From Actinocorallia herbida (GTDB lineage: Bacteria > Actinomycetota > Actinomycetes > Streptosporangiales > Streptosporangiaceae): a stretch of DNA of 64,000 bases. The translations under genes were made by a program, and so were the position numbers. Below the pieces are notes generated by a model. It had not been told where the DNA came from. It searched no databases and saw only the letters and a list, made by a program, of their open reading frames with translations. Location of the stretch: NCBI RefSeq assembly GCF_003751225.1, contig NZ_RJKE01000001.1:434001-498000 (forward strand), read 5' to 3'. Positions 1 through 64,000 of this stretch are shown here, piece after piece. Numbering within the stretch: position 1 is the stretch's first letter; each line of letters begins with the position of its first letter.

Positions 1-1281
1 CTCCGCCGCGGCCAGCGGGGTGAGCGACACGGCGGGCGCGTGGGCCGCGTCCCAGGCCGCGCCCCTGCGGCTCCTTCCCTGCTCGGGGAGGAGCGGTCCC
101 TGGAGCTCCAGAGCGCCGAGGTCGCCTAGCGCGCGCAGGGTGAGCGATAGATCCTGGTCCAGGGCGGAACGCCACAGAATGCGCTGCTCGCCGTCGATGT
201 CGGCGAGGTCGTAGGGCGCGGTGCAGTACAGCCACACCTTGTCCTGGAGCCGGTGGCCGGGCACCGGGCAGGGCAGCCCGTACAGCGCGTTGAGCAGGTC
301 GGGCACCGTCTCGGCGAAGTCCGTGCGCAGGATGGAGCCGGAGGCGCAGAAGCTGTCCCCGAGGCGGGGGAAGGCACTGAAAGCCCGCCGCCACAGGGCG
401 AGCGGGTCGGCGAGCACGGCGGACGCCCTGCCGACCTTCGTGAGCCGTCCCGCGTGCACCCGGATGATCCGGGCCTTGCGCGCCCAGGCGACCAGCAGGG
501 GCAGATCGCCGATGTCGCCGCATCCATTGCCGTTCTCCAGCAGCCGTACCAGCGCGCGGGCGTCGACGGGAGGGATCTCCCCGCGCGGGGTCAGCGGCCT
601 GCCGTCCGAGCCGACCCATGCCACCAGCGCCGACAGCCGCCTGACGACCGGCGAGCGCTCCGCGGCCTCGCGCAGTTCGTCGGCGCAGGGCAGGGCCAGC
701 GGAGGCGGCGCCACGGCCCGCCGGACGGGGGCGGGCGCGCGTTCGGCGAGCCGGATGAGCAGGTCCCTGTCGTGCGGGATCCGCCCGGCCGAGACCCCGG
801 ATTTCAGGCGTTCCAGTCCGAGCCGGTCGGTGAGGGGGATGCCGTGCCGGGCCGCGGTGAGCTTCCAGTACTTGGTGACGCTGTAGCGCTCCTGGTCGCG
901 GATCGCCGCCGTGAACAGGGGGACCGTGCGGGTGATGGCCCGTTCGGCCTCCGCGGGGTCGCCCGCGCGCGGGTCGCGCAGGCCCGCGGCGTCCAGGTAG
1001 CGCAGCAGGGTCCGCAGCGCCTCGGGCACGCACGCGAGGTCCTCGGGCTCGGCCGCGACGCGCTCCGGCACCCATTCCAGGAGGAACTGCCGGACTTCGG
1101 CGGGCCGCCAGAACCCCAGCCGCCCATCGGGGCACTCGTGCCGGAACTGGAGCGCGGCATCGATGATCTCGGGAACGAGGCGGACGCCCTGGTCCTCCGC
1201 CCAGGCCCGGCAGCGCCGGACGATCAGCTCGCGCGCGGCCCGGTACTCCTCTTCCTCTTCGGTGCCGAAGCAAGTACGCAT
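1..1281 (-). CDS. Unrecognised protein, 3' end outside window
   Basis: An open frame of 427 codons begins with ATG at 1281 and runs leftward off the window without a stop, so the C-terminus is missing. The N-terminus is MRTCFGTEEEEEYRAARELI, followed by a mostly helical, Arg/Ala/Leu-rich sequence. No signal peptide, membrane span or catalytic motif was recognised. Codon use is strongly G/C at third positions, which supports this frame over the open frames on the opposite strand. The gene is read away from the DUF202 pair, so it has its own promoter in the region to its right. I do not recognise the family and assign no function. Confidence 0.7.
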   Translation of the reverse strand, partial: MRTCFGTEEEEEYRAARELIVRRCRAWAEDQGVRLVPEIIDAALQFRHECPDGRLGFWRPAEVRQFLLEWVPERVAAEPEDLACVPEALRTLLRYLDAAGLRDPRAGDPAEAERAITRTVPLFTAAIRDQERYSVTKYWKLTAARHGIPLTDRLGLERLKSGVSAGRIPHDRDLLIRLAERAPAPVRRAVAPPPLALPCADELREAAERSPVVRRLSALVAWVGSDGRPLTPRGEIPPVDARALVRLLENGNGCGDIGDLPLLVAWARKARIIRVHAGRLTKVGRASAVLADPLALWRRAFSAFPRLGDSFCASGSILRTDFAETVPDLLNALYGLPCPVPGHRLQDKVWLYCTAPYDLADIDGEQRILWRSALDQDLSLTLRALGDLGALELQGPLLPEQGRSRRGAAWDAAHAPAVSLTPLAAAE

Positions 1282-1662
1282 GCGATGAAGCTACAGAGCC
1301 GTTTCCCGAGAGTAATGCAATTTTCACGAACTGCGACCATCGATCCCACGCGAAGCGCCGCCGATATGTCACACCTGCCATGACCTGGTGGGATGTGAGC
1401 GGATTGGCGCGTTCGTGCGATGTGTTGGCGGGTTCGGCCAGTGCCACAGCCGTCCCCCGGCCGACCGGCGCGCCCGGTCCATCCCGCCCCCGTCCCGGGG
1501 AGGCCGTCGGGAGGTCCGGCCGACGGGGGTGATGACAACCGAATTGATCGAAAATGCCTGGTTGATCGGTATTTCCTGGCAGGGAAGTTGTCCAGGGGTG
1601 GACGATTTCCGTGCGGCGGGGCGTGGTCGAATGGAGGTGTTGGAGCGGTCCCGAAGAAAGCG
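1282..1662. other. Divergent intergenic region, no gene seen
   Basis: About 380 bases separate the leftward unrecognised gene from the rightward DUF202 gene. The part near 1310-1390 is less GC-rich than the genes and probably holds the promoter of the leftward gene. The only structure noted is an imperfect tandem repeat at 1544-1579. No convincing coding frame was found. Confidence 0.5.
1544..1579. repeat. Imperfect 18-bp tandem repeat upstream of DUF202 genes
   Basis: Two adjacent 18-bp units, TTGATCGAAAATGCCTGG and TTGATCGGTATTTCCTGG, agree at 14 of 18 positions. They lie about 85 bp before the first DUF202 start and may be a regulator-binding site. No regulator can be named from the sequence. 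Confidence 0.35.
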
Positions 1663-2028
1663 ATGGCCAAGATCAAGATGCACGACGCGGAACCGGACGT
1701 GCGCTTCACGTTCGCCAACGAGCGGACGTTCCTGGCCTGGAGCCGCACGGGCCTCGCCCTGGTCGTCGCCGGGCTGGCGATCGCCCAGTTGCTGCCGCCC
1801 TTTCCCGGGGTCCCGTGGGGCCGGCACCTGCTCGCCGTCCCGCTGATCGTGCTCGGCGGGTCCATCTCGGTCGCGGGGTACCTGGAGTGGGGGCGCAACC
1901 AGCGCGCGCTGAGGCGCGGGGAGCCCTTGCCGCCTTCGGCGCTGCCGAAGCTGCTCGCGGGGACCATCACCGCGGTCGCCTTCCTCGCCGCGGCCGTCGT
2001 CGCGGTGTCCGCGGTCCTTGAGTTCTGA
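1663..2028 (+). CDS. DUF202 family membrane protein
   Basis: This 121-residue protein matches the DUF202 (YidH-like) family. It has a short polar N-terminus with the family-typical pattern FANERTFLAWSRTGLALV, then three hydrophobic spans (roughly residues 28-45, 55-72 and 97-118) separated by a basic loop. The ATG at 1663 was chosen because it starts just before the conserved polar segment; longer in-frame starts add only low-complexity sequence. It is followed after two bases by a second, shorter DUF202 gene, and the two are probably co-transcribed. Members are integral membrane proteins with no established biochemical role. Confidence 0.85.
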   Translation: MAKIKMHDAEPDVRFTFANERTFLAWSRTGLALVVAGLAIAQLLPPFPGVPWGRHLLAVPLIVLGGSISVAGYLEWGRNQRALRRGEPLPPSALPKLLAGTITAVAFLAAAVVAVSAVLEF

Positions 2029-2030
2029 CG

Positions 2031-2309
2031 GTGGCCGTGGACCTCGAAGGGCGCGATCCCGGGCTCGCCGGGGAGCGGACGGAGCTCGCCTGGCTGCGCA
2101 GCGCGATCTCGCTGGCCGCCCTCGGCGCGGCGAGCATCCGCGCCGCGCCCCTGCCCGGCCTGCTGATCCTCCTGGTCGCGGTGGGCGTCTGGTGGGTCAG
2201 CCGCACGGTGCGCGGGCCGGAGCGCAGGCCCGGCGACCCGCGCCGCGCGCGCATGATCACCCTCGCCGGGGTGGTGGTGGCGATCGCCGCACTGGCCATC
2301 GTGCTGTGA
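2031..2309 (+). CDS. DUF202 family membrane protein, short paralogue
   Basis: This 92-residue protein starts with GTG two bases after the stop of the preceding DUF202 gene, so translation is likely coupled. It keeps the family pattern in GERTELAWLRSAISLAALGA and has three hydrophobic stretches (about residues 24-40, 42-58 and 76-92), with an Arg-rich loop between the second and third. Tandem pairs of a longer and a shorter DUF202 protein are common in actinomycetes, which suggests a heteromeric membrane complex. This is an inference. Confidence 0.82.
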   Translation: MAVDLEGRDPGLAGERTELAWLRSAISLAALGAASIRAAPLPGLLILLVAVGVWWVSRTVRGPERRPGDPRRARMITLAGVVVAIAALAIVL

Positions 2310-2325
2310 ACGGCCCCTGGCGCGT

Positions 2326-3117
2326 GTGACCGACTTGGTTAGACTGCCCGGCGTGTTGCGCCTGGGGCTAATTGCCAGTTTTGTCCTTTTGTTCGGTCTG
2401 AGTGCGGGGCCGGTCGCAGCCGCGCCACCGGACCCGCCGAGCCGCACCGACCTCGTCGCGGAGGCGCTCGCCGAGGACCCGGTGCAGGTCACCGACCACG
2501 AGGCGCGCCTCGTCGACCCGGACGCGATCCGCGCGGACCTCAAAACGGCGCTGGATCCCCTCGGCGTCCCGTACTACGTCGTCGTGACGCCCCAGCACAT
2601 CTTCCTCGACGAGTACGCGAGTCCCGGCGAGTTCATCCCGATCCTGCACGACAGGCTCCGGAAGGACGGGCTCTACGTCGTCACCGACACCACCGGGAGC
2701 GGCGAGGCCCGGATGTACGGCTCCGCGCTCCCCGCCCAGGACGCCTGGCGCGCCACCCGGCGGGAACTGCCCTACGGCACCAACCTGGTCGAGCACTTCG
2801 TGCGGTTCGCCGAGATGCTGTCCGCGCCCGACCCCGCGGCCCGGGTCGCCGCCGCGACCAGGGCACCCGAATACGAGAGCGCGAGCGACGACCGCGACCG
2901 CGTCGAGATGACGGCCCTGGCCGTCGGCACCGCCGCGGGCGCCCTCCTCGTCGGTGTCGCGATCCTGCTGAATCGAGCCCTGAAGTCCAGGAACAAGGGA
3001 TCCGCCCGGGGCAGGGCACCGCAGAAGGCCGCGGGCGCCCCCCGCGCGAACACGTCCCGCAAAGGCAAGTCCGCGCAGGCGGCCCGCCGCAAGGGACGGA
3101 AGGGAGGCCGCCGATGA
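2326..3117 (+). CDS. Secreted/membrane-anchored protein, first of three paralogues
   Basis: This 263-residue protein begins with GTG at 2326. It has an N-terminal signal peptide (hydrophobic residues about 10-30, ending VAAAP), an extracytoplasmic domain with PYYVVVTPQHIF and a HDRLRKDGLYVV core, one membrane span near residues 195-213 and a very basic Lys/Arg-rich tail facing the cytoplasm. The VHDRL-KDG-Y pattern recurs in the next two genes, so the three are paralogues. The fold vaguely recalls TPM domains, but that is not established. It overlaps the next gene by four bases (ATGA). Function unknown. Confidence 0.75.
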   Translation: MTDLVRLPGVLRLGLIASFVLLFGLSAGPVAAAPPDPPSRTDLVAEALAEDPVQVTDHEARLVDPDAIRADLKTALDPLGVPYYVVVTPQHIFLDEYASPGEFIPILHDRLRKDGLYVVTDTTGSGEARMYGSALPAQDAWRATRRELPYGTNLVEHFVRFAEMLSAPDPAARVAAATRAPEYESASDDRDRVEMTALAVGTAAGALLVGVAILLNRALKSRNKGSARGRAPQKAAGAPRANTSRKGKSAQAARRKGRKGGRR

Positions 3118-4379
3118 GCGGTACCAGGAACCCGGTTCCCTCACGAGGTGCCCGGACCGTCCGAAGGGCGGCGGCCGCCTTCGTGGTGGTGCTCCTCGCG
3201 CTGCCGCTCGCCCCCGCGTTCGCCGAGGGCGTGATCCCTCCGCACGCCACCGCGCGCTGGGAGCGGATCGCCGAGGCGCTGCGCGATGACCCGCTGTTCG
3301 TCGACACGGACCTCGCCGACGCGATGCCCGGCCCGATGCGCCGGGAGCTGCGGGCCGAGATGAAGACCGCCGCCGAGGCGCTCAAGACCGACGTCTACTT
3401 CATCGCGGTGCCGGATCCGAACGAGAGCGAGACGGAGGGAAACGCCTCCCTCCTGCTCGCGGGCGTGTACGACGAGTTCCGCAAGGACGGCCTGTACCTG
3501 ATGGTCGACCAGGACGGCGACCTCGAAGGCAGGGACTACGGGGTGCCCCGCGACTTCGGTTACCAAGTCGTCGCGTACGAGGACAGGAACGCCGCCGACT
3601 ACGAGAGGCCCTTCGCCGACCTGCTCGGCCGGGTGGAGACGGTCCTCACCGCCGCCGCCGCCCTGCCCGCCGGGGAGCCCCGCCTCCCGGACGGTCCTCC
3701 CGACCTCCCGTCCTTCGCCGAGGACGAGCCCTTCGGCCCCGAGCCCGAGATCGCAGGCCCGTTCTTCGCCGGACTGCTCATCCTCGGGCCGCTCCTCGTC
3801 CTCGTCCTCTGGGGCTTCTGGGCCGCGGCCAAGGGCCTCTGGGCGGGCCGGGGCGAGGCCAAGGCCAAGGCGTCGTGGCGGACGAAGCCGAGCCTGGGCC
3901 GCCTCAGGACGACCTCGCGCAAGGAACTGCGCACCCTCGCCGAGGGGCTGGACAAGGCGGGCGACACCACGGGCGCGGCGACCGCGATGCGGGCCTACGA
4001 CGCGGCCCTGCTCGTCGCCGACGAGGCGCGCCGCGGCACCGACCCGGCCGTGGAGGCGCTCGACCTGCTCGGCGTCATCGTCCTGTGCCGCCAGGGCACG
4101 CTCGCCCTCGCCCAGGACCTCTCACGGGGCCCGCTCTTCTGCCAGGTCAACCCGCTGCACGGGCTCGGCACCCGGGCCAGGACGAGCGCCGACGCGGGCC
4201 ATCCTCCAGGCCAGGTCTGCGCCGTGTGCGCCGGTCTGTCCAGGAGCCGGGTGCGGACCGCGATCCTGCGCGTCCCCGACGGCCGTCCCTATCCCGAGGT
4301 CGAAAGCCTGTGGCGCACGGGCTTCGGCGGCCGTCCCGACCTCGCCGCACGAGTACTGGAGTCCCTCGGTGTCCGCTGA
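3114..4379 (+). CDS. Membrane protein with C-terminal Cys motif, second paralogue
   Basis: This 421-residue protein has a signal peptide (hydrophobic residues about 20-37, ending AFAEG) and the same extracytoplasmic domain as its neighbours (ALRDDPLFVDTDLA, then FRKDGLYLMVDQDG). A single membrane span near residues 220-242 follows. The cytoplasmic part is helical and ends with a possible metal-binding element, LFCQVNPLHG followed by VCAVCAGLS. The first paralogue lacks this element and the third has it. It starts inside the stop codon of the first paralogue and overlaps the third gene by 11 bases, so all three are probably one operon. No known family was recognised with confidence. Confidence 0.75.
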   Translation: MSGTRNPVPSRGARTVRRAAAAFVVVLLALPLAPAFAEGVIPPHATARWERIAEALRDDPLFVDTDLADAMPGPMRRELRAEMKTAAEALKTDVYFIAVPDPNESETEGNASLLLAGVYDEFRKDGLYLMVDQDGDLEGRDYGVPRDFGYQVVAYEDRNAADYERPFADLLGRVETVLTAAAALPAGEPRLPDGPPDLPSFAEDEPFGPEPEIAGPFFAGLLILGPLLVLVLWGFWAAAKGLWAGRGEAKAKASWRTKPSLGRLRTTSRKELRTLAEGLDKAGDTTGAATAMRAYDAALLVADEARRGTDPAVEALDLLGVIVLCRQGTLALAQDLSRGPLFCQVNPLHGLGTRARTSADAGHPPGQVCAVCAGLSRSRVRTAILRVPDGRPYPEVESLWRTGFGGRPDLAARVLESLGVR

Positions 4380-5589
4380 ACCGTCCCCCGGCGAGATCGT
4401 CGCCGCCGCGCTGCGCCGCTCACCCCTGTACCTGGACCCCGCCTACGAGACCGCGCTCCCCGAGGCGGACCGGGCGAAGGTCCTGGCGGCGGTCGAGAAG
4501 GAGACCGTGCCCTTCTGGATCATCATGGTGCCGTTCGTCAAGGGCGGCACCTGGAGCGAGCCCGACGAGATGATCACCATCGTGCACGACAGGCTCAAGC
4601 GCGACGGCGTGTACCTCGTGCCGACCGCGTCCGGAAGCCTCACCGCCAAGCGCTTCGGCGGCACCCGGCAGGAGGGGACCGACGCGATCTACGGCGCCGC
4701 CCTCGTCCGCTACCTCGACGAGTACGACGAGGCCCCGCTGGCGGACCGCCTCCTCAAGGCGATGGACGCGATCACCGCCGGCAACGCCGAAGCCGAGTAC
4801 GAGAAGGCGACCGCTTACCTGCACGAGACGCCCAATCCGGTCGCCAGGCTCACGAAGGACGAGTGGGGCGACACCTCGCCCGTGCGCGTCACCGCGCTCG
4901 GGCTCGGGGCGGCCGCGGTGGCGGGGCTCGCGGTATGGCGCTGGAGGCGGACGCGCGGTCCCGCACCGCGTGAGGCCCACCCCCTCGTGCTGTCCAGGGC
5001 GACGCTGGAGGCGGCCCGCCACGCGGACGAGAACGGGCTGCGCAAGCAGGCCGCCGCGGCGGTCGTCGCTCTCGGGGAACTCGTCGAAGGCACCGAGGTG
5101 CCTTCGGACGATCCCCGCGGACAGGAGCTCATCTCCCTCGCCCTGGACGCCTACCAGGCGGCGGGCAAGGTGCTCGACGCGGCGAAGGGCGTCCCGGACC
5201 TCGCGGGCGTGCTCGTCCTCGTGGACATCGGGAGCGACGCCATCGCGGCGGTGCGCGCCCGCAGGAAGGGCGGCAGGGAGATCCCGCCGAGCCCGCTGTG
5301 CTTCTACAACCCGCTGCACGGCGACGCCACCGCCCAGGTGACGTGGCGGCGCATCGGCTCGCGCGACTCCATCAGGGTCCGGGCGTGCCAGGCGTGCGCC
5401 AAGGCGGTCCGCGACCACCGGAGCCCTGAGTCCCTGCTGGACACCTCGGGGGACAGGCCGCTGCCCTACTACGCCGCCGACTCGCTCTGGTCGCGTACCG
5501 GCTACGGCCAGTTCGGCGATACGGGCTCCGCCGACGGAAGCGGCGACGGCCTGGTGGCGCGCGTCCTGCGGGGCGACCACCGCACCTGA
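4369..5589 (+). CDS. Single-span membrane protein with Cys motif, third paralogue
   Basis: This 406-residue protein starts with GTG, overlapping the preceding stop region. Residues about 1-160 repeat the paralogous domain (ALRRSPLYLDP; VHDRLKRDGVYLV). A membrane span follows near residues 173-190, then a helical region, then LCFYNPLHG and a C-x2-C pair in RACQACAKAV, which could bind zinc together with the first Cys. Unlike its two neighbours it has no signal peptide, so either the N-terminal domain is exported by a different route or its topology differs. It ends the three-gene set. Function unknown. Confidence 0.75.
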   Translation: MSAEPSPGEIVAAALRRSPLYLDPAYETALPEADRAKVLAAVEKETVPFWIIMVPFVKGGTWSEPDEMITIVHDRLKRDGVYLVPTASGSLTAKRFGGTRQEGTDAIYGAALVRYLDEYDEAPLADRLLKAMDAITAGNAEAEYEKATAYLHETPNPVARLTKDEWGDTSPVRVTALGLGAAAVAGLAVWRWRRTRGPAPREAHPLVLSRATLEAARHADENGLRKQAAAAVVALGELVEGTEVPSDDPRGQELISLALDAYQAAGKVLDAAKGVPDLAGVLVLVDIGSDAIAAVRARRKGGREIPPSPLCFYNPLHGDATAQVTWRRIGSRDSIRVRACQACAKAVRDHRSPESLLDTSGDRPLPYYAADSLWSRTGYGQFGDTGSADGSGDGLVARVLRGDHRT

Positions 5590-5727
5590 CCCGCGGGTCC
5601 GGCCTCCGGGCCCTGACCTCCGCACTCCGTGATCTTGTCCAGGCCGGGAGCATAAAGATCGTCTCCGATGGCTATGGGTGACACACGGGTCGCCTCCGCG
5701 TGAGGGGCGGGCCGCCACGGGGGAACC

Positions 5728-8700
5728 ATGGTGCTTCGGCGCGCGCTCGGCGCGGCGGTCGGGCTGCCCGCGAGGGTCGGGCGGATTCCGGCGGACGCCG
5801 TCAAGGGGTCGCTGTCGGTCGTGCGCCTGGTGTCCGCGGCGGCCGCCGACCGCGAGGTGCACGGCCCGGCCGACGGCCACCGCCACATCGCGGTCAAGGG
5901 CGAGGGCGGCGAGAAGTTCGCCGCCGACCTGGAGACCGCGCTGGAGGCCGTCGACGGGGTGTCCCGCGCGGAGGTCAACGGGGTGCTCGGCCATGTTCTC
6001 GTCGTTCACGAAGGGGTGGTCGACGAGGACCTCCTCGCGATCGTCGACGAGGTCGAGCGGGAGCACGGGCTGGAGGACGAGCCGCATCTGCGCGCGGTCC
6101 ACCCCGGCGAGGCGGGCTCCCTGGTGTCCGAGGCCGTGCACGCGGGCGCCAACCTCGTGGGCTGGGGCGTCGCCGCGGTCGCCGCGACGCTGCGCGTGGC
6201 GTTCCTCCCGTCCGCCGTCTCCGCGGTGCTCGGCCTGACCGACGTGAACCCGCCGCTGCGCACCGCGCTGGAGCGCACGGTCGGCAAGCGCGCGGCCGAC
6301 AGCTGCTTCTCCGTCGGCCTGCTGGCCAGCCAGGTGCTCGCCGCCCAGCCCGTCGGGCTGCTGCTGTCGTTCTCGCGGCGCGCCTCGCACGTCGCGGAGC
6401 TGCGCGCGCGCCGCGCGGTCTGGCACCGCAGGGCCGCGGATCTGGTGGCGGAGCGGGGCTCCTTCCAGGCCGAGCCCCTGGTGCGCGCGCCGCGCCCCGT
6501 CCCGCTGCCCGAGGGCCCGGTGGAGGGCGTGCAGCGGTGGAGCGGGCCGTTCTCCGCCACGGCGACGGCCGGGGCGTGGGCGTTCACGCAGGACGCGGGC
6601 CGCGCCCAGGGGGTGCTGGTCGCGGGCGTGCCGAAGGCGGCGAGGCTAGGACGCGAGTCCTTCTGCGGACAGCTCTCGCGCGCGCTCGCCGAACGCGACG
6701 CGCTCGTGCTCGACACCGCCTTCCTGCGCCGCCTCGACCGGGTGGACCGCGTCCTCCTCGACGCCGCGGCGCTGCGCACCGGCCGGATGATCATCGACGC
6801 GGTGGTCCCCATCTCGGCCGAGTACGGCCCCGAGGCGCTCTACGCGCGGGCGCACGCCCTCGCCGACCTCACCAGGCCCCGGGCGGTCGCCCGCGCCGAC
6901 GGATGGCTGATGAGCCCGCTCAGCCGCGGCTCGACCCTGTTCGACGGAGAGCCCGACCTCGCCGAGCGGATCGCGGTCCTGCGCCGCAGAGGCGCCCTGG
7001 TCCTGCTGCTCGAGCACCGGGACGCGCCCGCGGCGCTGGTCTCGGTGGTGCCGGAACTGCATCCCACGGCCGAAGCGCTCGTGGCCTCCGCGCGCAAGGC
7101 GGGGCTCGTCCTCATCACCGGCGACGGCCGGGGCCTGGAGCAGCGGCTCCGGGTGGACGGTCTCCGCGCGGGCGCGCCCGCCGACGCGGTCCGGGCGCTC
7201 CAGGCCGACGCCCATGTCGTGGCCCTGGTCTCGCCGGAGGACCGCGAGGCGCTGTCGGCCGCCGACGTCGGGATCGGCGTGCTCGTCGACGCCGCGCCGC
7301 CGCCGTGGGGCGCCGACGTCCTGTGCGGGCCCGGCCTGGAGACGGTGTGCCTGCTCCTGGACTCCGTGCCGAGGGCGCACGACAACAGCCGCCGCAGCGC
7401 CCGCACGGCCAAGCTCGGCTCGCTCACCGCGCTCCTGCTGTCGGCTGCGGGCCCCGCCGAGACCTCCGACCGGCGCGCCCAGCTCGCGGTGGACCTGTCG
7501 GGATTCTCCGCCTTCGCCCAGGGCGCCTGGGCGGGCCTCGGGCTCTCCCGCCTTCCGCGCCCCATCTCCGTGGACCGCACGCCGTGGCACTCCTGGCCCG
7601 CCGAGGAGGTGCTGGACCATCTGGACTCCGCCGCCACCGGGCTGACCGGCGAGGAGGCCGCGAAGCGCCGCACCGGGGCGGGCCACGAGAGCCCGCACGA
7701 GCACGGGCTGAGCCGCCTGGTCCTGGAGGAACTGGACAACCCGCTCACCCCGGCGCTCGCCTTGGGCGCGGGCGTCTCCGCCGTCGTGGGGTCGGTGACG
7801 GACGCGACGCTCATCGGCGTCGTCCTGGCCACCAACGCGGTCCTGTCGGGCCTCCAGCGCCTCGGGGCCGACCGGGCGCTGCGCGGCCTCGTGGACCGCA
7901 GCGCCGTCAAGGTCAGGCTCACCCGGCCCGACGGGGAGCGCGCCGCGGCCGGCGAGGACCTGGTGCCCGGCGACGTCATCCGGTTCACCGCGGGCGACTC
8001 CGTACCCGCCGACTGCCGCCTCCTGAGCGCCGACAACCTGGAGATGGACGAGTCGAGCCTGACGGGCGAGTCCCAGCTCGTCGAGAAGGAGGCCGAGCCC
8101 AGCTTCTCGCCGCTGGTCGCCGAACGGCGCTCGATGGTCTACCAGGGAACGGTCGTCGCCGCGGGCGAGGCGGTGGGCGTCGTCGTCGCCACCGGGTCGT
8201 CGACCGAGGTCGGGCGGACGGCTCACCTCGCGGGGGCGGAGTACCGCGAGACCGGTGTGGAGAGGCGGCTGCGCGCGCTCACCCGCGTGACGCTGCCCGT
8301 CTCGCTCGCCGCCGGGATCTCCCTCCTCGGCTCCAACCTCCTGCGCGGCCAGCCGTTCGGCAGAGCGCTCGGCTCGGCCGTCAGCCTCGCCGTCGCCGCG
8401 GTCCCCGAAGGGCTGCCCTTCGTGGCCACCGCGGCCGAGCTGGCCACGGCGCGCCGCCTGACGCGGCGCGGCGCCCTCGTCCGCAACCCCGCCACGATCG
8501 AGGCGCTGGGCCGCGTCGACGTCCTGTGCTTCGACAAGACGGGCACCCTCACCGAAGGCAGGCTGCGGCTCCGGCAGGTGTCCGACGGCGTCGACTCCGC
8601 GCCGGTGGAGGACCTGCCGGACGGCCTCCTGGAGGTCGTCGCCGTGGCGATGCGCGCGGGCCCCGACCTCAACGGCGAGCGGCCTCCGCACCCGACCGAC

Positions 8701-10221
8701 CGGGCCGTCATGTACGCGGTGGACGAACTCGGCCTGGGCGGCCGCATGGAGAAGTGGGAGCGCCTCGACGAGCTGCCGTTCGAGCCGGCCCGCGGCTACC
8801 ACGCCGTCCTGGGGGCCTCCTCCACCGGGCGGTGGCTGAGCGTCAAGGGCGCGCCGGAACTCGTCCTGGAGAGGTGCGCGACCTGGCAGCGTGAAGGGGC
8901 GAGCCGCCCCTTCGACGCCGTGGCGCGCGCCCGGGTGGCCGAGGAGATCGAGGCGCTGGCCAGGAGGGGCTTCCGGGTCCTCGCGGTGGCCGACCGCGAG
9001 ATGCCCGTGGGGCGGCGCGCCGAGCTCACCGAGCTCACCGAGGAGCACGTGGCGGACCTGGTCTTCCTCGGCCTCCTGTGCATCGCCGACCCCGTCCGGC
9101 CGACCGCCGCGGCGGCCGTGGCCCGGCTGCGCACCGCGGGCGTCGGCATCATCATGATCACCGGCGACCATCCGAGCACCGCCGAGGCGATCGCCGCGGA
9201 CCTCGGCATCCTGGACGGCCGGGTGATGACGGGTGCCGACCTCGACGCGCTCAGCGACGCGGAACTCGCCAAGGCGCTGTCGGACGTGTCGGTCTTCGCC
9301 CGGATGACCCCGGCGCAGAAGGCGAGGACGGTGGGGGCGCTGCACGCGCTCGGCAAGGTCGTCGCGGTGACCGGCGACGGGGCCAACGACGCCCCCGCGA
9401 TCCGGCTCGCCGACGTCGGCATCGCGCTCGGCGAGCGCGCCTCGCCCGCGGCCCGCGAGTCGGCCGACGTGGTCATCACCGACAACCGGATCGAGACGAT
9501 CACCGAGGCCATCGCCGACTGCCGCGCGATGTGGCGCTCGACCCGCGACGCGCTGGCCGTCCTGCTCGGCGGCAACCTCGGCGAGATCGGCTTCACCGTC
9601 GGCACCGGCGTGCTGATGGGCGCGAGCCCGCTCAACGTCCGCCAGCTCCTGCTGGTCAACATGCTGACCGACCTGCTGCCCGCGATCGCCCTCGCGGTCC
9701 GCCCGCCGCACCGGGTCACCAAGGCGGACCTGCTGGCCGAGGGCCCGGAGCGGTCGCTGGGCACGGCGCTGACGCACGACATCTGCGTGCGCGGCGTCAC
9801 CACGGCGGCCGCGGCGTTCGCGGCGTTCGTGCTCGGCCTCGCGGGCGGCACCCGGCTTCAGGCGTCCACCACGGGCCTCGTGGCGCTGGTGGCGACCCAG
9901 CTCTTCCAGACGATCGCCGCGGGCGGCAGGGATCCGCTGGTGTTCGCCTCCGGCGTGTTCTCGCTGACGGTCCTCGCCGCGGTCGTGCAGATCCCCGGGC
10001 TCAGCCACTTCTTCGGCTGCCGCCCGCTGCTGCCGCACGGCTGGTTCGTCGCCTACATGGCGGCGGCGAGCGCGGCCATTCTCGCCTTCGTCCTCACCCG
10101 CATCCCCATCCCGGACGCCTCGGCGGGCATTCCGGCGCGCTTGCGCGAGGTGGTCCCGGCGGTCCTGCCAGAGCGGGTCAGGGTCAGGCTCGCGGCGTTC
10201 ACCGCGGTCCTGCCCGTCTGA
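5728..10221 (+). CDS. Giant CtpI-like cation P-type ATPase
   Basis: This 1497-residue membrane ATPase starts at an ATG behind GGGGAA. The C-terminal half has every P-type ATPase hallmark: TGES at residues 779-782, PEGL at 893-896 (as in P2-type Ca2+ pumps), DKTGT with phosphorylated Asp936, a MITGD hinge and TGDGANDAP around 1215-1223, then about six membrane spans. The N-terminal half holds an HMA-like segment (about residues 50-115) and what looks like a second, degenerate ATPase core: VLDTAF at Asp329 instead of DKTGT, LITGD near 464 and an ADVGIGV remnant. Mycobacterial CtpI proteins are similarly long. The transported ion cannot be told from the sequence. No metal-sensing gene is adjacent. 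Confidence 0.88.
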   Translation: MVLRRALGAAVGLPARVGRIPADAVKGSLSVVRLVSAAAADREVHGPADGHRHIAVKGEGGEKFAADLETALEAVDGVSRAEVNGVLGHVLVVHEGVVDEDLLAIVDEVEREHGLEDEPHLRAVHPGEAGSLVSEAVHAGANLVGWGVAAVAATLRVAFLPSAVSAVLGLTDVNPPLRTALERTVGKRAADSCFSVGLLASQVLAAQPVGLLLSFSRRASHVAELRARRAVWHRRAADLVAERGSFQAEPLVRAPRPVPLPEGPVEGVQRWSGPFSATATAGAWAFTQDAGRAQGVLVAGVPKAARLGRESFCGQLSRALAERDALVLDTAFLRRLDRVDRVLLDAAALRTGRMIIDAVVPISAEYGPEALYARAHALADLTRPRAVARADGWLMSPLSRGSTLFDGEPDLAERIAVLRRRGALVLLLEHRDAPAALVSVVPELHPTAEALVASARKAGLVLITGDGRGLEQRLRVDGLRAGAPADAVRALQADAHVVALVSPEDREALSAADVGIGVLVDAAPPPWGADVLCGPGLETVCLLLDSVPRAHDNSRRSARTAKLGSLTALLLSAAGPAETSDRRAQLAVDLSGFSAFAQGAWAGLGLSRLPRPISVDRTPWHSWPAEEVLDHLDSAATGLTGEEAAKRRTGAGHESPHEHGLSRLVLEELDNPLTPALALGAGVSAVVGSVTDATLIGVVLATNAVLSGLQRLGADRALRGLVDRSAVKVRLTRPDGERAAAGEDLVPGDVIRFTAGDSVPADCRLLSADNLEMDESSLTGESQLVEKEAEPSFSPLVAERRSMVYQGTVVAAGEAVGVVVATGSSTEVGRTAHLAGAEYRETGVERRLRALTRVTLPVSLAAGISLLGSNLLRGQPFGRALGSAVSLAVAAVPEGLPFVATAAELATARRLTRRGALVRNPATIEALGRVDVLCFDKTGTLTEGRLRLRQVSDGVDSAPVEDLPDGLLEVVAVAMRAGPDLNGERPPHPTDRAVMYAVDELGLGGRMEKWERLDELPFEPARGYHAVLGASSTGRWLSVKGAPELVLERCATWQREGASRPFDAVARARVAEEIEALARRGFRVLAVADREMPVGRRAELTELTEEHVADLVFLGLLCIADPVRPTAAAAVARLRTAGVGIIMITGDHPSTAEAIAADLGILDGRVMTGADLDALSDAELAKALSDVSVFARMTPAQKARTVGALHALGKVVAVTGDGANDAPAIRLADVGIALGERASPAARESADVVITDNRIETITEAIADCRAMWRSTRDALAVLLGGNLGEIGFTVGTGVLMGASPLNVRQLLLVNMLTDLLPAIALAVRPPHRVTKADLLAEGPERSLGTALTHDICVRGVTTAAAAFAAFVLGLAGGTRLQASTTGLVALVATQLFQTIAAGGRDPLVFASGVFSLTVLAAVVQIPGLSHFFGCRPLLPHGWFVAYMAAASAAILAFVLTRIPIPDASAGIPARLREVVPAVLPERVRVRLAAFTAVLPV

Positions 10222-10232
10222 CCCCGGGAAGG

Positions 10233-10280
10233 CCGAGGGCCCCGGACGCCGCGGGGGAGCGCGGCGGACGGGGCCCTCGG
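10233..10280. terminator. Bidirectional hairpin between convergent genes
   Basis: A 12-bp perfect stem (10233-10244 pairing with 10269-10280) encloses a second 6-bp stem (10248-10253 with 10260-10265). It lies between the stop of the P-type ATPase and the converging stop of the amino-acid transporter operon, where a shared terminator is expected. It lacks a clear T-run, as is usual in actinomycetes. Confidence 0.7.
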
Positions 10281-10301
10281 GGTCCTGCGGAGCGTCCTGG
10301 T

Positions 10302-11090
10302 TCAGAGGACCTTCGACAGGAACGCGCGGGTGCGCTCCTGCGTCGGGGCGGCCAGGACCTCGCGGGGCTTGCCGGACTCCACGACGACGCCGCCGTCGAG
10401 GAAGACCAGCGAGTCGGCGACCTCACGGGCGAAGCCGATCTCGTGCGTGACCACGAGCATCGTCATGCCGTCGGCGGCCAGGTCGCGCATGACGTCCAGG
10501 ACCTCGCCGACCAGCTCGGGGTCGAGCGCGGAGGTGGGCTCGTCGAAGAGCATCAGCGTCGGCTCCATCGCCAGCGCGCGGGCGATCGCGACGCGCTGCT
10601 GCTGGCCGCCGGAGAGCCGGGCGGGGTAGGCGTCACCGCGCGACCCCAGTCCGACCCGGTCGAGCAGGCGCAGCGCGCGTGCGCGCGCGGTCGCCTTGGC
10701 CTCGCCCTTCACCCGGACGGGAGCCTCCATGATGTTCTGCAGCGCCGTCATGTGCGGGAAGAGGTTGAAGCGCTGGAAGACCATGCCGATCTCCCGGCGC
10801 TGCGCGGCGACCTCCTTCTCACGCAGCTCGTAGAGCTTCCCGGCCTTCTCCTTGTAGCCGATGAGATGGCCGTTCACCTCGAGCCGGCCTCCGTCGATCC
10901 GCTCCAGGTGGTTGACGCACCGCAGGAACGTCGACTTGCCGGAGCCCGAAGGGCCGATGATGCAGGAGACCTCGCCGGGGGCGACCTCAAGGTCGATGCC
11001 GGAGAGCACCTCGTGCTCGCCGAAGCTCTTGCGCACGCCCCGCGCCCGGACGATCGGCACCCTGCGCGCGACGGGGATGTCGACGGTCAT
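10302..11090 (-). CDS. Polar amino-acid ABC transporter, ATP-binding subunit
   Basis: This 262-residue ATPase energises the adjacent importer from the cytoplasmic face. It has Walker [10 protein letters not shown] (residues 46-54), a Q-loop, the signature [15 protein letters not shown], Walker [13 protein letters not shown] and the switch His in [14 protein letters not shown]. It is closest in pattern to the GlnQ/ArtP group that serves polar amino acids. It starts with ATG overlapping the permease stop by four bases and is the last gene of a five-gene operon. The exact substrate cannot be read from the ATPase. Confidence 0.93.
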
Positions 11091-11902
11091 CGCTGGACCC
11101 CCTTGGAGTAGCGCCTCTCCAGGAACCTCTGGAGGACCGTGGCGATCGTGGTCAGCACCAGGTACCAGATCGAGACCGTGAGCAGCAGCTCGACGATCAT
11201 CAGGTTGTTGGTGTAGACCCGCACCGCCGACTGGAGCAGCTCGCCGTACTGGATGGCGTAGGCGAGCGAGCTGGTCTTGAGCATGCTGACGAACTGGTTG
11301 CCCGTCGGCGGCACGATGACCCGCATCGCCTGCGGCAGGACGACCCGCCGCATCGTGTGGGCGGGGGACAGGCCGAGCGCCTGGGCGGCCTCGCTCTGCC
11401 CCTTGTCGACCGAGGAGATCCCGGCCCGGACGATCTCCGCCATGTAGGCGCCCTCGTTGATGCCGAGGCCGAGCAGGGCCGCGACGAACGGGGTGATGAG
11501 GGAGTTCGTCTCCCAGCTTCCGACGCCCGGGATCGTCACCGTGTCCACGACGAGCGACAGGTTGTACCAGAGCAGGAGCTGGACCAGCACCGGGGTGCCG
11601 CGGAACAGCCACACGTAGAGGGCGGAGACGGCGCGGACCTCGACGAAGCGGGATCCGGCCATCACCGCGGCGACGACGCCGAGGACGATGCCGACCACCT
11701 GCGCGAGCACGCTGATCCACAGCGTGCTCCACAGGCCCTTGAGCACGTTCTCCGCGGTGAGGAACTCCAGCGTGACGTCGTAGTCGATGTCGGCGCCCAT
11801 GAGGGCGCGGACGGTGACCGCGGCGCCGGCGACGATGATCGCCAGGAAGATCCAGCGGCTGTGGTGGCGGACCGGGACCGCCTTGATCATCGTGTCGTTC
11901 AC
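11087..11902 (-). CDS. Polar amino-acid ABC transporter, permease subunit
   Basis: This 271-residue inner-membrane permease of the HisM/GlnP type has five hydrophobic segments and the EAA coupling loop near [24 protein letters not shown]. The GTG at 11902 was chosen because it overlaps the upstream stop as GTGA; a longer in-frame start would run into the binding-protein gene. Only one permease gene is present, so the transporter probably uses a homodimer. It is the fourth gene of the operon. Confidence 0.92.
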
Positions 11903-12798
11903 GTGCCCGCGTTGATCTCGGCCTCGGTGACGGCGCCGGCCGGGATCTCCCACTTGTCGATGAGCTCGCCGTACTCGCCGTTGGCGATGATGGCGGCGAG
12001 CGCCTTCTGGACGACGTCGCGGAGCGCGGTGTCCGCCTTGTCGACGGCGATGCCGAGCGGCCCGGCCTGGATCTGCTCACCGACGACCTCGTACTCGCCG
12101 CCGGACTCGCGGACGTTGTAGGTGGCGACCGGGTAGTCCTGGAGGCCCGCGACGGCGCGGCCCTGCTTGATCTGGAGCATCGCCTCGGTCTCGCGGTCGA
12201 AGGACAGGATGTCGATCTTCTGACCGCCGTCCTTCTCGCACTGGGCGCTCTGCTCCTGCGCGTAGCCCTCCTGGGTCGTCCCGCGCTGGACGGCGATGGT
12301 CTTGCCGCACAGGTCGGCCAGCGTGGCCAGGCCCTCGGGGTTGCCCTTCTTGACGAGCATCATGGCGCCGGCGACGTAGTAGTCGACGAAGTCGACCTCG
12401 GCCTGCCTCTCCTTGGTGTCCGACATGCCGGACATCACGAGGTCGAAGCGGCCCGACTTCAGCGAGGTGATCAGACCGTCGAAGGACGCGGACTGGAACT
12501 CGAACTCGACGCCGAGCTGCGCACCGAGCTTGTCGCCCAGCTCCTTGTCGAAGCCGAGGACGGTCTCGCCGTCGGTGTCGAAGTACTCCATCGGCGCATA
12601 GGCGATGTCGGAGCCGACGACGATCTTGCCGGCCTTCTGCTGGTCCGCGGGCAGTTCGGCGTACAGCGGGGCGGCCGAACCCGCGGGCTTCGCGGTGTCC
12701 GCCTCCTCCGTGGAGTCGCCGCCGCAGGCCGCGACGGACCCGGCGACGAGGGCGGCCGCGACGGCCGCGCCGAAGAGGCGTCGGGAGAAGAGGTTCAT
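11899..12798 (-). CDS. Amino-acid-binding lipoprotein of ABC importer
   Basis: This 299-residue protein is a family 3 (FliY/GlnH-like) solute-binding protein. It has a signal peptide and lipobox VAAC with lipidated Cys25, then the family patterns [14 protein letters not shown] and [18 protein letters not shown]. It would sit outside the membrane and deliver an amino acid to the permease encoded immediately downstream. The gap of 51 bases after the racemase gene contains an AAGGAAG-type ribosome site. The neighbouring racemase suggests a D- or N-acylated amino acid as ligand, but this is inference. Confidence 0.92.
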
Positions 12799-12849
12799 GT
12801 GGGGCTTCCTTCTTGCGAACTACAGGGAGGGCGGGTGGGAGGAGGTCTC

Positions 12850-13962
12850 TTAGCGCGCGTACAGCTCGCGGCGTCCGGTCGTGACCTTGGCCAGGGAGTC
12901 GGGACGGACGGTGACGCCGGTGCCCGGTCCGTCGGGCACCGCGATGTGCCCGTCCTCCAGGACGAAGGGCTCGGTCAGGTCCTCGGCGTAGTAGCGGGCC
13001 GAGGCGGAGGTGTCGCCGGGAAGGACGAAGCCCGGGAGCGCGGCCAGGGCGAGGTTCGCCGAGCGCCCGACCCCGGTCTCCAACATGCCGCCGCACCAGA
13101 CGGGGATGCCGTTGGCCACCGAGAGGTCGTGGATCCGGCGGGCCTCGAGGTAACCGCCGACCCTCGCGGGCTTGATGTTGATCACCCGGCAGGCGCCGAG
13201 GGCGATCGCGGTGGCGGCGTCCCTGGCCGAGGTGATCGACTCGTCGAGGCAGATCGGCGTGCGGACGAGCTTGGACAGCTCGGCGTGGCCGCGCAGCTCG
13301 TCCTCCTCCAGGGGCTGCTCGATGAGGAGGAGGCCGTAGTCGTCCAGCCCGCGCAGGTGCTCGGCGTCGGTCAGCGAGTACGCGCAGTTGGCGTCCACCT
13401 GGAGCAGCAGGTCGTCGCCGAAGGTCTCGCGCACGGCGCGGACCGCCTCGACGTCCCAGCCCGGCTCGATCTTGAGCTTGATCCGCAGGTAGCCGTCGGC
13501 GAGGTAGCCCTCGACGGCGGCCAGCAGTTCAGGGATCGAGTCCATGATCCCGACGGAGACGCCGGAAGGGACCCGGTCCTTCACCGACCCGAGGTGGGTC
13601 GCGAACGACATCCCGTAGGAGCGCAGTTCGGCGTCCAGGAGGGCGGTCTCCAGTACGGCCTTCGCCAGGCGGTGTCCCTTGACCGGCTGCACCGCGGGGC
13701 CGACCTTGGCGGCCGTGACGCCGTCGCCCAGCGCCGCGACGCGGGGGATCAGGTGGTCGCGCAGGGCGAGTTCGGCGGAGGCGTTGAACTCCGCGCAGTA
13801 CAGGGGGTCGGGGTCGCCCGCGAACTCCGCCCAGCCCTCGCCCTCGTCGGTGCCGACGCGCAGCAGGAAGGTCGAGCGGACGGTGTCGGTGCCGAAGGAG
13901 GTGCGGAAGGCCCCGACCAGAGGCACCTCGATGGAGATCAGCTCGACGTTCTCGATCCTCAC
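12850..13962 (-). CDS. N-acyl/N-succinyl amino-acid racemase (MenC-like enolase superfamily)
   Basis: This 370-residue protein has the full active site of the muconate-lactonising/OSBS/NSAR subgroup: the KxK pair Lys162/Lys164, metal ligands Asp190, Glu215 and Asp240, and the opposite-face base Lys264. These enzymes interconvert N-acyl D- and L-amino acids or form o-succinylbenzoate. No other menaquinone gene is nearby, whereas the next genes upstream and downstream are a GNAT acyltransferase and an amino-acid importer, so racemisation is the better call. The GTG at 13962 overlaps the GNAT stop by four bases. An OSBS role cannot be excluded from sequence alone, because many members do both reactions. 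Confidence 0.85.
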   Translation of the reverse strand: MRIENVELISIEVPLVGAFRTSFGTDTVRSTFLLRVGTDEGEGWAEFAGDPDPLYCAEFNASAELALRDHLIPRVAALGDGVTAAKVGPAVQPVKGHRLAKAVLETALLDAELRSYGMSFATHLGSVKDRVPSGVSVGIMDSIPELLAAVEGYLADGYLRIKLKIEPGWDVEAVRAVRETFGDDLLLQVDANCAYSLTDAEHLRGLDDYGLLLIEQPLEEDELRGHAELSKLVRTPICLDESITSARDAATAIALGACRVINIKPARVGGYLEARRIHDLSVANGIPVWCGGMLETGVGRSANLALAALPGFVLPGDTSASARYYAEDLTEPFVLEDGHIAVPDGPGTGVTVRPDSLAKVTTGRRELYAR

Positions 13963-14777
13963 GGGGTCTCCTCGTGGGTCAGGTGGTACCAGCCGTCGCG
14001 CGAGATCGACACGGCGGACAGCCCTTCGGCGGACAGGAAGACCTCGCGGACGGCCCGGCGCCAGGCGAGGGCCAGGCCCCGGTCGGCGGCGCGGACGGCG
14101 AGGATGTCCTCGGGCACGCGGCACCACACGTCGGCGCCGCGGCGGGCGAGGTAGGGCAGACCGTCGGGCGCGAGGTCGGGCTCGGGCGCGGGGCGCGGCT
14201 CGGGATCGGTGGCGCGGCCCGGCCGGAAGGCGTCGAGCCGCCAGCGGACGGTGAGCCTGTCGGACTCGTCTCCGGCGTTGAACCCGTCGTTCATGGGGCC
14301 GTAGAAGTCGACGGTGTACTCGGGGGCGGTCGCGCTGAGCTTGACCAGGTTGAACCAGGCGTTGCGGCGGATCAGCGGATCGTAGGTCCAGGTGATCGTC
14401 CGGGCGCCGCGCTCCATGGCCCAGGCGCGCTGGGCGAGCTTGAGCGCGTAGCCGACGCCGCCGCCGGTGCGGTGCGCCCCGGCGATCAGCGAGTAGACGT
14501 CGCGCGCCTCGGGCGGGCCCCAGATCGCGGCGCTCGCGCCGATCATGCTCTGCGGGCCGAAGGCGGCGTGGATCGCGCCGCCCGCGTGGGCGGCGGACCG
14601 CAGGACGTCGACCGGCAGGGGGTCCTCGCCCGGAGGGGTCTCCCAGACCTCGGCGAGCAGCCGCGCGACGGCGTGCAGCCGGGCCGGGTCCTCGACCGCC
14701 TCCACGCGCACCCCTGCGGCGCCGGCGGCGGCGTCGGCCTGCCGGTGGGCGAGATCGGAGGGAGATGGATTGAGCAC
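13959..14777 (-). CDS. GNAT acyltransferase, probable amino-acid N-acyl/succinyltransferase
   Basis: This protein of 272 residues (from GTG 14777) has an acyl-CoA pyrophosphate-binding motif in HRTGGGVGYALKLAQRAWA and the GNAT pattern RGARTITWTYDPL. It is larger than minimal GNAT enzymes and has an extra C-terminal region with RRGADVWCRVPEDI. It is the first gene of the operon and directly coupled to the racemase. In Geobacillus a GNAT enzyme succinylates D-amino acids so that an NSAR can invert them. That pathway is the proposed role here, by context. A longer start at 14837 is possible but would overlap the presumed regulatory repeats. Confidence 0.8.
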   Translation of the reverse strand: MLNPSPSDLAHRQADAAAGAAGVRVEAVEDPARLHAVARLLAEVWETPPGEDPLPVDVLRSAAHAGGAIHAAFGPQSMIGASAAIWGPPEARDVYSLIAGAHRTGGGVGYALKLAQRAWAMERGARTITWTYDPLIRRNAWFNLVKLSATAPEYTVDFYGPMNDGFNAGDESDRLTVRWRLDAFRPGRATDPEPRPAPEPDLAPDGLPYLARRGADVWCRVPEDILAVRAADRGLALAWRRAVREVFLSAEGLSAVSISRDGWYHLTHEETP

Positions 14778-14820
14778 GGTTCCACTCTCGTCAACCCAAC
14801 GGCAACCCTGCTTTAGCTGA

Positions 14821-14861
14821 TTGGCCAAAGGTGACAAAAGTGATTTATCGGATAGGCCAAA
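14821..14861. promoter_or_regulatory. Direct repeats TTGGCCAA/TAGGCCAA in divergent promoter
   Basis: GGCCAAA occurs at 14823-14829 and again at 14855-14861. The repeats are 32 bp apart, about three helical turns, in an otherwise AT-richer stretch between the divergent GNAT and PucR genes. The first copy lies in an 8-bp palindrome, TTGGCCAA. A -10-like TACCCT at 14869-14874 lies just before the PucR GTG. This is a plausible binding site for the adjacent PucR protein. Confidence 0.5.
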
Positions 14862-14881
14862 AGCCGCATACCCTGGCGTTC

Positions 14882-16453
14882 GTGCCCGCCTCGACCCTCG
14901 AACACCTGGTAGAAGCGCTGGGCGCGGAACCGATCAGCGTCGTGACCGCCCCCCGCGGCACCGAGATCCCGGTGGCCGGAACCCTGCTCTACGAGCCCCG
15001 CGCCCCGCTGCCCAGGATGGACGGGGCGCTCCTCCTCGCCGTCGGGGTCCCGCCTTCGGAGGGCCGCGCGCTGCTGCCGGAGGCCGCTCGGGCGGGCTTC
15101 GCGGGGCTCGTGATCAAGCGCTACGGCGCTGCGCTCGGCGAGCTCGCCCAAGCCGCCGGGGACGCCGGGCTCGCCCTGCTGTGCGCCGACGACGAGGTCG
15201 CCTGGCAGCAGCTCGACGCGCTGATCGGCTCCGCGCTCACCGCGGTCGCCGCCCCACGCGGGGGAGCCCCCGCGGGCTCCCACGCCGGAGACCTCTTCTC
15301 CCTCGCCAACGCGATCGCCGGAGCCGTCGGCGGCGCGACGGCCATCGAGGACCCCTACCAGCGGATCCTCGCCTACTCGACCCTGCGCGGGCAGCCGATC
15401 GACGAGGAGCGCCGCCAGGGCATCCTCGGCCTCCACGTCCCATATCTGGAGGAGAACGTCCCGCAGTACCGCGAACTCGCGCGGACCCATAAGGCACTGC
15501 GCTTCCCGTCCGGCGTAGGCGGGCTGTCCAGGCTCGCCGTAGGGGTCCGGGCCGGAGGCGAACTCCTCGGCTCGATCTGGGTGGTCGAGGCCGAAGGCGA
15601 TCTCGGCGAGGACGCCTTCAGGGCGCTGGAAGACGCCGGGCGCATAGCCGCGCTGCACCTCCTGCGCGCGAGGACCTCCCACGACCTGGCCCGCCGCCAG
15701 CGCGGCGACCTCCTGCACCGCCTCTTGGAAGACCCGGAGAGCGCGCCCATCGTGGCCCCTCAGCTCGGGCTCTCCCTGGACGCCCCGGCCGTCGTGGCGG
15801 CCTTCCACGTGAACGCCGCAGGCCACGACGAGTCTTGGATCGCCCGCGCGTCACTCCAGCTGATCGACCTTGTGAGCCTCCACTGCGAGGCCCACTTCGG
15901 CAGGCACGGATGCGCCCTCCTCGACGGCGTCGTCTACGCACTCCTGCCCGGAGAGGCGAAGCGCGACTTCGTGGCCGACGTGACCGCGCGCGCCGAGCGG
16001 GCGCTCCAGCTCCCCGTCAAGGCGGCCCTCGGCTCCGTCGTGCCCCGCCTGGACCGCGCCTCGGCCTCCCGCCGGGACGCCGACACCGTCCTGCGGGTCC
16101 TCGCCGCCGAGGAGTGCCCGGTCGCGACGATCGACGAGATCCGCCCGACCGTCACCCTCCTGGACCTCGGGCACGCCCTCCCGGCCCTCCCGCGCCTCGC
16201 CGAAGGCGCGGGCCCCGCCGTCCGCGCCCACGACACCGCCCACAAGACCACCTACGCCGAGACGTTCCTCGCCTACTTCAACGCGGACGGCGACATCCGC
16301 GCCGCGGCGGAGGCCCTCACCGTCCACCCCAACACCCTCCGCTACCGCCTCACCCGGGCCGCCGAACTCTTCACCCTGGACCTCACCGACCCCGACACCC
16401 GCCTCGTCCTCTGGCTCCAGCTGCGCTTGGCGCCGCCTCCGGCGTCGCGGTGA
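14882..16453 (+). CDS. PucR-family transcriptional regulator (1)
   Basis: This 523-residue regulator has an N-terminal purine-catabolism-type sensory domain (about residues 1-125), a central GAF/CdaR-like region (about 135-400) and a C-terminal PucR helix-turn-helix (about 471-496: DIRAAAEALTVHPNTLRYRL). The GTG at 14882 was preferred to the GTG at 14831 because family homology begins there and a -10-like box sits at the right distance for a leaderless message. It is divergent from the GNAT-racemase-transporter operon and probably controls it. The effector is unknown. Confidence 0.88.
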   Translation: MPASTLEHLVEALGAEPISVVTAPRGTEIPVAGTLLYEPRAPLPRMDGALLLAVGVPPSEGRALLPEAARAGFAGLVIKRYGAALGELAQAAGDAGLALLCADDEVAWQQLDALIGSALTAVAAPRGGAPAGSHAGDLFSLANAIAGAVGGATAIEDPYQRILAYSTLRGQPIDEERRQGILGLHVPYLEENVPQYRELARTHKALRFPSGVGGLSRLAVGVRAGGELLGSIWVVEAEGDLGEDAFRALEDAGRIAALHLLRARTSHDLARRQRGDLLHRLLEDPESAPIVAPQLGLSLDAPAVVAAFHVNAAGHDESWIARASLQLIDLVSLHCEAHFGRHGCALLDGVVYALLPGEAKRDFVADVTARAERALQLPVKAALGSVVPRLDRASASRRDADTVLRVLAAEECPVATIDEIRPTVTLLDLGHALPALPRLAEGAGPAVRAHDTAHKTTYAETFLAYFNADGDIRAAAEALTVHPNTLRYRLTRAAELFTLDLTDPDTRLVLWLQLRLAPPPASR

Positions 16454-16503
16454 TCCCTCGTCAAGGCCCGTGGCCGGGGCCCGGCCGGGTCGCGCGGGAC
16501 GGG

Positions 16504-17745
16504 TCAGGGGATCACGGGGGAGTCGGCGGGGGCGGTCAGCATGCGGAGCATGACGGTCGCGGCGAGGCGCTCGTCCGGGTCGTCGAGGTCGAGACCGGTG
16601 AGGTCGGTGGCGCGGCGGACGCGGTGGCGGAGGGTGTTGGGGTGGACGTGGAGGACCTGGGCGGCCTGAGCGACGTCGCCGAAGGCGTCGAGGTAGTGGC
16701 GTAGCGAGACGGCGAGGTCGGTGCCCTGGCGGGTGTCGGCGGCCACGAGCCCCTCCAGGGCGGGGTGGTGGACGCCGTGCCTGCCCAGCACGTCGAGCAT
16801 CTCGCGCAGCAGCAGCGCCGACCGCACGTCGGTGTGCGAGGTGACCGCCTGGTCGGGGCGTTCCGCGGCGACCTGGAGGATCCGGCAGGCGACCCGCTTG
16901 AAGTCGGGGATGTCGTCCAGCCGCGGCGCGATTCCGGCGTAGGCGGCCTGGACCGGGTGCCCGATGTGCCGCCGCAGCCCGGCGACGGCCTCTGCGGTCC
17001 AGGACAGCAGCGCCCTGTCGTCCTCCGGGCAGCCCGGCAACATCACGTAGATCTGCCCGCACGCCTCGGCGATCATGGCGTTGCGCCGGTAGGCGGCGGC
17101 GTGCACGGCGACGAGTTCGCGCGCCTCGGCGAGGTCCAGCTCCCGCTGGGACTCCTCGGCGGTGTCGCGCAGGTCGATGCCGACGACCGCGGCCGACGAC
17201 GCGGGGTCGACGCCCAGCTGCGCGGCGAGGGACGCGGCGGGGAAGCGCCCGGTGAGCAGCCCGTGCGTGAGGTTCGCGCGGTTGGCCTCCTGCACCTCCG
17301 CGGCGCCGCCGTAGGCGTTGTCCAGGAGCAGCCGGGCGGCGATCCGGGCGGCGCCCACCAGCGCGTTGGGGGTCTGCGGGTCGAGCGGCAGCTCGGCCTC
17401 CTGCACCCAGATCGAGCCGAGCGGGCGGCTGCCCGCCGAGACCCCGATGGCCATCCTCGGGCGCATCTCCGCCCCGGTGGCCACTTCGACGACTTCTTCG
17501 CGCGCCGCGAGCCGCTGGAGGACGCCGTCCGCGCGCAGCGCCTCCACCACCGCGCGCGGGCAGGCCCGGTCGAGGATGGTGCGCAGCCGGACGGCGTCGG
17601 CGCCCTCGGCCGACGGCGAGTAGGCGATCACCTGGTGCGCGGCGTCCTCGATGACGACAAGGCCACCGCTCACGGTCGCGACGGACCGGGCAAGGGCGAA
17701 CAGGTCACCACCACCGGACCGGGCGCCTGAGGGGGGTTGGTCCAC
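16504..17745 (-). CDS. PucR-family transcriptional regulator (2)
   Basis: This 413-residue protein lacks the N-terminal purine-type domain of its two relatives in the window. It starts near the GGDLFALARSVATVSGGLVVIED segment, continues with the CdaR-like middle part, and ends with the PucR helix-turn-helix (VAQAAQVLHVHPNTLRHRVRRA, about residues 360-382). It converges with PucR (1) and is divergent from the branched-chain-type transport operon. A TATCCT box on the minus strand sits about seven bases before its GTG, suggesting a leaderless transcript. It most likely regulates the transporter, itself, or both. Confidence 0.88.
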   Translation of the reverse strand: MDQPPSGARSGGGDLFALARSVATVSGGLVVIEDAAHQVIAYSPSAEGADAVRLRTILDRACPRAVVEALRADGVLQRLAAREEVVEVATGAEMRPRMAIGVSAGSRPLGSIWVQEAELPLDPQTPNALVGAARIAARLLLDNAYGGAAEVQEANRANLTHGLLTGRFPAASLAAQLGVDPASSAAVVGIDLRDTAEESQRELDLAEARELVAVHAAAYRRNAMIAEACGQIYVMLPGCPEDDRALLSWTAEAVAGLRRHIGHPVQAAYAGIAPRLDDIPDFKRVACRILQVAAERPDQAVTSHTDVRSALLLREMLDVLGRHGVHHPALEGLVAADTRQGTDLAVSLRHYLDAFGDVAQAAQVLHVHPNTLRHRVRRATDLTGLDLDDPDERLAATVMLRMLTAPADSPVIP

Positions 17746-18155
17746 GCGACAAGGATAGAGACCAACATGAGAGCACGGTGAGAGGCGCGGAATTCCGCCC
17801 CGGGAGAACCGGGACAGCGCGCGGGTTCGTCGAGATGGAACGGGCCAGGAGTCCTCCCCTTTGTGCGCTCCGACAATTGCCGTCGTCCGCGACGAAGCGG
17901 AGTCGGGTAGTGCCGGGCCATTTCGCCGCCGTTACGGTCAGGGAAAGATCTTTGCCCTGATCAGACCGTTGTCCGGGGCGAAAGAGCGCCGCGGGTCTGG
18001 CATTGGCCGGTCGGACACCGTTGCCCGGAACACGTTGTCCGAGTGGACAAGGGCTGAGCCGGAATCGCTCCCTAGGGTTTGCCCGACCCTCTCCCCGACC
18101 GGTGGACGCCCCGTCCATCGAGGCCCCGTCCGGGGTCCCCCCTAAGGAGCAATAA
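17746..18155. promoter_or_regulatory. Divergent control region of PucR (2) and liv operon
   Basis: This 410-base region contains no gene. It holds a near-palindrome at 17938-17960 (arms TCAGGG and CCCTGA around AAAGATCTTT). A perfect 16-bp dyad at 18035-18050 has arms TTGTCC and GGACAA with a 4-bp spacer. The related half-sites CCGTTGTCCGG (17966-17976), CCGTTGCCCGG (18018-18028) and ACGTTGTCCGAG (18032-18043) are also present. AAGGAG at 18144-18149 is the ribosome site of the binding-protein gene. The repeated sites are good candidates for PucR binding. Confidence 0.6.
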
Positions 18156-19367
18156 ATGCGCAACGGTCCGATGCTTCGGCTCGGCGTGACGCTGCTGGCC
18201 GGCGCACTCGCGCTCACCGCCTGCGGCTCGCGCGGCGAGGAGTCCGCCGACTCCGCCTCGACCACCCTGAAGATCGCGTTCGACGCCCCCCTGACCGGCG
18301 CCCTCGCGGCCGTCGGCCTCGGCATGCAGCACTCGGCGGAGCTCGCGGTCAAGGACGCCAACGACGGCAAGCTGGTCCCGGGCGTCACCTTCGAGCTCGT
18401 CGCCAAGGACGACCAGGCGACCCCGAGCATCGGCCAGCAGAACGCCGCGGCGTTCGTGGCCGACAAGGACGTCGTCGGCGTGGTCGGGGCCTACAACTCC
18501 AGCGTCTCGCTGTCGATGATGCCGACACTGGCCGACGCCGACCTCGTGCAGATCTCCGGCGCGAACACCAACCCGACCCTGACCCGCGGTGAGAAGGACG
18601 TCGAGGCCCCCGCCCGTCAGTTCCCGACCTATTTCCGCACGGTCACCACGGACACCAATGAGGCGCCCGAGCTGTCGAAGTACCTCATCGAGGAACTCGG
18701 CGTCAAGGAGGTCGCGACGGTCAACGACGGCAAGGTCTACGGCCTCGGCGTCGCCACCAAGTTCGCCGCCAAGTTCGAGGAACTCGGCGGAAAGGTCGTC
18801 CTGAAGCAGCAGATCGGCGAGAAGGACACCGACTTCTCCGCGGTCGTCAGCAACATCAAGAACTCCGGCGCCAAGGCCGTCGTCTACGGCGGCGAGTACC
18901 CGCAGGCCGGCCCGCTGTCCAAGCAGCTCAAGGCCGCGGGCGTCGACGTGCCGGTGCTCGGCTGCGACGCCGTCTTCGACGCCGAGTACATCAAGCTCGC
19001 CGGCGAGGCCGCCGAAGGCGACGTGGCCACCACGGCCGCCCGTCCGATCGGGGACACCGACGCGCAGAAGAAGTTCATCGAGGCCTACACCGCCGCCGGG
19101 CACACCGAGCCCTACGGCATCTTCGGCCCGTACACCTACGACGCCGTCCAGTCGATCCTCCAGGGCGTCAAGGCCGCGGTCGAGGCCAACGGCGGCAAGG
19201 TGCCGGCGGACGGTCTGCGCAAGGCCGTGACCGACGCGGTCCAGACGGTCTCCTTCGACGGCCTGACCGGCCCGATCGCCTACGACGAGTTCGGCGACAA
19301 CAAGAACTACGACGTCACCCTCAACATCGTCAAGGACGGCAAGTGGACCGTCCTTGAGCAGAGCTGA
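18156..19367 (+). CDS. Branched-chain-type amino-acid-binding lipoprotein
   Basis: This 403-residue periplasmic-type binding protein (family 1, LivJ-like) has a lipobox LTAC with Cys23. It continues with the family segments IAFDAPLTGALAAVGLGMQHSAELAVKDAN and VGVVGAYNSSVSLSMMP. It is the external receptor of the importer encoded by the next four genes. An ideal AAGGAG lies six bases before the ATG. Related receptors bind branched-chain amino acids, but also amides, urea and aromatic compounds. The flanking PucR regulators make a nitrogen-containing ligand likely. Confidence 0.92.
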   Translation: MRNGPMLRLGVTLLAGALALTACGSRGEESADSASTTLKIAFDAPLTGALAAVGLGMQHSAELAVKDANDGKLVPGVTFELVAKDDQATPSIGQQNAAAFVADKDVVGVVGAYNSSVSLSMMPTLADADLVQISGANTNPTLTRGEKDVEAPARQFPTYFRTVTTDTNEAPELSKYLIEELGVKEVATVNDGKVYGLGVATKFAAKFEELGGKVVLKQQIGEKDTDFSAVVSNIKNSGAKAVVYGGEYPQAGPLSKQLKAAGVDVPVLGCDAVFDAEYIKLAGEAAEGDVATTAARPIGDTDAQKKFIEAYTAAGHTEPYGIFGPYTYDAVQSILQGVKAAVEANGGKVPADGLRKAVTDAVQTVSFDGLTGPIAYDEFGDNKNYDVTLNIVKDGKWTVLEQS

Positions 19368-19374
19368 CCCACCC

Positions 19375-19414
19375 GGAGGGGCGCGCGGCGCAACGGCGCG
19401 ACGGGCGCCCCTCC
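19375..19414 (+). terminator. Intercistronic hairpin after the binding-protein gene
   Basis: A perfect 10-bp GC-rich stem (GGAGGGGCGC with GCGCCCCTCC) with a 20-base loop lies between the binding-protein stop and the permease start. Such hairpins typically stop part of the transcripts or protect the upstream message, so that the receptor is made in excess over the membrane parts. Confidence 0.65.
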
Positions 19415-19442
19415 TCCCGAAACGAAACACCGGAGGATTCGG

Positions 19443-20411
19443 GTGAGTCTGACCGAGCTGATGCAGCTCATCACCAGCGGCGTCGTCCTCGGCGCCATGT
19501 ACGGACTGATCGCCGTCGGATACACGATGGTCTACGGCATCGTCCAACTGATCAACTTCGCGCACGGCGAGATCTTCATGCTCGGCGGATTCGGCGCGCT
19601 CGCCATGTACGCCTGGATCCCCCCGCTCCAGCACATGTCGCTGTGGCTCGCTCTGCCGATCATGCTGATCGGCGGTGTGGCGATCTCGGTGCTCGCCGCG
19701 GTGGGGGCCGAGCGGTTCGCCTACCGCCCGCTGCGCAACGCGCCGCGCCTCGCCCCGCTGATCACCGCGATCGGCCTGGCTATCTTCGTCCAGCAGCTCG
19801 TCTTCCTGTACTGGCCGACGAACGGCGCCGACGGCCTGACCCTCGGGGCCAAGCAGCCCCAGGTGTTCCCGCAGCTCCCGGGCGAGGCCCTGGAGATCGG
19901 CGGCGTCACCCTCCAATGGGCGGACGTCCTGACCCTCGTGCTCGCGCTCGTCGCGATGCTCGTGCTCGCCTACTTCGTCCGCAGGACCCGGACCGGGCGC
20001 GCCATGCAGGCGACCGCCCAGGACCCGGACACCGCGGGCCTCATGGGCATCGACACCGACCGCATCATCGTCATCGCGTTCGTCATCGGCGCGTCCCTCG
20101 CCGCCGTGGCGGGGCTCGCGCACGGGCTGCGGTACGGCCAGCTCACCTACGAGATGGGCTTCATCGCGGGCCTCAAGGCGTTCACCGCGGCGGTGCTCGG
20201 CGGCATCGGCAACGTGTACGGCGCCATGCTGGGCGGGATCGTCCTCGGCGTCGTGGAGTCCCTCGCGGCCGGCGGCCTCGGCTACCTCGACGCGGTCGCG
20301 CAGTTCGGCGGCGGCGCCTGGAAGGACGTGTGGGCGTTCGTCATCCTGATCCTCGTCCTCCTGGTGCGTCCGCAGGGCCTGCTCGGAGAAAGAACGGGGG
20401 ACAGGGCATGA
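19443..20411 (+). CDS. livH: Branched-chain-type ABC permease LivH
   Basis: This 322-residue integral membrane protein has the LivH hallmarks: GVVLGAMYGLIAVGYTMVYGIVQLINFAHGEIFMLG near the N-terminus and the coupling region GRAMQATAQDPDTAGLMGID. About eight hydrophobic spans are visible. The GTG at 19443 follows GGAGG with a suitable gap. The stop overlaps the livM start as ATGA, which indicates coupled translation with the second permease. Confidence 0.94.
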   Translation: MSLTELMQLITSGVVLGAMYGLIAVGYTMVYGIVQLINFAHGEIFMLGGFGALAMYAWIPPLQHMSLWLALPIMLIGGVAISVLAAVGAERFAYRPLRNAPRLAPLITAIGLAIFVQQLVFLYWPTNGADGLTLGAKQPQVFPQLPGEALEIGGVTLQWADVLTLVLALVAMLVLAYFVRRTRTGRAMQATAQDPDTAGLMGIDTDRIIVIAFVIGASLAAVAGLAHGLRYGQLTYEMGFIAGLKAFTAAVLGGIGNVYGAMLGGIVLGVVESLAAGGLGYLDAVAQFGGGAWKDVWAFVILILVLLVRPQGLLGERTGDRA

Positions 20412-22105
20412 CCCTCGTGCGGCTCCCCTTCAAGACCGCCGCCGCGCTCGCCGCGGCGGGCGCGGCCCTCGTCCTCGGCTCGACGATGCTCCCGTGGACC
20501 TGGACGTCGTCCTTCCCCGGCGATCTGACCGTCGCGTTCTACCCGGCGGGCAACCAGCTCATCACGCTGGTGTCCGCGGTCCTCGCCCTCCTCTTCGCGG
20601 TCGCCGCGTTGAGCGGGCCGCGCTTCGCCGTCCTCCCTGCGGGTCGTGCGGCGCGCGCACTACGCGGCGCCTGCTTCGGCGTCGCGGCGTGCACCCTGTA
20701 CGGCGTCGCGGCCATCGCGTGGGAACTCGGCGGCGTCGCCAACTGGGAGCCCGGCGCGTATGTCGCGGCAGTAGGGTCCCTGCTCGCTCTCGCGGGCGCA
20801 CTGGCCCTGCCGGCCGACGGCGAAGCGGTCCCGATCGCTTGGCGGCTCCCCGCCGCGGTCGAGATCGCCGCCGTCCTGGTGCTCGTCTTCGGCGGGATGC
20901 TCCTGCTCAGCTACGGGCTGGCCACCGAGCACACCGAGCAGTTCCTCGCCTTCTGCCTCGCCGCCGGCTTCGCCGTACGGGCCGTCAAGGAGAGCGGCCT
21001 TCCCGGGCCCGTCAAGGACATGTTCACGCGGCGGCGTTACGCGACGGGCGTCGCGGCCCTCGTCGCCGCCGTGGGGTTCGCGCTGGTGCAGACCGGAGAC
21101 GCCTACACGTCCCTGGCCGCCAACATCCTCGTCTTCGGTGCGGTCGCCCTCGGCCTGAACATCGTGGTCGGCCTGTCCGGCCTGCTCGACCTCGGCTACG
21201 TGGCCTTCCTCGGCGTCGGCGCCTACGTCGCCGCCCTGGTGTCGGGCTCCACGTACTCGCGCTTCGCGGGGGAGCCGCTGCCGTTCTGGGCGGCGATGCT
21301 CGCCGGCATGGTCGTCGCGGTCATCGCGGGCGTCATCATCGGCGCGCCCACGCTGCGCGTGCGCGGCGACTACCTCGCCATCGTGACGCTCGGGTTCGGG
21401 GAGATCTTCCGGATCCTCGTCAACAACCTGGACGGCATCTCCGGGCCGCACGTCACCAACGGCCCGAACGGCATCCCCAACATCCCCGACCTCGTGGTCC
21501 TCGGCTACGACTTCGGCGAGGAGCACCACTTCCTCGGGCTGACGATCGGCAGGTTCGCCAACTACTACCTGCTGCTCATCGCGGTGATCGCGTTCGTGGT
21601 GTTCGTCTTCCACCGCGTCGCCGACTCCCGGATCGGCCGCGCCTGGGTCGCCATCCGCGAGGACGAGACCGCGGCCGAGGCGATGGGCATCAACGGCTAC
21701 CGGTTCAAGCTCCTGGCCTTCGGGCTCGGCGCCGCCCTCGCCGGGCTCGCCGGGACCGTCCAGGCGCATGTGACGACCACCGTGACGCCCGACCAGTACC
21801 AGTTCCTCAGCACCGCCCCGCCGAACTCGGCGTTCCTGCTGGCGGCCGTGGTGCTGGGCGGCATGGGCACGGTCAGCGGACCGCTCGTCGGCGGCTTCCT
21901 GCTGTTCGTGGTGCCGGAGAAGTTCGAGTTCTTCGCCGACAAGCAGCTCCTGCTGTTCGGCGCGACGCTCATCCTCATGATGCGGCTGCGCCCGGAGGGC
22001 CTGGTGCCCAGCAGGCAGGCGCGTCTCGAGTTCCACGAGGAAGAGATCGCCGACGCAGAGGCGCACGCCGCCGTCGGCCGGGAGCCCGCGGGGGTGAAGG
22101 CATGA
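20408..22105 (+). CDS. livM: Branched-chain-type ABC permease LivM with N-terminal extension
   Basis: This 565-residue permease carries the LivM core in residues about 220-540: ALGLNIVVGLSGLLDLGYVAFLGVGAY, the RVRGDYLAIVTLGFGEIF segment and the coupling loop GRAWVAIREDETAAEAMGIN. The first roughly 200 residues form an extra set of about five hydrophobic segments. Many LivM proteins lack it, although extended forms are known in actinobacteria. ATG at 20408 overlaps the livH stop. The protein overlaps livG by four bases. Confidence 0.93.
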   Translation: MTLVRLPFKTAAALAAAGAALVLGSTMLPWTWTSSFPGDLTVAFYPAGNQLITLVSAVLALLFAVAALSGPRFAVLPAGRAARALRGACFGVAACTLYGVAAIAWELGGVANWEPGAYVAAVGSLLALAGALALPADGEAVPIAWRLPAAVEIAAVLVLVFGGMLLLSYGLATEHTEQFLAFCLAAGFAVRAVKESGLPGPVKDMFTRRRYATGVAALVAAVGFALVQTGDAYTSLAANILVFGAVALGLNIVVGLSGLLDLGYVAFLGVGAYVAALVSGSTYSRFAGEPLPFWAAMLAGMVVAVIAGVIIGAPTLRVRGDYLAIVTLGFGEIFRILVNNLDGISGPHVTNGPNGIPNIPDLVVLGYDFGEEHHFLGLTIGRFANYYLLLIAVIAFVVFVFHRVADSRIGRAWVAIREDETAAEAMGINGYRFKLLAFGLGAALAGLAGTVQAHVTTTVTPDQYQFLSTAPPNSAFLLAAVVLGGMGTVSGPLVGGFLLFVVPEKFEFFADKQLLLFGATLILMMRLRPEGLVPSRQARLEFHEEEIADAEAHAAVGREPAGVKA

Positions 22106-22920
22106 GCGCGTCCAACGACGGGCCGATCCTCGACGTCCGGGGCGTCACGATGCGGTTCGGCGGCCTCACCGCCGTCGACGGCGTCGACCTGTCGGTCGGG
22201 CACGGCGAGATCGTCGGCCTGATCGGCCCGAACGGCGCGGGGAAGACCACGTTCTTCAACTGCCTGACGGGTCTGTACACGCCGACCGAAGGCGAGATCC
22301 TCTACAAGGGGAAGCGCCTCCCCAAGCGGCCCTACGACGTGACCGCGGCGGGCGTCTCCCGGACATTCCAGAACATCCGTCTCTTCCCCAACATGACGGT
22401 CCTGGAGAACGTCATGGTGGGCCGGCACGTCCGGCTCAAGGAAGGGCTGTTCTCCGCCATCGGCCGCGGCCCCCGCTACCGCAGGACCGAGGCCGAGGCC
22501 AGGGACAAGGCCAGGGAGCTGCTGGAGTTCACCGGTATCGCCCGGCACTCCGAGGCCCTCGCCCGCAACCTGCCCTACGGCGACCAAAGGCGGCTCGAGA
22601 TAGCGCGCGCGCTGGCGTCGGACCCGGGAGTGCTCCTCCTGGACGAGCCCACGGCGGGCATGAACCCCCAGGAGACGCGGGAGACCATGGAACTGGTCTT
22701 CGCCATCCGGGACCGGGGCCTCGCCGTCGTCGTCATCGAGCACGACATGCGGTTCATCTTCAACCTGTGCGAGCGCATCATCGTGCTCACCCAGGGCCGC
22801 AAGCTCGTCGAGGGGAACGCCGAGACGGTCCGCGCCGACGAACGGGTCATCGCGGCCTACATCGGTACCCCTCATGAGGAGACGCCCGTGGCGTCCACGG
22901 AAGCCGGGGAGGGGCAATGA
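22102..22920 (+). CDS. livG: Branched-chain-type ABC ATPase LivG
   Basis: This 272-residue cytoplasmic ATPase has Walker A GPNGAGKTT, the LivG-typical SRTFQNIRLFPNMTVLENVMVG segment and Walker B LLLDEPTAGMNP. Its signature-like sequence is NLPYGDQRRLEIARAL, with the LPYG variant usual in LivG, and the switch His lies in VVIEHDMRFI. Both neighbours overlap it by four bases. It would pair with LivF as an ATPase heterodimer. Confidence 0.94.
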   Translation: MSASNDGPILDVRGVTMRFGGLTAVDGVDLSVGHGEIVGLIGPNGAGKTTFFNCLTGLYTPTEGEILYKGKRLPKRPYDVTAAGVSRTFQNIRLFPNMTVLENVMVGRHVRLKEGLFSAIGRGPRYRRTEAEARDKARELLEFTGIARHSEALARNLPYGDQRRLEIARALASDPGVLLLDEPTAGMNPQETRETMELVFAIRDRGLAVVVIEHDMRFIFNLCERIIVLTQGRKLVEGNAETVRADERVIAAYIGTPHEETPVASTEAGEGQ

Positions 22921-23630
22921 GCGCTCTGTTGGAGGTCGAGGACCTTCAGGTCGCCTACGGCAAGGTCCGAGCGGTGAAGGGCATCTCGTTCTCTGTCGGG
23001 GAAGGCGAGATCGTCACCCTCATCGGCACGAACGGCGCGGGCAAGACGACCACGATGCGCACCCTTTCCGGGCTGCTCAAGCCCGTGTCCGGGACCGTCG
23101 TCTTCGACGGGAAGCGCCTCGACGGCATGCGCCCGCACCAGGTCGTCACGCTCGGCCTCGCCCACTCGCCGGAAGGCAGGCACATCTTCCCGAAGATGAC
23201 CATCGAGGAGAACCTTCTCCTCGGCGCCTACCTGCGCAAGGACCCCGGCGTAGCCGAGGACGTCCAACGGGCGTACGACATGTTCCCGGTCCTGGGCGAG
23301 CGCAGGAGGCAGGCGGCGGGCACGCTGTCCGGCGGCGAGCAGCAGATGCTCGCCATGGGCCGCGCCCTCATGTGCCGGCCCAGGCTGCTCCTGCTGGACG
23401 AGCCCTCGATGGGCCTGTCCCCGCTGATGACCCAGCAGATCATGAGGACGGTCGGGGCGCTGCGCGAAGACGGCATGACGATCCTGCTCGTCGAGCAGAA
23501 CGCCCAGGCCGCCCTCGCCCTCGCCGACCAGGGCCATGTCATGGAGACCGGCTCCCTGGTGCTCTCGGGCACCGGCGAGGAACTGCGGCACGACGAGGAG
23601 GTCCGCAAGGCCTACCTCGGCGAGGACTAG
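22917..23630 (+). CDS. livF: Branched-chain-type ABC ATPase LivF
   Basis: This 237-residue ATPase has Walker A GTNGAGKTT, the signature LSGGEQQMLAMGRALM, Walker B LLLLDEPSMGLSP and the LivF-typical LLVEQNAQAALALADQGHVMETG. It overlaps livG by four bases. It ends the five-gene transport operon 14 bases before PucR (3), which could therefore be co-transcribed. Confidence 0.94.
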   Translation: MSALLEVEDLQVAYGKVRAVKGISFSVGEGEIVTLIGTNGAGKTTTMRTLSGLLKPVSGTVVFDGKRLDGMRPHQVVTLGLAHSPEGRHIFPKMTIEENLLLGAYLRKDPGVAEDVQRAYDMFPVLGERRRQAAGTLSGGEQQMLAMGRALMCRPRLLLLDEPSMGLSPLMTQQIMRTVGALREDGMTILLVEQNAQAALALADQGHVMETGSLVLSGTGEELRHDEEVRKAYLGED

Positions 23631-23643
23631 GCGGCGAGCGCCG

Positions 23644-25350
23644 ATGCGAGGACTGCCGGGACCGCCGTCGGACGAACCTCCGTCGGGTGAACCGCCCGCC
23701 GGCGGAGGGCTGCCGGCGCGGGGGCTGGCGCTGCGCGGACTCGCGCGCGGTGAGGAGCCGTCGCGGCTGCGCGACGCCCTCACCGCGCTCGGCCCGCTCG
23801 CCGTGCTGGTCGTCGCGCCGCGCGGCACCGACGTCCCGCTCACCGATGTGGTGATCACCGAGCCCGGCGACGAGGCGACGCACCCCGCGGGCGCCCTCGT
23901 GCTGGCGATCGGGGTGCGCGGCGCGGCCGCCGACGGGCTGGTGCGCGCCGCGGGGCGGGACGGCGCGACCGCCGTCGCGCTCCGCCCGGGCGACGGGACC
24001 GAGCGGCTCCTGGAGACCGCGGAGGCCGCCGGGGTGGCCCTGCTGACGCTCACCGCGCAGGCCAGGTGGGAACAGGTCGAGACCGTCGCGCAGGCCGTCG
24101 TCGGCAACGCGGTGATGCTCCCGGGCCTCGACCCCGGCGACTCCCACGGCGACCTGTTCTCGCTCGCGCAGACGATCGCCACCCTGACGGGCGGGATCGT
24201 GGCCATCGAGGACTCCGCCAACCACGTCGTCGCCTATTCCAAGTCCGACGACGGCGCCGACGACATGCGCAGGGAGTCGATCCTCACCCGCAACTGCCCC
24301 GAGCGGTACCTCTCGGTGCTGCGCGAGTGGGGCGTCTACCAACGGCTGCGGGCGGGTGAGGAGATCGTCGACGTGCCCGCGTACGAGGAGCTCGGGCTAC
24401 GGCCCCGCGTGGTGGCGGCCGTCCGGGCGGGGTCAAGGCTGCTCGGCACCATCTGGGTGCAGAGGGGCCTGTCCCCGCTGTCGCCGCGCACCTCGGAGGT
24501 GCTGCGCGGCTCTGCGCGGCTCGCGGCCCTCCACCTTGTCCGCTACCGGGGTGAGGCGTCCTTGGCGGCCGGCCTTCGGGAGGACCTGGCCGGGGCCCTC
24601 ATCGACGGGCGGGTCCCGGCCGGCGCCGTCGTCGGGCACCTCGGCCTCGACCCTTGCGCGCAGATGACGGTCATCGCCATCGACCCGAGAGCCCCGGCGG
24701 AGCAGGTGGACCCCTCCCGCCGGGAGCTGCGCGACGCCCGGACCACCGAGATCGTCTCGGTGTACGCCGCCGCGTACCGTCAGCTCGCCTTGGTGACGCA
24801 CCTTGCGGGACGCGTCTATCTGCTCCTGCCCGAGACGTCGGGGACGACGGACGGGGCCGCGGTCACCCGGTGGGTCCAAGGGCTCGTCAGCGCCTTGCGG
24901 CAGAACCTCGGCACCCCCGTGCAGGCCGCCATCGCGCGGGTCGTCTCCGGGATGGAGGAGGTGCCCGCCGCCCGGCTGAGCGCCGACCGGATGCTCGAGT
25001 CGATGGTCCGGATGGGCGACCGCGCCGTGGCCACCTTCGAGGAACTGCACGCCTCGGTCGTGCTCGACGAGATCGTGGGGCTGTTCCGCGACCCGGCCGT
25101 CCGGGACCCGTCGCTGGACCTGCTGGTCCGGCACGACGCGCGGCACGGCACCGACCTCGCCCGCTCCCTGCTGCTCTACCTCGACGCGTTCGGCGACGTG
25201 GCCAAGGTCGCCGAAGGGCTCCACGTCCACCCCAACACGCTGCGGCACCGGGTGCGCCGCGCGGTGGCCCTGACCGGGCTCGATCTGGCCGATCCCGACC
25301 GGAGGCTGCTGGCGATGCTCCAGCTCCGCGCGGCGCGCCGCGAGCCCTGA
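23644..25350 (+). CDS. PucR-family transcriptional regulator (3)
   Basis: This 568-residue regulator has a Pro/Gly-rich start and a purine-type N-terminal domain (APRGTDVPLTDVVITEPGDE, about residues 60-150). A middle region begins HGDLFSLAQTIATLTGGIVAIED and a C-terminal helix-turn-helix reads VAKVAEGLHVHPNTLRHRVRRA. Its middle and C-terminal parts are very like PucR (2), so the two are recent paralogues, and this one keeps the extra N-terminal domain. Its position 14 bases after livF suggests that it reports on or controls the transporter operon. Confidence 0.88.
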   Translation: MRGLPGPPSDEPPSGEPPAGGGLPARGLALRGLARGEEPSRLRDALTALGPLAVLVVAPRGTDVPLTDVVITEPGDEATHPAGALVLAIGVRGAAADGLVRAAGRDGATAVALRPGDGTERLLETAEAAGVALLTLTAQARWEQVETVAQAVVGNAVMLPGLDPGDSHGDLFSLAQTIATLTGGIVAIEDSANHVVAYSKSDDGADDMRRESILTRNCPERYLSVLREWGVYQRLRAGEEIVDVPAYEELGLRPRVVAAVRAGSRLLGTIWVQRGLSPLSPRTSEVLRGSARLAALHLVRYRGEASLAAGLREDLAGALIDGRVPAGAVVGHLGLDPCAQMTVIAIDPRAPAEQVDPSRRELRDARTTEIVSVYAAAYRQLALVTHLAGRVYLLLPETSGTTDGAAVTRWVQGLVSALRQNLGTPVQAAIARVVSGMEEVPAARLSADRMLESMVRMGDRAVATFEELHASVVLDEIVGLFRDPAVRDPSLDLLVRHDARHGTDLARSLLLYLDAFGDVAKVAEGLHVHPNTLRHRVRRAVALTGLDLADPDRRLLAMLQLRAARREP

Positions 25351-25359
25351 CGCCTCCGG

Positions 25360-25393
25360 TTTCGGCGGCATCTGTGTTTCGGCGGCATCTGTG
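25360..25393. repeat. Exact 17-bp tandem repeat
   Basis: TTTCGGCGGCATCTGTG occurs twice with no gap, right after the PucR (3) stop and about 160 bases before the kinase gene. It may be a regulator site or a simple duplication. Confidence 0.7.
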
Positions 25394-25550
25394 TCAGGTG
25401 ACCGATTTCAGTACTTATGGTGTCCCGTGTCGGAAGTCCCGGGCCGTAGAGCCGTTTGTCCCGGGCGTCCGGGCAGACCGGTACTCCGTGCTCAGGCGCG
25501 GGGTGATTCGTATGACGGATGCTGTTCACGGTCGAAAGGAGACCGTGGAC

Positions 25551-26399
25551 ATGGACGGCTGGAGCGCGCCGGGTTACACCACCATCGAGACCCTCGGCGA
25601 GGGGGCGCACGGGCGCGTCGTCGCCGCGGTCCGGGACCGCGACGGCCGTCGGGTGGCCGTCAAGTACCTGACCGATCCAGCCCGGCGCGGCGCGTTCGCG
25701 ATCGAGGCCGGGCACCTCGCCGCGGTGCGCTCCCGGAACGTCGTCCGCCTCCTCGACCACCTCGAGCACGGCGACGCCGCGGCGCTCGTCATGGACCACG
25801 CGCCGGGCCGTCCCCTGAAGGAACTGCTCGCCGAGACCGGCCCGCTCGCCCCCGAAGCCGCCCTCCTGGTCTTCCAGGGCGTCCTGCGCGCACTGGAGGC
25901 CACCCACCGCGCCGGGATCGTGCACCGTGACCTCAAGCCCGGCAACCTCCTCGTCGGCCCCAAGGGCGAGGTCACCCTGATCGACTTCGGCATCGCCGTC
26001 CCCACCGGCACCGAGACCGACCCGATAGGCACCCCCGCGTACATGCCCCCCGAACAGTGGCAGGCCCTTCCCGCCACTCCTTCCTGGGACCTCTACGCCG
26101 CCACCGCGGTCTTCTACGAATGCCTCACCGGCGGTCGCCCCTACCCGGCCCGCTACCTCGCCGAACTCGCCGCCCAGCATCTCCACAGCCCAGTCCCCGA
26201 CTCCGGCGACCCCCACCTCCAGCCCCTCGTCAAGGCGGGCCTGGCCAAGGACCCCGACGCCCGCGTCCACTCCGCCCACGCCCTCCTCCGCACCGTGGAG
26301 ATCCTCGCCCGCCGCCTCTACGGTCTCGGCTGGACCCGCCGCGGCCGTCCGCACTTCACCCCGGCCCCCGTCCCCGCCCCCTTCGCCCTCGCCGCATGA
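25551..26399 (+). CDS. Soluble Ser/Thr protein kinase
   Basis: This 282-residue Hanks-type kinase has the Gly-loop GEGAHGRV (residues 16-23), catalytic Lys38, HRDLKPGN with HRD at 125-127, DFG at 145-147 and an activation loop GTPAYMPPEQW. It has no membrane span and no sensor domain, so it is a short cytoplasmic kinase. The ATG at 25551 was preferred because AAAGGAG lies nine bases before it; in-frame GTG 25545 and ATG 25512 are alternatives. The Pro-rich C-terminus is short. No substrate is suggested by the neighbours. Confidence 0.9.
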   Translation: MDGWSAPGYTTIETLGEGAHGRVVAAVRDRDGRRVAVKYLTDPARRGAFAIEAGHLAAVRSRNVVRLLDHLEHGDAAALVMDHAPGRPLKELLAETGPLAPEAALLVFQGVLRALEATHRAGIVHRDLKPGNLLVGPKGEVTLIDFGIAVPTGTETDPIGTPAYMPPEQWQALPATPSWDLYAATAVFYECLTGGRPYPARYLAELAAQHLHSPVPDSGDPHLQPLVKAGLAKDPDARVHSAHALLRTVEILARRLYGLGWTRRGRPHFTPAPVPAPFALAA

Positions 26400-26462
26400 C
26401 GCGCCCGCGCCGCCCCGCCTCCGACAGGCGGTGATCGGGCGAGGTCTCGCCCCGGGCTAGCA

Positions 26463-26476
26463 AGCAAGCGCTTACT
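26463..26476. promoter_or_regulatory. KstR2-like palindrome before the MpaB gene
   Basis: AGCAAGCGCTTACT fits the published KstR2 consensus AnCAAGnnCTTGnT at nine of ten fixed positions. It lies just upstream of a TAGGGT -10-like box (26481-26486) and an apparently leaderless ATG at 26494, where a TetR-type repressor would block transcription. Confidence 0.55.
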
Positions 26477-26493
26477 GGCTTAGGGTGCCTGGC

Positions 26494-27711
26494 ATGACGA
26501 GCGGTGTGGTTCCCGGGAGAGCGACCGGGGTCGAGGGCGCGCTGGCGCGGTATCCGGAGCGGACGCGGGTGTTCGTGGAGGCGCTCGGGTGGGGGGATCC
26601 GGTCGCGGACGCGGTGGTGGCCGACCTGGTGGCGGAGGGGCGGGGCCCCGGGATGCGGCGGATCCGGCGGGCGCTGGCGGAAGGGATCGGGGCGGTGCCC
26701 GACGCGCCCGCGTCGGTGGTGCGGCTGTTCGCCGAGATCGACGCCGAACCGGAGTGGCTGGACCGGGACCTGCTGGATCTCGCCTCGCACGCCTACTGCC
26801 GGCACCCCGTCGCCGTCCTGACGGCCCTCGGCACCGCCTCGCTCGTCGGCAGCTACGTCAACGGGGCCGCGGTCGAGCCCCTCGCGCTCACCCGGCGCTT
26901 CACCGACCGGGGCGCGGTCCGCGCGTTCGAGACGGCCTCGTGGCTGTGGGCGGCGGCCCGTCCGGGCGGCCTCGCGAGGTTCGCGCCAGGGGTCGCCGCG
27001 ACGGTCCGGGTGCGGCTGATCCACGCGTTCGTGCGGCACCACATCCTGACCGGCCTCCCCGAAGGCTCCTGGGACGCCGCCGAGCTCGGCCACCCGATCA
27101 ACCAGGCCGACTCCGCCTACACCCTCATCGAGTTCAGCCTGATCCCGCTGCGCGTCATGGGACGCTTCGGCATCCCGCACACGCCACGGGAACGCTCGGC
27201 GATCCACCACCTTTTCCGTTATGTCGGATACCTCATGGGGGTGGATCCGCGGATCCTGCCCCGGACCGAGCGGGACTTCGCCGAACTCGAGGAGATCTAC
27301 CACCTGACCGGCGCGGAACCCAGCGCCTACAGCCGCGAACTCGTCGCGGAACTGCTCGACGTGATCATGCCGGACAACCTCGCGAGCCAGGCGGGCCCGC
27401 TGTCGCCCGTCCTGCGGCGCACCGCCCGCCCGATGGTGCACGGTCTCGCCCGGACCTTCGCGGGCGACCAGATCGCCGACCGGCTCGGCGTCCGGCGCAA
27501 CGCGTGGCGGCACCTGCCCGCGGTCATGGCGGCCCCGGTGCGCGCCGTCAACGTGATCCAGCACGCGGTCCCCGGCGGGATGGACCGCAAACTCCGCCGC
27601 GCGCTGCGTTTCATCGACGCCACGACGGCCGCGACCGCCGCCCGCCTGGGCGTCGGTCACGACCTCGTGGACGCCTCGTCCGACCACCCCGCCGCCGGCC
27701 CCCCGGAGTGA
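26494..27711 (+). CDS. MpaB/DUF2236-type oxygenase
   Basis: This 405-residue protein belongs to the DUF2236 (MpaB/latex-clearing oxygenase catalytic domain) family. Family features visible are AFETASWLWA, RVRLIHAFVRHHI and HPINQADSAYTLIEFSLIPL, which contains conserved His residues able to bind haem b. Members oxidise polyisoprene, sesquiterpene side chains or unknown lipids. ATG 26494 is preferred over GTG 26485 because a -10-like box ends eight bases before it. A lipid or steroid-derived substrate is suggested by the upstream KstR2-like site, but this is weak. Confidence 0.85.
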   Translation: MTSGVVPGRATGVEGALARYPERTRVFVEALGWGDPVADAVVADLVAEGRGPGMRRIRRALAEGIGAVPDAPASVVRLFAEIDAEPEWLDRDLLDLASHAYCRHPVAVLTALGTASLVGSYVNGAAVEPLALTRRFTDRGAVRAFETASWLWAAARPGGLARFAPGVAATVRVRLIHAFVRHHILTGLPEGSWDAAELGHPINQADSAYTLIEFSLIPLRVMGRFGIPHTPRERSAIHHLFRYVGYLMGVDPRILPRTERDFAELEEIYHLTGAEPSAYSRELVAELLDVIMPDNLASQAGPLSPVLRRTARPMVHGLARTFAGDQIADRLGVRRNAWRHLPAVMAAPVRAVNVIQHAVPGGMDRKLRRALRFIDATTAATAARLGVGHDLVDASSDHPAAGPPE

Positions 27712-27741
27712 CGGAGACGGGGGAGCGGCGAGCGGGAGCCC

Positions 27742-28113
27742 TTAGTTCCCGGCGCTCTGCCGGGCGGCGACGGCGGCGCGGACCTCGTCCATGTCGAGCT
27801 CCAGCGCCTTGCCGACCAGTTCCTTCAGCGCGACCTCGGGGAGGGCCCCGGGCTCGGCGTACAGGATGATCCCGTCGCGCGCGACGACGAGCGTCGGGAT
27901 CGAGGTGATCTCGAACGCCGCGGCCAGCTCACGCTCGGCCTCGGTGTCGACCTTGCCGAACACCGCGTCCGGGTGCTCCGCGGAGACCCGCTCGTAGACC
28001 GGGGCGAAGTTCCGGCAGGGACCGCACCAGCTCGCCCAGAAGTCGACCAGCACCAGCCCCTCGCGCCCGAAGGCCTCCTCAAAGGTCTCCTTGGTCAGCT
28101 CGACCGTGGCCAT
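27742..28113 (-). CDS. Thioredoxin
   Basis: This 123-residue cytoplasmic protein has the thioredoxin active site WCGPC (Cys30 and Cys33), the preceding VLVDFWAS strand and the cis-Pro segment ITSIPTLVVARDG. It reduces protein disulfides using NADPH through thioredoxin reductase. The ATG at 28113 has AAGGAG upstream; a longer in-frame start at 28164 adds a non-conserved leader. No thioredoxin reductase gene is nearby, so it is probably an accessory copy. Confidence 0.93.
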   Translation of the reverse strand: MATVELTKETFEEAFGREGLVLVDFWASWCGPCRNFAPVYERVSAEHPDAVFGKVDTEAERELAAAFEITSIPTLVVARDGIILYAEPGALPEVALKELVGKALELDMDEVRAAVAARQSAGN

Positions 28114-28213
28114 CGCGTTCTCCTTCGCTTTCGCTGTCGCGGCGTCGTATGCCTGTGAAACCACGCCCCGCCCTTCCCTGTTCCCGGTGCGGGTTCCGGC
28201 CTTCCGGCGGGCG

Positions 28214-28909
28214 TCAGGCGGGCCTGCCGAACGCCCAGCGCCCGGTGCCCTCGCGCACCCACAACCAGGCGGTGGTCCTGGTCTCCTTGCACTCGAGCCG
28301 CACCGGCTCGTAGCACGCGGTGTCCACGTCCGGCCCGTGGGCGGTGACGTCCTGGTAGAGCCGCTCCGAGGCGAGCAGCCCCACGTCGGTCAGGGTCAGC
28401 GCCATCGCGTTCTGGAAGGCCCCGGCGTTCAGCAGCCGGAACGTGTGGTTGACGGCGTGGCCGACGATGCCGTGGTCGTCCCGGTAGAGGTAGCCGCAGT
28501 GGACCGCCGCGCGCAGCCGCAGCCGCGCCTCGTCGCGCAGCCGCGCGTTCCCCGCGCGCACTTCCCGGGCGAGCCCGTGCGCGAGCGGGTCGAGCAGCAG
28601 ATGGAGCGGCACGTCCGGCGGAAGGACGACGAGCGCGCCGTCGCCGCGGTCCTCCCGGTGGCACTCGTCCCAGGGCAGGCCCGCCCTCTGGAAGGCGGCC
28701 CGCACCGCCGCGTACATGTCGCGCCTCAGCGCGAAGCGCCCGCTCTCGTCCCGGTGGCCGGCGCCGAAGGCGCAGACGTCGAACGCCACGAGCGACGTGT
28801 GGTGGCGCGGCGCCACCGGCGCGAATCCCCCCAGGAATCCGCCGGCCCCGGTGGCGTCCTCCGCGAACGCCACTGGATAGGCCGTCTCAACAGACCTTAT
28901 GCTCATCAT
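28214..28909 (-). CDS. Class III nucleotidyl-cyclase-like protein
   Basis: This 231-residue protein has the layout of a degenerate adenylate/guanylate cyclase homology domain common in actinomycetes. HTSLVAFDVCAFG replaces the usual metal-binding FxDixgfT, and DRGDGALVVLPPDVP replaces the second metal motif. Asp residues are partly kept, but the substrate-defining residues are not obvious, so activity is doubtful. The start is uncertain, because GTG codons further in could also serve. It lies just upstream of the thioredoxin gene in the same direction. Confidence 0.6.
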   Translation of the reverse strand: MMSIRSVETAYPVAFAEDATGAGGFLGGFAPVAPRHHTSLVAFDVCAFGAGHRDESGRFALRRDMYAAVRAAFQRAGLPWDECHREDRGDGALVVLPPDVPLHLLLDPLAHGLAREVRAGNARLRDEARLRLRAAVHCGYLYRDDHGIVGHAVNHTFRLLNAGAFQNAMALTLTDVGLLASERLYQDVTAHGPDVDTACYEPVRLECKETRTTAWLWVREGTGRWAFGRPA

Positions 28910-29415
28910 GGATCGAGGTTCCCCTTTTGGCTCAGCGGCTTGGGATCTTCGGTTCTGCGCGGAGCCCTTGGTTACGACAGGGGCTCCGCGCTTCCATTAT
29001 CCGAGCTTTGTTTTCGGGGCTCTGTTCCGGGCTGATTGCTTTCTACTGTTCTGCTTCCCACCGGACGGCGACGTTCTTTCGCAGCACCGGGCGGGAGGCA
29101 ATCTTGCATACCGCCAGCCAGCACTCTGCCCGTCCGGAAGCGGCCATCGGCGAATCTTGATACCTCGGGCACATCCCTCAGAACGGGTGGGCCTCACCGG
29201 GCGGATGGGATTCCTGGGAAAGTGTCGGGATACCGGTGTGCGAGGTGGCGTTCATCCTTACCGCTCATATCCGCATGGCATTAAGCCACTTCTTGCGGAG
29301 CGGACTTGGCCGTCCGCCACATAGCTGTTCTAATCGAAGCATCTCGAAGGGCGGCCGACAGCGACGTTCCCGTCTGCGGGAAAGCGGAGAACTCAACAGA
29401 AGGGTTGGGGTCGGC
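28910..29415. other. AT-richer divergent intergenic region
   Basis: This 500-base gap between the cyclase-like gene and the XRE regulator is visibly less GC-rich than its surroundings and has only unconvincing short frames. It contains a strong hairpin at 28957-28991. The lower GC content suggests imported or regulatory DNA, or an unannotated RNA. No known RNA family was recognised. Confidence 0.5.
28957..28991. terminator. 11-bp hairpin in AT-richer gap
   Basis: GCGCGGAGCCC pairs perfectly with GGGCTCCGCGC across a 13-base loop. On the plus strand it is followed by T-rich sequence ending in GTTTT. It could end a small rightward transcript starting near 28910, or be part of a structured RNA. 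Confidence 0.5.
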
Positions 29416-30300
29416 ATGAGCATGCCTTCGGGTCCGGGACCCGTCGTGCAGCGCGCCATTCTCACCAGCGAGCTGCAACGGCTTCGCCAGGAGCACGGCT
29501 CGACCCAGGACCAGGCGGCTTCGGCGCTGGACTGGTCGCTGTCCAAGCTCATCCGCATCGAAGGCGGCAGCGTCGGCGTCTCCACGACGGATCTGCACGC
29601 CCTCCTGCGCTACTACGGCATGCCCGACGGCGACCCCGCCATCGGCCGCCTCACCGAACTCGCCCGCGACGGCCGCCAACGCGGCTGGTGGGCCCTCTAC
29701 CGCAACGAGATCTCCCCCGCCTACACCGAGTTCATCGGCTACGAGGCGGGCGCCTCCACCATCCGCTGCCTCCAGCCCCTCGCCATCCCCGGCCTCCTCC
29801 AGATAGAGGAATACGCCAACGCCCTGACCATCGAGTTCGCCAGAACCCGGGAGCAGCGGGACATCATCGTCGAGGTCCGCATGCAGCGGCAGGACCAGGT
29901 GCTCGGCCGCGCCGACCCGCCCCTCCTGCACGTCGTCCTCGACGAGGCCGCGCTGCGCAGGCACGTCGGCGGCCAGACCGACCGCGGCATCATGACCCGC
30001 CAGTTGCGCCATCTCGTCGAGATGTCGGCGGAACCGAACATCATCATCGAGCTGATCCCGTTCACGCAGGGTGCGCACTTCGGGATGCAGGGCGAGTTCA
30101 CCATTCTCGGCTTCGCCGACAGCCGCCTCGGCGACGTGCTCTTCATCGAGAACGCGCGCTCGTCCGACACCAACGTCGCAGACCGGGACACCCGCATCAC
30201 GGAGTACCGCGTCGCCTTCGAGAACCTCCGCCGCCTCACCCTCCCCGAGGACGAGACCGTGCCCTTCCTCGAAGCGGTGATCGCCGACATAGGCGCCTAA
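29416..30300 (+). CDS. XRE-family regulator with DUF5753 domain
   Basis: This 294-residue protein has an N-terminal helix-turn-helix (about residues 18-75: LRQEHGSTQDQAASALDWSLSKLIRIEGG) and a DUF5753 ligand/partner domain containing AGASTIRCLQPLAIPGLLQIEEYA. These regulators are abundant in streptomycete-type genomes and normally precede a DUF397 gene in the same direction. Here the DUF397 gene converges and overlaps its end by four bases. ATG 29416 was chosen as the first start before the conserved region; ATG 29422 is equally possible. Confidence 0.9.
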   Translation: MSMPSGPGPVVQRAILTSELQRLRQEHGSTQDQAASALDWSLSKLIRIEGGSVGVSTTDLHALLRYYGMPDGDPAIGRLTELARDGRQRGWWALYRNEISPAYTEFIGYEAGASTIRCLQPLAIPGLLQIEEYANALTIEFARTREQRDIIVEVRMQRQDQVLGRADPPLLHVVLDEAALRRHVGGQTDRGIMTRQLRHLVEMSAEPNIIIELIPFTQGAHFGMQGEFTILGFADSRLGDVLFIENARSSDTNVADRDTRITEYRVAFENLRRLTLPEDETVPFLEAVIADIGA

Positions 30301-30539
30301 CGCGAGAAATCCCGCACGACCGACCCCGCCAGCCCCCGCCAAGCACGCGCCGACAGCCCCAGCACGACCCCTCCGTCCGCCTGCTTGGAGTCCTGCACAT
30401 AAACCGCGCGGCCCGCCACGGCCACTTCCACGCACCCGCTCGTCTCGCTCGCCGAAGCCTTACGCCACACGACCTCGGTCGCCGGCCCGGCAGCACGCAG
30501 CACTCCAAGGCGCCGCACCGCGCCACCGAACGGATCCAT
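30297..30539 (-). CDS. DUF397 protein
   Basis: This 80-residue protein carries the DUF397 pattern VVWRKASASETSGCVEVAVAG followed by VYVQDSKQADGG. Such small cytoplasmic proteins act with DUF5753 XRE regulators in developmental or antibiotic control, possibly as antagonists. The gene points towards the XRE gene, and the last four bases of both overlap, so the pair cannot be a simple operon. Its promoter lies in the region 30540-30875. Confidence 0.88.
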   Translation of the reverse strand: MDPFGGAVRRLGVLRAAGPATEVVWRKASASETSGCVEVAVAGRAVYVQDSKQADGGVVLGLSARAWRGLAGSVVRDFSR

Positions 30540-30875
30540 CGCACCGCACTTCTCTTCATTGGCCGGTCAGCGGAACGCGACCCGGGTCACCGGCCACTGC
30601 GGGCAGGCTTGCGGCACACGGCTGACACGCACACCGACGGACGGTGTGTCGCCACACCGGGCCTTCATCAAAGGTCCGCGACAGAAACTATCGGTTGTAC
30701 CCGCTCCGGTAGCCGCGAATCGCCGAATCACGATGCCGAGCGAAGGGCGCGGGATCATGGCTCGGGAATTCCTGGGAATTGCGTTCGGGAAGTCGTTCGT
30801 GGGGCGGTGGGTCTCCGGGGGCGGGGTGAGGGCGGGGTCGGGGCATGGGGGGTCGTGGGGCACCATGAAGGGGTG
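30540..30875. other. Divergent intergenic region upstream of DUF397 and sirtuin genes
   Basis: No convincing gene lies in these 336 bases. A 19-bp dyad at 30630-30648 (CACACCG, five-base spacer, CGGTGTG) could be an operator for the DUF397 promoter. A G-rich, low-complexity stretch (about 30795-30875) precedes the sirtuin gene. Confidence 0.45.
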
Positions 30876-31721
30876 GTGACTCGGACTGTGGGCCCGGTGG
30901 GGGTCGGGGGTGCGGAGCTGCTCGCCGATCTTGTGGCGGACGGGGACGTGGTGGTGCTGAGCGGGGCGGGGATGTCGACGGAGTCGGGGATTCCCGACTA
31001 TCGGGGGGCGACGGGGAGGTCTCGGCCGTCGTCGCCGATGACGTACCAGACGTTCGTGGGGGGTGTGGAGGCCCGGCGCCGGTATTGGGCGCGGGCGCAT
31101 CTGGGGTGGCGGCATATGACGCGGGCGGAGCCCAATGCGGGGCACCGGGTGGTGGCGGAGCTGGAGCGGCGCGGGCTCGTCAACGGGGTGATCACCCAGA
31201 ACGTCGACGGGCTGCACCAGGCGGCCGGATCCGGCCGGGTCGTGGAGCTGCACGGGGCGCTGGACCGGGTGGTCTGCCTCGGATGTGGCGAGCCGACCCC
31301 GCGTGACGCGCTGGACGCCCGGCTGCGCGCGGCGAACCCGGACTGGGAGGCCAGGCCCACCCTGGTCAACCCCGACGGCGACGTGTCGCTGACCGACGCC
31401 GAGACCGCCTCCTTCACCCTCGTGGACTGCGCGTCCTGCGGCGGGGTGCTCAAGCCAGACGTGATCTTCTTCGGGGAGACCGTGCCGCGGCCCCGGGTCG
31501 CCGACTGCTACGAGCTCACCTCCGGCGCGGGCGCCCTGCTGGTCCTCGGCTCCTCCCTCACCGTCCACTCCGGCCGAAGGTTCGTCCGGCACGCGGCCTC
31601 GCACGGCATTCCCGTCCTGATCGTCAACCAGGGGCCGACGCGGTCGGACGCCGACGCGCTGTGCCGCGTCGACGCGCCGCTCGGCGCGACGCTCCGCACT
31701 CTGCTGGAGGCCTTGTCATGA
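30876..31721 (+). CDS. Sir2-family NAD-dependent deacylase
   Basis: This 281-residue sirtuin has the NAD-binding GAGMSTESGIPDYRG (residues 30-44), TQNVDGLH (107-114), catalytic His126 and the zinc-binding cysteines Cys134, Cys137, Cys185 and Cys188. It removes acyl groups from protein lysines in the cytoplasm. The start is uncertain: GTG 30876 is used, but GTG 30873 and GTG 30888 are in frame. The Arg/Tyr pair of desuccinylase sirtuins was not identified with confidence. Its stop overlaps the next small gene as ATGA. Confidence 0.92.
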   Translation: MTRTVGPVGVGGAELLADLVADGDVVVLSGAGMSTESGIPDYRGATGRSRPSSPMTYQTFVGGVEARRRYWARAHLGWRHMTRAEPNAGHRVVAELERRGLVNGVITQNVDGLHQAAGSGRVVELHGALDRVVCLGCGEPTPRDALDARLRAANPDWEARPTLVNPDGDVSLTDAETASFTLVDCASCGGVLKPDVIFFGETVPRPRVADCYELTSGAGALLVLGSSLTVHSGRRFVRHAASHGIPVLIVNQGPTRSDADALCRVDAPLGATLRTLLEALS

Positions 31722-32098
31722 CCGACTACCCGTTCGTCTTCACACCGCTCTACCGCCCTCTCCTCGCGCTCCTCGGGGTGCGGCCGGGCAACAGCCGCGT
31801 CACGGTCGACGACCGCGAACTGCGCGCGGTCTTCGGCCGCTGGACGCTGGCGACGCCGCTGTCGAACATCGCCTCGGCGACGCCCTCCGGCCCTTACAAG
31901 GCCCACCGCGCCATCGGCGTGCGCCTCTCCTTCGTCGACACGGGCATCACCTTCGGCTCGGCCCTGTCCGGCGTCTGCGTCTCCTTCCGCGAGCCCGTCC
32001 GCTGCTTCGGCCCCCGACCCCACGAGGCCCTCACCGTCACCGTCGCCTCCCCCGACGCCCTCGCCGCCGACCTCGGCGCCCGCCTCCCCACCCCCTGA
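31718..32098 (+). CDS. Unrecognised 126-residue protein coupled to sirtuin
   Basis: The protein starts MTDYPFVFTPLYRPLLALLG and continues with a compact beta-rich sequence (VTVDDRELRAVFGRWTLATPLSNI). It ends with segments resembling a small PH-like or DUF1707-type barrel, but the family is not certain. It has no signal peptide and no clear membrane span. Its ATG overlaps the sirtuin stop by four bases, so the two are co-translated and may act together. Confidence 0.7.
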   Translation: MTDYPFVFTPLYRPLLALLGVRPGNSRVTVDDRELRAVFGRWTLATPLSNIASATPSGPYKAHRAIGVRLSFVDTGITFGSALSGVCVSFREPVRCFGPRPHEALTVTVASPDALAADLGARLPTP

Positions 32099-32195
32099 CC
32101 CCCGCCCGGGAGGGGGCTCGATGGGAGGCCGGTAAAGGTGGGTATCCGGGTGGAAAGGGGTGCGGTGGGGGTGAGCGGGTGTCTATGCTCCCCGC

Positions 32196-32660
32196 ATGCG
32201 GATCGTGACGGTGGGCGGGGATGACGTCGGGTTCATCGCGATCGGGCAGGAGGCGGTCGGGATCATCGCGATCGGGCAGTTGGCCACCGGGGTGATCGCG
32301 TTCGGCCAGTTGGCCACGGGGGTGATCGCGATCGGGCAGGTGGCCCGCGGCGTCATCGCGATCGGTCAGCTCGCGGTAGGGATCGTCGCGGTGGGCATGG
32401 CCGCGGTAGGGGTGCTGTTCGCCGTCGGCATGGTCTCGCTCTCGGCGTTCGGGGCGCCTTATGTGACGTCCTTCGGCCTGTTCGGCAAGATCGACCCGCG
32501 GGCCCTGTTCGACCCGCGCCGCGACCGCCTGTTCCGCGGCACGCTGCCGCAATGGCGGCTGGTGATGGCCTCCCTGGGCACGCTCGTGCTGCTCGGCGCC
32601 TGGTGGATGGTCGTCGGCTCCGCGCTCTTCCTGCCGCACCTCGCGCTGCCCGGGTTCTGA
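32196..32660 (+). CDS. Membrane protein with tandem 11-residue GVIAIGQLATG repeats
   Basis: This 154-residue protein is dominated, from about residue 10 to 80, by six or seven near-identical repeats of the type GVIAIGQLATG. A linker with DPRALFDPRRDRL and a C-terminal hydrophobic span (about residues 128-150) follow. The regular Gly/Ala/Ile spacing suggests a stacked beta-solenoid or a packed membrane helix array. TATGCT lies eight bases before the ATG, suggesting a leaderless transcript. No function is known. The DNA repeats are near-identical, so repeat number may vary between strains. Confidence 0.75.
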   Translation: MRIVTVGGDDVGFIAIGQEAVGIIAIGQLATGVIAFGQLATGVIAIGQVARGVIAIGQLAVGIVAVGMAAVGVLFAVGMVSLSAFGAPYVTSFGLFGKIDPRALFDPRRDRLFRGTLPQWRLVMASLGTLVLLGAWWMVVGSALFLPHLALPGF

Positions 32661-32682
32661 CGGGCGGCGGCGCGACGGCTCT

Positions 32683-32892
32683 TCAGCCGGGCTCGACCAG
32701 CGAGGCGACGAACGCGATCGCCAGGTAGACCTGGACCAGCACGAGGGCCGCGCCGAGCAGGTTCACCGGCCAGGGCACCCGGACGAGCTGGGCCAGCCCG
32801 CCGGGCGAGAACCGGGCGAGCGCGCGCTTGACGTCGCGCCCTTCGGCCATCGTGGAGTTCTGGTCGGTGTGCTTGACGGAGCGCGAGGACAT
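32683..32892 (-). CDS. Small membrane protein
   Basis: This 69-residue protein has a polar, charged N-terminus and one long hydrophobic span (about residues 43-64, VNLLGAALVLVQVYLAIAFVAS). Its ATG shares a base with the stop of the larger upstream gene (TGATG), so it is translationally coupled to it and probably acts with it in the membrane. No family was recognised. Confidence 0.65.
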   Translation of the reverse strand: MSSRSVKHTDQNSTMAEGRDVKRALARFSPGGLAQLVRVPWPVNLLGAALVLVQVYLAIAFVASLVEPG

Positions 32893-33839
32893 CAGCCCGC
32901 CTTCCTCTCGGGGACGAGCGCGAGCCCTGCCCGCCTCGCCTTTTCGACGCTGGCGCGCAGCGCCTCTTCGACGACGCGCGCCTGCTCGGTGAGGCCCTCG
33001 ATCTCGGCGACGGCGAGTTCGTCGCGGACGGTGCGGGCGAGCAGATCCTGGTACGCGTCGCCCCTGGCGGCGAGCCGCTGCACGGTCTCCCACTGGTGGA
33101 GCGCCTCGTCGGCGGCCTTGACCCGCGCGGCGTAGGCCTCCAGCGCCTCGATCCGCTCGGTGACCGAGGCGGTGGCCAGTCGCAGCACCTCGCGCTGTGG
33201 CGCGAGCAGCTCGGCCACCTGTGGGTTGCGGGCGTCGGCGCCGCGGTGCTCGTCCGACAGCCGGTCCAGCTCGAAGATCGTCTCGGCGATGTCCCAGACC
33301 TGCTGGGGCAGCGTGACGGTGTTGCGGATGTCGTCGAGCAGGCCCTGGGTCTGCACCCGGGAGAAGAGCACGGAGGCGACCGCCTTGCGCGCCCGGCCGA
33401 GCAGATCCCCGTACTGGCCGTTGAGCTCCTGGGGCAGCAGGTAGCGCCCGTGGTTGTCGCGGGCGAGCCGCCCGGCCACGCCCTCGCCGCACCGGCTCAG
33501 CAGGAACGCGAAGACGAACGGCTGGAGGCACAGCTGCACGGCCAGCGCCAGGCCCGGCTGGAGGACGAACCCGGCGATGACCAGCGCCTGCGCCGCGAAG
33601 GCGATGTTGCGCACTCTGGGCGAGTACAGCGTGCCGATCAGCGCGGGCACGTAGGTCCACACCGGCGTCTGCCAGAGGGCGAGCACGGCGTCCATCGGCC
33701 GGAGCCCGCCGAGCGGGCCGGCCGGACGAGGCCCCGTGCCGGGGTGCAGCGACTCCGGATGGTTCTCCAGAACCTCGCGCGTCTTCGGCGGAAGCGCGGG
33801 GTCGATGACGGGGCCCGTGAGGGCGTAGAGCCGTTCCAT
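32892..33839 (-). CDS. Unrecognised membrane and coiled-coil protein
   Basis: This 315-residue protein has two hydrophobic spans near residues 55-110 (VWTYVPALIGTLY; AAQALVIAGFVLQPGLALAVQLC). A long helical, probably coiled-coil half from about 190 to 300 follows, rich in Glu, Ala and Arg. The ATG at 33839 has a strong GGGAGG ribosome site five to six bases upstream. It is coupled to a 69-residue membrane protein. The start region carries a perfect 10-bp inverted repeat that includes the ribosome site. No function is assigned. Confidence 0.7.
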   Translation of the reverse strand: MERLYALTGPVIDPALPPKTREVLENHPESLHPGTGPRPAGPLGGLRPMDAVLALWQTPVWTYVPALIGTLYSPRVRNIAFAAQALVIAGFVLQPGLALAVQLCLQPFVFAFLLSRCGEGVAGRLARDNHGRYLLPQELNGQYGDLLGRARKAVASVLFSRVQTQGLLDDIRNTVTLPQQVWDIAETIFELDRLSDEHRGADARNPQVAELLAPQREVLRLATASVTERIEALEAYAARVKAADEALHQWETVQRLAARGDAYQDLLARTVRDELAVAEIEGLTEQARVVEEALRASVEKARRAGLALVPERKAG

Positions 33840-33844
33840 GACCA

Positions 33845-33873
33845 CCTCCCGATGCGTTTGTACCATCGGGAGG
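33845..33873 (-). promoter_or_regulatory. Perfect 10-bp inverted repeat covering ribosome site or -10
   Basis: CCTCCCGATG (33845-33854) and CATCGGGAGG (33864-33873) form a perfect dyad with a 9-base spacer. On the minus strand the inner arm contains the GGGAGG ribosome site of the gene starting at 33839. A possible promoter, TTGACG (33883-33878) and TACAAA (33862-33857), also falls here. It is therefore either an operator over the -10 box or a hairpin masking the ribosome site. Confidence 0.6.
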
Positions 33874-33922
33874 CGCCCGTCAAGGGAAGTTGTCCACAGC
33901 CCGTTCGGTGGGATTTCTGGGG

Positions 33923-34831
33923 TTAGAGCAAGGTTTTGAGGAACGCACGCGTGCGTTCCTTGTCCTTGCCGGAGAGAAAACCGCCCGCGACGAAGTCGGT
34001 GACGCCCGCCTCGCGCAGTTCCTCCAGCTGAGCGGCCACGGAGTCCTCGTCGCCGACGACGGCGAGCCCGGCGGGCCCGTCCACGCCCTCCCGGTCCATC
34101 ATCGCCCGGTACGACGGCAGCGATCCGTACATCTGGAAGATCTCCCCGGCCCGCGCGCGGGCCTCCTCGACGTCGTCGGTGACGCCGAACGGCAGGATGC
34201 ACACGACGCGCGGCGCGGGGCGGCCCGCCGCGGCGGCGGCCGCGGTGATCGTCGGCACGATGTGGTCGCGGACGGTCTTCGGCCCGGTCATCCACAGGAC
34301 GGTGCCGTCGGCCTTCTCCGCCGCGATCTTCAGCATCCGCGGGCCGAGCGCGGCCACGACGACCGGCACCCGCGCCTCGGTGCCGATGCCGAACCCGATC
34401 TGGGCCTTGACGGTCTCGCCCTCGAACGCCACGTGCTCGCCGGACAGCAGCGGGCCGAGGACGGACAGGTACTCCTCCATGTGCCGCGCCGGACGGGCGA
34501 AGTCGTAGCCGAACATGCCCTCGATGACGATCTTGTGCGAGAGGCCGACGCCCAAGGTGAGCCGGCCGTCGCCGATCGCCAGCGCGGTCGTCAGGGCCTG
34601 CTGGGCGAGGGCGGCGGGGTGGCGCGGGTAGGTCGGCACGACGGACGTGCCGAGTTCGATGCCGGGCACGGCGCCGCCCGCGACGGTGATCGCGGTCAGC
34701 GCGTCCAGGCCGAAGACCTGGGTGAGCCAGGCGGAGGAGAAACCGTCGTCGGCGGCCTGCCGCACGTCGTCGGTGTAGTGGCGCAGGGCGTCAGGTCCGC
34801 CCTTGTCCAGCAGTGAGATCCCGATCCGCAC
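33923..34831 (-). CDS. F420-type LLM-class oxidoreductase
   Basis: This 302-residue protein belongs to the luciferase-like monooxygenase class as used with coenzyme F420 in actinomycetes. Typical segments are GFSSAWLTQVFGLDALTAI, LGTSVVPTYPRHPAALAQQA and GDGRLTLGVGLSHKIV. It would catalyse a hydride transfer with reduced F420 in the cytoplasm. The substrate is unknown. GTG 34831 matches the family start (RIGISL). It is separated from the PHP gene by about 50 bases in the same direction and may share its transcript. Confidence 0.88.
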   Translation of the reverse strand: MRIGISLLDKGGPDALRHYTDDVRQAADDGFSSAWLTQVFGLDALTAITVAGGAVPGIELGTSVVPTYPRHPAALAQQALTTALAIGDGRLTLGVGLSHKIVIEGMFGYDFARPARHMEEYLSVLGPLLSGEHVAFEGETVKAQIGFGIGTEARVPVVVAALGPRMLKIAAEKADGTVLWMTGPKTVRDHIVPTITAAAAAAGRPAPRVVCILPFGVTDDVEEARARAGEIFQMYGSLPSYRAMMDREGVDGPAGLAVVGDEDSVAAQLEELREAGVTDFVAGGFLSGKDKERTRAFLKTLL

Positions 34832-34878
34832 GAGTGCGCTCCTCGGTCCGTGGGGTGTGTCACCCGGATTCTGCACGA

Positions 34879-35898
34879 TCACCCGCGACCGCCCGACAGC
34901 GCGTCCGCCGTACGCGTGTTCACGACGGACTCCGGGGCGACGCCGCAGCGCACGGCCCGCTCGCAGCCGTTGCCGAGCCAGTCGAGCTGGCCGGGGGCAT
35001 GGGCGTCGGAGTCGATGGAGAACGAGCAGCCGGCCTCCACGGCGAGCCTGAGCAGCCGCTTGGGCGGGTCGAGGCGTTCCGGCCGGGAGTTGATCTCGAC
35101 TGCGGTGCCGTAGGCGGCGCACGCGTCGAAGACGAGTCCCGCGTCGAACTCCGACTCCGGCCGGAGCCCGCCCCTCGCGCCGCCCGCCTTGACGATCCGG
35201 CCCGTGCAGTGGCCGAGGACGTCCACCAGCGGGTTCGACACGGCGGCGACGAGCCGGCGGGTCATGTCCACCCGGTCCATCCGCAGTTTCGAGTGCACGC
35301 TGGCGACGACGACGTCGAGCCGGTCGAGCAGGCCGGGCTCCTGGTCGAGCGACCCGTCGTCCAGGATGTCCACTTCGATCCCGGTGAGGATCCGGAAGGG
35401 GGAGAGCTCCGCGTTGAGCGCGGCGACCACGTCGAGCTGCTCGCGCAGCCGGTCGGCGGAAAGGCCGCGGGCCACCTTCAGCCGCGGGGAGTGGTCGGTG
35501 AGCGCCAGGTACTCGTGGCCGAGCGCGCGTGCCGTCTCGGCCATCTCCCGGATGGGCGAACCGCCGTCCGACCAGTCGCTGTGGGTGTGCAGGTCCCCCC
35601 GGAGCGCGCCGCGGAGTGCCGCCGCCGCCTCGTCCAGGGGCTGTCCCTCGGTGGCCTCCAGACGCCGCAGGTACACGGGGACCTCTCCGCCGACGGCCTC
35701 GGTCACGACCAGCGCCGTCACCTTTCCGATGCCCGGCAGCTCCCCAAGGGTGCCTTCTCGTACGCGTCTCTCCAGCTCGCCCCGGTCGAGCGCCCCTACG
35801 GTCGCGGCGGCCGTGCGGAAGGCACGCACCCGGTAGGTGGGCTCGTGGGCGCGTTCGAGGAGGAACGCGATGCGCCGCAGCGCCTCAACGGGTTCCAT
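34879..35898 (-). CDS. PHP-domain phosphoesterase with helix-hairpin-helix start
   Basis: This 339-residue protein has an N-terminal helix-hairpin-helix region (LGELPGIGKVTALVV, about residues 51-65) like the one in family X DNA polymerases. A full PHP metal-dependent phosphoesterase domain follows, with GDLHTHSDWSDGG (His104 and His106), LTDHS, TGIEVDILDDG, SVHSK and SDAHAPGQL. Stand-alone PHP proteins of this layout look like the 3' half of bacterial PolX without the polymerase. The role may be in DNA end processing, or it may be a histidinol-phosphatase-like enzyme. It is divergent from the APH-like kinase over a 42-base gap. Confidence 0.88.
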   Translation of the reverse strand: MEPVEALRRIAFLLERAHEPTYRVRAFRTAAATVGALDRGELERRVREGTLGELPGIGKVTALVVTEAVGGEVPVYLRRLEATEGQPLDEAAAALRGALRGDLHTHSDWSDGGSPIREMAETARALGHEYLALTDHSPRLKVARGLSADRLREQLDVVAALNAELSPFRILTGIEVDILDDGSLDQEPGLLDRLDVVVASVHSKLRMDRVDMTRRLVAAVSNPLVDVLGHCTGRIVKAGGARGGLRPESEFDAGLVFDACAAYGTAVEINSRPERLDPPKRLLRLAVEAGCSFSIDSDAHAPGQLDWLGNGCERAVRCGVAPESVVNTRTADALSGGRG

Positions 35899-35916
35899 AG
35901 GGGAGTGGTACCCCGC

Positions 35917-35932
35917 ATAAGTAAATGCTTAT
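35917..35932. promoter_or_regulatory. Dyad ATAAG-N6-CTTAT in divergent promoter
   Basis: The arms ATAAG and CTTAT flank six bases and overlap a -10-like TTATAT box (35929-35934), seven bases before the leaderless-looking ATG at 35941. This is a likely operator for the APH-like kinase gene. Confidence 0.5.
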
Positions 35933-35940
35933 ATGTCGGG

Positions 35941-36876
35941 ATGGAAGAGCTGCTGCACGAGGTGCTGGGCGGGATCTACGGGCCCGGCCTCCAGATCGAG
36001 GGGCTGCGCCGGGACGGCGCGGGCGCGTCCCGGCTGACCACGGCGTTCGACGCGGTCACCCAGGCGGGCGAGAGGCACGCGCTGATCCTTCGCCGCGACA
36101 CCCCGGGCGGGGCCGCCACCGGCAACTCCCTGGACGTCGAGGCCGCCCTCATGCGCGCGGCCGCGAAGGCGGGCGCGCCGAGTCCCGAGGTGATCGCCGC
36201 GGGTGAGGGCTACATCGTGATGACCCGGATCGACGGCGAGACGATCCCGCGCAAGATCCTCCGCTCGCCCGAGCTGGCGCAGGCGCGGTCGGGCCTGGCC
36301 GCCGAGTGCGGCGAGATCCTCGCCGCGATCCACCGGATCCCCGCCGACAGCGTGCCCGGTCTGTCGGACGAGGATCAGTTCGACCTGTGGGAGCTGGTCC
36401 TCGACGGCTTCCCCGACCCGTATCCCGCTCTGGAACTCGCCTTGCGCAGACTCCGGCTGACCCGCCCTGAGCCGTCCGCCACGACGGTCGTGCACGGTGA
36501 TTTCCGGAACGGCAACCTCATCATCGGCCCCGACGGCGTCCGGGCCGTCCTGGACTGGGAGCTGTCCCACATCGGCGACCCGCTGGAGGACCTCGGCTGG
36601 CTGTGCGCCAAGCCCTGGCGGTTCGGATCCCCGCTCCCGGCGGGCGGTTTCGGGGGATACGACGAACTCGTCGGGTCCTACGAGCGGGCCTCGGGAACGA
36701 AGGTCGACCGCGAGGCCCTGCGCTGGTGGGAGCTGTACGGCGTGCTGCGCTGGGGCGTCATCTGCATCGTGCAGACGAGCCGCCACCTGACGGGCGGTGA
36801 GCGCTCGGTCGAGCTCGCGGCGCTCGGCCGGAGGGTCGCCGAGAACGAGTTCGACCTGCTCACCGCCCTGGCCTAG
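35941..36876 (+). CDS. APH/ACAD11-like phosphotransferase (LvaA-like)
   Basis: This 311-residue kinase of the aminoglycoside-phosphotransferase fold has the catalytic loop VVHGDFRNGNLII and the metal motif VLDWELSHIGDPLEDLGWL. These are typical of the group found next to, or fused to, acyl-CoA dehydrogenases. In Pseudomonas the related LvaA phosphorylates 4-hydroxyacyl-CoA. The neighbouring acyl-CoA dehydrogenase and DUF6285 genes match that pathway. The ATG at 35941 lies seven bases after a -10-like box. It converges on the dehydrogenase gene with only three bases between stops. Antibiotic resistance is unlikely. Confidence 0.85.
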   Translation: MEELLHEVLGGIYGPGLQIEGLRRDGAGASRLTTAFDAVTQAGERHALILRRDTPGGAATGNSLDVEAALMRAAAKAGAPSPEVIAAGEGYIVMTRIDGETIPRKILRSPELAQARSGLAAECGEILAAIHRIPADSVPGLSDEDQFDLWELVLDGFPDPYPALELALRRLRLTRPEPSATTVVHGDFRNGNLIIGPDGVRAVLDWELSHIGDPLEDLGWLCAKPWRFGSPLPAGGFGGYDELVGSYERASGTKVDREALRWWELYGVLRWGVICIVQTSRHLTGGERSVELAALGRRVAENEFDLLTALA

Positions 36877-36879
36877 GGC

Positions 36880-38052
36880 CTAGAAGGCGTAGCTGCCGCC
36901 CTTCTCGTACACCTTGAGGATGCGCTGGGCCGTGCGGCTGATGTGCACCTCGTCGGGGCCGTCGTAGATCCGGCCGGCCCTGGCGTGGCGGTACATGCGG
37001 TCCAGCGGGGTGTCCCCGGTCAGGCCCTCGGCCCCGTGCACCTGGATCGCCCGGTCGATGACGTTGTGCAGCATCCGCGCGCCCGCGACCTTGATCGCGC
37101 CGATCTCCACCCGCGCCTGGCCGCCCGCGTCGATCTCGTGCGCGGCGTGCAGGGTGAGCAGGCGCGCGGCCTGGATCTCGGTGTAGGAGTCGAAGACGTG
37201 CTGCTGGAGGAGCTGCTTGTCGGCGAGCGGCCCGCCGAAGGCCTCGCGGGCGTGCAGCCTGCGGCACAGCAGGTCGAACGCGCGCTGGGCCTGGCCGAGC
37301 CACCGCATGCAGTGGAAGATCCGGCCCGGGCCGAGGCGCTCCTGGGCGATGACGAAGCCGTGCCCGCGGGGCCCGAGGAGGTTCTCCTCCGGGACGCGCA
37401 CGTCGTCGTAGACGACCTCCATGTGGCCGCCGTCGAGGCCGAGGACGGGGGTGTCCCGGATGATCGTGTACCCGGGGGTGTCCGTGGGCACGAGGATCAT
37501 GCTGAACGACAGGTACGGGCTCGCGTCCGTCTCGGTCCGGCACATGACCGTCGTGTAGGCGGCCCGGTCCGCGCCGGTGGTGAACCACTTCCGGCCGCGG
37601 ATGACCCACTGCCCGTCGACGAGTTCGGCGGTCGTGCTGAGCTGGGTGGGGTCGGAGCTGGAGAGGCCGGGCTCCGTCATGGCGAAGGACGGCCAGATGT
37701 CGGCCTGCACCAGGGGCGCGAGGAACCTTTCGCGCTGGCTGGGGGCCGCGTACTTGTGCAGCATGAGCGAGTCCTGGAGGGTGAACGTCCCCAGGGCGAG
37801 CTGGCCGAACTCGCTCCGGCCCTGGACCTCGTTGATGTACACGTAGTCCAGGAAGGGCAGGCCGCCTCCGCCGATCTCCTTGGGGTGCCCCAGCGCCCAC
37901 AGCCCTTCGGCCTTGGCCTCCTGCTGGAGCTTGCGCAGCAGGTCCTTGTCGCCCGCGTGCAGGGCCTCCTCGGCGGGTTCCACCCGCTCGGTCATGAACG
38001 CATAGACGGCATCGCGCAGGGGGCGGACGGATGCCGGGATCTCGAAGCTCAT
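36880..38052 (-). CDS. Acyl-CoA dehydrogenase family protein (LvaC/ACAD11-like)
   Basis: This 390-residue flavoprotein shows the family segments SFAMTEPGLSSSDPTQLSTTA, KWFTTGADRAAYTTVMCRTE and the C-terminal IYDGPDEVHISRTAQRIL. These resemble the ACAD10/11 and LvaC branch that acts on 4-phosphorylated acyl-CoA. It would use FAD in the cytoplasm. It is divergent from the DUF6285 gene over a 59-base promoter with an AGAAT/ATTCT dyad, and convergent with the APH-like kinase. A role in ordinary beta-oxidation remains possible. Confidence 0.9.
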   Translation of the reverse strand: MSFEIPASVRPLRDAVYAFMTERVEPAEEALHAGDKDLLRKLQQEAKAEGLWALGHPKEIGGGGLPFLDYVYINEVQGRSEFGQLALGTFTLQDSLMLHKYAAPSQRERFLAPLVQADIWPSFAMTEPGLSSSDPTQLSTTAELVDGQWVIRGRKWFTTGADRAAYTTVMCRTETDASPYLSFSMILVPTDTPGYTIIRDTPVLGLDGGHMEVVYDDVRVPEENLLGPRGHGFVIAQERLGPGRIFHCMRWLGQAQRAFDLLCRRLHAREAFGGPLADKQLLQQHVFDSYTEIQAARLLTLHAAHEIDAGGQARVEIGAIKVAGARMLHNVIDRAIQVHGAEGLTGDTPLDRMYRHARAGRIYDGPDEVHISRTAQRILKVYEKGGSYAF

Positions 38053-38074
38053 GGACTTCGCCCTTCGTTCGACT

Positions 38075-38087
38075 AGAATCGCATTCT
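38075..38087. promoter_or_regulatory. Dyad AGAAT-CGC-ATTCT between divergent genes
   Basis: This perfect 13-bp dyad overlaps a consensus-like TAGAAT -10 box (38074-38079) for the DUF6285 gene. It lies 23 bases from the dehydrogenase start, so one repressor could control both directions. Confidence 0.55.
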
Positions 38088-38111
38088 GTCTTGTGAAGGG
38101 AAGCCCGCGCC

Positions 38112-38480
38112 ATGCCCCTGCCGCACGATGTGCCGACCGCCGCGCAACTCGTGGAGTCGGTCCGTGAGTTCCTGGAACGGGACGTCCTGCCGTCCGCCTC
38201 CGGCCGCCTGCGCTTCCACACCCTGGTCGCCGCGAACGTCCTCGGGATGGTCGAGCGGGAGCTCGCCGAAGGGCCGGGGCACGAGGCCGAGCACCGGGAC
38301 CGGCTGGCCCGCCTCGGCTTCGCCGACGACGCGGCGCTCGCCGGGGCGATCCGTGACGGCGACCTCGACGACCGCTTCGACGAGGTGCGCGGGGAGTTGC
38401 TGGACACGGTCCGCGCCAAGCTCGAAGTGGCCAACCCGGGTTATGCCGCCGCGGCGGCGGGGGATATAAGTAAGCGGTGA
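38112..38480 (+). CDS. DUF6285 protein (LvaB-like)
   Basis: This 122-residue helical protein reads PTAAQLVESVREFLERDVLPSASGRLRFHTLVAANVLGMVERELAEG, the pattern of DUF6285. These small proteins are regularly encoded beside APH-like kinases and acyl-CoA dehydrogenases. The small LvaB protein that LvaA needs for activity appears to be of this type. GAAGGGAAG lies about eight bases before the ATG. Its stop overlaps the alcohol dehydrogenase GTG by four bases. It probably partners the kinase encoded at 35941. Confidence 0.82.
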   Translation: MPLPHDVPTAAQLVESVREFLERDVLPSASGRLRFHTLVAANVLGMVERELAEGPGHEAEHRDRLARLGFADDAALAGAIRDGDLDDRFDEVRGELLDTVRAKLEVANPGYAAAAAGDISKR

Positions 38481-38486
38481 CTTATA
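38465..38486. promoter_or_regulatory. Dyad TATAAGT-N8-ACTTATA over alcohol dehydrogenase start
   Basis: A perfect 7-bp inverted repeat brackets the GTG start at 38477. Its left arm is a good -10 box (TATAAG) placed for a leaderless message. A bound repressor would block the internal promoter while the gene can still be read from the upstream DUF6285 transcript. Confidence 0.55.
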
Positions 38487-39493
38487 CCGTGGAGGCGGCC
38501 TTCCCGACCTCGCCCGAGGGCCGCTTCGAGCGGCGTCCCGTGGAGCTGCGCGAGCCCGGACCCGAAGAGGTGCTGGTCCGGCTCGTCGCCTCCGGCGTCT
38601 GCCACACCGACCTCGTGACCGCGGCCCACCCCGTGGTGCCGGGCCAGATCCTCGGTCACGAGGGCGCGGGCGTCGTCGAGGCGGTGGGGGACGCCGTCAG
38701 CGGCGTCGAAGCCGGCGACCATGTCGTCCTCAGCTACTCCTGGTGCGGGGCGTGCCCCGCCTGCGAGAACGGCAGGATGGCGTACTGCGCCGACTTCCTC
38801 CGGCTCAACTACCTCGGGGAAAGGCTCCTCGGCCAGGGCTCGTTCGCCACGTTCACCGTGACGACCGAGCGCAACGTCATCCGCGTCCCCGACGACCTCC
38901 CGCTGGAACTCCTCGCCCCGCTGGGGTGCGGCGTCCAGACGGGCGCGGGAGCCGTCCTCAACGTCCTGCGCCCGGAGCCGGGGTCCTCCCTCGCGGTGTT
39001 CGCGCTCGGCGCCGTCGGGCTGAGCGCCGTCATGGCGGCCCGGATCGCGGGCTGCGAGCGGATCGTGGCGGTCGACCCCAACCCGTCCCGCCGCGCGCTG
39101 GCCCTGGAGCTGGGCGCGACGGAAGCCGTCGACCCCTCCGAGGCCCCGTTCAACGCGATGGACCACGCCGTCGAGTGCATCGGCTATCCGGACGTCGTCC
39201 GCGCGGCCGTCAAGTCCCTGGCGGCCCCCGGCCAGTGCGTCACCGTCGGCTTCCAGGGCCAGAAGAACCCCGTCGAACTCGACCAGCGCCACCTCATGAA
39301 CGGCCGCGGCATCCGCGGCTCCATCGAGGGCGACGCCATCCCCCAGCGCTTCATCCCCGAACTCATCGAGCACCACCGCAAGGGCCGCCTCCCCCTGGAA
39401 CGCCTGATCACCACCTTCGCCTTCGCCGACATCGACGCCGCCGTGACCGCCGCCAAGACCGGCAAGGCCATCAAGCCGGTCCTCATCTTCTGA
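38477..39493 (+). CDS. Zinc-dependent alcohol dehydrogenase
   Basis: This 338-residue medium-chain dehydrogenase has catalytic zinc ligands Cys42 (GVCHTDL) and His61 (GHEGAGVVEAVG). The structural zinc cysteines are Cys90, Cys93, Cys96 and Cys104, and the nucleotide-binding turn is ALGAVGLSAVMAA. The cofactor is probably NAD. It resembles aryl/class III-type alcohol dehydrogenases but is slightly shorter. Translationally coupled to DUF6285, it may oxidise an alcohol that enters, or a hydroxy intermediate of, the 4-hydroxyacyl-CoA route. The substrate is not determined. Confidence 0.9.
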   Translation: MTYTVEAAFPTSPEGRFERRPVELREPGPEEVLVRLVASGVCHTDLVTAAHPVVPGQILGHEGAGVVEAVGDAVSGVEAGDHVVLSYSWCGACPACENGRMAYCADFLRLNYLGERLLGQGSFATFTVTTERNVIRVPDDLPLELLAPLGCGVQTGAGAVLNVLRPEPGSSLAVFALGAVGLSAVMAARIAGCERIVAVDPNPSRRALALELGATEAVDPSEAPFNAMDHAVECIGYPDVVRAAVKSLAAPGQCVTVGFQGQKNPVELDQRHLMNGRGIRGSIEGDAIPQRFIPELIEHHRKGRLPLERLITTFAFADIDAAVTAAKTGKAIKPVLIF

Positions 39494-39513
39494 CGGCCGG
39501 GAACGCGGTGCGG

Positions 39514-40299
39514 TCAGGTGCCGGCCTCTTCGGCGGTGGCGGCCTGGACGCGGGCCTCGATGTCGGCCTGGCCGGCGTTCATGTGGCCTTCGATGACGAT
39601 GCGGACGGCCTCGTCGGGGTCGTCGGTGAGGTGGAGGAGGGCGGGGTCGTCGGGCGAGATCAGGCCCTCGGCCTGGAGGGTGCCGGTGATCCAGTCGAGG
39701 AGGGGCTGCCAGAACGAGACGCCCATCAGGACGATCGGGAACCTCGTGATCTTCCGGGTCTGGACGAGGGTGATCGCCTCGAACAACTCGTCCAGGGTGC
39801 CGAACCCACCGGGAAGCACCACGAAGGCCTGCGAGTACTTGACGAACATGGTCTTGCGCACGAAGAAATAGCGGAACTGCATGCCGAGGTCCACGAATGC
39901 GTTCATGCCCTGCTCGAAGGGCAGCTCGATGCCGAGGCCGACGGAGAGGCCGTGCGGGTCGGCGCCCTTGTTGGCGGCCTCCATGATGCCGGGGCCGCCA
40001 CCGGTGATCACCGCGTAGCCCGCTGCGGCGAGGCGGCCGCCGACCTCCGTGGCGAGCTCGTAGTAGGGGCTGCCCGGCTTGATCCGCGCCGAACCGAACA
40101 CGCTGACGGCCCTGCCGAGTTCGGCGAGCAGCCCGAATCCCTCCACGAACTCCGCCTGGATGCGCAGGACGCGCCACGGGTCCTTGTGCAGCCATTCGGC
40201 GGATCCGCGCTCGTCGAGCAGGCGCTGATCATGCGTGGTCGACGGGCGTGCCCGGCCCCGCAGCGTCGCGGGACCACGGCGGTGAGAAGTCTCGTCCAT
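39514..40299 (-). CDS. LOG-family (TIGR00730) nucleotide-binding protein
   Basis: This 261-residue Rossmann-fold protein has GGGPGIMEAANKGA and PGGFGTLDELFEAITLVQT, the two conserved phosphate-binding motifs of LOG/lysine-decarboxylase-like proteins. These proteins hydrolyse cytokinin-type nucleotides or AMP, and in bacteria they are often of unknown role. The ATG at 40299 was chosen; an in-frame ATG at 40308 adds three residues. In actinomycetes this gene is often next to dapE, as here (divergent). Confidence 0.9.
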   Translation of the reverse strand: MDETSHRRGPATLRGRARPSTTHDQRLLDERGSAEWLHKDPWRVLRIQAEFVEGFGLLAELGRAVSVFGSARIKPGSPYYELATEVGGRLAAAGYAVITGGGPGIMEAANKGADPHGLSVGLGIELPFEQGMNAFVDLGMQFRYFFVRKTMFVKYSQAFVVLPGGFGTLDELFEAITLVQTRKITRFPIVLMGVSFWQPLLDWITGTLQAEGLISPDDPALLHLTDDPDEAVRIVIEGHMNAGQADIEARVQAATAEEAGT

Positions 40300-40386
40300 G
40301 CACTTCACCGTAATGCCCGGGGGCGTCCGAACCGTGTCCCCGCCCAGAGGCGTCGAAGTCCGGGAAGCGAAGTAAGCTCAATGCAC

Positions 40387-41472
40387 ATGGATCTCTCGCA
40401 GGACGTCACCTCCCTGGTCAGGGCCCTCGTCGACACTCCGTCAGAGAGCGGGTCCGAGCGCGCGCTGACCGACGCGATCGAGGCCGGGCTGCGCGCCCAC
40501 GCCCATCTGGAGGTCGTCCGCGACGGGGACACGCTCGTGGCCCGCACCCACTTCGGGCGCGCGGAGCGGATCGTGCTCGCCGGTCACATCGACACCGTCC
40601 CGGCGAACGGCAACCTCCCGTCCCGGCTGGACGGCGACACCCTGTGGGGCCTGGGGAGCTGCGACATGAAGGGCGGCCTCGCCGTCCTGCTGCACCTCGC
40701 CGCGACCCTGCCGGAACCCACGCGTGACATTACGTTCCTGGCGTACGAGTGCGAAGAGGTCAGTGCCGACCGCAACGGGCTGAAGCGCCTCGCCGAGACC
40801 CGTCCCGAACTGCTCGCGGCGGACTTCGCGGTGCTCATGGAGCCGACCGACGGCGAGGTGGAGGGCGGTTGCCAGGGCACCGTCACCGTCGACGTGACGG
40901 CCAGGGGAGCCCGCGCGCACACGGCCCGCTCGTGGATGGGCGAGAACGCGATCCACAAGATGAAGCCCCTGCTCGACCTGCTGAGCGCCTACGAGCCCCG
41001 GCGGCCCGTGGTCGACGGCATCACCTACCACGAGGGCCTGAACGCGGTCTTCGCCTCCGGCGGCGTCGCCCGCAACGTCGTCCCGGACGCCTGCACGATC
41101 TCGGTCAACCACCGGTACGCGCCCGACCGGAACCTCGCCGAGGCCGAGGCCCATCTGCGCGAGCTGTTCGCCGGATACGAGGTCGAGGTCGTCGACGCGA
41201 GCGAGGCGGCCAGGCCCGGGCTCCAGGATCCGGCCGCACGGGCGTTCGTCCGGTCCGTCACCGATGTCGAGCTGGAGCACGCGGTCGAGCTCGGGAAGGT
41301 CAGGGCCAAACTGGGCTGGACCGACGTCTCGCTCTTCTCCGGCCTCGGCGTGCCCGCGGTGAACTTCGGCCCGGGCGAGCCGACCCTCGCCCACCACAAG
41401 GACGAGCGGGTGTCCCTGGAGTCCGTCGCGGCCTGCGAGAAGCGGCTGCGCTCCTGGCTTTCCGGAGGCTGA
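40387..41472 (+). CDS. dapE: Succinyl-diaminopimelate desuccinylase
   Basis: This 361-residue M20 metallohydrolase has the DapE pattern: VLAGHIDTVPANGNLP with the first metal His/Asp, LWGLGSCDMKGGLAV, AYECEEVSADRNGL, and GWTDVSLFSGLGVPAVNFGPGEPTLAHHKDE with the last His ligand. It removes succinate from N-succinyl-L,L-diaminopimelate in lysine and peptidoglycan synthesis. A TAAGCT box ends eight bases before ATG 40387, suggesting a leaderless message; ATG 40381 is also in frame. Actinobacterial DapE of this length is usual. Confidence 0.92.
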   Translation: MDLSQDVTSLVRALVDTPSESGSERALTDAIEAGLRAHAHLEVVRDGDTLVARTHFGRAERIVLAGHIDTVPANGNLPSRLDGDTLWGLGSCDMKGGLAVLLHLAATLPEPTRDITFLAYECEEVSADRNGLKRLAETRPELLAADFAVLMEPTDGEVEGGCQGTVTVDVTARGARAHTARSWMGENAIHKMKPLLDLLSAYEPRRPVVDGITYHEGLNAVFASGGVARNVVPDACTISVNHRYAPDRNLAEAEAHLRELFAGYEVEVVDASEAARPGLQDPAARAFVRSVTDVELEHAVELGKVRAKLGWTDVSLFSGLGVPAVNFGPGEPTLAHHKDERVSLESVAACEKRLRSWLSGG

Positions 41473-41473
41473 G

Positions 41474-42301
41474 ATGCGCTGGCGCGCCCTGGCCGGTCTG
41501 CTCGCGGTGGCCCTGGTCGCGGCCATCGGCTACGGCGGCTACCGCCTGTTCATGAACGCGCACACCGCCCTGCTGGGCGACGGCTGCCGGATCACCGCGC
41601 CCACGGGCGAGGTGCAGCTCAGCCTCGGCCAGGCCGCCAACGCGGCGACCATCGCGGGCGTCGCGCACCGCAAGGACCTGCCCCGGCGGGCCGTGGTGAT
41701 CGCGTACGCGACCGCCGAGCAGGAGTCGCACATCGAGAACCTCGCCTACGGCGACCGCGACTCCGTCGGCATCTTCCAGCAGCGGCCGTCGCAGGGCTGG
41801 GGCAGCGCCGACCAGCTCCAGGACCCGGTCTACTCCTCGCGCAAGTTCTTCGACGCGCTGGAGAAGGTCGACGGCTACGCCAAGAAGGACCTGCACGAGG
41901 CCGCCCAGGAGGTCCAGCGCAGCTTCGACGGCAGCCTGTACGCCCAGCACGAGCCGATGGCCGAGATCCTCGCGGCGGGCTTCACCGGTGAGAAGGGCGG
42001 CGAGGTCACCTGCTGGTTCCGCCCCGACGAGGCGGTGAAGGCGGACCCGAAGAAGGCGTTCACCGAACTGGGCCGTACCTACGGCGACAAGGTGCGCGCC
42101 GAGGACGGGGCCGTCAGCGTCCCCGAAGGAACGGGGAAGGCCGCCACCGGCAGGTCCCTGGCCGCCTGGGCGGTCACCCACGCCGAGACCTACGGCCTCA
42201 CCGAGGTCCGCCACGCGGGCCGCAGGTGGACCGCGGAAACCGGCCACGACGGCTGGGCCGACGACACCGAGGCCCCGAAGGACCGCGTTCTCGTCCGCTG
42301 A
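41474..42301 (+). CDS. Membrane-anchored lysozyme-like protein
   Basis: This 275-residue protein starts one base after the dapE stop. One N-terminal membrane anchor (about residues 5-25) is followed by an external domain. That domain contains VIAYATAEQESHIENLAYGDRDSVGIFQQRPSQGWG, which resembles a transglycosylase/lysozyme-like catalytic region with a possible Glu in AEQESH. A C-terminal part follows (AAWAVTHAETYGLTEVRHAG) that recurs in actinomycete cell-wall proteins. It is often annotated as 'heavy metal transporter', which the sequence does not support. A cell-wall role fits its dapE and murA neighbours. Confidence 0.7.
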   Translation: MRWRALAGLLAVALVAAIGYGGYRLFMNAHTALLGDGCRITAPTGEVQLSLGQAANAATIAGVAHRKDLPRRAVVIAYATAEQESHIENLAYGDRDSVGIFQQRPSQGWGSADQLQDPVYSSRKFFDALEKVDGYAKKDLHEAAQEVQRSFDGSLYAQHEPMAEILAAGFTGEKGGEVTCWFRPDEAVKADPKKAFTELGRTYGDKVRAEDGAVSVPEGTGKAATGRSLAAWAVTHAETYGLTEVRHAGRRWTAETGHDGWADDTEAPKDRVLVR

Positions 42302-42307
42302 CGATAT

Positions 42308-42399
42308 GGGCCCGAATCACCTACGATCGCCGGACCGCCTCACGCGGAATACAACGGGGCCCGCGGCCGTCTCACAGAGGCGGACCGGCGTTCGGGCCC
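42308..42399 (+). promoter_or_regulatory. Nested three-stem structure before murA
   Basis: Three inverted repeats are nested: GGGCCCGAA (42308-42316) with TTCGGGCCC (42391-42399), CCGCCTC (42335-42341) with GAGGCGG (42377-42383), and CGCGG (42343-42347) with CCGCG (42361-42365). Located 55 bases before murA, this could be a structured leader RNA or a terminator of the upstream gene. No known riboswitch was recognised. Confidence 0.45.
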
Positions 42400-42454
42400 T
42401 GTGGCTCCGGCGGCCGTAGCCTTGCGCGAGAGAATTCCGATCTTGAGGAGCCCC

Positions 42455-43795
42455 ATGAGCACCGGCACCGACGCCATGTCCGCCGACCGGCATCTGTACC
42501 GCATCACCGGCGGCATGCCGTTGAAGGGCGAGGTGAAGGTCTCCGGCGCGAAGAACGCGATCACCAAGCAGATGGTGGCCGCGCTGCTGACCGAGGAACC
42601 GGTCAGGATCGCGAACGTGCCGCGCATCGTCGAGGTCGACCTGGTCGTCGGGATGCTCCAGCAGCTCGGGGCCACCGTCGACTGGACCGGACGGCACGAG
42701 ATCCGGGTGGAGGCGGGCACCATCGCCGACTCCGGGCTGGCCGAGCGGTACACCGGCGCCAACCGGATCCCGATCCTGATGATGGGGCCGCTGCTGCACC
42801 GGGTCGGGGAGGCGGTGATCCCGCTGCCGGGCGGGTGCCAGATCGGCAAGCGCCCGATCGACTACCACCTCGACGCGCTCCGGCAGATGGGCGCCGAGGT
42901 GATCGAGCAGCCCACCGCCGTCCACGTGCGCACCACGGGCCTGGTCGGCGCGCACATCGAACTGGCCTTCCCGAGCGTGGGCGCGACCGAGAACATCGTC
43001 CTCGCCGCGGTGCTGGCCCGGGGCACCACCGTGATCCACAACGCGGCGATCGAGCCCGAGATCATCGACACGATCCTCATGCTCCAGAAGATGGGCGCGC
43101 TCATCGAGGTGCAGACCGACCGGCGCATCGTCATCGAGGGCGTCAAGCGCCTGCGCGGCACCGGGCACACCGCGATCACCGACCGGGTGGAGGCCGCGTC
43201 GTTCGCCGCGGCGGCCGTGGCGACCGGCGGCAGCGTCGAGGTCATCGGTGCCCGCCAGACCGACCTCACCGGGCTGATCAACTCCCTGCACCGGATCGGC
43301 GGCGGTTTCGCCGAGACCCCGCGCGGCCTCGCCTTCTACCGGGCCAGGGACCTCACCGCGGCCAACATCCGCACCGACGTGCACCCCGGCCTTCTCACCG
43401 ACTGGCAGCAGCCGCTGGTCCTCCTGCTGACCCAGGCCAAGGGCGCCAGCATCGTCCACGAGACGATCTACGAGGACCGCTTCGGCTACACCGAGCAGCT
43501 CAGGCAGATGGGCGCGCGGATCGAGCTGAACACCGCGTGCCTGGTCGGGGACTCCTGCCGGTTCGCCAACCGCGACCACGCGCACTCCGCGGTGGTGAAC
43601 GGGCCGACCCCGCTGACCGGCCGCGACCTGGAGATCCCCGACCTGCGCGCGGGTTTCGCCTTCGTGCTCGCGGCGCTGGTGGCCGAGGGGACCAGCACCA
43701 TCTCCGGGACCCGCTACCTGGAGCGCGGCTACGAGGACCCGGTCGGCAAGCTCACCGCCATGGGCGGCCAGGTCGAGACCGCGCCCGTCGGCTGA
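42455..43795 (+). CDS. murA: UDP-N-acetylglucosamine 1-carboxyvinyltransferase
   Basis: This 446-residue enzyme catalyses the first committed step of peptidoglycan synthesis, transferring enolpyruvate from PEP to UDP-GlcNAc in the cytoplasm. It shows SGAKNA with the substrate-binding Lys33 and PLPGGCQIGKRPIDYHL with catalytic Cys128. The reactive Cys means sensitivity to fosfomycin is expected, unlike the Asp form of mycobacteria. GAGGAG lies five bases before the ATG. Some actinomycetes have two MurA copies, and this window cannot show whether this is the main one. Confidence 0.94.
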   Translation: MSTGTDAMSADRHLYRITGGMPLKGEVKVSGAKNAITKQMVAALLTEEPVRIANVPRIVEVDLVVGMLQQLGATVDWTGRHEIRVEAGTIADSGLAERYTGANRIPILMMGPLLHRVGEAVIPLPGGCQIGKRPIDYHLDALRQMGAEVIEQPTAVHVRTTGLVGAHIELAFPSVGATENIVLAAVLARGTTVIHNAAIEPEIIDTILMLQKMGALIEVQTDRRIVIEGVKRLRGTGHTAITDRVEAASFAAAAVATGGSVEVIGARQTDLTGLINSLHRIGGGFAETPRGLAFYRARDLTAANIRTDVHPGLLTDWQQPLVLLLTQAKGASIVHETIYEDRFGYTEQLRQMGARIELNTACLVGDSCRFANRDHAHSAVVNGPTPLTGRDLEIPDLRAGFAFVLAALVAEGTSTISGTRYLERGYEDPVGKLTAMGGQVETAPVG

Positions 43796-43812
43796 GCCGC
43801 GCCCGTCGGCGG

Positions 43813-44541
43813 CTACGAGGCGGTCAGCCGGCCGCCGTCGAGGGTGTGCACGGTGTCGGCCCGGCGGGCCAGCGACAGGTCGTGGGTGACGAGGATGAGG
43901 GCGCGGCCGTCCTCGCGCGCGGTGCGGAACAGGAGGTCCATGACCTGGTCCGCGGTGACGGGGTCGAGGGCGCCGGTCGGTTCGTCGGCGAGGATCAGCC
44001 GGGGATCGCGGATGAGGGCGCGGGCGATCGCGACCCGCTGCTGCTCGCCGCCGGACAGCTCCGACACCTTGGAGTGCAGCCGGTCCTGGAGGCCGACCCG
44101 GGTGAGGGCCTCCTCGGCCAGGCGTCGACGTTCCCGCAGCGCCCGGCCGCCCTCGTAGAGGAGCGGCACGGCGACCTGCTGAAGGGCGGTCCGCCCGGAC
44201 AGCAGGTTCAGCTGCTGGAAGACGAACCCGATCGTCTTTCCGCGCAGGGACGCGCGGCCGCGCTCCGGCAGGGCCGTGGCGTTCGTGCCGAACACGCTGA
44301 TGCTGCCGTCGTCCGGCTGGTCGAGCAGGCCGAGGATGTTGAGCAGGGTCGACTTCCCGGCGCCCGACAGGCCCACGATCGAGGCGATCCCGCCGCTGGG
44401 CACGGTCAGCCGGATGTCGTCGAGCACGGTGATCGGATCGGGTTTCCCGCGGATCTTGAACCGCTTCGAGACGCCGGTGACCTCGACGGCCGGTGTCGTG
44501 GGAGGGGCCGCCCCGGCGACTTTCACGTCCGGCCGGGTCAC
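43813..44541 (-). CDS. MacB-type ABC exporter, ATP-binding subunit
   Basis: This 242-residue ATPase has Walker A GLSGAGKST, the LolD/MacB-type GFVFQQLNLLSGRTALQQV, the signature [16 protein letters not shown] and Walker B LILADEPTGALDP. GTG 44541 overlaps the stop of the membrane-fusion gene as GTGA. It is the third gene of a permease-adaptor-ATPase operon that looks like a complete MacB-style exporter or mechanotransmitter. The substrate could be a peptide, lipid or drug; none is indicated. Confidence 0.92.
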   Translation of the reverse strand: MTRPDVKVAGAAPPTTPAVEVTGVSKRFKIRGKPDPITVLDDIRLTVPSGGIASIVGLSGAGKSTLLNILGLLDQPDDGSISVFGTNATALPERGRASLRGKTIGFVFQQLNLLSGRTALQQVAVPLLYEGGRALRERRRLAEEALTRVGLQDRLHSKVSELSGGEQQRVAIARALIRDPRLILADEPTGALDPVTADQVMDLLFRTAREDGRALILVTHDLSLARRADTVHTLDGGRLTAS

Positions 44542-45527
44542 GGCATGATCACCATCGGCTCGCCCTGTCCGCCGTTCTCGCCCAGGTTCGGTCCGTTCGA
44601 GTCCGGGCCGGAGAATGCGGCGTCCTCGGGCGCCCGGTCGAGGATCCGCTCGCCGACCTCGAGGCCCTCCCGGATCTCCACCTTCTCGCCGTCGTTGAGG
44701 CCGAGCTTCACCTTGCGCCGCTCCTGCTTCCCGTCCTGCACGACGGTCACGTATCCGGTGCCGTTCTGCCCGAGGACGGCCGAGAGCGGGACGACCGGGA
44801 CGCCGGCGGCCTTGTCGGTGAGGATCGACATCTTGCCGGGCAGCCCGGCGAACACCCGCTTGCCGAGCGGGATCCGGCACGTCACCTTGACCTCGGCGCC
44901 GCCGTCACCGCCGTCACCGCCGGTGCCCGCGCCGTAGTCCAGGAGCCTGCAGTCGAACGGCGCCGGGCCGTGGTCTATCTGGAGCTTGATCGACCTCGGC
45001 TTGTTGTACAGCTTGTAGACGTTCTTGCTCTCGACGTTCGCGACGGCCCGGAAGAGTCCCTTGTCGACGGTGAAGGCCGGGTCGCCCGGCGAGACCGGGG
45101 TCCCCACGTGCGCGTTGACCGAGCGGATCTTGCCCGCCGCGGGCGCGCTCAGATACAGCGTCTGCGGCTTCGGCGGCTTCTTCTTGGGGTCGGACTGCGG
45201 CGGCTGGTACTTGAAGGACAACAGGGTCTGCCCCTTCACCACGCTGTCACCGGCCTTGACGTAGACCTTGGTGACCTCGCCGCCCTTCTCCGGCCGGACC
45301 CCGACCGCGGGGTCGGCCTGGACGGTGGCGTCGAGGACGAGCCGGGAGACGATGGTGCCCTCGTCGACCTTGATCACGCGGGGCGAGAAGTCGGCTTCGG
45401 GGATCCGCTCCGCGACGGGCTCGGGCGCGGCGGCGCCGTTGCCGGCGAGGTAGCCGGTGGCCCCGACCACCCCGGCGACGACGAGCAGGATGGCCGCCTT
45501 GCCGGCCCGGTTGACCCAGATTCCCAT
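44538..45527 (-). CDS. Membrane-fusion/adaptor protein of MacB-type exporter
   Basis: This 329-residue HlyD/MacA-like adaptor has one N-terminal membrane anchor (AAILLVVAGVVGATGYLAGNG). A lipoyl-like part (GEVTKVYVKAGDSVVKGQTLLSF ... SAPAAGKIRSVNAHVGTPV) and a beta-barrel domain follow, then a C-terminal GYVTVVQDGKQERRKVKLGL. It lacks the long alpha-hairpin of Gram-negative MacA, as expected without an outer-membrane channel. It sits between permease and ATPase genes and would bridge the permease and the cell surface. Confidence 0.88.
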   Translation of the reverse strand: MGIWVNRAGKAAILLVVAGVVGATGYLAGNGAAAPEPVAERIPEADFSPRVIKVDEGTIVSRLVLDATVQADPAVGVRPEKGGEVTKVYVKAGDSVVKGQTLLSFKYQPPQSDPKKKPPKPQTLYLSAPAAGKIRSVNAHVGTPVSPGDPAFTVDKGLFRAVANVESKNVYKLYNKPRSIKLQIDHGPAPFDCRLLDYGAGTGGDGGDGGAEVKVTCRIPLGKRVFAGLPGKMSILTDKAAGVPVVPLSAVLGQNGTGYVTVVQDGKQERRKVKLGLNDGEKVEIREGLEVGERILDRAPEDAAFSGPDSNGPNLGENGGQGEPMVIMP

Positions 45528-45536
45528 GAGATCTCC

Positions 45537-46790
45537 TTAAGCCCGGATCGCCCGGATGACGGACTTCTGCATCGCGCGCCAGGCGGGGATGAGCCCGGTG
45601 AAGAGCCCCACGCAGACCGCGACGCCGAGCCCGAGCTGGGCGGCCTCCCAGGGGAAGGACGTGTCGATCGAGGCCACGCCGGGCAGTTGCCGCCGCAGCA
45701 CGAAATCCGCGGCTCTCCCGGTGACGACGAACGCGCCGAGCACACCGACGAGTCCCGCGGCGGTACAGGTGATCAGCGCTTCCAGGAGCACTGTGAAGAA
45801 GAGGTCGGGACCGGTCGCGCCGAAGCACCGGTGCACGCCGAACTCGCTGCGGCGCTGCCGCACCGCGAAAATGCCGAGGGCGATGACCGGAAGCGAGCCG
45901 AGCAACAGCATTCCGAGTGCCGCGCCGTACATGATCAGGCGCAGGCTCCTGCCGATCTGCCCGAAGTCCCCGAACTGCGGGCTGACCGATACGCCCATGA
46001 CCCCGGTCCAGTGCTTCGCGTCTTCCCGGATCTGCTTTCCGGTCCGCTTCGCCGTCTCGGGCGGCACTCTCATGACGAATTCCGAGTACATGATCGGCAG
46101 GCCGAGGCCGATGACGGATTCCGCGGGCAGATACACCTGAGGGACGCTGCCCGTCTGTTCCCCGCCGGGGCCCCATTCCTGGCCGATGTCCAGGACGCCG
46201 ACGATGCGCGCGCGGGTCCAGTGTCCGCCGGTGGCGATCTGGAGCGTCGTGTCGAGGGCGGTCGCGCGGGGGATGCCCGCCGTCCTGAGAAAGCCCTGGC
46301 TGACCACGAGGCTCGGTTCGAGTCGCAGGTCGTCGGTCTCCGTCAGCCACCGGCCGCCGATGATCTTCAGTGCGCGGATGTCGGCGAGACTGCTGTCGGC
46401 GCCGTTGATCATGAACTGAGGAGGGGAGTTCCGGCCTTGGGTGGACAGCACCTCACCCGACGGGGTCCGCACCGTGGTGTCGATGGAGGCGATGGGAGAG
46501 GCGGTTATCTTGTACCTCGCGAAGGCGTTCTGCACCTCGGTGAAGCTCTCGACGCTGACGCCGGCGCCTTCCTCGATCTGCTTGAATTCGACCGAAACGC
46601 TCATGGTCCCGGGCCGTCCGGCCTGCTGCTCGAAGAATTGCCGGGCCATCTGCTGGGTGAGGTAGGAAATAGCCGCGGCGATGGTCACCGTGCCGACGAG
46701 GCAGGCCACACAGAACGTCGACAGGATCACCCTGACCTTGCCCACGCGTATCTCCGCGAATGCGGAGAGTACGAGTCCCCAGATTGGCAT
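45537..46790 (-). CDS. MacB/FtsX-type ABC permease
   Basis: This 417-residue permease has an N-terminal span (about residues 20-45), a large extracytoplasmic MacB core (about 50-270) and a C-terminal FtsX domain with three spans and RRSEFGVHRCFGATGPDLFFTVLLEALI. The ATG at 46790 has GAGG six bases upstream. It is the first gene of the exporter operon. Its sequence is visibly less GC-rich than its neighbours, especially around 45800-46700, which may indicate horizontal acquisition. Confidence 0.88.
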   Translation of the reverse strand: MPIWGLVLSAFAEIRVGKVRVILSTFCVACLVGTVTIAAAISYLTQQMARQFFEQQAGRPGTMSVSVEFKQIEEGAGVSVESFTEVQNAFARYKITASPIASIDTTVRTPSGEVLSTQGRNSPPQFMINGADSSLADIRALKIIGGRWLTETDDLRLEPSLVVSQGFLRTAGIPRATALDTTLQIATGGHWTRARIVGVLDIGQEWGPGGEQTGSVPQVYLPAESVIGLGLPIMYSEFVMRVPPETAKRTGKQIREDAKHWTGVMGVSVSPQFGDFGQIGRSLRLIMYGAALGMLLLGSLPVIALGIFAVRQRRSEFGVHRCFGATGPDLFFTVLLEALITCTAAGLVGVLGAFVVTGRAADFVLRRQLPGVASIDTSFPWEAAQLGLGVAVCVGLFTGLIPAWRAMQKSVIRAIRA

Positions 46791-46924
46791 GCGACCTCGA
46801 TGATCACCGGAAGTGCGGCCGCTCACTCTACCCAGATCCGCCCTATGTCCAGCATTACGTGATGTTTCTGTGACTGGAGCCCCGTCTTAATGCGAATTCT
46901 CCGGGCGCGGCCGGAAAGCGCTAA

Positions 46925-46947
46925 AGGACCCTCGCGGGGAGGGTCCT
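46925..46947 (-). terminator. Terminator of the DrrAB-type operon
   Basis: A perfect 9-bp stem (AGGACCCTC with GAGGGTCCT) and a 5-base loop lie 32 bases after the stop of the leftward ABC-2 permease gene. In that direction it is followed by TTTAGCGCTTT. Confidence 0.75.
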
Positions 46948-46978
46948 GGAAGAAGCGCGCGGTGGGCGGAGGCGGAGG

Positions 46979-47764
46979 TCAGGAGCGGGTCAGGCGAGCG
47001 AAGGTGACGCGGGCCCAGAGGTAGCCGACGAGGGCGAGGCCCAGGCACCAGGCGAGGGCGGCGTAGGCGTCCGAGCCGATGGGGGTGCCGAGGAGGAGGC
47101 CGCGCAGCGTCTCGGTGATGGGCGTGAAGGGCTGGTGCTCGGCGAACCAGCGAAGGCCGGACGGCATGGACTCCGGCGTGACGACGGCGCTGCCGAGGAA
47201 CGGGAGGAAGGTCAGCGGTGTGGGGGCGTTGCTCGCGGCCTCAGGGGTCTTCGCGCGCAGCCCCAGAGCGGCCGACAGCCAGCTCAGGCCGAAGGCGGTG
47301 AGGAACAGGAGGCCCAGGGCGGCGAGCCATTCGATGGGCGAGGCGTCGGGCCGGAAGCCGGTGGCGAAGGCGATGCCGAAGATCAGCACGAGGATGAAGG
47401 CGACCTGGATCATGTTGCCCGCCACGTGCCCCGTCACCACCGAGCCGGGGGAGACGGGCATGCTGCGGAAGCGTTGGACGATGCCCTCGGTCAGGTCGGT
47501 GCACACCGCGACCGCGGTGGAGATCGTGCCGGTGGCCACCGCCATGAGCAGGATGCCCGGGATCACGTAGTTCACGTAGTCGGCGCGGGGGCCGGACAGG
47601 CCGATGCCGGGGCCGATCGCCCCGCCGAAGACGTAGACGAACAGCAGGAGGAACAGCACGGGCATGATGACGATGGAGATCGTCATGGACGGGTAGCGCT
47701 GCTGGTGGCGCAGGTCGCGGCGCAGCATCGTCAGGGAGTCGCGCAGGGCGTGGGCGGTGCTCAT
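46979..47764 (-). CDS. ABC-2-type (DrrB-like) exporter permease
   Basis: This 261-residue membrane protein has six hydrophobic spans and the ABC-2 features of daunorubicin-type DrrB: MPVLFLLLFVYVFGGAIG, QRFRSMPVSPGSVVTGHVAGN and TPESMPSGLRWFAEHQPFTPITETLRGLLLGTPIG. ATG 47764 overlaps the ATPase stop as ATGA. With the upstream ATPase it forms an exporter for a drug or lipophilic compound. Substrate unknown. Confidence 0.93.
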   Translation of the reverse strand: MSTAHALRDSLTMLRRDLRHQQRYPSMTISIVIMPVLFLLLFVYVFGGAIGPGIGLSGPRADYVNYVIPGILLMAVATGTISTAVAVCTDLTEGIVQRFRSMPVSPGSVVTGHVAGNMIQVAFILVLIFGIAFATGFRPDASPIEWLAALGLLFLTAFGLSWLSAALGLRAKTPEAASNAPTPLTFLPFLGSAVVTPESMPSGLRWFAEHQPFTPITETLRGLLLGTPIGSDAYAALAWCLGLALVGYLWARVTFARLTRS

Positions 47765-48705
47765 CGGGAGGTCTCCAAGGTCGCGTTTCCGGTGAGGGCG
47801 AAGAAGACGTCGTCCAGGTCGGGCGTATGGACGGTCAAGGAGTCGGGTTCCAGGGAGGCGCCGTTCAGGGCGTCGATGACGGCGCGGAGCATGGCGATGT
47901 CGCCGTCGCCGGGTACGCGCAGGGTGAGGGCGTCGGAGTCGGGGACCGAAGCGGGGAAGAGCGCCCCGGCGGAGGCGAGGGCGCGCTCGTCGGGGAGGCG
48001 CAGGAGGACATGGCCGCCCGGGATGCGCCGCTTCAGTTCGGCGGGGGTGCCCTCGGCGACGATCCGGCCGCCGTCCAGCACGGCCACCCGGTCGGCGAGG
48101 CGGTCGGCCTCGTCCAGGTACTGGGTCGTCAGCAGGATGGTGACGCCGTCGGCCACCAGGTCCCGGATGATGTCCCACAGGGTGTGCCTGCTGCGCGGGT
48201 CGAGGCCGGTCGTGGGCTCGTCGAGGAAGATGACGCGGGGCTCCCCGACGAGCGTCATCGCGAGGTCGAGGCGGCGGCGCAGGCCGCCGGAGAACGTCGC
48301 CGCGGTCTCGCGGGCGCGGCCGGTCAGCTCGAACCTCTCCAGCAGGTGGGCCGCGCGGCGGCGGCCCTCCCGCTTGGGCAGGTGGTGCAGGTCCGCCATG
48401 AGGAAGAGGTTCTCCTCGGCGGTGAGCAGGCCGTCGAGCGCGGCGAACTGGCCGGTCAGGCCGATCGCGGCGCGGACCGCCTCGGGCGCGGTGGCCAGGT
48501 CGTGCCCGGCGATGCGCGCGGTGCCGGCGTCGGGCCGCAGCAGCGTCGACAGGATGCGCACCGCGGTCGTCTTGCCCGCGCCGTTGGCGCCGAGCAGGGC
48601 CAGCACGCTGCCTTCCGCGGCGTGCAGGTCGACCCCGTCCAGCACGGTCTTGCCGCCGAGCGCCTTGCGCAGCCCGATGGCTGAGATAGCGGCTGAGTCC
48701 GTCAT
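47761..48705 (-). CDS. DrrA-type ABC exporter ATPase
   Basis: This 314-residue ATPase has Walker A GANGAGKTT, the DrrA-typical GLTGQFAALDGLLTAEENL, the signature FSGGLRRRLDLAMTL and Walker B VIFLDEPTTGLDP. Its C-terminal region after the ATPase domain contains LDDVFFALTGNA, the DrrA C-terminal motif. AAGGAG precedes ATG 48705. The gene is divergent from a TetR regulator across a 106-base region with four matching operators, so it is almost certainly repressed by that protein. Confidence 0.94.
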   Translation of the reverse strand: MTDSAAISAIGLRKALGGKTVLDGVDLHAAEGSVLALLGANGAGKTTAVRILSTLLRPDAGTARIAGHDLATAPEAVRAAIGLTGQFAALDGLLTAEENLFLMADLHHLPKREGRRRAAHLLERFELTGRARETAATFSGGLRRRLDLAMTLVGEPRVIFLDEPTTGLDPRSRHTLWDIIRDLVADGVTILLTTQYLDEADRLADRVAVLDGGRIVAEGTPAELKRRIPGGHVLLRLPDERALASAGALFPASVPDSDALTLRVPGDGDIAMLRAVIDALNGASLEPDSLTVHTPDLDDVFFALTGNATLETSR

Positions 48706-48717
48706 CACCACTCCTTC

Positions 48718-48799
48718 TTGCACAGTGTTCAAGTCCCTGTGTTGAACACTGTAAAAGAAACTTGAACGCTGTGCAAGAGGAAGATTGAACAGTGTGCAA
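48718..48799. promoter_or_regulatory. Four copies of a TetR operator
   Basis: The 15-bp motif TTGAACANTGTGCAA, itself an inverted repeat (TTGnACA-n-TGTnCAA), occurs four times. On the minus strand it reads TTGAACACTGTGCAA (48718-48732). On the plus strand it reads TTGAACACTGTAAAA (48742-48756), TTGAACGCTGTGCAA (48762-48776) and TTGAACAGTGTGCAA (48785-48799). Start-to-start distances are 24, 20 and 23 bp. The copies fill the divergent exporter/TetR promoter region. Confidence 0.85.
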
Positions 48800-48811
48800 T
48801 ACGCTGTCCCC

Positions 48812-49471
48812 ATGCCCCGCGAGACCTTGACCAGAGAGCAGATCGTCCAGGCCGCCGTCACCCTGCTCGACGAGGCGGGCATCGACGGCCTCAGCATGCG
48901 CAAGCTGGGCCAGCGCCTCGGCTCGGCCGCGACCGCGATGTACTGGCACGTCGGCAGCAAGGAGAACCTCGTCTCCCTGGCGTGCGACCGGGTCTGGAGC
49001 GAGGTCGGCGCCCATGACCCCGCGGAGCTCGGCTGGCGCGAGGCGGCGCGGCGGCATGCCCGCGACACCTACGAGACCCTGCGCGGCCACACCTGGGTCA
49101 TCGCCGCGACGGGCGCCTATTTCGTGTACGGCCACGGCATGGCCCGCGTCCAGGACGCCAGCTACGCGATCTACGAGGCGGCGGGCTTCACGGGCTGGGA
49201 CCTGGACTGGGCGGTGAACGCCGCGTCCACCTTCGCCGGGGGCGCCGCCCTCTCCGACGCGTCGCTGGACCCCGTCAAGCAGCGCGGGGACACCGCGGCC
49301 ATGCGCGAGGCGCTCGCCGAGGCAGGGGAGATCGCGGCCTCCTACCCCCGCCTGCGCGCCCGGCTGGAGCAGCAGGCCGGGGTCGACGAGGCGGTGTTCG
49401 TGGAGGAGAAGTTCGACTTCGGCCTCGAGATCATCCTCGACGGCCTCGAAGCCCGCCTGCGCGCGCGCTGA
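48812..49471 (+). CDS. TetR-family repressor of the exporter
   Basis: This 219-residue regulator has the TetR helix-turn-helix at its N-terminus (REQIVQAAVTLLDEAGIDGLSMRKLGQRLGSAATAMYWHVGSKENL). A helical ligand domain follows, with TYETLRGHTWVIAATGAYFVYGHG. ATG 48812 lies about seven bases after a TACGCT box, suggesting a leaderless transcript. A TTG further upstream (48785) lies inside an operator and is rejected. It is expected to bind the four operators at 48718-48799 and to release on binding an exported compound. Confidence 0.93.
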   Translation: MPRETLTREQIVQAAVTLLDEAGIDGLSMRKLGQRLGSAATAMYWHVGSKENLVSLACDRVWSEVGAHDPAELGWREAARRHARDTYETLRGHTWVIAATGAYFVYGHGMARVQDASYAIYEAAGFTGWDLDWAVNAASTFAGGAALSDASLDPVKQRGDTAAMREALAEAGEIAASYPRLRARLEQQAGVDEAVFVEEKFDFGLEIILDGLEARLRAR

Positions 49472-49634
49472 GGGTCCTCTCCTTCGGCCCGCCGTACGCC
49501 CGGACCGCGTCGGGGGTCAAAGCGCGGACTGGAAACCGCCGGGCTTCGGGCAAGGTCGCCCCGGGGACGGCGTCCCGACCCGCCTTTCGGGCGAATACCC
49601 AGAAAAAGGGCTATTCGCGACAGAGGGGGACGTC

Positions 49635-50216
49635 ATGCAGAAATGGCAGGCCATCGGCGCGGGCGCCGCGCTCGTCCTGGGACTCGGCCTCACGGCGGTG
49701 ACGGCGCCCCCGGCGTCGGCGGCGCCCGGCGGGCTCACCGCCGAACCGTTCGGCCCCGCCTGCGCGTCCATCCCGGCGACCGGACCGGGCAGCCTCGCCA
49801 CGATGGCGACCCAGCCCGTCGCGACGGCCGTGGCCTCCCTGCCGTTCCTGTCGACGCTGAACACCGCGATCCAGACCGCAGGGCTCACCACCACCCTCAA
49901 CGCCGCCCCCGCGCTCACCGTCTTCGCCCCGACGAACGACGCGTTCGCGGCGATCCCGCAGGCCGAGCGGGACCAGCTCCTGACCGACCAGGCGGCCCTG
50001 GCCAAGACCCTCAACTACCACGTCGTCAACGGCCAGAAGACGACCGCCGACCTCCAGAACGCCACCCTCATCACCCTGGAGGGCAGCCCCGTCATCGTCC
50101 GGGGCAGCAACTACGACTACATGGTCAACGGCTCGAAGATCACCTGCGGCGGCATCCAGACCGCGAACGCCACCGTCTACGTCATCGACTCCGTCCTGGT
50201 CCCGCCCCAGACCTGA
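49635..50216 (+). CDS. Secreted fasciclin-domain protein
   Basis: This 193-residue protein has a signal peptide (cleavage near residue 30, ASAAPGG) and one fasciclin domain similar to mycobacterial MPT70/MPB70. Its segments are LTVFAPTNDAFAAIP, TLNYHVVNGQ and IQTANATVYVIDSVLVP. Cys43 and Cys171 probably form a disulfide. A GAGGGGG site precedes the ATG by about seven bases. It is secreted and may bind the surface or partner proteins. Its 3' end overlaps the convergent jetD gene by 35 bases. Confidence 0.9.
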   Translation: MQKWQAIGAGAALVLGLGLTAVTAPPASAAPGGLTAEPFGPACASIPATGPGSLATMATQPVATAVASLPFLSTLNTAIQTAGLTTTLNAAPALTVFAPTNDAFAAIPQAERDQLLTDQAALAKTLNYHVVNGQKTTADLQNATLITLEGSPVIVRGSNYDYMVNGSKITCGGIQTANATVYVIDSVLVPPQT

Positions 50217-51516
50217 CCCCTCCCTCGAACACGCGCGGCCCGGCCTCGCCCCGGGCCGCGCGTCCATGTCCGCCCACAGAGTTCGCCGCGTGCGCGCGCA
50301 GGTCCGAAAGCAGGGACGGGATCACAGATTCCTCGCTCAGGGCGACGCCCCTGGCCCGCATCACTTCCTGCAGCTCGGGGTCCCAGGGAGTCTCCTGTGC
50401 GCCGCCCTTGAGCGGCGGCCTGGAAACGGACCGCTCGGCGTCCGCGAGCCCTTGGAGGTAGTCCGTCGAGGACATCCGCCAAGGCGCCGCACCATGACGC
50501 GAGACCAGAGCCGCCGTCATCCGGATGCCAGGCCAGTCGAAATCCCCGTGGTAACGCAAAGAACCTCCGCAGAGGGCGATCCGTTCGGCGAGCTCGAGGA
50601 AGGCGACGGACGGCTGCCCTTCGGCGCAGACCAGGGGCGGGCAGGCCGGTCCCAGCTCTCTGGCCGCGCCGCCCAGGACCGAAGGGTTCTCGCACACGTG
50701 CACCACCGTGGCGTCAGGGCTGACGGGATGGCGGACCAGCTGGTCGAGGGTGACCCGCAGCGCGGTGCCGTGCCGGGCACCGCTCGTCATCCATTCGCCG
50801 AGGGCCTCGCCCCGCGCGGGCAGGTTGAGCACGAGCACGGTGCTGCTGTAGGCGTTCTCGGCGACGCCGAACCGCTCCCACAGGTCGCGCCGATCCTCCG
50901 CCGAATCGGGGGCCGCCGAACCGGCCCGGAAGGCGAGCGCGGCCAGCACGAGCCCGGAAAGCGGCCGGCCGGAGTCCAGCGCGTGGGCGTCGCCGGTCGC
51001 CTTGTCCGCGAGCTCGGGCAGGGTCGTCGCGTTGCCGTCGAGGAGCTCCAGGACGCGCACGGCGCGGGCCAGCCTGTCGGGGCGGCCCAAGAGCCGGGTG
51101 AGGGTTCCGTTGGACGTCGCGCGCAGTTCGCCGACCCAGGCGCGGTACCAGGCATGGGACGTCAGCTCGGTGGCTTCGGCGGTCGCGAGCAGCGCCGCGC
51201 GGGCCCCGGCCGCGGTGGCGGCCTCCGCACGGCGGTCGCGCAGGGGCCTGCCGTGCAGCTCGACCAAGACGTCGCCGAGCGCCATCCCCGTCCTGGCCCG
51301 GACCGCCGCGTCCAGTTCGCTCATCCGTACGCGGGCCGTCGCCCCCACCCGGAACCTCGGCAACGGACCGAGCAGCCCGACGAGCTCCCTGTGCGCCTCG
51401 GGAGAGGCGATCTCGACGGAGAGCGAGGCATGGCCGGACTCCAGGCGCTTCCTGGCCAGGGCGAACAGGTCGGCCAGGGTGGGGCGGCGCAGGCTGGAGA
51501 GCGAGTCGTTCTGCAC
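50182..51516 (-). CDS. jetD: Wadjet type II JetD nuclease subunit (TIGR02679, DUF3323-DUF2399)
   Basis: This 444-residue protein has an N-terminal arm domain and a C-terminal TOPRIM-type nuclease domain. The acidic residues are Glu276 (VHVCENPSV), Asp325 and Asp327 (YHGDFDWPGIR). In Wadjet, JetD cuts circular DNA that the JetABC motor has extruded, so plasmids are removed. GTG 51516 has GAGGAAGG upstream and lies 31 bases after the jetC stop. The last 40 residues (GGHGRAARGEAG...) look unlike the conserved domain and run into the fasciclin gene, so the C-terminus may be extended. Confidence 0.88.
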   Translation of the reverse strand: MQNDSLSSLRRPTLADLFALARKRLESGHASLSVEIASPEAHRELVGLLGPLPRFRVGATARVRMSELDAAVRARTGMALGDVLVELHGRPLRDRRAEAATAAGARAALLATAEATELTSHAWYRAWVGELRATSNGTLTRLLGRPDRLARAVRVLELLDGNATTLPELADKATGDAHALDSGRPLSGLVLAALAFRAGSAAPDSAEDRRDLWERFGVAENAYSSTVLVLNLPARGEALGEWMTSGARHGTALRVTLDQLVRHPVSPDATVVHVCENPSVLGGAARELGPACPPLVCAEGQPSVAFLELAERIALCGGSLRYHGDFDWPGIRMTAALVSRHGAAPWRMSSTDYLQGLADAERSVSRPPLKGGAQETPWDPELQEVMRARGVALSEESVIPSLLSDLRAHAANSVGGHGRAARGEAGPRVFEGGVRSGAGPGRSR

Positions 51517-51547
51517 GGCGGCCTTCCTCGGAGGCTGGGGGCGGGAG

Positions 51548-54500
51548 TCAGGCGGGCTCCTCGGCGCCGAAGAGGCCGATGGCGGAGGGGGCCCGGCGGG
51601 TGGGAGAAAAGCCGAGGAGGGACGAGGCCAGCTCCTCGTTGCCGGAGAAGCCCGCGCCGGAGTCGACGAGTTCGGCGCCGTCCCAGAGGATGAGCATCGC
51701 CGAGACGGTGTGGGCGAGTTTGTCGGAGTGCATGTCGTAATGGGCGGCGGCGGGAACCGTCTTGTATCGGATCCATAGGTCGTGGCCCGTCATGAAGGTG
51801 TCCAGGCCGTATTGGACGGTCAGGCCCAGAAGGTCGGGTTTGTACCTGTCGTCGATGCCGGCGAACGCCTCGTCCAGGGCGATCATCCTGGGGCAGTCCG
51901 GCTTCGCCGACTCGTACAGGGCGTTGGCCGCCGCGAACAACGGCAGGTGGATGGCCGCCGACTTCTCTCCGCCGGACATCAGCGAGTGCTGTTTGCGCGT
52001 CAGCCTCACCTCGTCCTGGCCGGGCACCTTCAACCGCAGCTCGAACGAGCGCCAGGAGCGGTAGTCCAGGACCGCGCTGAGGGCCTCCTTGTACGTCGCG
52101 CGAGGATGGGCGGCCCGGTGGTCGCGAAGCATCTGCCGTAGCGCGGCGCGCAGACGCCCGAGCTGGTCGCGGCCCAGGTCCGACAGCTCAAGGAGGGCCG
52201 ACACCTCCCGCTGAGCGTCGGTGACCCGGGGCGAGGCCACCCATCGGATGCCGACGGTCGTGCCGTTGGACATCGGCCGTGAGCGCGTGTCGGCGTCCAT
52301 CCGCTCCACGAGTTCCCGGGCGGTGTACACGCGGTCGAAGATCTCCTGGGACAGCTCGGCGAGGAGCTCGTCCTCCAGGACCCGGCGCTCCTGGTCCTCC
52401 AGCAGGAAACGCTGCTCCTCGGCACGCTCGCGGACCCGGGCGGCGAACTCGGCGACCGGGTGGCGGCCGTCGGGGTCGGCGACCCGGACGTAGACGAGCG
52501 CGTCGTCCGACTCGGTGTCGAGACGGTAGTCCTCCTCACGCTCGGCGAGGACCTCGCCGAAGGACTTCAAGGCCGTGTTCAGGCGCCGCCGGGAGTCCCG
52601 CCGCGCCTCCTCCCCGGCCGAGTGCCCCGTGGTGGCCGTATCGAGCGCGCGCACGAATGCGGCCGCGTCTTCCGGGACCACTCTTGCGACGGCCTCCTCG
52701 GCTTCCGCTTCCGCGAGTCCGGAGATGACGGCTTCGGCGGTGTCCTCGGAGGAGGCCCACCGGGTCGGATGCGGCCATGGCGGTGCTTCGGCCGGAACGC
52801 CCAGCACGGCCCGCAGTTCGGGCTCGGCGAACGGCCCGACTCGCCGGGCGGCCTCCAGCAACCCGCCCACCGCCTCCGCGAGCTGGGCGGCCAGCTGCCC
52901 GTGCAGGGTCTCGGCGCGGATCAGGCTCTCACGCGCGCTCTGCGCACGTGTGTCGGCGGCCGTCCACGCGGCCGACGCCTGCGTGAACTCGCCCTCGGCG
53001 ACCTCAAGCCGCTCAAGGATCGCCTTCAACGGGGCGCTGAGGTTGTCCTCCAAGGCGCTGAGCCGCTTCTCCAGCTCTTCCTGGCGGCCGGCGTTCTCCC
53101 GCAGCGAGGCGGATTCGGCCTCGGCCCCCAGGGCGGACCTGGTGATGAGCGCGTCCCGGCTCGCCACCTCGGCCTCGCCCGCGGCGACGGCCTGCTCCGC
53201 GGCGGCCCGCCGCTCGGCGCTGCGCAGGTGATCGGCGATCGCCCCCTGGACGACCTGGAGCTCCGCCCGCCCGGACGGCAGATCCAGTTCGCCTGCGACC
53301 AGCCGCAGCACGCGTCGCGCCTGCTCCGCGGCGGCCACCGCGGCGTCCGCCGCGATCGACGCCTCGGCGTGGACCCGGCGCGCGGCGGCGAGCAGCGCCG
53401 ACGCGGTGGCGACCTCGCCGAGGGCGGTGAGGACGGGGGCGAGTGAAGGCAGAGCGTCCTTGGCCTTGCGCAGGACCGCGAGGGCCTCCTCGACGTCCGT
53501 CAGCCGGTCGGCGAGCGCCGTGTCCTGCGCGTCCGCGCCGGCGATCAGCGCGTCGTGTTCGGCGATGAGCCGGGCCCGCCGCGCCGCCCGGTGCACCGGC
53601 CCGATGAACTCGGGCACCGCTTTGCGGCACGCGCCCACCTGGACGCCGTAGGTGAACCCGCCGTCCAAGCCGATGGCAGGGGCCGGCGTCCGCGGGCCCA
53701 CTTCCGAAGCCAGGGCCACTGAGCGCAGAACGCCCGCCAGCACGGCCTCCGGTACACGGTCCTGCTCTTCGGGCACGAGCACGTCGGCAAGAGTGCGTCC
53801 TGAAGGGCGCTCGGGCTCGGGCAGGGGCCGCAGATAGGCGTCGCTCTCCTCGGCCGAAAGCAGAGCAGGGATCACGGCCGGGTCCGGCGGGATCCAGGCG
53901 GTGAGAAGACCTGCCGCGTCCAGGGCGGCTTCCAGCGCGGCGCCTTCGCTTTCGGGAAGGTCGTCGGCGAACCGGACGAGTTCCCACAAGGGCCCTCCCG
54001 GGCGCTCTGCAGGACGGGCCGACCGGGCCGGATGCGAGGCTGGGGCATCCTGGGTCTGCGCGGCGATCCTGGCGCGTTCCTCGACCAGGAGGGCCCGGCG
54101 CTCGGCCGTCGCGCGCCTGGCGGCCCGCAGGTCGGCCCGCTCGTCGGCCAGCCTGCCGCGGCGCTCCTCGGCGAGGTCGGCGAAGACCGTCGCGAGGGCG
54201 GGGGCGCCGGGGCCGGAGACCTCCTGGAGCGCGCGCAGCAGAACCGCGGCGTCGTCCTCACCGACGGCATCCCAGCGCTCCGCCCAGGCTTCGAGTTCGC
54301 TGCGAACCTCACCCCTCGCGGTCTCGACGGCCTCCGCGGCCGCCGTGCACGCGTCGTCGGCCTCCTCCAGGCGCCCGCGCGAGGTCTCGGCGGTCGCTCC
54401 GGCGCGGTCGCGCTCGCCGTCCGCGGCCGCTACGGAGTCGAGCAGGGCGAGGACTCGCCTTACGCCTTCTTCCCGGGCCGTGACCCGGGCCTTCACTTCG

Positions 54501-55702
54501 GGCAGTTCGGCGTCGTCGTGCTCGATCCCGGCCGCCCGCGCGGCCCGCTCGGCGTCCGCGGCGGCCTCGGCGACGGCTTTCCTGCGATCCTCCAGCCGCC
54601 CGGCGAAGTCCGTCGCCTCCCCGCGCAGCGCGGCGAGCTGCTCCTCCATCGCCGCGAACGTCCTGCGCTGCCGGGCGAGGCTCTCCCTGCCGGTGCGCAC
54701 CCGCGACCGGAGCTCGTCGAGGTTCTCCTGGCTCCGGTAGGCCTCGTCCGAGCGCAGCGTCTTGAGCTCGCCCTCCAGCTCGTTCCTACGGCTCTCCGCA
54801 GAGTCCCGCTCCTCCAGCGCGGCGGTCTCGGCCTCCTTGGCCTCGGACTCCTGCCGGGCCGCCTTGCGCAGCGCCGCAGCGCGCTCGACCGCCTTGCGCG
54901 TCCGGTCGGCGACGAGATCGGCCTGGTGCCTGCCGCCCGCCTTCAGATAGCCGGTGTAGACGGCCAGGAAGCGCTCGGCGGCCCCGTCGGCGGCGGTGAG
55001 GTCCTCGCTGAGGCGCTGCACGGCCGAGAGGTTGTCGAAATCACGCGCGGCCCGCTCGACGAGGCCGTCGGAGACGGGGCTGAGCCCGGCCGTCAGGGTC
55101 GCCGAGACCTTCTCGGGGTCCAGGTCCTTGGCCAGCAGCGGGCGGCGCAGCGCGAGCAGGAGGTCGATGAGCTGGGTGTAGCGCTGGCGGCCCAGGCCGA
55201 ACAGCTCGGCGTCGATCGCCTCGCGGTACTCCGTCGCCGTCGCATAGGAGCACTCCGGGCCGAGCACGCCGCGCAGGTGCTTCTCGGTGAGCGGGCGCGC
55301 GTCGTCGGTGAGCAGCCCGAAGTCGACGCCGATCCGCTTGCGCGTGACGAAGAACGAGGTGTTCACCTTCGGCCGGTCCTTGTGCGCCCGCAACGCGACG
55401 ATCAAGGTGACCGTCTCGTCCTCCTGCGCGAACTCCATCCAGACGAAGCCGTATTCGGACTCCTGCCCCCGGTAGAGGAGGTTCGACTTCATCGTGCGGT
55501 TCTCGCCACTGAACGGGTCGAGCCTGCGGGCGTCGGTGACCCCGTCGAGTACGAAGGGGAACAGCACCTCGAGGGCCTTGGTCTTGCCCGAACCGTTGTG
55601 CCCGCGCAGCACGAGGCGTCCGTCGGCGAAGACGAACTCCTCGTCCACGTAGTCCCAGATGTTGACGAGTCCGGCGCGGGACGGACGGAATCGGCTGGTC
55701 AC
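51548..55702 (-). CDS. jetC: Wadjet type II JetC, SMC/MukB-like ATPase (TIGR02680)
   Basis: This 1384-residue SMC-like ATPase has Walker A GHNGSGKT at residues 34-41, long coiled-coil arms rich in Ala/Glu/Arg, and a central hinge-like part (about residues 500-680). Its C-terminal head has LMSGGEKSA (from about 1241) and Walker B MIALDEAFAGID (from about 1273). It is the motor that loads on and extrudes plasmid DNA. GTG 55702 overlaps the jetB stop by four bases; the frame stays open upstream, but that part only shadows jetB. The length fits the TIGR02680 family. Confidence 0.95.
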   Translation of the reverse strand: MTSRFRPSRAGLVNIWDYVDEEFVFADGRLVLRGHNGSGKTKALEVLFPFVLDGVTDARRLDPFSGENRTMKSNLLYRGQESEYGFVWMEFAQEDETVTLIVALRAHKDRPKVNTSFFVTRKRIGVDFGLLTDDARPLTEKHLRGVLGPECSYATATEYREAIDAELFGLGRQRYTQLIDLLLALRRPLLAKDLDPEKVSATLTAGLSPVSDGLVERAARDFDNLSAVQRLSEDLTAADGAAERFLAVYTGYLKAGGRHQADLVADRTRKAVERAAALRKAARQESEAKEAETAALEERDSAESRRNELEGELKTLRSDEAYRSQENLDELRSRVRTGRESLARQRRTFAAMEEQLAALRGEATDFAGRLEDRRKAVAEAAADAERAARAAGIEHDDAELPEVKARVTAREEGVRRVLALLDSVAAADGERDRAGATAETSRGRLEEADDACTAAAEAVETARGEVRSELEAWAERWDAVGEDDAAVLLRALQEVSGPGAPALATVFADLAEERRGRLADERADLRAARRATAERRALLVEERARIAAQTQDAPASHPARSARPAERPGGPLWELVRFADDLPESEGAALEAALDAAGLLTAWIPPDPAVIPALLSAEESDAYLRPLPEPERPSGRTLADVLVPEEQDRVPEAVLAGVLRSVALASEVGPRTPAPAIGLDGGFTYGVQVGACRKAVPEFIGPVHRAARRARLIAEHDALIAGADAQDTALADRLTDVEEALAVLRKAKDALPSLAPVLTALGEVATASALLAAARRVHAEASIAADAAVAAAEQARRVLRLVAGELDLPSGRAELQVVQGAIADHLRSAERRAAAEQAVAAGEAEVASRDALITRSALGAEAESASLRENAGRQEELEKRLSALEDNLSAPLKAILERLEVAEGEFTQASAAWTAADTRAQSARESLIRAETLHGQLAAQLAEAVGGLLEAARRVGPFAEPELRAVLGVPAEAPPWPHPTRWASSEDTAEAVISGLAEAEAEEAVARVVPEDAAAFVRALDTATTGHSAGEEARRDSRRRLNTALKSFGEVLAEREEDYRLDTESDDALVYVRVADPDGRHPVAEFAARVRERAEEQRFLLEDQERRVLEDELLAELSQEIFDRVYTARELVERMDADTRSRPMSNGTTVGIRWVASPRVTDAQREVSALLELSDLGRDQLGRLRAALRQMLRDHRAAHPRATYKEALSAVLDYRSWRSFELRLKVPGQDEVRLTRKQHSLMSGGEKSAAIHLPLFAAANALYESAKPDCPRMIALDEAFAGIDDRYKPDLLGLTVQYGLDTFMTGHDLWIRYKTVPAAAHYDMHSDKLAHTVSAMLILWDGAELVDSGAGFSGNEELASSLLGFSPTRRAPSAIGLFGAEEPA

Positions 55703-57042
55703 GGCTGCTCCTGAGCGGTGGCCCCGGCGAACAGGCCGATCTGGCCGTCCGGAGTGGGCAGGGCCTGGGTGATGTTGCGGTAGCGGACCGCGGCGGGCAG
55801 CACGAGGACGCCGCCCGGGACGGGCCGCACCAGGCGGAGGTCGGAAAGGAAGGCGAGCGAGGCGTCGAGAAGCCCCAGAGGGTCGGCCCGCCAGGCGGCG
55901 GTGAAGGAGTCGGCGCCGAACTCCGTGTAGAGCTCCTGCACCATCTGCTCCAGGCGGTGCCGCTCCACCAGCGGCAGTGTCTCGGCGGACACCTCCGGCG
56001 AGGCGAAGCGGGGGAGATCCCATGCCATGCCCCGGGCGAGGGTGTCTTCGGGGACGGCCTTGTCGAGCCGTGCACGCAGGGCCGCCTGCTCCTCGGCGTC
56101 GGACGGTCCGGCCGCCCGCCTGAGCATGCCGCCGTCGAGTGCGTCGGCGACCTTGCCGAGCAGCAGACCCGCCGCGCGGGCGAGCGCGCCCCGGCCCGGG
56201 AAAGGCCGGTCGGTGAAGGAGCCGGACGGGTCGATCAGCGAGACGCCCTCGGCCCGCCGCTCCACGACGGTGCCGGTGAGCCGGGCGAGGTTCTCGGCCA
56301 GGCCGTCGCGGCGCAGGACCGCCGCGGCCTCCGGATCGAGGTCGGCGTAGTAGACGACGGGGCGTTCCAGGACCATCCGGCGGACCCGGGCGGCTGCGGG
56401 GCCGTGCGGGTCCTCCAGGAGGCCCGCCGCGCCCGTCAGATGCTGGAGGGGCCGCGCGGGGCGCAGCAGGGCGGCGCAGATGTCGTGGTCGACGTCGAAC
56501 AGGGCGTCGCCCTCGGCCGAGCGCGCCCACGCCTCCACGGACCCGTCGGAGACGGCGAGGGCGTCCCGGTCGAGCAGCCAGCCGACGACGTCGACGACGG
56601 CGGCCTTGTGCGGGCCCTGGAGGGGGTCGTAGCCGAGCCCGTCGATCGCCTGGGCGGCCGGGGTGAGCGCCCGCACGATGTCGGTGAGGCTCACCTCGAC
56701 CCTTGATCGCTGGAAGGTGGACAGCACAAGGCACAGGTAGGCCAGCCGCCGCCGGTCGAACGCCCGCCCCGCCCGGTTGACGAACACCCGCCCCCGGCTC
56801 GGATCGAGCCCGTCGAGCCGCCGGACCAGCCGCACCTGACGGGTCGTCGCCACCAGCGTGTACCCGCACAGATCACGGAGATCCCTCGCCAGCAGATCCG
56901 CCCACGGAAGCACCCTGTCCAAGATCCCCGGCCGAGGATGCCGGGCCGTGATGAGTCCGTGGGAGAGCACGAGCCTTACGGCCGCCTGGTAGGAACCCAG
57001 ATCGGCGTCGGCGACATCGGCGGCGGCGCGCGGTTCAGCCAC
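55699..57042 (-). CDS. jetB: Wadjet type II JetB, MukE-like subunit (TIGR02678, DUF2398)
   Basis: This 447-residue protein follows the TIGR02678 pattern: LVLSHGLITARHPRPGILDRVLPWADLLARDLRDLCGYTL near the start, a Tyr/Ala-rich YYADLDPEAAAVLRR middle and a C-terminal winged-helix-like FLSDLRLVRPVPGGVLVLPAAVRYRN. It would bridge JetA and the JetC heads. GTG 57042 is the only plausible start before the conserved region. Its first bases repeat the end of jetA. The gap to jetA is 74 bases. Confidence 0.9.
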   Translation of the reverse strand: MAEPRAAADVADADLGSYQAAVRLVLSHGLITARHPRPGILDRVLPWADLLARDLRDLCGYTLVATTRQVRLVRRLDGLDPSRGRVFVNRAGRAFDRRRLAYLCLVLSTFQRSRVEVSLTDIVRALTPAAQAIDGLGYDPLQGPHKAAVVDVVGWLLDRDALAVSDGSVEAWARSAEGDALFDVDHDICAALLRPARPLQHLTGAAGLLEDPHGPAAARVRRMVLERPVVYYADLDPEAAAVLRRDGLAENLARLTGTVVERRAEGVSLIDPSGSFTDRPFPGRGALARAAGLLLGKVADALDGGMLRRAAGPSDAEEQAALRARLDKAVPEDTLARGMAWDLPRFASPEVSAETLPLVERHRLEQMVQELYTEFGADSFTAAWRADPLGLLDASLAFLSDLRLVRPVPGGVLVLPAAVRYRNITQALPTPDGQIGLFAGATAQEQP

Positions 57043-57116
57043 GGGCGCGCTCCGGGATCTCCGGACCGGCCCAGGTCGGGTGCGGCCACCCGGGGACGCC
57101 GACGGTGGGGCGTGGT

Positions 57117-58655
57117 TCAGCCACGGGTGCGCTCCAGGGTCTCGATCTCCAGGGCGAAGCCGGGGAGGTGGAGGGTGCCGCCGGGGATGCGGACGATGTC
57201 GCCGGTCTCGGCGGGGCGCAGGCGCAGGACGACGATGTCGTCGGCGCCGGTGCCGGAGGACAGGCGGCCGGAGATCACGGTGCGGGCCTCCAGGGCCTTG
57301 GTGAGGAGGCGCAGCAGGACCCTCGTCTCGTCCTCGCCCAGCTCGCGCCCCACCGGGCCGTCGTCGGCGAGGGCGCGGGCGGCCGCCCGCTCGGCGGCGC
57401 GCTCGGCGACCTGGCGGCGGCGCAACTCGGCCCGCGCCCCGGTGTCCGCGCGGACGGGCTGGGGCGCGCCGGGCCCGGCGGGCCGGCCCGTCCGGAACGG
57501 GGTGAGGGCGATCTCGACGCCGGGGGAGTCCCACCAGCGGGTGCCCTCGTCGATGCGCTCCTCATCGTCGTAGGCGCCGCCGAGGTGGCGCGCGGAGGAA
57601 AGGTTGAACGCGGCGGTCGCGAGGGCGTGCGCGGCGTCCTCGTCGGGCGCGCGGACCAGCCAGGACGCCAGGTGCCGCAGCTCCGAGGCCCGGTTCACCC
57701 CGCTGCGACCCGCCTCGCTGAGCTGGCGCAGCAGCGCGATCACCGCGGAGACCGCGGTGCGCGTCGCCGAGTGCAGCTCGGTGACGCCCGAGCGCCCGTC
57801 CGTCCCCGCGACGAACCAGCTCCGCAGCCCCCGCCAGCGCTGCTCCCAGTCGGCCATCCGCGCCCCCGCCTCCAGCAGCGGCCTCTCATCGGCCTCGGCC
57901 GCCCGCGTCAGCATCGTGTAGACGCCGGACTCCTCGACCTCCCGCACGGCCTGGTCGAGCCGCGGCAGGTACCGGTCAAGGTCGTCCATGAAGTCCCGCA
58001 TGTGCGCGAGCAGCGCGTTCTTGTACCGCAGGAACAGCTCAGGCGAAGCGTCCGTCATGCTGACGATCTCCCCGAGCGTCACATGGAACCGCGCCGACCG
58101 CCGCCCCATGTCCTTGACGGCCTCATCCAGCCGGCTGAGCCGCCGCAGCACCTGCCGCCCGTCCCCCGACCGGTTGGCCCGCGCCAGCGCCCGCAGATCC
58201 TCCAGCACGTCCGAGAACGCCAGCCGAGACAGGTTCACATCATGAACCTGAGCCCCCAGCAACTCCTCGACCAGCGTGTACGCCCGATACCCCAGCTCGG
58301 AGAACTGGTACACCGACTGCCGGTTCCGATATCCCGCCAGCGACCCGGCCCGCGACACGTCGTCATGCCGATGCAGCAGCCCATCGGCCGCCAGCGAGTC
58401 CAGCCGCTCCCGCAGCAGCACCCCCTCAAGCCGAGGCGCCTCCTCGTAACCCTCGGAGAGCTCCCGCAGCACCGAGGCGACCTCGTCCACCCCCACCTGC
58501 ACCCGATGCCGAGACCGAAGCCGATCGATCCCCCTCAACACCCACAGATACCCCCCGGCCTCGTCTCTCCGAACGAACTGCAGCAGCCGCAACCGATCCC
58601 CGACCGCCAGGGAGTCCAACCCCCACCCCCGCGGCCCACCCGTACCCTCATTCAT
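57117..58655 (-). CDS. jetA: Wadjet type II JetA, kleisin/MukF-like subunit (TIGR02677, DUF2397)
   Basis: This 512-residue protein has an N-terminal winged-helix-like region (GDRLRLLQFVRRDEAGGYLWVLRGIDRL). A helical middle carries the TIGR02677 hallmark HVTLGEIVSMTDASPELFLRYKNALLAHMRDFMDDL, and the C-terminal beta domain ends LPGFALEIETLERTRG. It is the kleisin that closes the JetC ring. ATG 58655 was chosen because GATACT lies seven bases upstream, giving a leaderless start; an in-frame ATG at 58703 is less likely. It is the first gene of the four-gene defence operon. Confidence 0.9.
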   Translation of the reverse strand: MNEGTGGPRGWGLDSLAVGDRLRLLQFVRRDEAGGYLWVLRGIDRLRSRHRVQVGVDEVASVLRELSEGYEEAPRLEGVLLRERLDSLAADGLLHRHDDVSRAGSLAGYRNRQSVYQFSELGYRAYTLVEELLGAQVHDVNLSRLAFSDVLEDLRALARANRSGDGRQVLRRLSRLDEAVKDMGRRSARFHVTLGEIVSMTDASPELFLRYKNALLAHMRDFMDDLDRYLPRLDQAVREVEESGVYTMLTRAAEADERPLLEAGARMADWEQRWRGLRSWFVAGTDGRSGVTELHSATRTAVSAVIALLRQLSEAGRSGVNRASELRHLASWLVRAPDEDAAHALATAAFNLSSARHLGGAYDDEERIDEGTRWWDSPGVEIALTPFRTGRPAGPGAPQPVRADTGARAELRRRQVAERAAERAAARALADDGPVGRELGEDETRVLLRLLTKALEARTVISGRLSSGTGADDIVVLRLRPAETGDIVRIPGGTLHLPGFALEIETLERTRG

Positions 58656-58888
58656 CGTCCCCAGTATCGCCCTCCCCACCGACGCCCCCGCCCCTTTTTC
58701 CACAGGTCACACCTCGTGCGTGTGCCGGACGGGCAGGTGGGCCCGGACGGCTTGCCGGTGGATCTTGGATTTGGCAGGCTTCAACCGGTAAGGGCGGAAA
58801 CTCCATGTGGGCCTGCGAGGGTGCGCGAGGCGGTCCGCGTGGATCTCGGCAGGGCTCGCCGGCCGATCGTCATGAACTCGGGAAGACG

Positions 58889-59485
58889 ATGCATCCCTCC
58901 TCGGTACCCCGGCAGGTCCCGGCCGTGCGCACGCCGGAGTCATGGATCCGCCGGGCCTGGCGGCTGAGGCCGCCGGGGGCCGCGAGCGGCACGGTGACCA
59001 TCGCGGTCCTCGCGTACGCGGACGCGACGATGTGGGACCTGGGGGCGGTGCTCCTCGGCGCCGCGCTCTCCGTCGTCGCTTTCGTGTGCTGGGTCGGCGG
59101 TCTAGCCTCCTCCAAGCCGCGCATTCTCCCGGACGACCGGTTCATCGCCGCGGCCCTCGTCCCCCTGCTCGCCTTCTACGTCCTGGGCGTCGCGCTCCTC
59201 ACCGACTGGCCGACTCGCGCCGCCACCTTCGTCTCCCGCCCCTTCCTCGACCGCGTGGCGGATACGGCCCCGTCCGACGGCCCGGCTCTGGCCGGCCTCT
59301 TCTACGTCCGCTCCACCGGGTCCGAGGACGGTTTCGTATGGCTCGACACCGGAACCATCGACCTCGACCTGTGCGACCTCGTCCGACTCCCTCCGGGCAC
59401 CGACCCCGAAGACGTCGAGCTGACTTCTCCGCCCACCGACTACACCCACCTCACCGGCCCGTGGTACTCCGCCTGCACATTCTGA
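58889..59485 (+). CDS. Unrecognised membrane protein
   Basis: This 198-residue protein has three hydrophobic spans (roughly residues 32-47, 51-70 and 83-102). An external C-terminal domain follows with FYVRSTGSEDGFVWLDTGTIDLDLCDLVRLPPG, containing two cysteines (CDLV and the C-terminal YSACTF) that could form a disulfide. The ATG at 58889 was preferred; a start at 58805 is possible. It is divergent from jetA and lies between defence genes, but no defence role can be shown. Confidence 0.6.
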   Translation: MHPSSVPRQVPAVRTPESWIRRAWRLRPPGAASGTVTIAVLAYADATMWDLGAVLLGAALSVVAFVCWVGGLASSKPRILPDDRFIAAALVPLLAFYVLGVALLTDWPTRAATFVSRPFLDRVADTAPSDGPALAGLFYVRSTGSEDGFVWLDTGTIDLDLCDLVRLPPGTDPEDVELTSPPTDYTHLTGPWYSACTF

Positions 59486-59525
59486 CCTCCGCCGGCAGCT
59501 TGCCGTAGGCCCGCCGCGACGGCCG

Positions 59526-59790
59526 GTGAACCCGCCCCCGGGATTCTTCGAGTCCTTGACCGCCGCCGCGGTGGCCCGCACGACAGTGCACGACCCCGTG
59601 CTCCTGCTGTGCGACGAGCCGACGGGCGATCTCGCCTCGGAGAACTTCGCGAGAATCATGGACCTGCTGCGCTCTTCGGTCGACGGAGACCTCGCGGAGG
59701 TCCCGGGGTCCGGCGGCCGCGGCCATCGCCGACCGGGCACGGCGGGTGGCTCGAGGTCAGCGCATCAGCCGCCGTTCGCCGGAATCAGGT
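59526..59790 (+). pseudogene. Frameshifted remnant of an ABC transporter ATPase
   Basis: The frame from 59526 encodes VARTTVHDPVLLLCDEPTGD followed by LASENFARIMDLLRS, which corresponds to the Walker B and D-loop region of a LolD/MacB-type ATPase. The normal continuation (GPAAAAIADRARRVARGQRIS) appears one frame over, from about 59698. The Walker A half is absent, and the Cys before DEPTG replaces the usual Ala. The 3' end overlaps the convergent DUF2075 gene. It is the decayed tail of a once complete gene. Confidence 0.75.
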
Positions 59791-61648
59791 CTGCCAGGAA
59801 AGTCTGGGTTTCGGGGTCGGTGGAGTAGATTCTGGTTCCTTTCATGCCGCGAGTGAGCAGAATTCGATAGATGTTCAGGGCGAGCGGAAGGTAGCGGTCG
59901 CGATCGAGGTGCATGAGGTCCTTGTCATGGCTCTTCCCTGGGCGGGCCTCCCAACGGTCTCCCCTACGGACCAGATCACCGCCCATGATGACGCCGCCGT
60001 AGTCGTATTCGAGGCCCTGCGCGGTGTAGACGCAGCCGATCTGTCGATGCCCGTTCCGGCCGGTCGCCCAGAACTGGGAAACGGGTGCTTCCGCGGTCGC
60101 TCGACGCGCGTTCCATGGCGCCGACCACCCGTGACGGACGCCGGCGTCGTCGTCCCACTCGATGGCCACGTCCTCGGGGAGGGGGTCGCGGGCTTCGCCC
60201 CAGGGCCAGCAGAACCCGGCCGCGATACGGGAGGGACTTCCCCTGTCCACATGGGAGTCGATCCAACTCTGCAGCTGCCGGGGGTCGCGGGAGGCGCCGA
60301 GGTCGTAGTCCGCGCCGATCCAGGGGCTCGGCGTCTCGTAGAGAAGGTCGTTGATCCAGCCGCCGTAGGCGCGGGAGCCACCGCAGCGGAAACAGCCCGA
60401 CAAGGAGATCATCTCGAACTCTGCTCTTTGATGTCGGGCATGGTCTCCGATCTCCTCGACCGTGACTCCTTCCTTCGGCCGGATCACCTGACGTTCGTCG
60501 AGAAACACCACGACCGCCTGCGAGCGCCCGATGATGTGATTCAGGGGCCCGGAACCCGGCGGCCTCCAGATAAGGCGTTGGCCTTCGTCCAGCAGCACCA
60601 CGCGCCGAGATGCTCCGCCGGGGCTCAAGGCCGTGTCGGTACCGCGGAACAGGTCCCTTGCGCCTTCGACGCCTGCGGCGGCCTGCTGCATCTGTTTCCG
60701 CAGCGTGCCGGAAGCACTCAGGTACAGCGGACTCACATCTGCGCGTCCTGCCAGATGGGCCAGGACACGAGTGGCGATCACCGTCTTGCCGCTTCCAGGG
60801 CCCCCGCCAACGGCGATGACGGCCTTCTGGCCAGAGCGCAGTGCTCGGTCGATGGCCGCATTGATCTTCAGGAGGGCCTCCTGCTGATCGCCGATCAGGA
60901 TGAACGCACTGTTCTTCTCAAGGACGGAGCTGAGGCTGTCGAGCATTTTCCGCCCGGGTCGCCAAACGATGTCGGTCATCGCCGAGACCTGTCGTTCGTG
61001 TGGCGGGCGGTGCCCGGACAGGCCTAGTCGTTTTCTGAGTGCTTCTTCAGGCACGTCGGCCTGCAGGGCGGCTTTGCCCAGAACGGGGATCTCGGTCTGT
61101 CCTCCGCTGAGGCTCGCGGTCTCCTTGGCTTCGGCATTGTGGAGGAGCACGACTCCCCGGCACCTGAGATCGGCCGAAGGCGACCAGTTCTCGATGAATG
61201 CGAGATAGGCCTTGACCTGGTTAACCGGGTGGACCGCCTCGACCCCGTCCGAGCGGAGGACTCGTAGATCCGACAGCACCGTGGTGTCGGTCCACTGCTT
61301 CAGTTCGACGATGGTCAAGACCGATCGCCCGTCCGGGGCCGACGACAGCAATAGTGCGTCGAATCGGCTGGAGCCACCGGGCGTGCCGTACTCGAGGTAG
61401 ATCGTCCAGTCGGCGAGCCCCGCCCGCTCGCACAATTCGACGAGCGCCGGCCAGCTGTTCCGCCAGCTCTGGGCCTCCGAAAAGCCCACGTCGCCGTATC
61501 CCGCGGCCGCATAGCGTCGCGTGCACCGGGCGACGAACTCGTCGGGGGCATCGGCCAGATGCCGCTTCAGTTCGACGACCCGCCCTGCCCACACGAAGGA
61601 ATCCACACCGTTTCGGTTACCCCGCTCCGGCCGATCGATCATGGACAC
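59765..61648 (-). CDS. DUF2075 (Schlafen group 3-like) helicase with nuclease-like N-terminus
   Basis: This 627-residue protein has an N-terminal PD-(D/E)xK-like nuclease core: Glu86 (YLEYGTPGG), Asp97 (RFDALLLSS) and Glu115/Lys117 (TIVELKQW). A superfamily 1-type helicase follows, with Walker A GGPGSGKT (282-289), Walker B VVLLDEGQRL and a C-terminal TAQGLEYDYGGVIMGGDL motif with Tyr and Gly typical of DUF2075. The GTG at 61648 has GGAGG ten bases upstream. It lies between a Wadjet operon and an Lhr-like helicase, so it is a good candidate for an antiviral nuclease-helicase, not yet proved. Confidence 0.85.
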   Translation of the reverse strand: MSMIDRPERGNRNGVDSFVWAGRVVELKRHLADAPDEFVARCTRRYAAAGYGDVGFSEAQSWRNSWPALVELCERAGLADWTIYLEYGTPGGSSRFDALLLSSAPDGRSVLTIVELKQWTDTTVLSDLRVLRSDGVEAVHPVNQVKAYLAFIENWSPSADLRCRGVVLLHNAEAKETASLSGGQTEIPVLGKAALQADVPEEALRKRLGLSGHRPPHERQVSAMTDIVWRPGRKMLDSLSSVLEKNSAFILIGDQQEALLKINAAIDRALRSGQKAVIAVGGGPGSGKTVIATRVLAHLAGRADVSPLYLSASGTLRKQMQQAAAGVEGARDLFRGTDTALSPGGASRRVVLLDEGQRLIWRPPGSGPLNHIIGRSQAVVVFLDERQVIRPKEGVTVEEIGDHARHQRAEFEMISLSGCFRCGGSRAYGGWINDLLYETPSPWIGADYDLGASRDPRQLQSWIDSHVDRGSPSRIAAGFCWPWGEARDPLPEDVAIEWDDDAGVRHGWSAPWNARRATAEAPVSQFWATGRNGHRQIGCVYTAQGLEYDYGGVIMGGDLVRRGDRWEARPGKSHDKDLMHLDRDRYLPLALNIYRILLTRGMKGTRIYSTDPETQTFLADLIPANGG

Positions 61649-61748
61649 CGCCCCACCACCTCCGGGCGACAATTTATGCGGGCCCACCGACAGAATGGCT
61701 TCGCCGAATTCGGCGACCAGGCGGAAGCCACGGTCTCACCTGCGGCTC

Positions 61749-63839
61749 TCAGCGGTCCACCAGGAAGCGGACCGGTTCTTCCAGGACTGCTTCGGCATGG
61801 GGGAGGTCGGCGAAGCGGGTGGCGAGGGTGGTGAGGGCGAGGCGGCGGGGGAGGGCCTCGCTGAACTTCAGGCCGCGTAGAGCCTCCTCATCGACGTGGG
61901 GGAGGACGAGGTGAGCGGCTGAGGTGGCGGTGCGGAAGGCACCGACGGCGGTCTCGGGGGCAAGGCGGATCCAGACGTCGTCGATGCGCTGGGACTCGTC
62001 GGCGAGGGAACCGAGGGTGGAGGCGAGGACGGCGTTGGTGCGGAAGCCGGCCCAGGTGTACCAGCGCAGGTCGTGGTCGGTGCGGCGGACGACGGTGCCG
62101 CCGGGGTGGACGGTGGGGAGGGCGTCTTCGCGGGCCTCGGCCAGGTGGGCGGTGGCGCGGCGGGTGAGGGAGACGGGTGGGTCGGCGCCCAGGAGGACCT
62201 CGCGGCAGGCGCGGGTGAGGGCGTAGGAGGCGCCGGAGAGGCCTGGGGAGTACCAGCGGGCCTTGCCGCGCAGGTCGGAGGGTTCGACGAAGCAGCGGCG
62301 GCGCTTCCAGTCGATCCAGGTGACCTTCCAGCTGCGGCCCGCCAGCAGGAGGACGCGCGGGCCCTCGACGGCCTCGGTGAGCAGCATCGGGTCGGTGCGG
62401 CCGATCTCCTGCCGGCCGGAGATGACGGTGAACTCGGGCGGCGCGGTGAAGACCGCGGTCATGCCCATGAAGTGGCGGCGCCCGAACCGGGCCTCGGCCT
62501 CGGGGCCGATGAACAGGAACTCGCCGTCCCGCTCCAGGAAGCCCTCGTTCACCAGGTGGGCGACGATCGGCTCAGCGCTCCGGTCGAACGGTGCCAGGCC
62601 ATTCCACGACTGAGCCCAGAGCCCGCGCCCGATCTTGTTCTCCTGGAGCGCGAGCCCGAGCACCTGCTGGGCGACGATGTGCCGCGGCTCCGGCGGTGCC
62701 AAGACGGGCTCGACGTACCCGCGCCCCCACAGGAGCAGCAAGGCAGCCGCTTCGACCAGCGAGTCGAGGTCGAGCGCCAGGAAGAGGCAGTTGCGCACCG
62801 ACCCGGCCCGCCGCCCGGTCCGCCCGAGCCGCTGGAGGAACGACGCGACGCTGGAAGGCGCGTTGATCTGGATCACCCGGTCCAGGTCCCCGACGTCGAT
62901 CCCCAGCTCCAGCGTGCTGGTCGAGACGATGACGCAGTCCCGCCCCGAAGCGAACGCCTCCTCGGCCCGCCGTCTCTCGTCCACCGACAGCGAGGCATGG
63001 GACAGGAACGTGGTGACGTCCCGCGCCCGCAGCGCCGCCCCCAGCTCCTCCACGAGCTGCCGAGAGTCGCAGAACACCAGCCGCTTCTCACCCCGGTGCA
63101 GCGCCGCGATCACCTTCGCCGCGTTGGCGACGGACCCGACGTAGTCGAGTTCGATCTCCCCGGGCGGCGGCAGCACCGGCGTGCCCACCACATCCGGTGC
63201 GACCACGGCCCGCGGCCGGGAGCCGCGCGAGGATCCCTGCAACCACTCCATCAGCTCTTCTGGATTCCCGACGGTCGCCGACAGCCCCACCCGCTGGATC
63301 GGCCGCCCCGCCACCCGGCTGAGCCGCTCCAGCACCGCGAGCAGATGCCACCCCCGGTCGTCCCCGGCGAACGCGTGTACCTCGTCCACGACGATCGCCC
63401 GCAGCCCCGAGAACACCGTCCGATGGTCGACGTTGACGCTCACCAGCATCGCCTCCAGCGATTCCGGCGTCGTCAGCAGGATGTCCGGCCGGTCCCGCAG
63501 CAGCGCCCGCCGCCGCGAGGAGGTCACGTCCCCGTGCCACAGCCCGACCCGCCGCCCCACCCACCCGCAGTAGGTCTCCAGCCGGGGCAGCAGGTTGTTC
63601 AGCAGCGCCTTGATCGGGCACACGTACAGGACCGAAAGCCCCGTCCACCGCTCCCGTTCCATCGCCGACAGCAGCGGGAATACCGCTGCCTCGGTCTTTC
63701 CTCCCGCGGTCGGCGCCAGTAGCAGCGCGTCCGACCCACCCATGACGGGCCCGACCGCCTCCCGCTGCAACGGCCGCAGCGCGGGCCACCCGAGCGTGTT
63801 GACGATGTGGTGAACCAGCACGGGCGAGAGATCGTCCAT
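61749..63839 (-). CDS. Lhr-like DEAD/DEAH-box helicase (BrxHI-like)
   Basis: This 696-residue superfamily 2 helicase has Walker A APTAGGKT (42-49), DEVH (152-155), LSATVGNPEE, STSTLELGIDVGDLD and the arginine motif QRLGRTGRR. An Lhr-type C-terminal part follows (IGRTDPMLLTEAVEGPRVLLLAGRSWKVTWIDWKRR). Similar short Lhr-like helicases occur as BrxHI in BREX-related loci. ATG 63839 lies 14 bases after the stop of a gene whose end may be a BrxD-type ATPase. The pair is therefore likely to be a two-gene or larger defence unit that continues outside the window. Confidence 0.88.
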   Translation of the reverse strand: MDDLSPVLVHHIVNTLGWPALRPLQREAVGPVMGGSDALLLAPTAGGKTEAAVFPLLSAMERERWTGLSVLYVCPIKALLNNLLPRLETYCGWVGRRVGLWHGDVTSSRRRALLRDRPDILLTTPESLEAMLVSVNVDHRTVFSGLRAIVVDEVHAFAGDDRGWHLLAVLERLSRVAGRPIQRVGLSATVGNPEELMEWLQGSSRGSRPRAVVAPDVVGTPVLPPPGEIELDYVGSVANAAKVIAALHRGEKRLVFCDSRQLVEELGAALRARDVTTFLSHASLSVDERRRAEEAFASGRDCVIVSTSTLELGIDVGDLDRVIQINAPSSVASFLQRLGRTGRRAGSVRNCLFLALDLDSLVEAAALLLLWGRGYVEPVLAPPEPRHIVAQQVLGLALQENKIGRGLWAQSWNGLAPFDRSAEPIVAHLVNEGFLERDGEFLFIGPEAEARFGRRHFMGMTAVFTAPPEFTVISGRQEIGRTDPMLLTEAVEGPRVLLLAGRSWKVTWIDWKRRRCFVEPSDLRGKARWYSPGLSGASYALTRACREVLLGADPPVSLTRRATAHLAEAREDALPTVHPGGTVVRRTDHDLRWYTWAGFRTNAVLASTLGSLADESQRIDDVWIRLAPETAVGAFRTATSAAHLVLPHVDEEALRGLKFSEALPRRLALTTLATRFADLPHAEAVLEEPVRFLVDR

Positions 63840-63853
63840 CGGGAGCCCGCCCG

Positions 63854-64000
63854 TCAGAGATCGAGGTCGATGTCGTCGGCTGCCGCCGCGCTGCGCTCGG
63901 CCTCGTTCAGCTCGGCGGACGAGAGGGTGAGCGCGTAGTGCAACCGCGGATCGAACTCCGAGAACTCCTCGACCCGGTCCAGCACGTCGGCGACGAGCTT
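63854..64000 (-). CDS. C-terminal end of a possible BrxD-type ATPase
   Basis: Only the last 48 codons and the stop are inside the window; the start lies beyond position 64000. The visible protein reads KLVADVLDRVEEFSEFDPRL, then HYALTLSSAELNEAERSAAA, ending in an acidic tail. Genes directly upstream of BrxHI-like helicases usually encode a P-loop ATPase of the BrxD (DUF2791) family, and the acidic end fits, but no ATPase motif is visible here. The assignment rests on context. Confidence 0.5.
   Translation of the reverse strand, partial: KLVADVLDRVEEFSEFDPRLHYALTLSSAELNEAERSAAAADDIDLDL

What the first reader, a model, noticed from the sequence alone, without database searches (positions are those of the whole stretch)
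50182..58655. Complete type II Wadjet anti-plasmid operon
Four same-strand genes in the order jetA (DUF2397), jetB (DUF2398), jetC (SMC-like TIGR02680) and jetD (DUF3323-DUF2399) are all full length. Walker A, signature and Walker B motifs in JetC and the acidic TOPRIM residues in JetD are intact, so the system looks active. jetB and jetC overlap by four bases. Wadjet itself is known; this is a clean actinomycete copy.
Basis: partly seen in the sequence, partly recalled or inferred. Interest (0 to 1): 0.8.

Follow-up and report, generated by a model that had tools for sequence, protein, structure and literature searches.

The report
Ordinary Wadjet operon beside BREX defence
The stretch carries a complete, intact-looking four-gene plasmid-cutting defence system of a known kind, next to a second known anti-phage system; the more interesting point is that many of its close relatives have lost the DNA-cutting gene while keeping the other three genes intact.

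Summary
The finding is right. Four minus-strand genes (jetA 57117-58655, jetB 55699-57042, jetC 51548-55702, jetD 50182-51516) match type II Wadjet profiles in order; jetB and jetC overlap by four bases; JetC ATPase motifs are intact, and JetD E276, D325 and D327 are invariant in 21 JetDs. One shortfall: JetB scores below NCBIfam's TIGR02678 cut-off (105 vs 125 bits), though DUF2398 and PADLOC JetB2 match well. The JetD structure check was inconclusive (pLDDT 51).

The genome is 9.8 Mb, genus Actinocorallia (inferred). Directly upstream, reaching past the window's end, lies a complete type 2 BREX system: a defence island. JetD has a 38-residue read-through tail.

The unexpected part lies in relatives. 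Of 63 close loci in the same family with intact jetA, jetB and jetC and enough downstream DNA, 41 have no jetD beside them. Shared flanking DNA and a few jetD remnants point to repeated loss at one site. JetABC there stays under purifying selection, and 21 of those genomes have neither Pfam JetD family anywhere. A nuclease-independent role for type II JetABC is plausible but untested.

The parts
57117..58655 (-). jetA (DUF2397 / TIGR02677, kleisin), 512 aa from ATG 58655; an in-frame GTG at 58703 gives 528 aa
   Evidence: phmmer to the chain named JetA of PDB 9qe0, E=3e-11
55699..57042 (-). jetB (DUF2398 / TIGR02678, KITE), 447 aa from GTG 57042
   Evidence: (below TIGR02678 cut-off); start supported by relatives whose jetA stop overlaps the same TGGCTGA start
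51548..55702 (-). jetC (SMC ATPase, TIGR02680), 1384 aa from GTG 55702, overlaps jetB by 4 bases
   Evidence: phmmer to the chain named JetC of PDB 9qe0, E=9e-66
55580..55603 (-). JetC Walker A GHNGSGKT (residues 34-41)
51959..51982 (-). JetC signature motif LMSGGEKS (residues 1241-1248)
51851..51886 (-). JetC Walker B and following residues MIALDEAFAGID (residues 1273-1284)
50182..51516 (-). jetD (DUF3323 + DUF2399 TOPRIM nuclease), 444 aa from GTG 51516
50689..50691 (-). JetD Glu276, predicted TOPRIM metal ligand
   Evidence: invariant in 21 sequences
50536..50544 (-). JetD Asp325-Phe-Asp327, predicted TOPRIM DxD
   Evidence: invariant in 21 sequences
50182..50298 (-). JetD codons 407-444 and stop: read-through tail beyond the profile end, non-coding-like codon GC
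50231..50263 (.). 13-bp perfect GC hairpin inside the jetD tail, probably the old 3' untranslated region of jetD
   Evidence: local fold including flanks -32.2 kcal/mol; no T-run, so the terminator scan found nothing
57035..57124 (-). duplicated jetA/jetB junction leaving a 29-codon mini-ORF between jetA and jetB
   Evidence: sequence; relatives
59765..61687 (-). neighbour: Schlafen group 3 type helicase, 640 aa
   Evidence: PF09848, 202 bits
61749..63839 (-). neighbour: brxHI, BREX helicase, 696 aa
   Evidence: PADLOC BrxHI 1069 bits
63854..64000 (-). neighbour: 3' end of brxD (435 aa, runs past the window to position 65161 in window numbering), preceded on the same strand by pglZ, pglY, pglX and pglW

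Best explanation
A complete type II Wadjet (JetABCD) system in an Actinocorallia genome. By analogy with studied Wadjets, two JetC ATPase motors joined by the JetA kleisin and JetB extrude loops on circular DNA; when the motors meet on a small circle they activate the TOPRIM nuclease JetD, which cuts the plasmid. Shown here: gene content, order, profile matches, intact ATPase and TOPRIM residues, and co-variation of JetD with JetC in relatives. Inferred: expression, assembly, loop extrusion, cleavage and plasmid defence in this host. It sits beside a complete type 2 BREX system and a Schlafen-type helicase, a defence island.
For: Profiles of all four subunits in order; overlap and starts; motifs; E276, D325 and D327 invariant in 21 JetDs; JetA and JetC match chains named JetA and JetC of PDB 9qe0; window versus the A. 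rifamycini operon gives dN/dS of 0.22 for jetA, 0.23 for jetB and 0.44 for jetC; JetC and JetD identities correlate at r=0.93 over 27 loci; adjacent BREX. The mechanism is taken from passages of the review PMC10586767 (section 7 read) and from passages of PMC12647877 on type II nvJET.
Against: JetB is under the TIGR02678 cut-off. JetD carries a 38-residue read-through tail through a hairpin that could impair it; one other JetD (L060) also reads 444 residues. The structure model was unusable. No expression or plasmid data.
Confidence: 0.93

Rival explanations
1. The operon is a Wadjet by descent, but this copy is no longer a working nuclease system: the JetD tail disturbs it, and JetABC is kept for a nuclease-independent job, as may be the case in the JetD-less relatives.
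For: 41 of 63 close intact JetABC loci lack jetD; the window JetD has lost its ancestral stop; JetABC under purifying selection in JetD-less pairs.
Against: All columns invariant among 21 JetDs are kept; codon GC pattern of residues 1-406 is normal coding; another JetD (L060) also reads 444 residues.
Confidence: 0.12
2. Not a plasmid-defence operon but a chromosome-organising MksBEF-like condensin with an accessory TOPRIM protein.
For: The P. aeruginosa MksBEF complex is assumed to act on chromosomes (passage in PMC7083940); the review speculates that MksBEF came from Wadjet.
Against: JetD adjacent and intact; type II profiles throughout; neighbouring BREX; in C. glutamicum the JetD-containing MksBEFG had no role in chromosome folding (abstract and passages of PMC7083940).
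Confidence: 0.05

Closest known systems
Type II Wadjet nvJET of Neobacillus vireti LMG 21834
   Same: Type II system with JetA, JetB, JetC and JetD that cleaves circular DNA in vitro (passages of PMC12647877). JetC and JetA of the window match the chains named JetC and JetA in PDB 9qe0/9qe1; that these are nvJET is my inference, the call names no organism.
   Different: Actinobacterial; JetB and JetD of the window find no solved relative by sequence; JetD tail; hinge shape not tested here; no activity tested for this copy.
EptABCD / JetABCD of Mycobacterium smegmatis
   Same: Actinobacterial Wadjet whose mutation improves plasmid uptake (passage in PMC10586767).
   Different: Not compared by sequence here; its assignment to type II is from recall.
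MksBEF of Pseudomonas aeruginosa
   Same: Motor complex related to Wadjet and named without the nuclease; comparable with the JetD-less relatives found here, not with the window copy.
   Different: Belongs with type I-like complexes (recalled); the window operon has JetD and type II profiles.
Type 2 BREX (Pgl)
   Same: The neighbouring operon has pglW, pglX, pglY, pglZ, brxD and brxHI on one strand.
   Different: PglY is under NCBIfam's PglY cut-off (914 vs 1700 bits) though 1291 bits in PADLOC; separate system, not part of Wadjet.

Membership tests
Wadjet type II | JetA with DUF2397 / TIGR02677 | tested here: met
Wadjet type II | JetB with DUF2398 / TIGR02678 | tested here: met
   DUF2398 166 bits over cut-off 26.9; PADLOC JetB2 484 bits; TIGR02678 105 bits, under its cut-off 124.65
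Wadjet type II | JetC SMC ATPase of TIGR02680 with Walker A, signature, Walker B | tested here: met
Wadjet type II | JetD with DUF3323 + DUF2399 and TOPRIM acidic residues | tested here: met
Wadjet type II | Acidic residues clustered in the folded TOPRIM domain | tested here: inconclusive
   AlphaFold2 from three sequences, mean pLDDT 50.8, below 50 over 263-308 and 319-444
Wadjet type II | Gene order jetA-jetB-jetC-jetD on one strand | tested here: met
Wadjet type II | Protection against plasmids, cleavage of circular DNA | not testable with these tools
   needs an assay
BREX type 2 (neighbour) | pglW, pglX, pglY, pglZ, brxD, brxHI together (gene list recalled; profile names from calls) | tested here: met
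   PglY below its NCBIfam cut-off
MksBEF-like stand-alone condensin | No MksG/JetD nuclease | tested here: not met
   jetD present

The most novel reading that the evidence does not exclude
Type II JetABC has a function that does not need its nuclease. In the family to which the window belongs, jetD has been lost again and again from the same chromosomal site while jetA, jetB and jetC stayed intact and under purifying selection, so the motor alone may silence or compact extrachromosomal DNA, or organise the chromosome, and the window operon is a JetD-bearing member of a clade in which the nuclease is optional.
Probability: 0.45. Interest if true: 0.65.

Novelty: new member of a known kind. Interest (0 to 1): 0.38.

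Why it matters
The operon itself adds one more, well preserved, type II Wadjet to a group already known to be common in Actinobacteria (at least one Wadjet in 42% of genomes, passages of PMC10482375). What is worth following is the natural experiment around it: closely related species with near-identical JetABC that differ in having or lacking JetD at one site. Comparing them would show directly what the SMC motor does without its nuclease, a question raised for MksBEF but, in the papers I could search, not for type II Wadjet.

Tried and rejected
JetD as a foreign insertion rather than a lost gene: thought less likely because JetD identity tracks JetC identity (r=0.93 over 27 loci) and because some JetD-less loci keep pieces that resemble jetD's 3' end: L086 (11 residues, 9 identical to the JetD-bearing relative), L092 and L082 (8 residues, 6 and 5 identical; there they form the end of another gene), and L120 (a 61-residue ORF directly after jetC, JetD match 14.4 bits, E=0.013). 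These pieces are short, so single regains are not excluded.

A replacement effector in the jetD slot: the first genes after jetC were listed for the 41 JetD-less loci (whose middle part was cut) and judged by eye from their first 40 residues, without clustering; no one gene recurs throughout. A gene of one kind recurs in five (L099, L108, L119, L121, L122), and in one subclade (seen in full in L082 and L092) a gene that looks to me like a peptidase occupies the slot; neither was tested by profile.

A JetD docking surface visible as positions conserved only where JetD is present: none found (JetA 0, JetB 0, JetC 1 column against a shuffled mean of 0.03, maximum 1).

JetD in phage records or viral contigs: none. 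On plasmids, JetC relatives occur in 22 records, 16 of them Streptomyces; the two regions opened, both on linear plasmids, have all four genes. JetD against solved structures: no credible match by single sequence or profile. JetB: none. The literature searches listed no paper on JetD-less type II Wadjet that I recognised as such; I saw passages of five papers only and the library holds only open-licence PMC papers, so this does not prove absence.
Full report
What is there. On the minus strand of the window lie jetA 57117-58655, jetB 55699-57042, jetC 51548-55702 and jetD 50182-51516. Profiles of NCBIfam, Pfam and PADLOC identify all four as type II Wadjet subunits, in order and near full length. 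The weak point is JetB against TIGR02678: E=4e-30 and 105 bits, but the curated cut-off is 124.65; DUF2398 and PADLOC JetB2 are clear. jetB and jetC overlap by four bases. JetC has GHNGSGKT, LMSGGEKS and MIALDEAFAGID; JetD has E276, D325 and D327, all invariant in an alignment of 21 JetDs from the same family (21 of the 35 JetD reading frames listed, window included, one of the 35 cut by a contig end). JetC and JetA match chains named JetC and JetA in PDB 9qe0; JetB and JetD have no credible sequence match among solved structures.

Where it is. The window is positions 434001-498000 of a single 9.8-Mb contig. The same-genus genome G001 has a contig of 1,405,409 bases carrying the same locus as Actinocorallia populi NZ_PVZV01000001.1, which has that same length, so the genus is Actinocorallia; this is inferred. 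dnaA lies at 9.12 Mb, more than 1.1 Mb away even if the chromosome is circular; whether it is linear or circular was not determined.

Surroundings. Upstream of jetA are a small plus-strand ORF without family, a Schlafen group 3 helicase (59765-61687) and brxHI (61749-63839). Beyond the window, on the same strand, follow brxD, pglZ, pglY, pglX and pglW: a complete type 2 BREX system, with PglY under its NCBIfam cut-off. Next to it are an HTH/DUF5753 gene and a DDE transposase gene. Among the three genomes of the genus that are held, PglX occurs in two and is not found in G001. On the other side, jetD converges on a fasciclin-domain gene 49635-50216 and overlaps its end by 35 bases.

Two small oddities of this copy. 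JetD runs to 444 residues. Of the 33 other complete JetD frames, 28 read 401-428 residues and five are longer (L131 438, L060 444, L144 450, L150 452, L143 479; starts are approximate). Codons 407-444 have GC by position 0.84/0.76/0.71 against 0.74/0.55/0.90 for codons 1-406, and include a perfect 13-bp GC hairpin. This looks like a lost stop codon and read-through of the old 3' untranslated region. L060 has a similarly long end after the last conserved motif. Second, jetA and jetB are separated by a tandem copy of their own junction: several near relatives (for example L056, L061, L078, L080, L072, L102) have jetA's stop inside jetB's first codons (8-base overlap), whereas the window has that motif twice, 82 bases apart, leaving a 29-codon ORF.

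How it should work. From passages of the review PMC10586767 and its section 7, and passages of PMC12647877 on the type II complex nvJET: paired SMC motors extrude loops on a circle, meet, and switch on the JetD nuclease. For this copy only the parts list and motif conservation are shown.

The unexpected result: relatives without the nuclease. A scan of genome contigs with JetC gave 13 relatives: six Planotetraspora, two Microbispora, two Sphaerisporangium, one each of Streptosporangium, Actinomadura and Actinocorallia. By tblastn only two of these 13 loci carry JetD (L002 and L008); L004 has only 324 bases after jetC. In the genomes of those 13, DUF2399 is present in 4 (G297, G298, G302 weakly, G303) and in none of the other 9. 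I then searched 297 genomes of the window's family. JetA matches at E<=1e-60 occur in 94 genomes and DUF2399 in 168. Of the JetA rows I took over 97 (two second fragments of the same genes left out): 81 are close to the window (52% identity or more). Of these 81, 23 have DUF2399 within 15 kb, 31 lie in genomes with no DUF2399 at all, and 27 lie in genomes that have it, but not within 15 kb among the rows shown; for four of the 27 (G060, G152, G192, G259) the place was not in the shown part, and several others are split by contig ends.

All 81 close loci were fetched (and the window). Eighteen were dropped because a contig ends, a gene is broken or not wholly matched, or less than 1.8 kb follows jetC; 16 of the 18 show no JetD and two do (L127, L135). 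Some of the 16 look decayed rather than cut (for example L090, L094, L098, L110, L111). Of the 63 kept, 22 have jetD and 41 do not. A JetD profile from 29 sequences, run over six-frame ORFs of 40 residues or more without filters, found nothing in the 57 loci without a tblastn JetD, apart from a 14.4-bit C-terminal remnant directly after jetC in L120 and a chance-level hit in L079. Walker A and SGGEK are present in 41 of 41 JetD-less and 22 of 22 JetD-bearing JetCs; so is Walker B (the first Walker B pattern, was too strict and found none in either group).

Of 16 more distant JetA rows (42-46%), 11 have DUF2399 adjacent; I fetched only these 11, so they are a chosen set; the other five have it only on another contig, and their JetA loci were not examined. 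One further locus, L062 (G004), was fetched and left out of all counts: it shows the opposite pattern, JetD with only fragments of JetA, JetB and JetC before it.

Loss rather than gain. On a FastTree tree of 68 loci (63 plus 5 intact distant ones) the JetD state changes at least 13 times; 500 label shuffles average 21.4 with a minimum of 13; if JetD is never regained, 22 losses are needed. JetC and JetD identities correlate at 0.93 over 27 JetD-bearing loci. Nine pairs of related loci, one with and one without JetD, were aligned: in eight the DNA beyond jetD is shared; in the ninth (L063/L081) nothing after jetC is shared. In one search I compared 17 pairs (the eight plus nine more, not independent of one another): in all 17 the DNA 3' of jetD is found after jetC in the JetD-less locus, from 28 bases to 4.6 kb after the jetC stop. 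In three of the 17 the shared stretch begins inside jetD's last codons, most clearly in L086 (9 of 11 residues identical).

Selection. Pairwise dN/dS (NG86) for 14 JetD-less pairs: JetA 0.07-0.28, JetB 0.08-0.32, JetC 0.19-0.50; for 9 JetD-bearing pairs: 0.09-0.24, 0.14-0.29, 0.13-0.50. So JetABC is constrained alike with and without JetD. Limits: the pairs were picked by me from the tree; some losses may be recent, so part of the branch was evolved with JetD present; and L120's remnant shows that at least one loss in the deep JetD-less clade is young. No alignment column marks JetD absence beyond chance, which also means no sign of a freed JetD-docking surface.

A nuclease in trans? Of the 31 genomes without DUF2399, 4 have the other JetD C-terminal family PF09983 (JetD_C) and 27 have neither; 26 of the 31 are at least 90% complete and at most 5% contaminated. 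Of these 31, 24 are among the 41 kept JetD-less loci and 21 of the 24 have neither family; the other 17 of the 41 are in genomes with a DUF2399 gene elsewhere. Unknown nucleases cannot be excluded.

How wide is it? In 394 genomes of the class, full-length DUF2397 (400 or more profile positions) with no DUF2399 anywhere occurs in 10 of 31 carriers in the window's family and 7 of 51 outside it, so it is commoner in, but not confined to, this family. Gene intactness was not checked for these.

Literature. Wadjet in 42% of Actinobacteria and 7% of other bacteria: passages of PMC10482375. [quoted passage not shown] a passage there says MksBEF of P. [quoted passage not shown] C. glutamicum MksBEFG acts on plasmids and not on chromosome folding: abstract and passages of PMC7083940. 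A passage of PMC10123090 says that deleting mksG has an effect on plasmid copy number similar to deleting mksB or mksF; this argues against a nuclease-free role in that type I system. In the searches I recognised no paper describing type II JetABC without JetD.

Verdict. The finding is correct and ordinary as a Wadjet record. Its interest comes from the neighbouring BREX system and, more, from the repeated absence of JetD in close relatives that keep JetABC.

Noticed in passing
window 59765-64000 and L019/L050 (G000:C1 493.8-513.6 kb): Complete type 2 BREX (brxHI, brxD, pglZ, pglY, pglX, pglW) directly upstream of the Wadjet operon on the same strand, with a Schlafen group 3 helicase between; the window end cuts brxD.
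   Followed up: yes
41 of 63 kept close loci in the family, for example L080, L078, L102, L073: Intact type II jetABC without jetD, apparently lost at the same chromosomal site, JetABC still under purifying selection.
   Followed up: partly
window 50182-50298: JetD lost its usual stop codon: a 38-residue tail reads through a 13-bp perfect GC hairpin and overlaps the convergent fasciclin-domain gene.
   Followed up: partly
window 57035-57124: Tandem copy of the jetA/jetB start-stop overlap, 82 bases apart, leaves a 29-codon ORF between jetA and jetB; L073 and L074 also show gaps of 86 and 101 bases with a similar motif repeated.
   Followed up: no
L082 15353-16009, L092 13359-13994: In a subclade of genus g46 the jetD slot holds a gene that looks like a peptidase (by eye, no profile run); its last codons align with the last codons of jetD in L130.
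   Followed up: partly
L062 (G004:C102): Opposite pattern: a JetD with only fragments of JetA, JetB and JetC before it.
   Followed up: no
L052 (G001:C5): A. populi carries a second, divergent JetABC (JetA 27%, JetC 37% identical) although its genome has no DUF2399 match; what follows that jetC was not examined.
   Followed up: no
window 58868-59485: Plus-strand ORF divergent from jetA, with long hydrophobic stretches, no match in Pfam, NCBIfam or PADLOC.
   Followed up: no
plasmid records NZ_CP109482.1 and NZ_CP108391.1 (L152, L153): Complete type II jetABCD on large linear Streptomyces plasmids, with transposase genes nearby.
   Followed up: no
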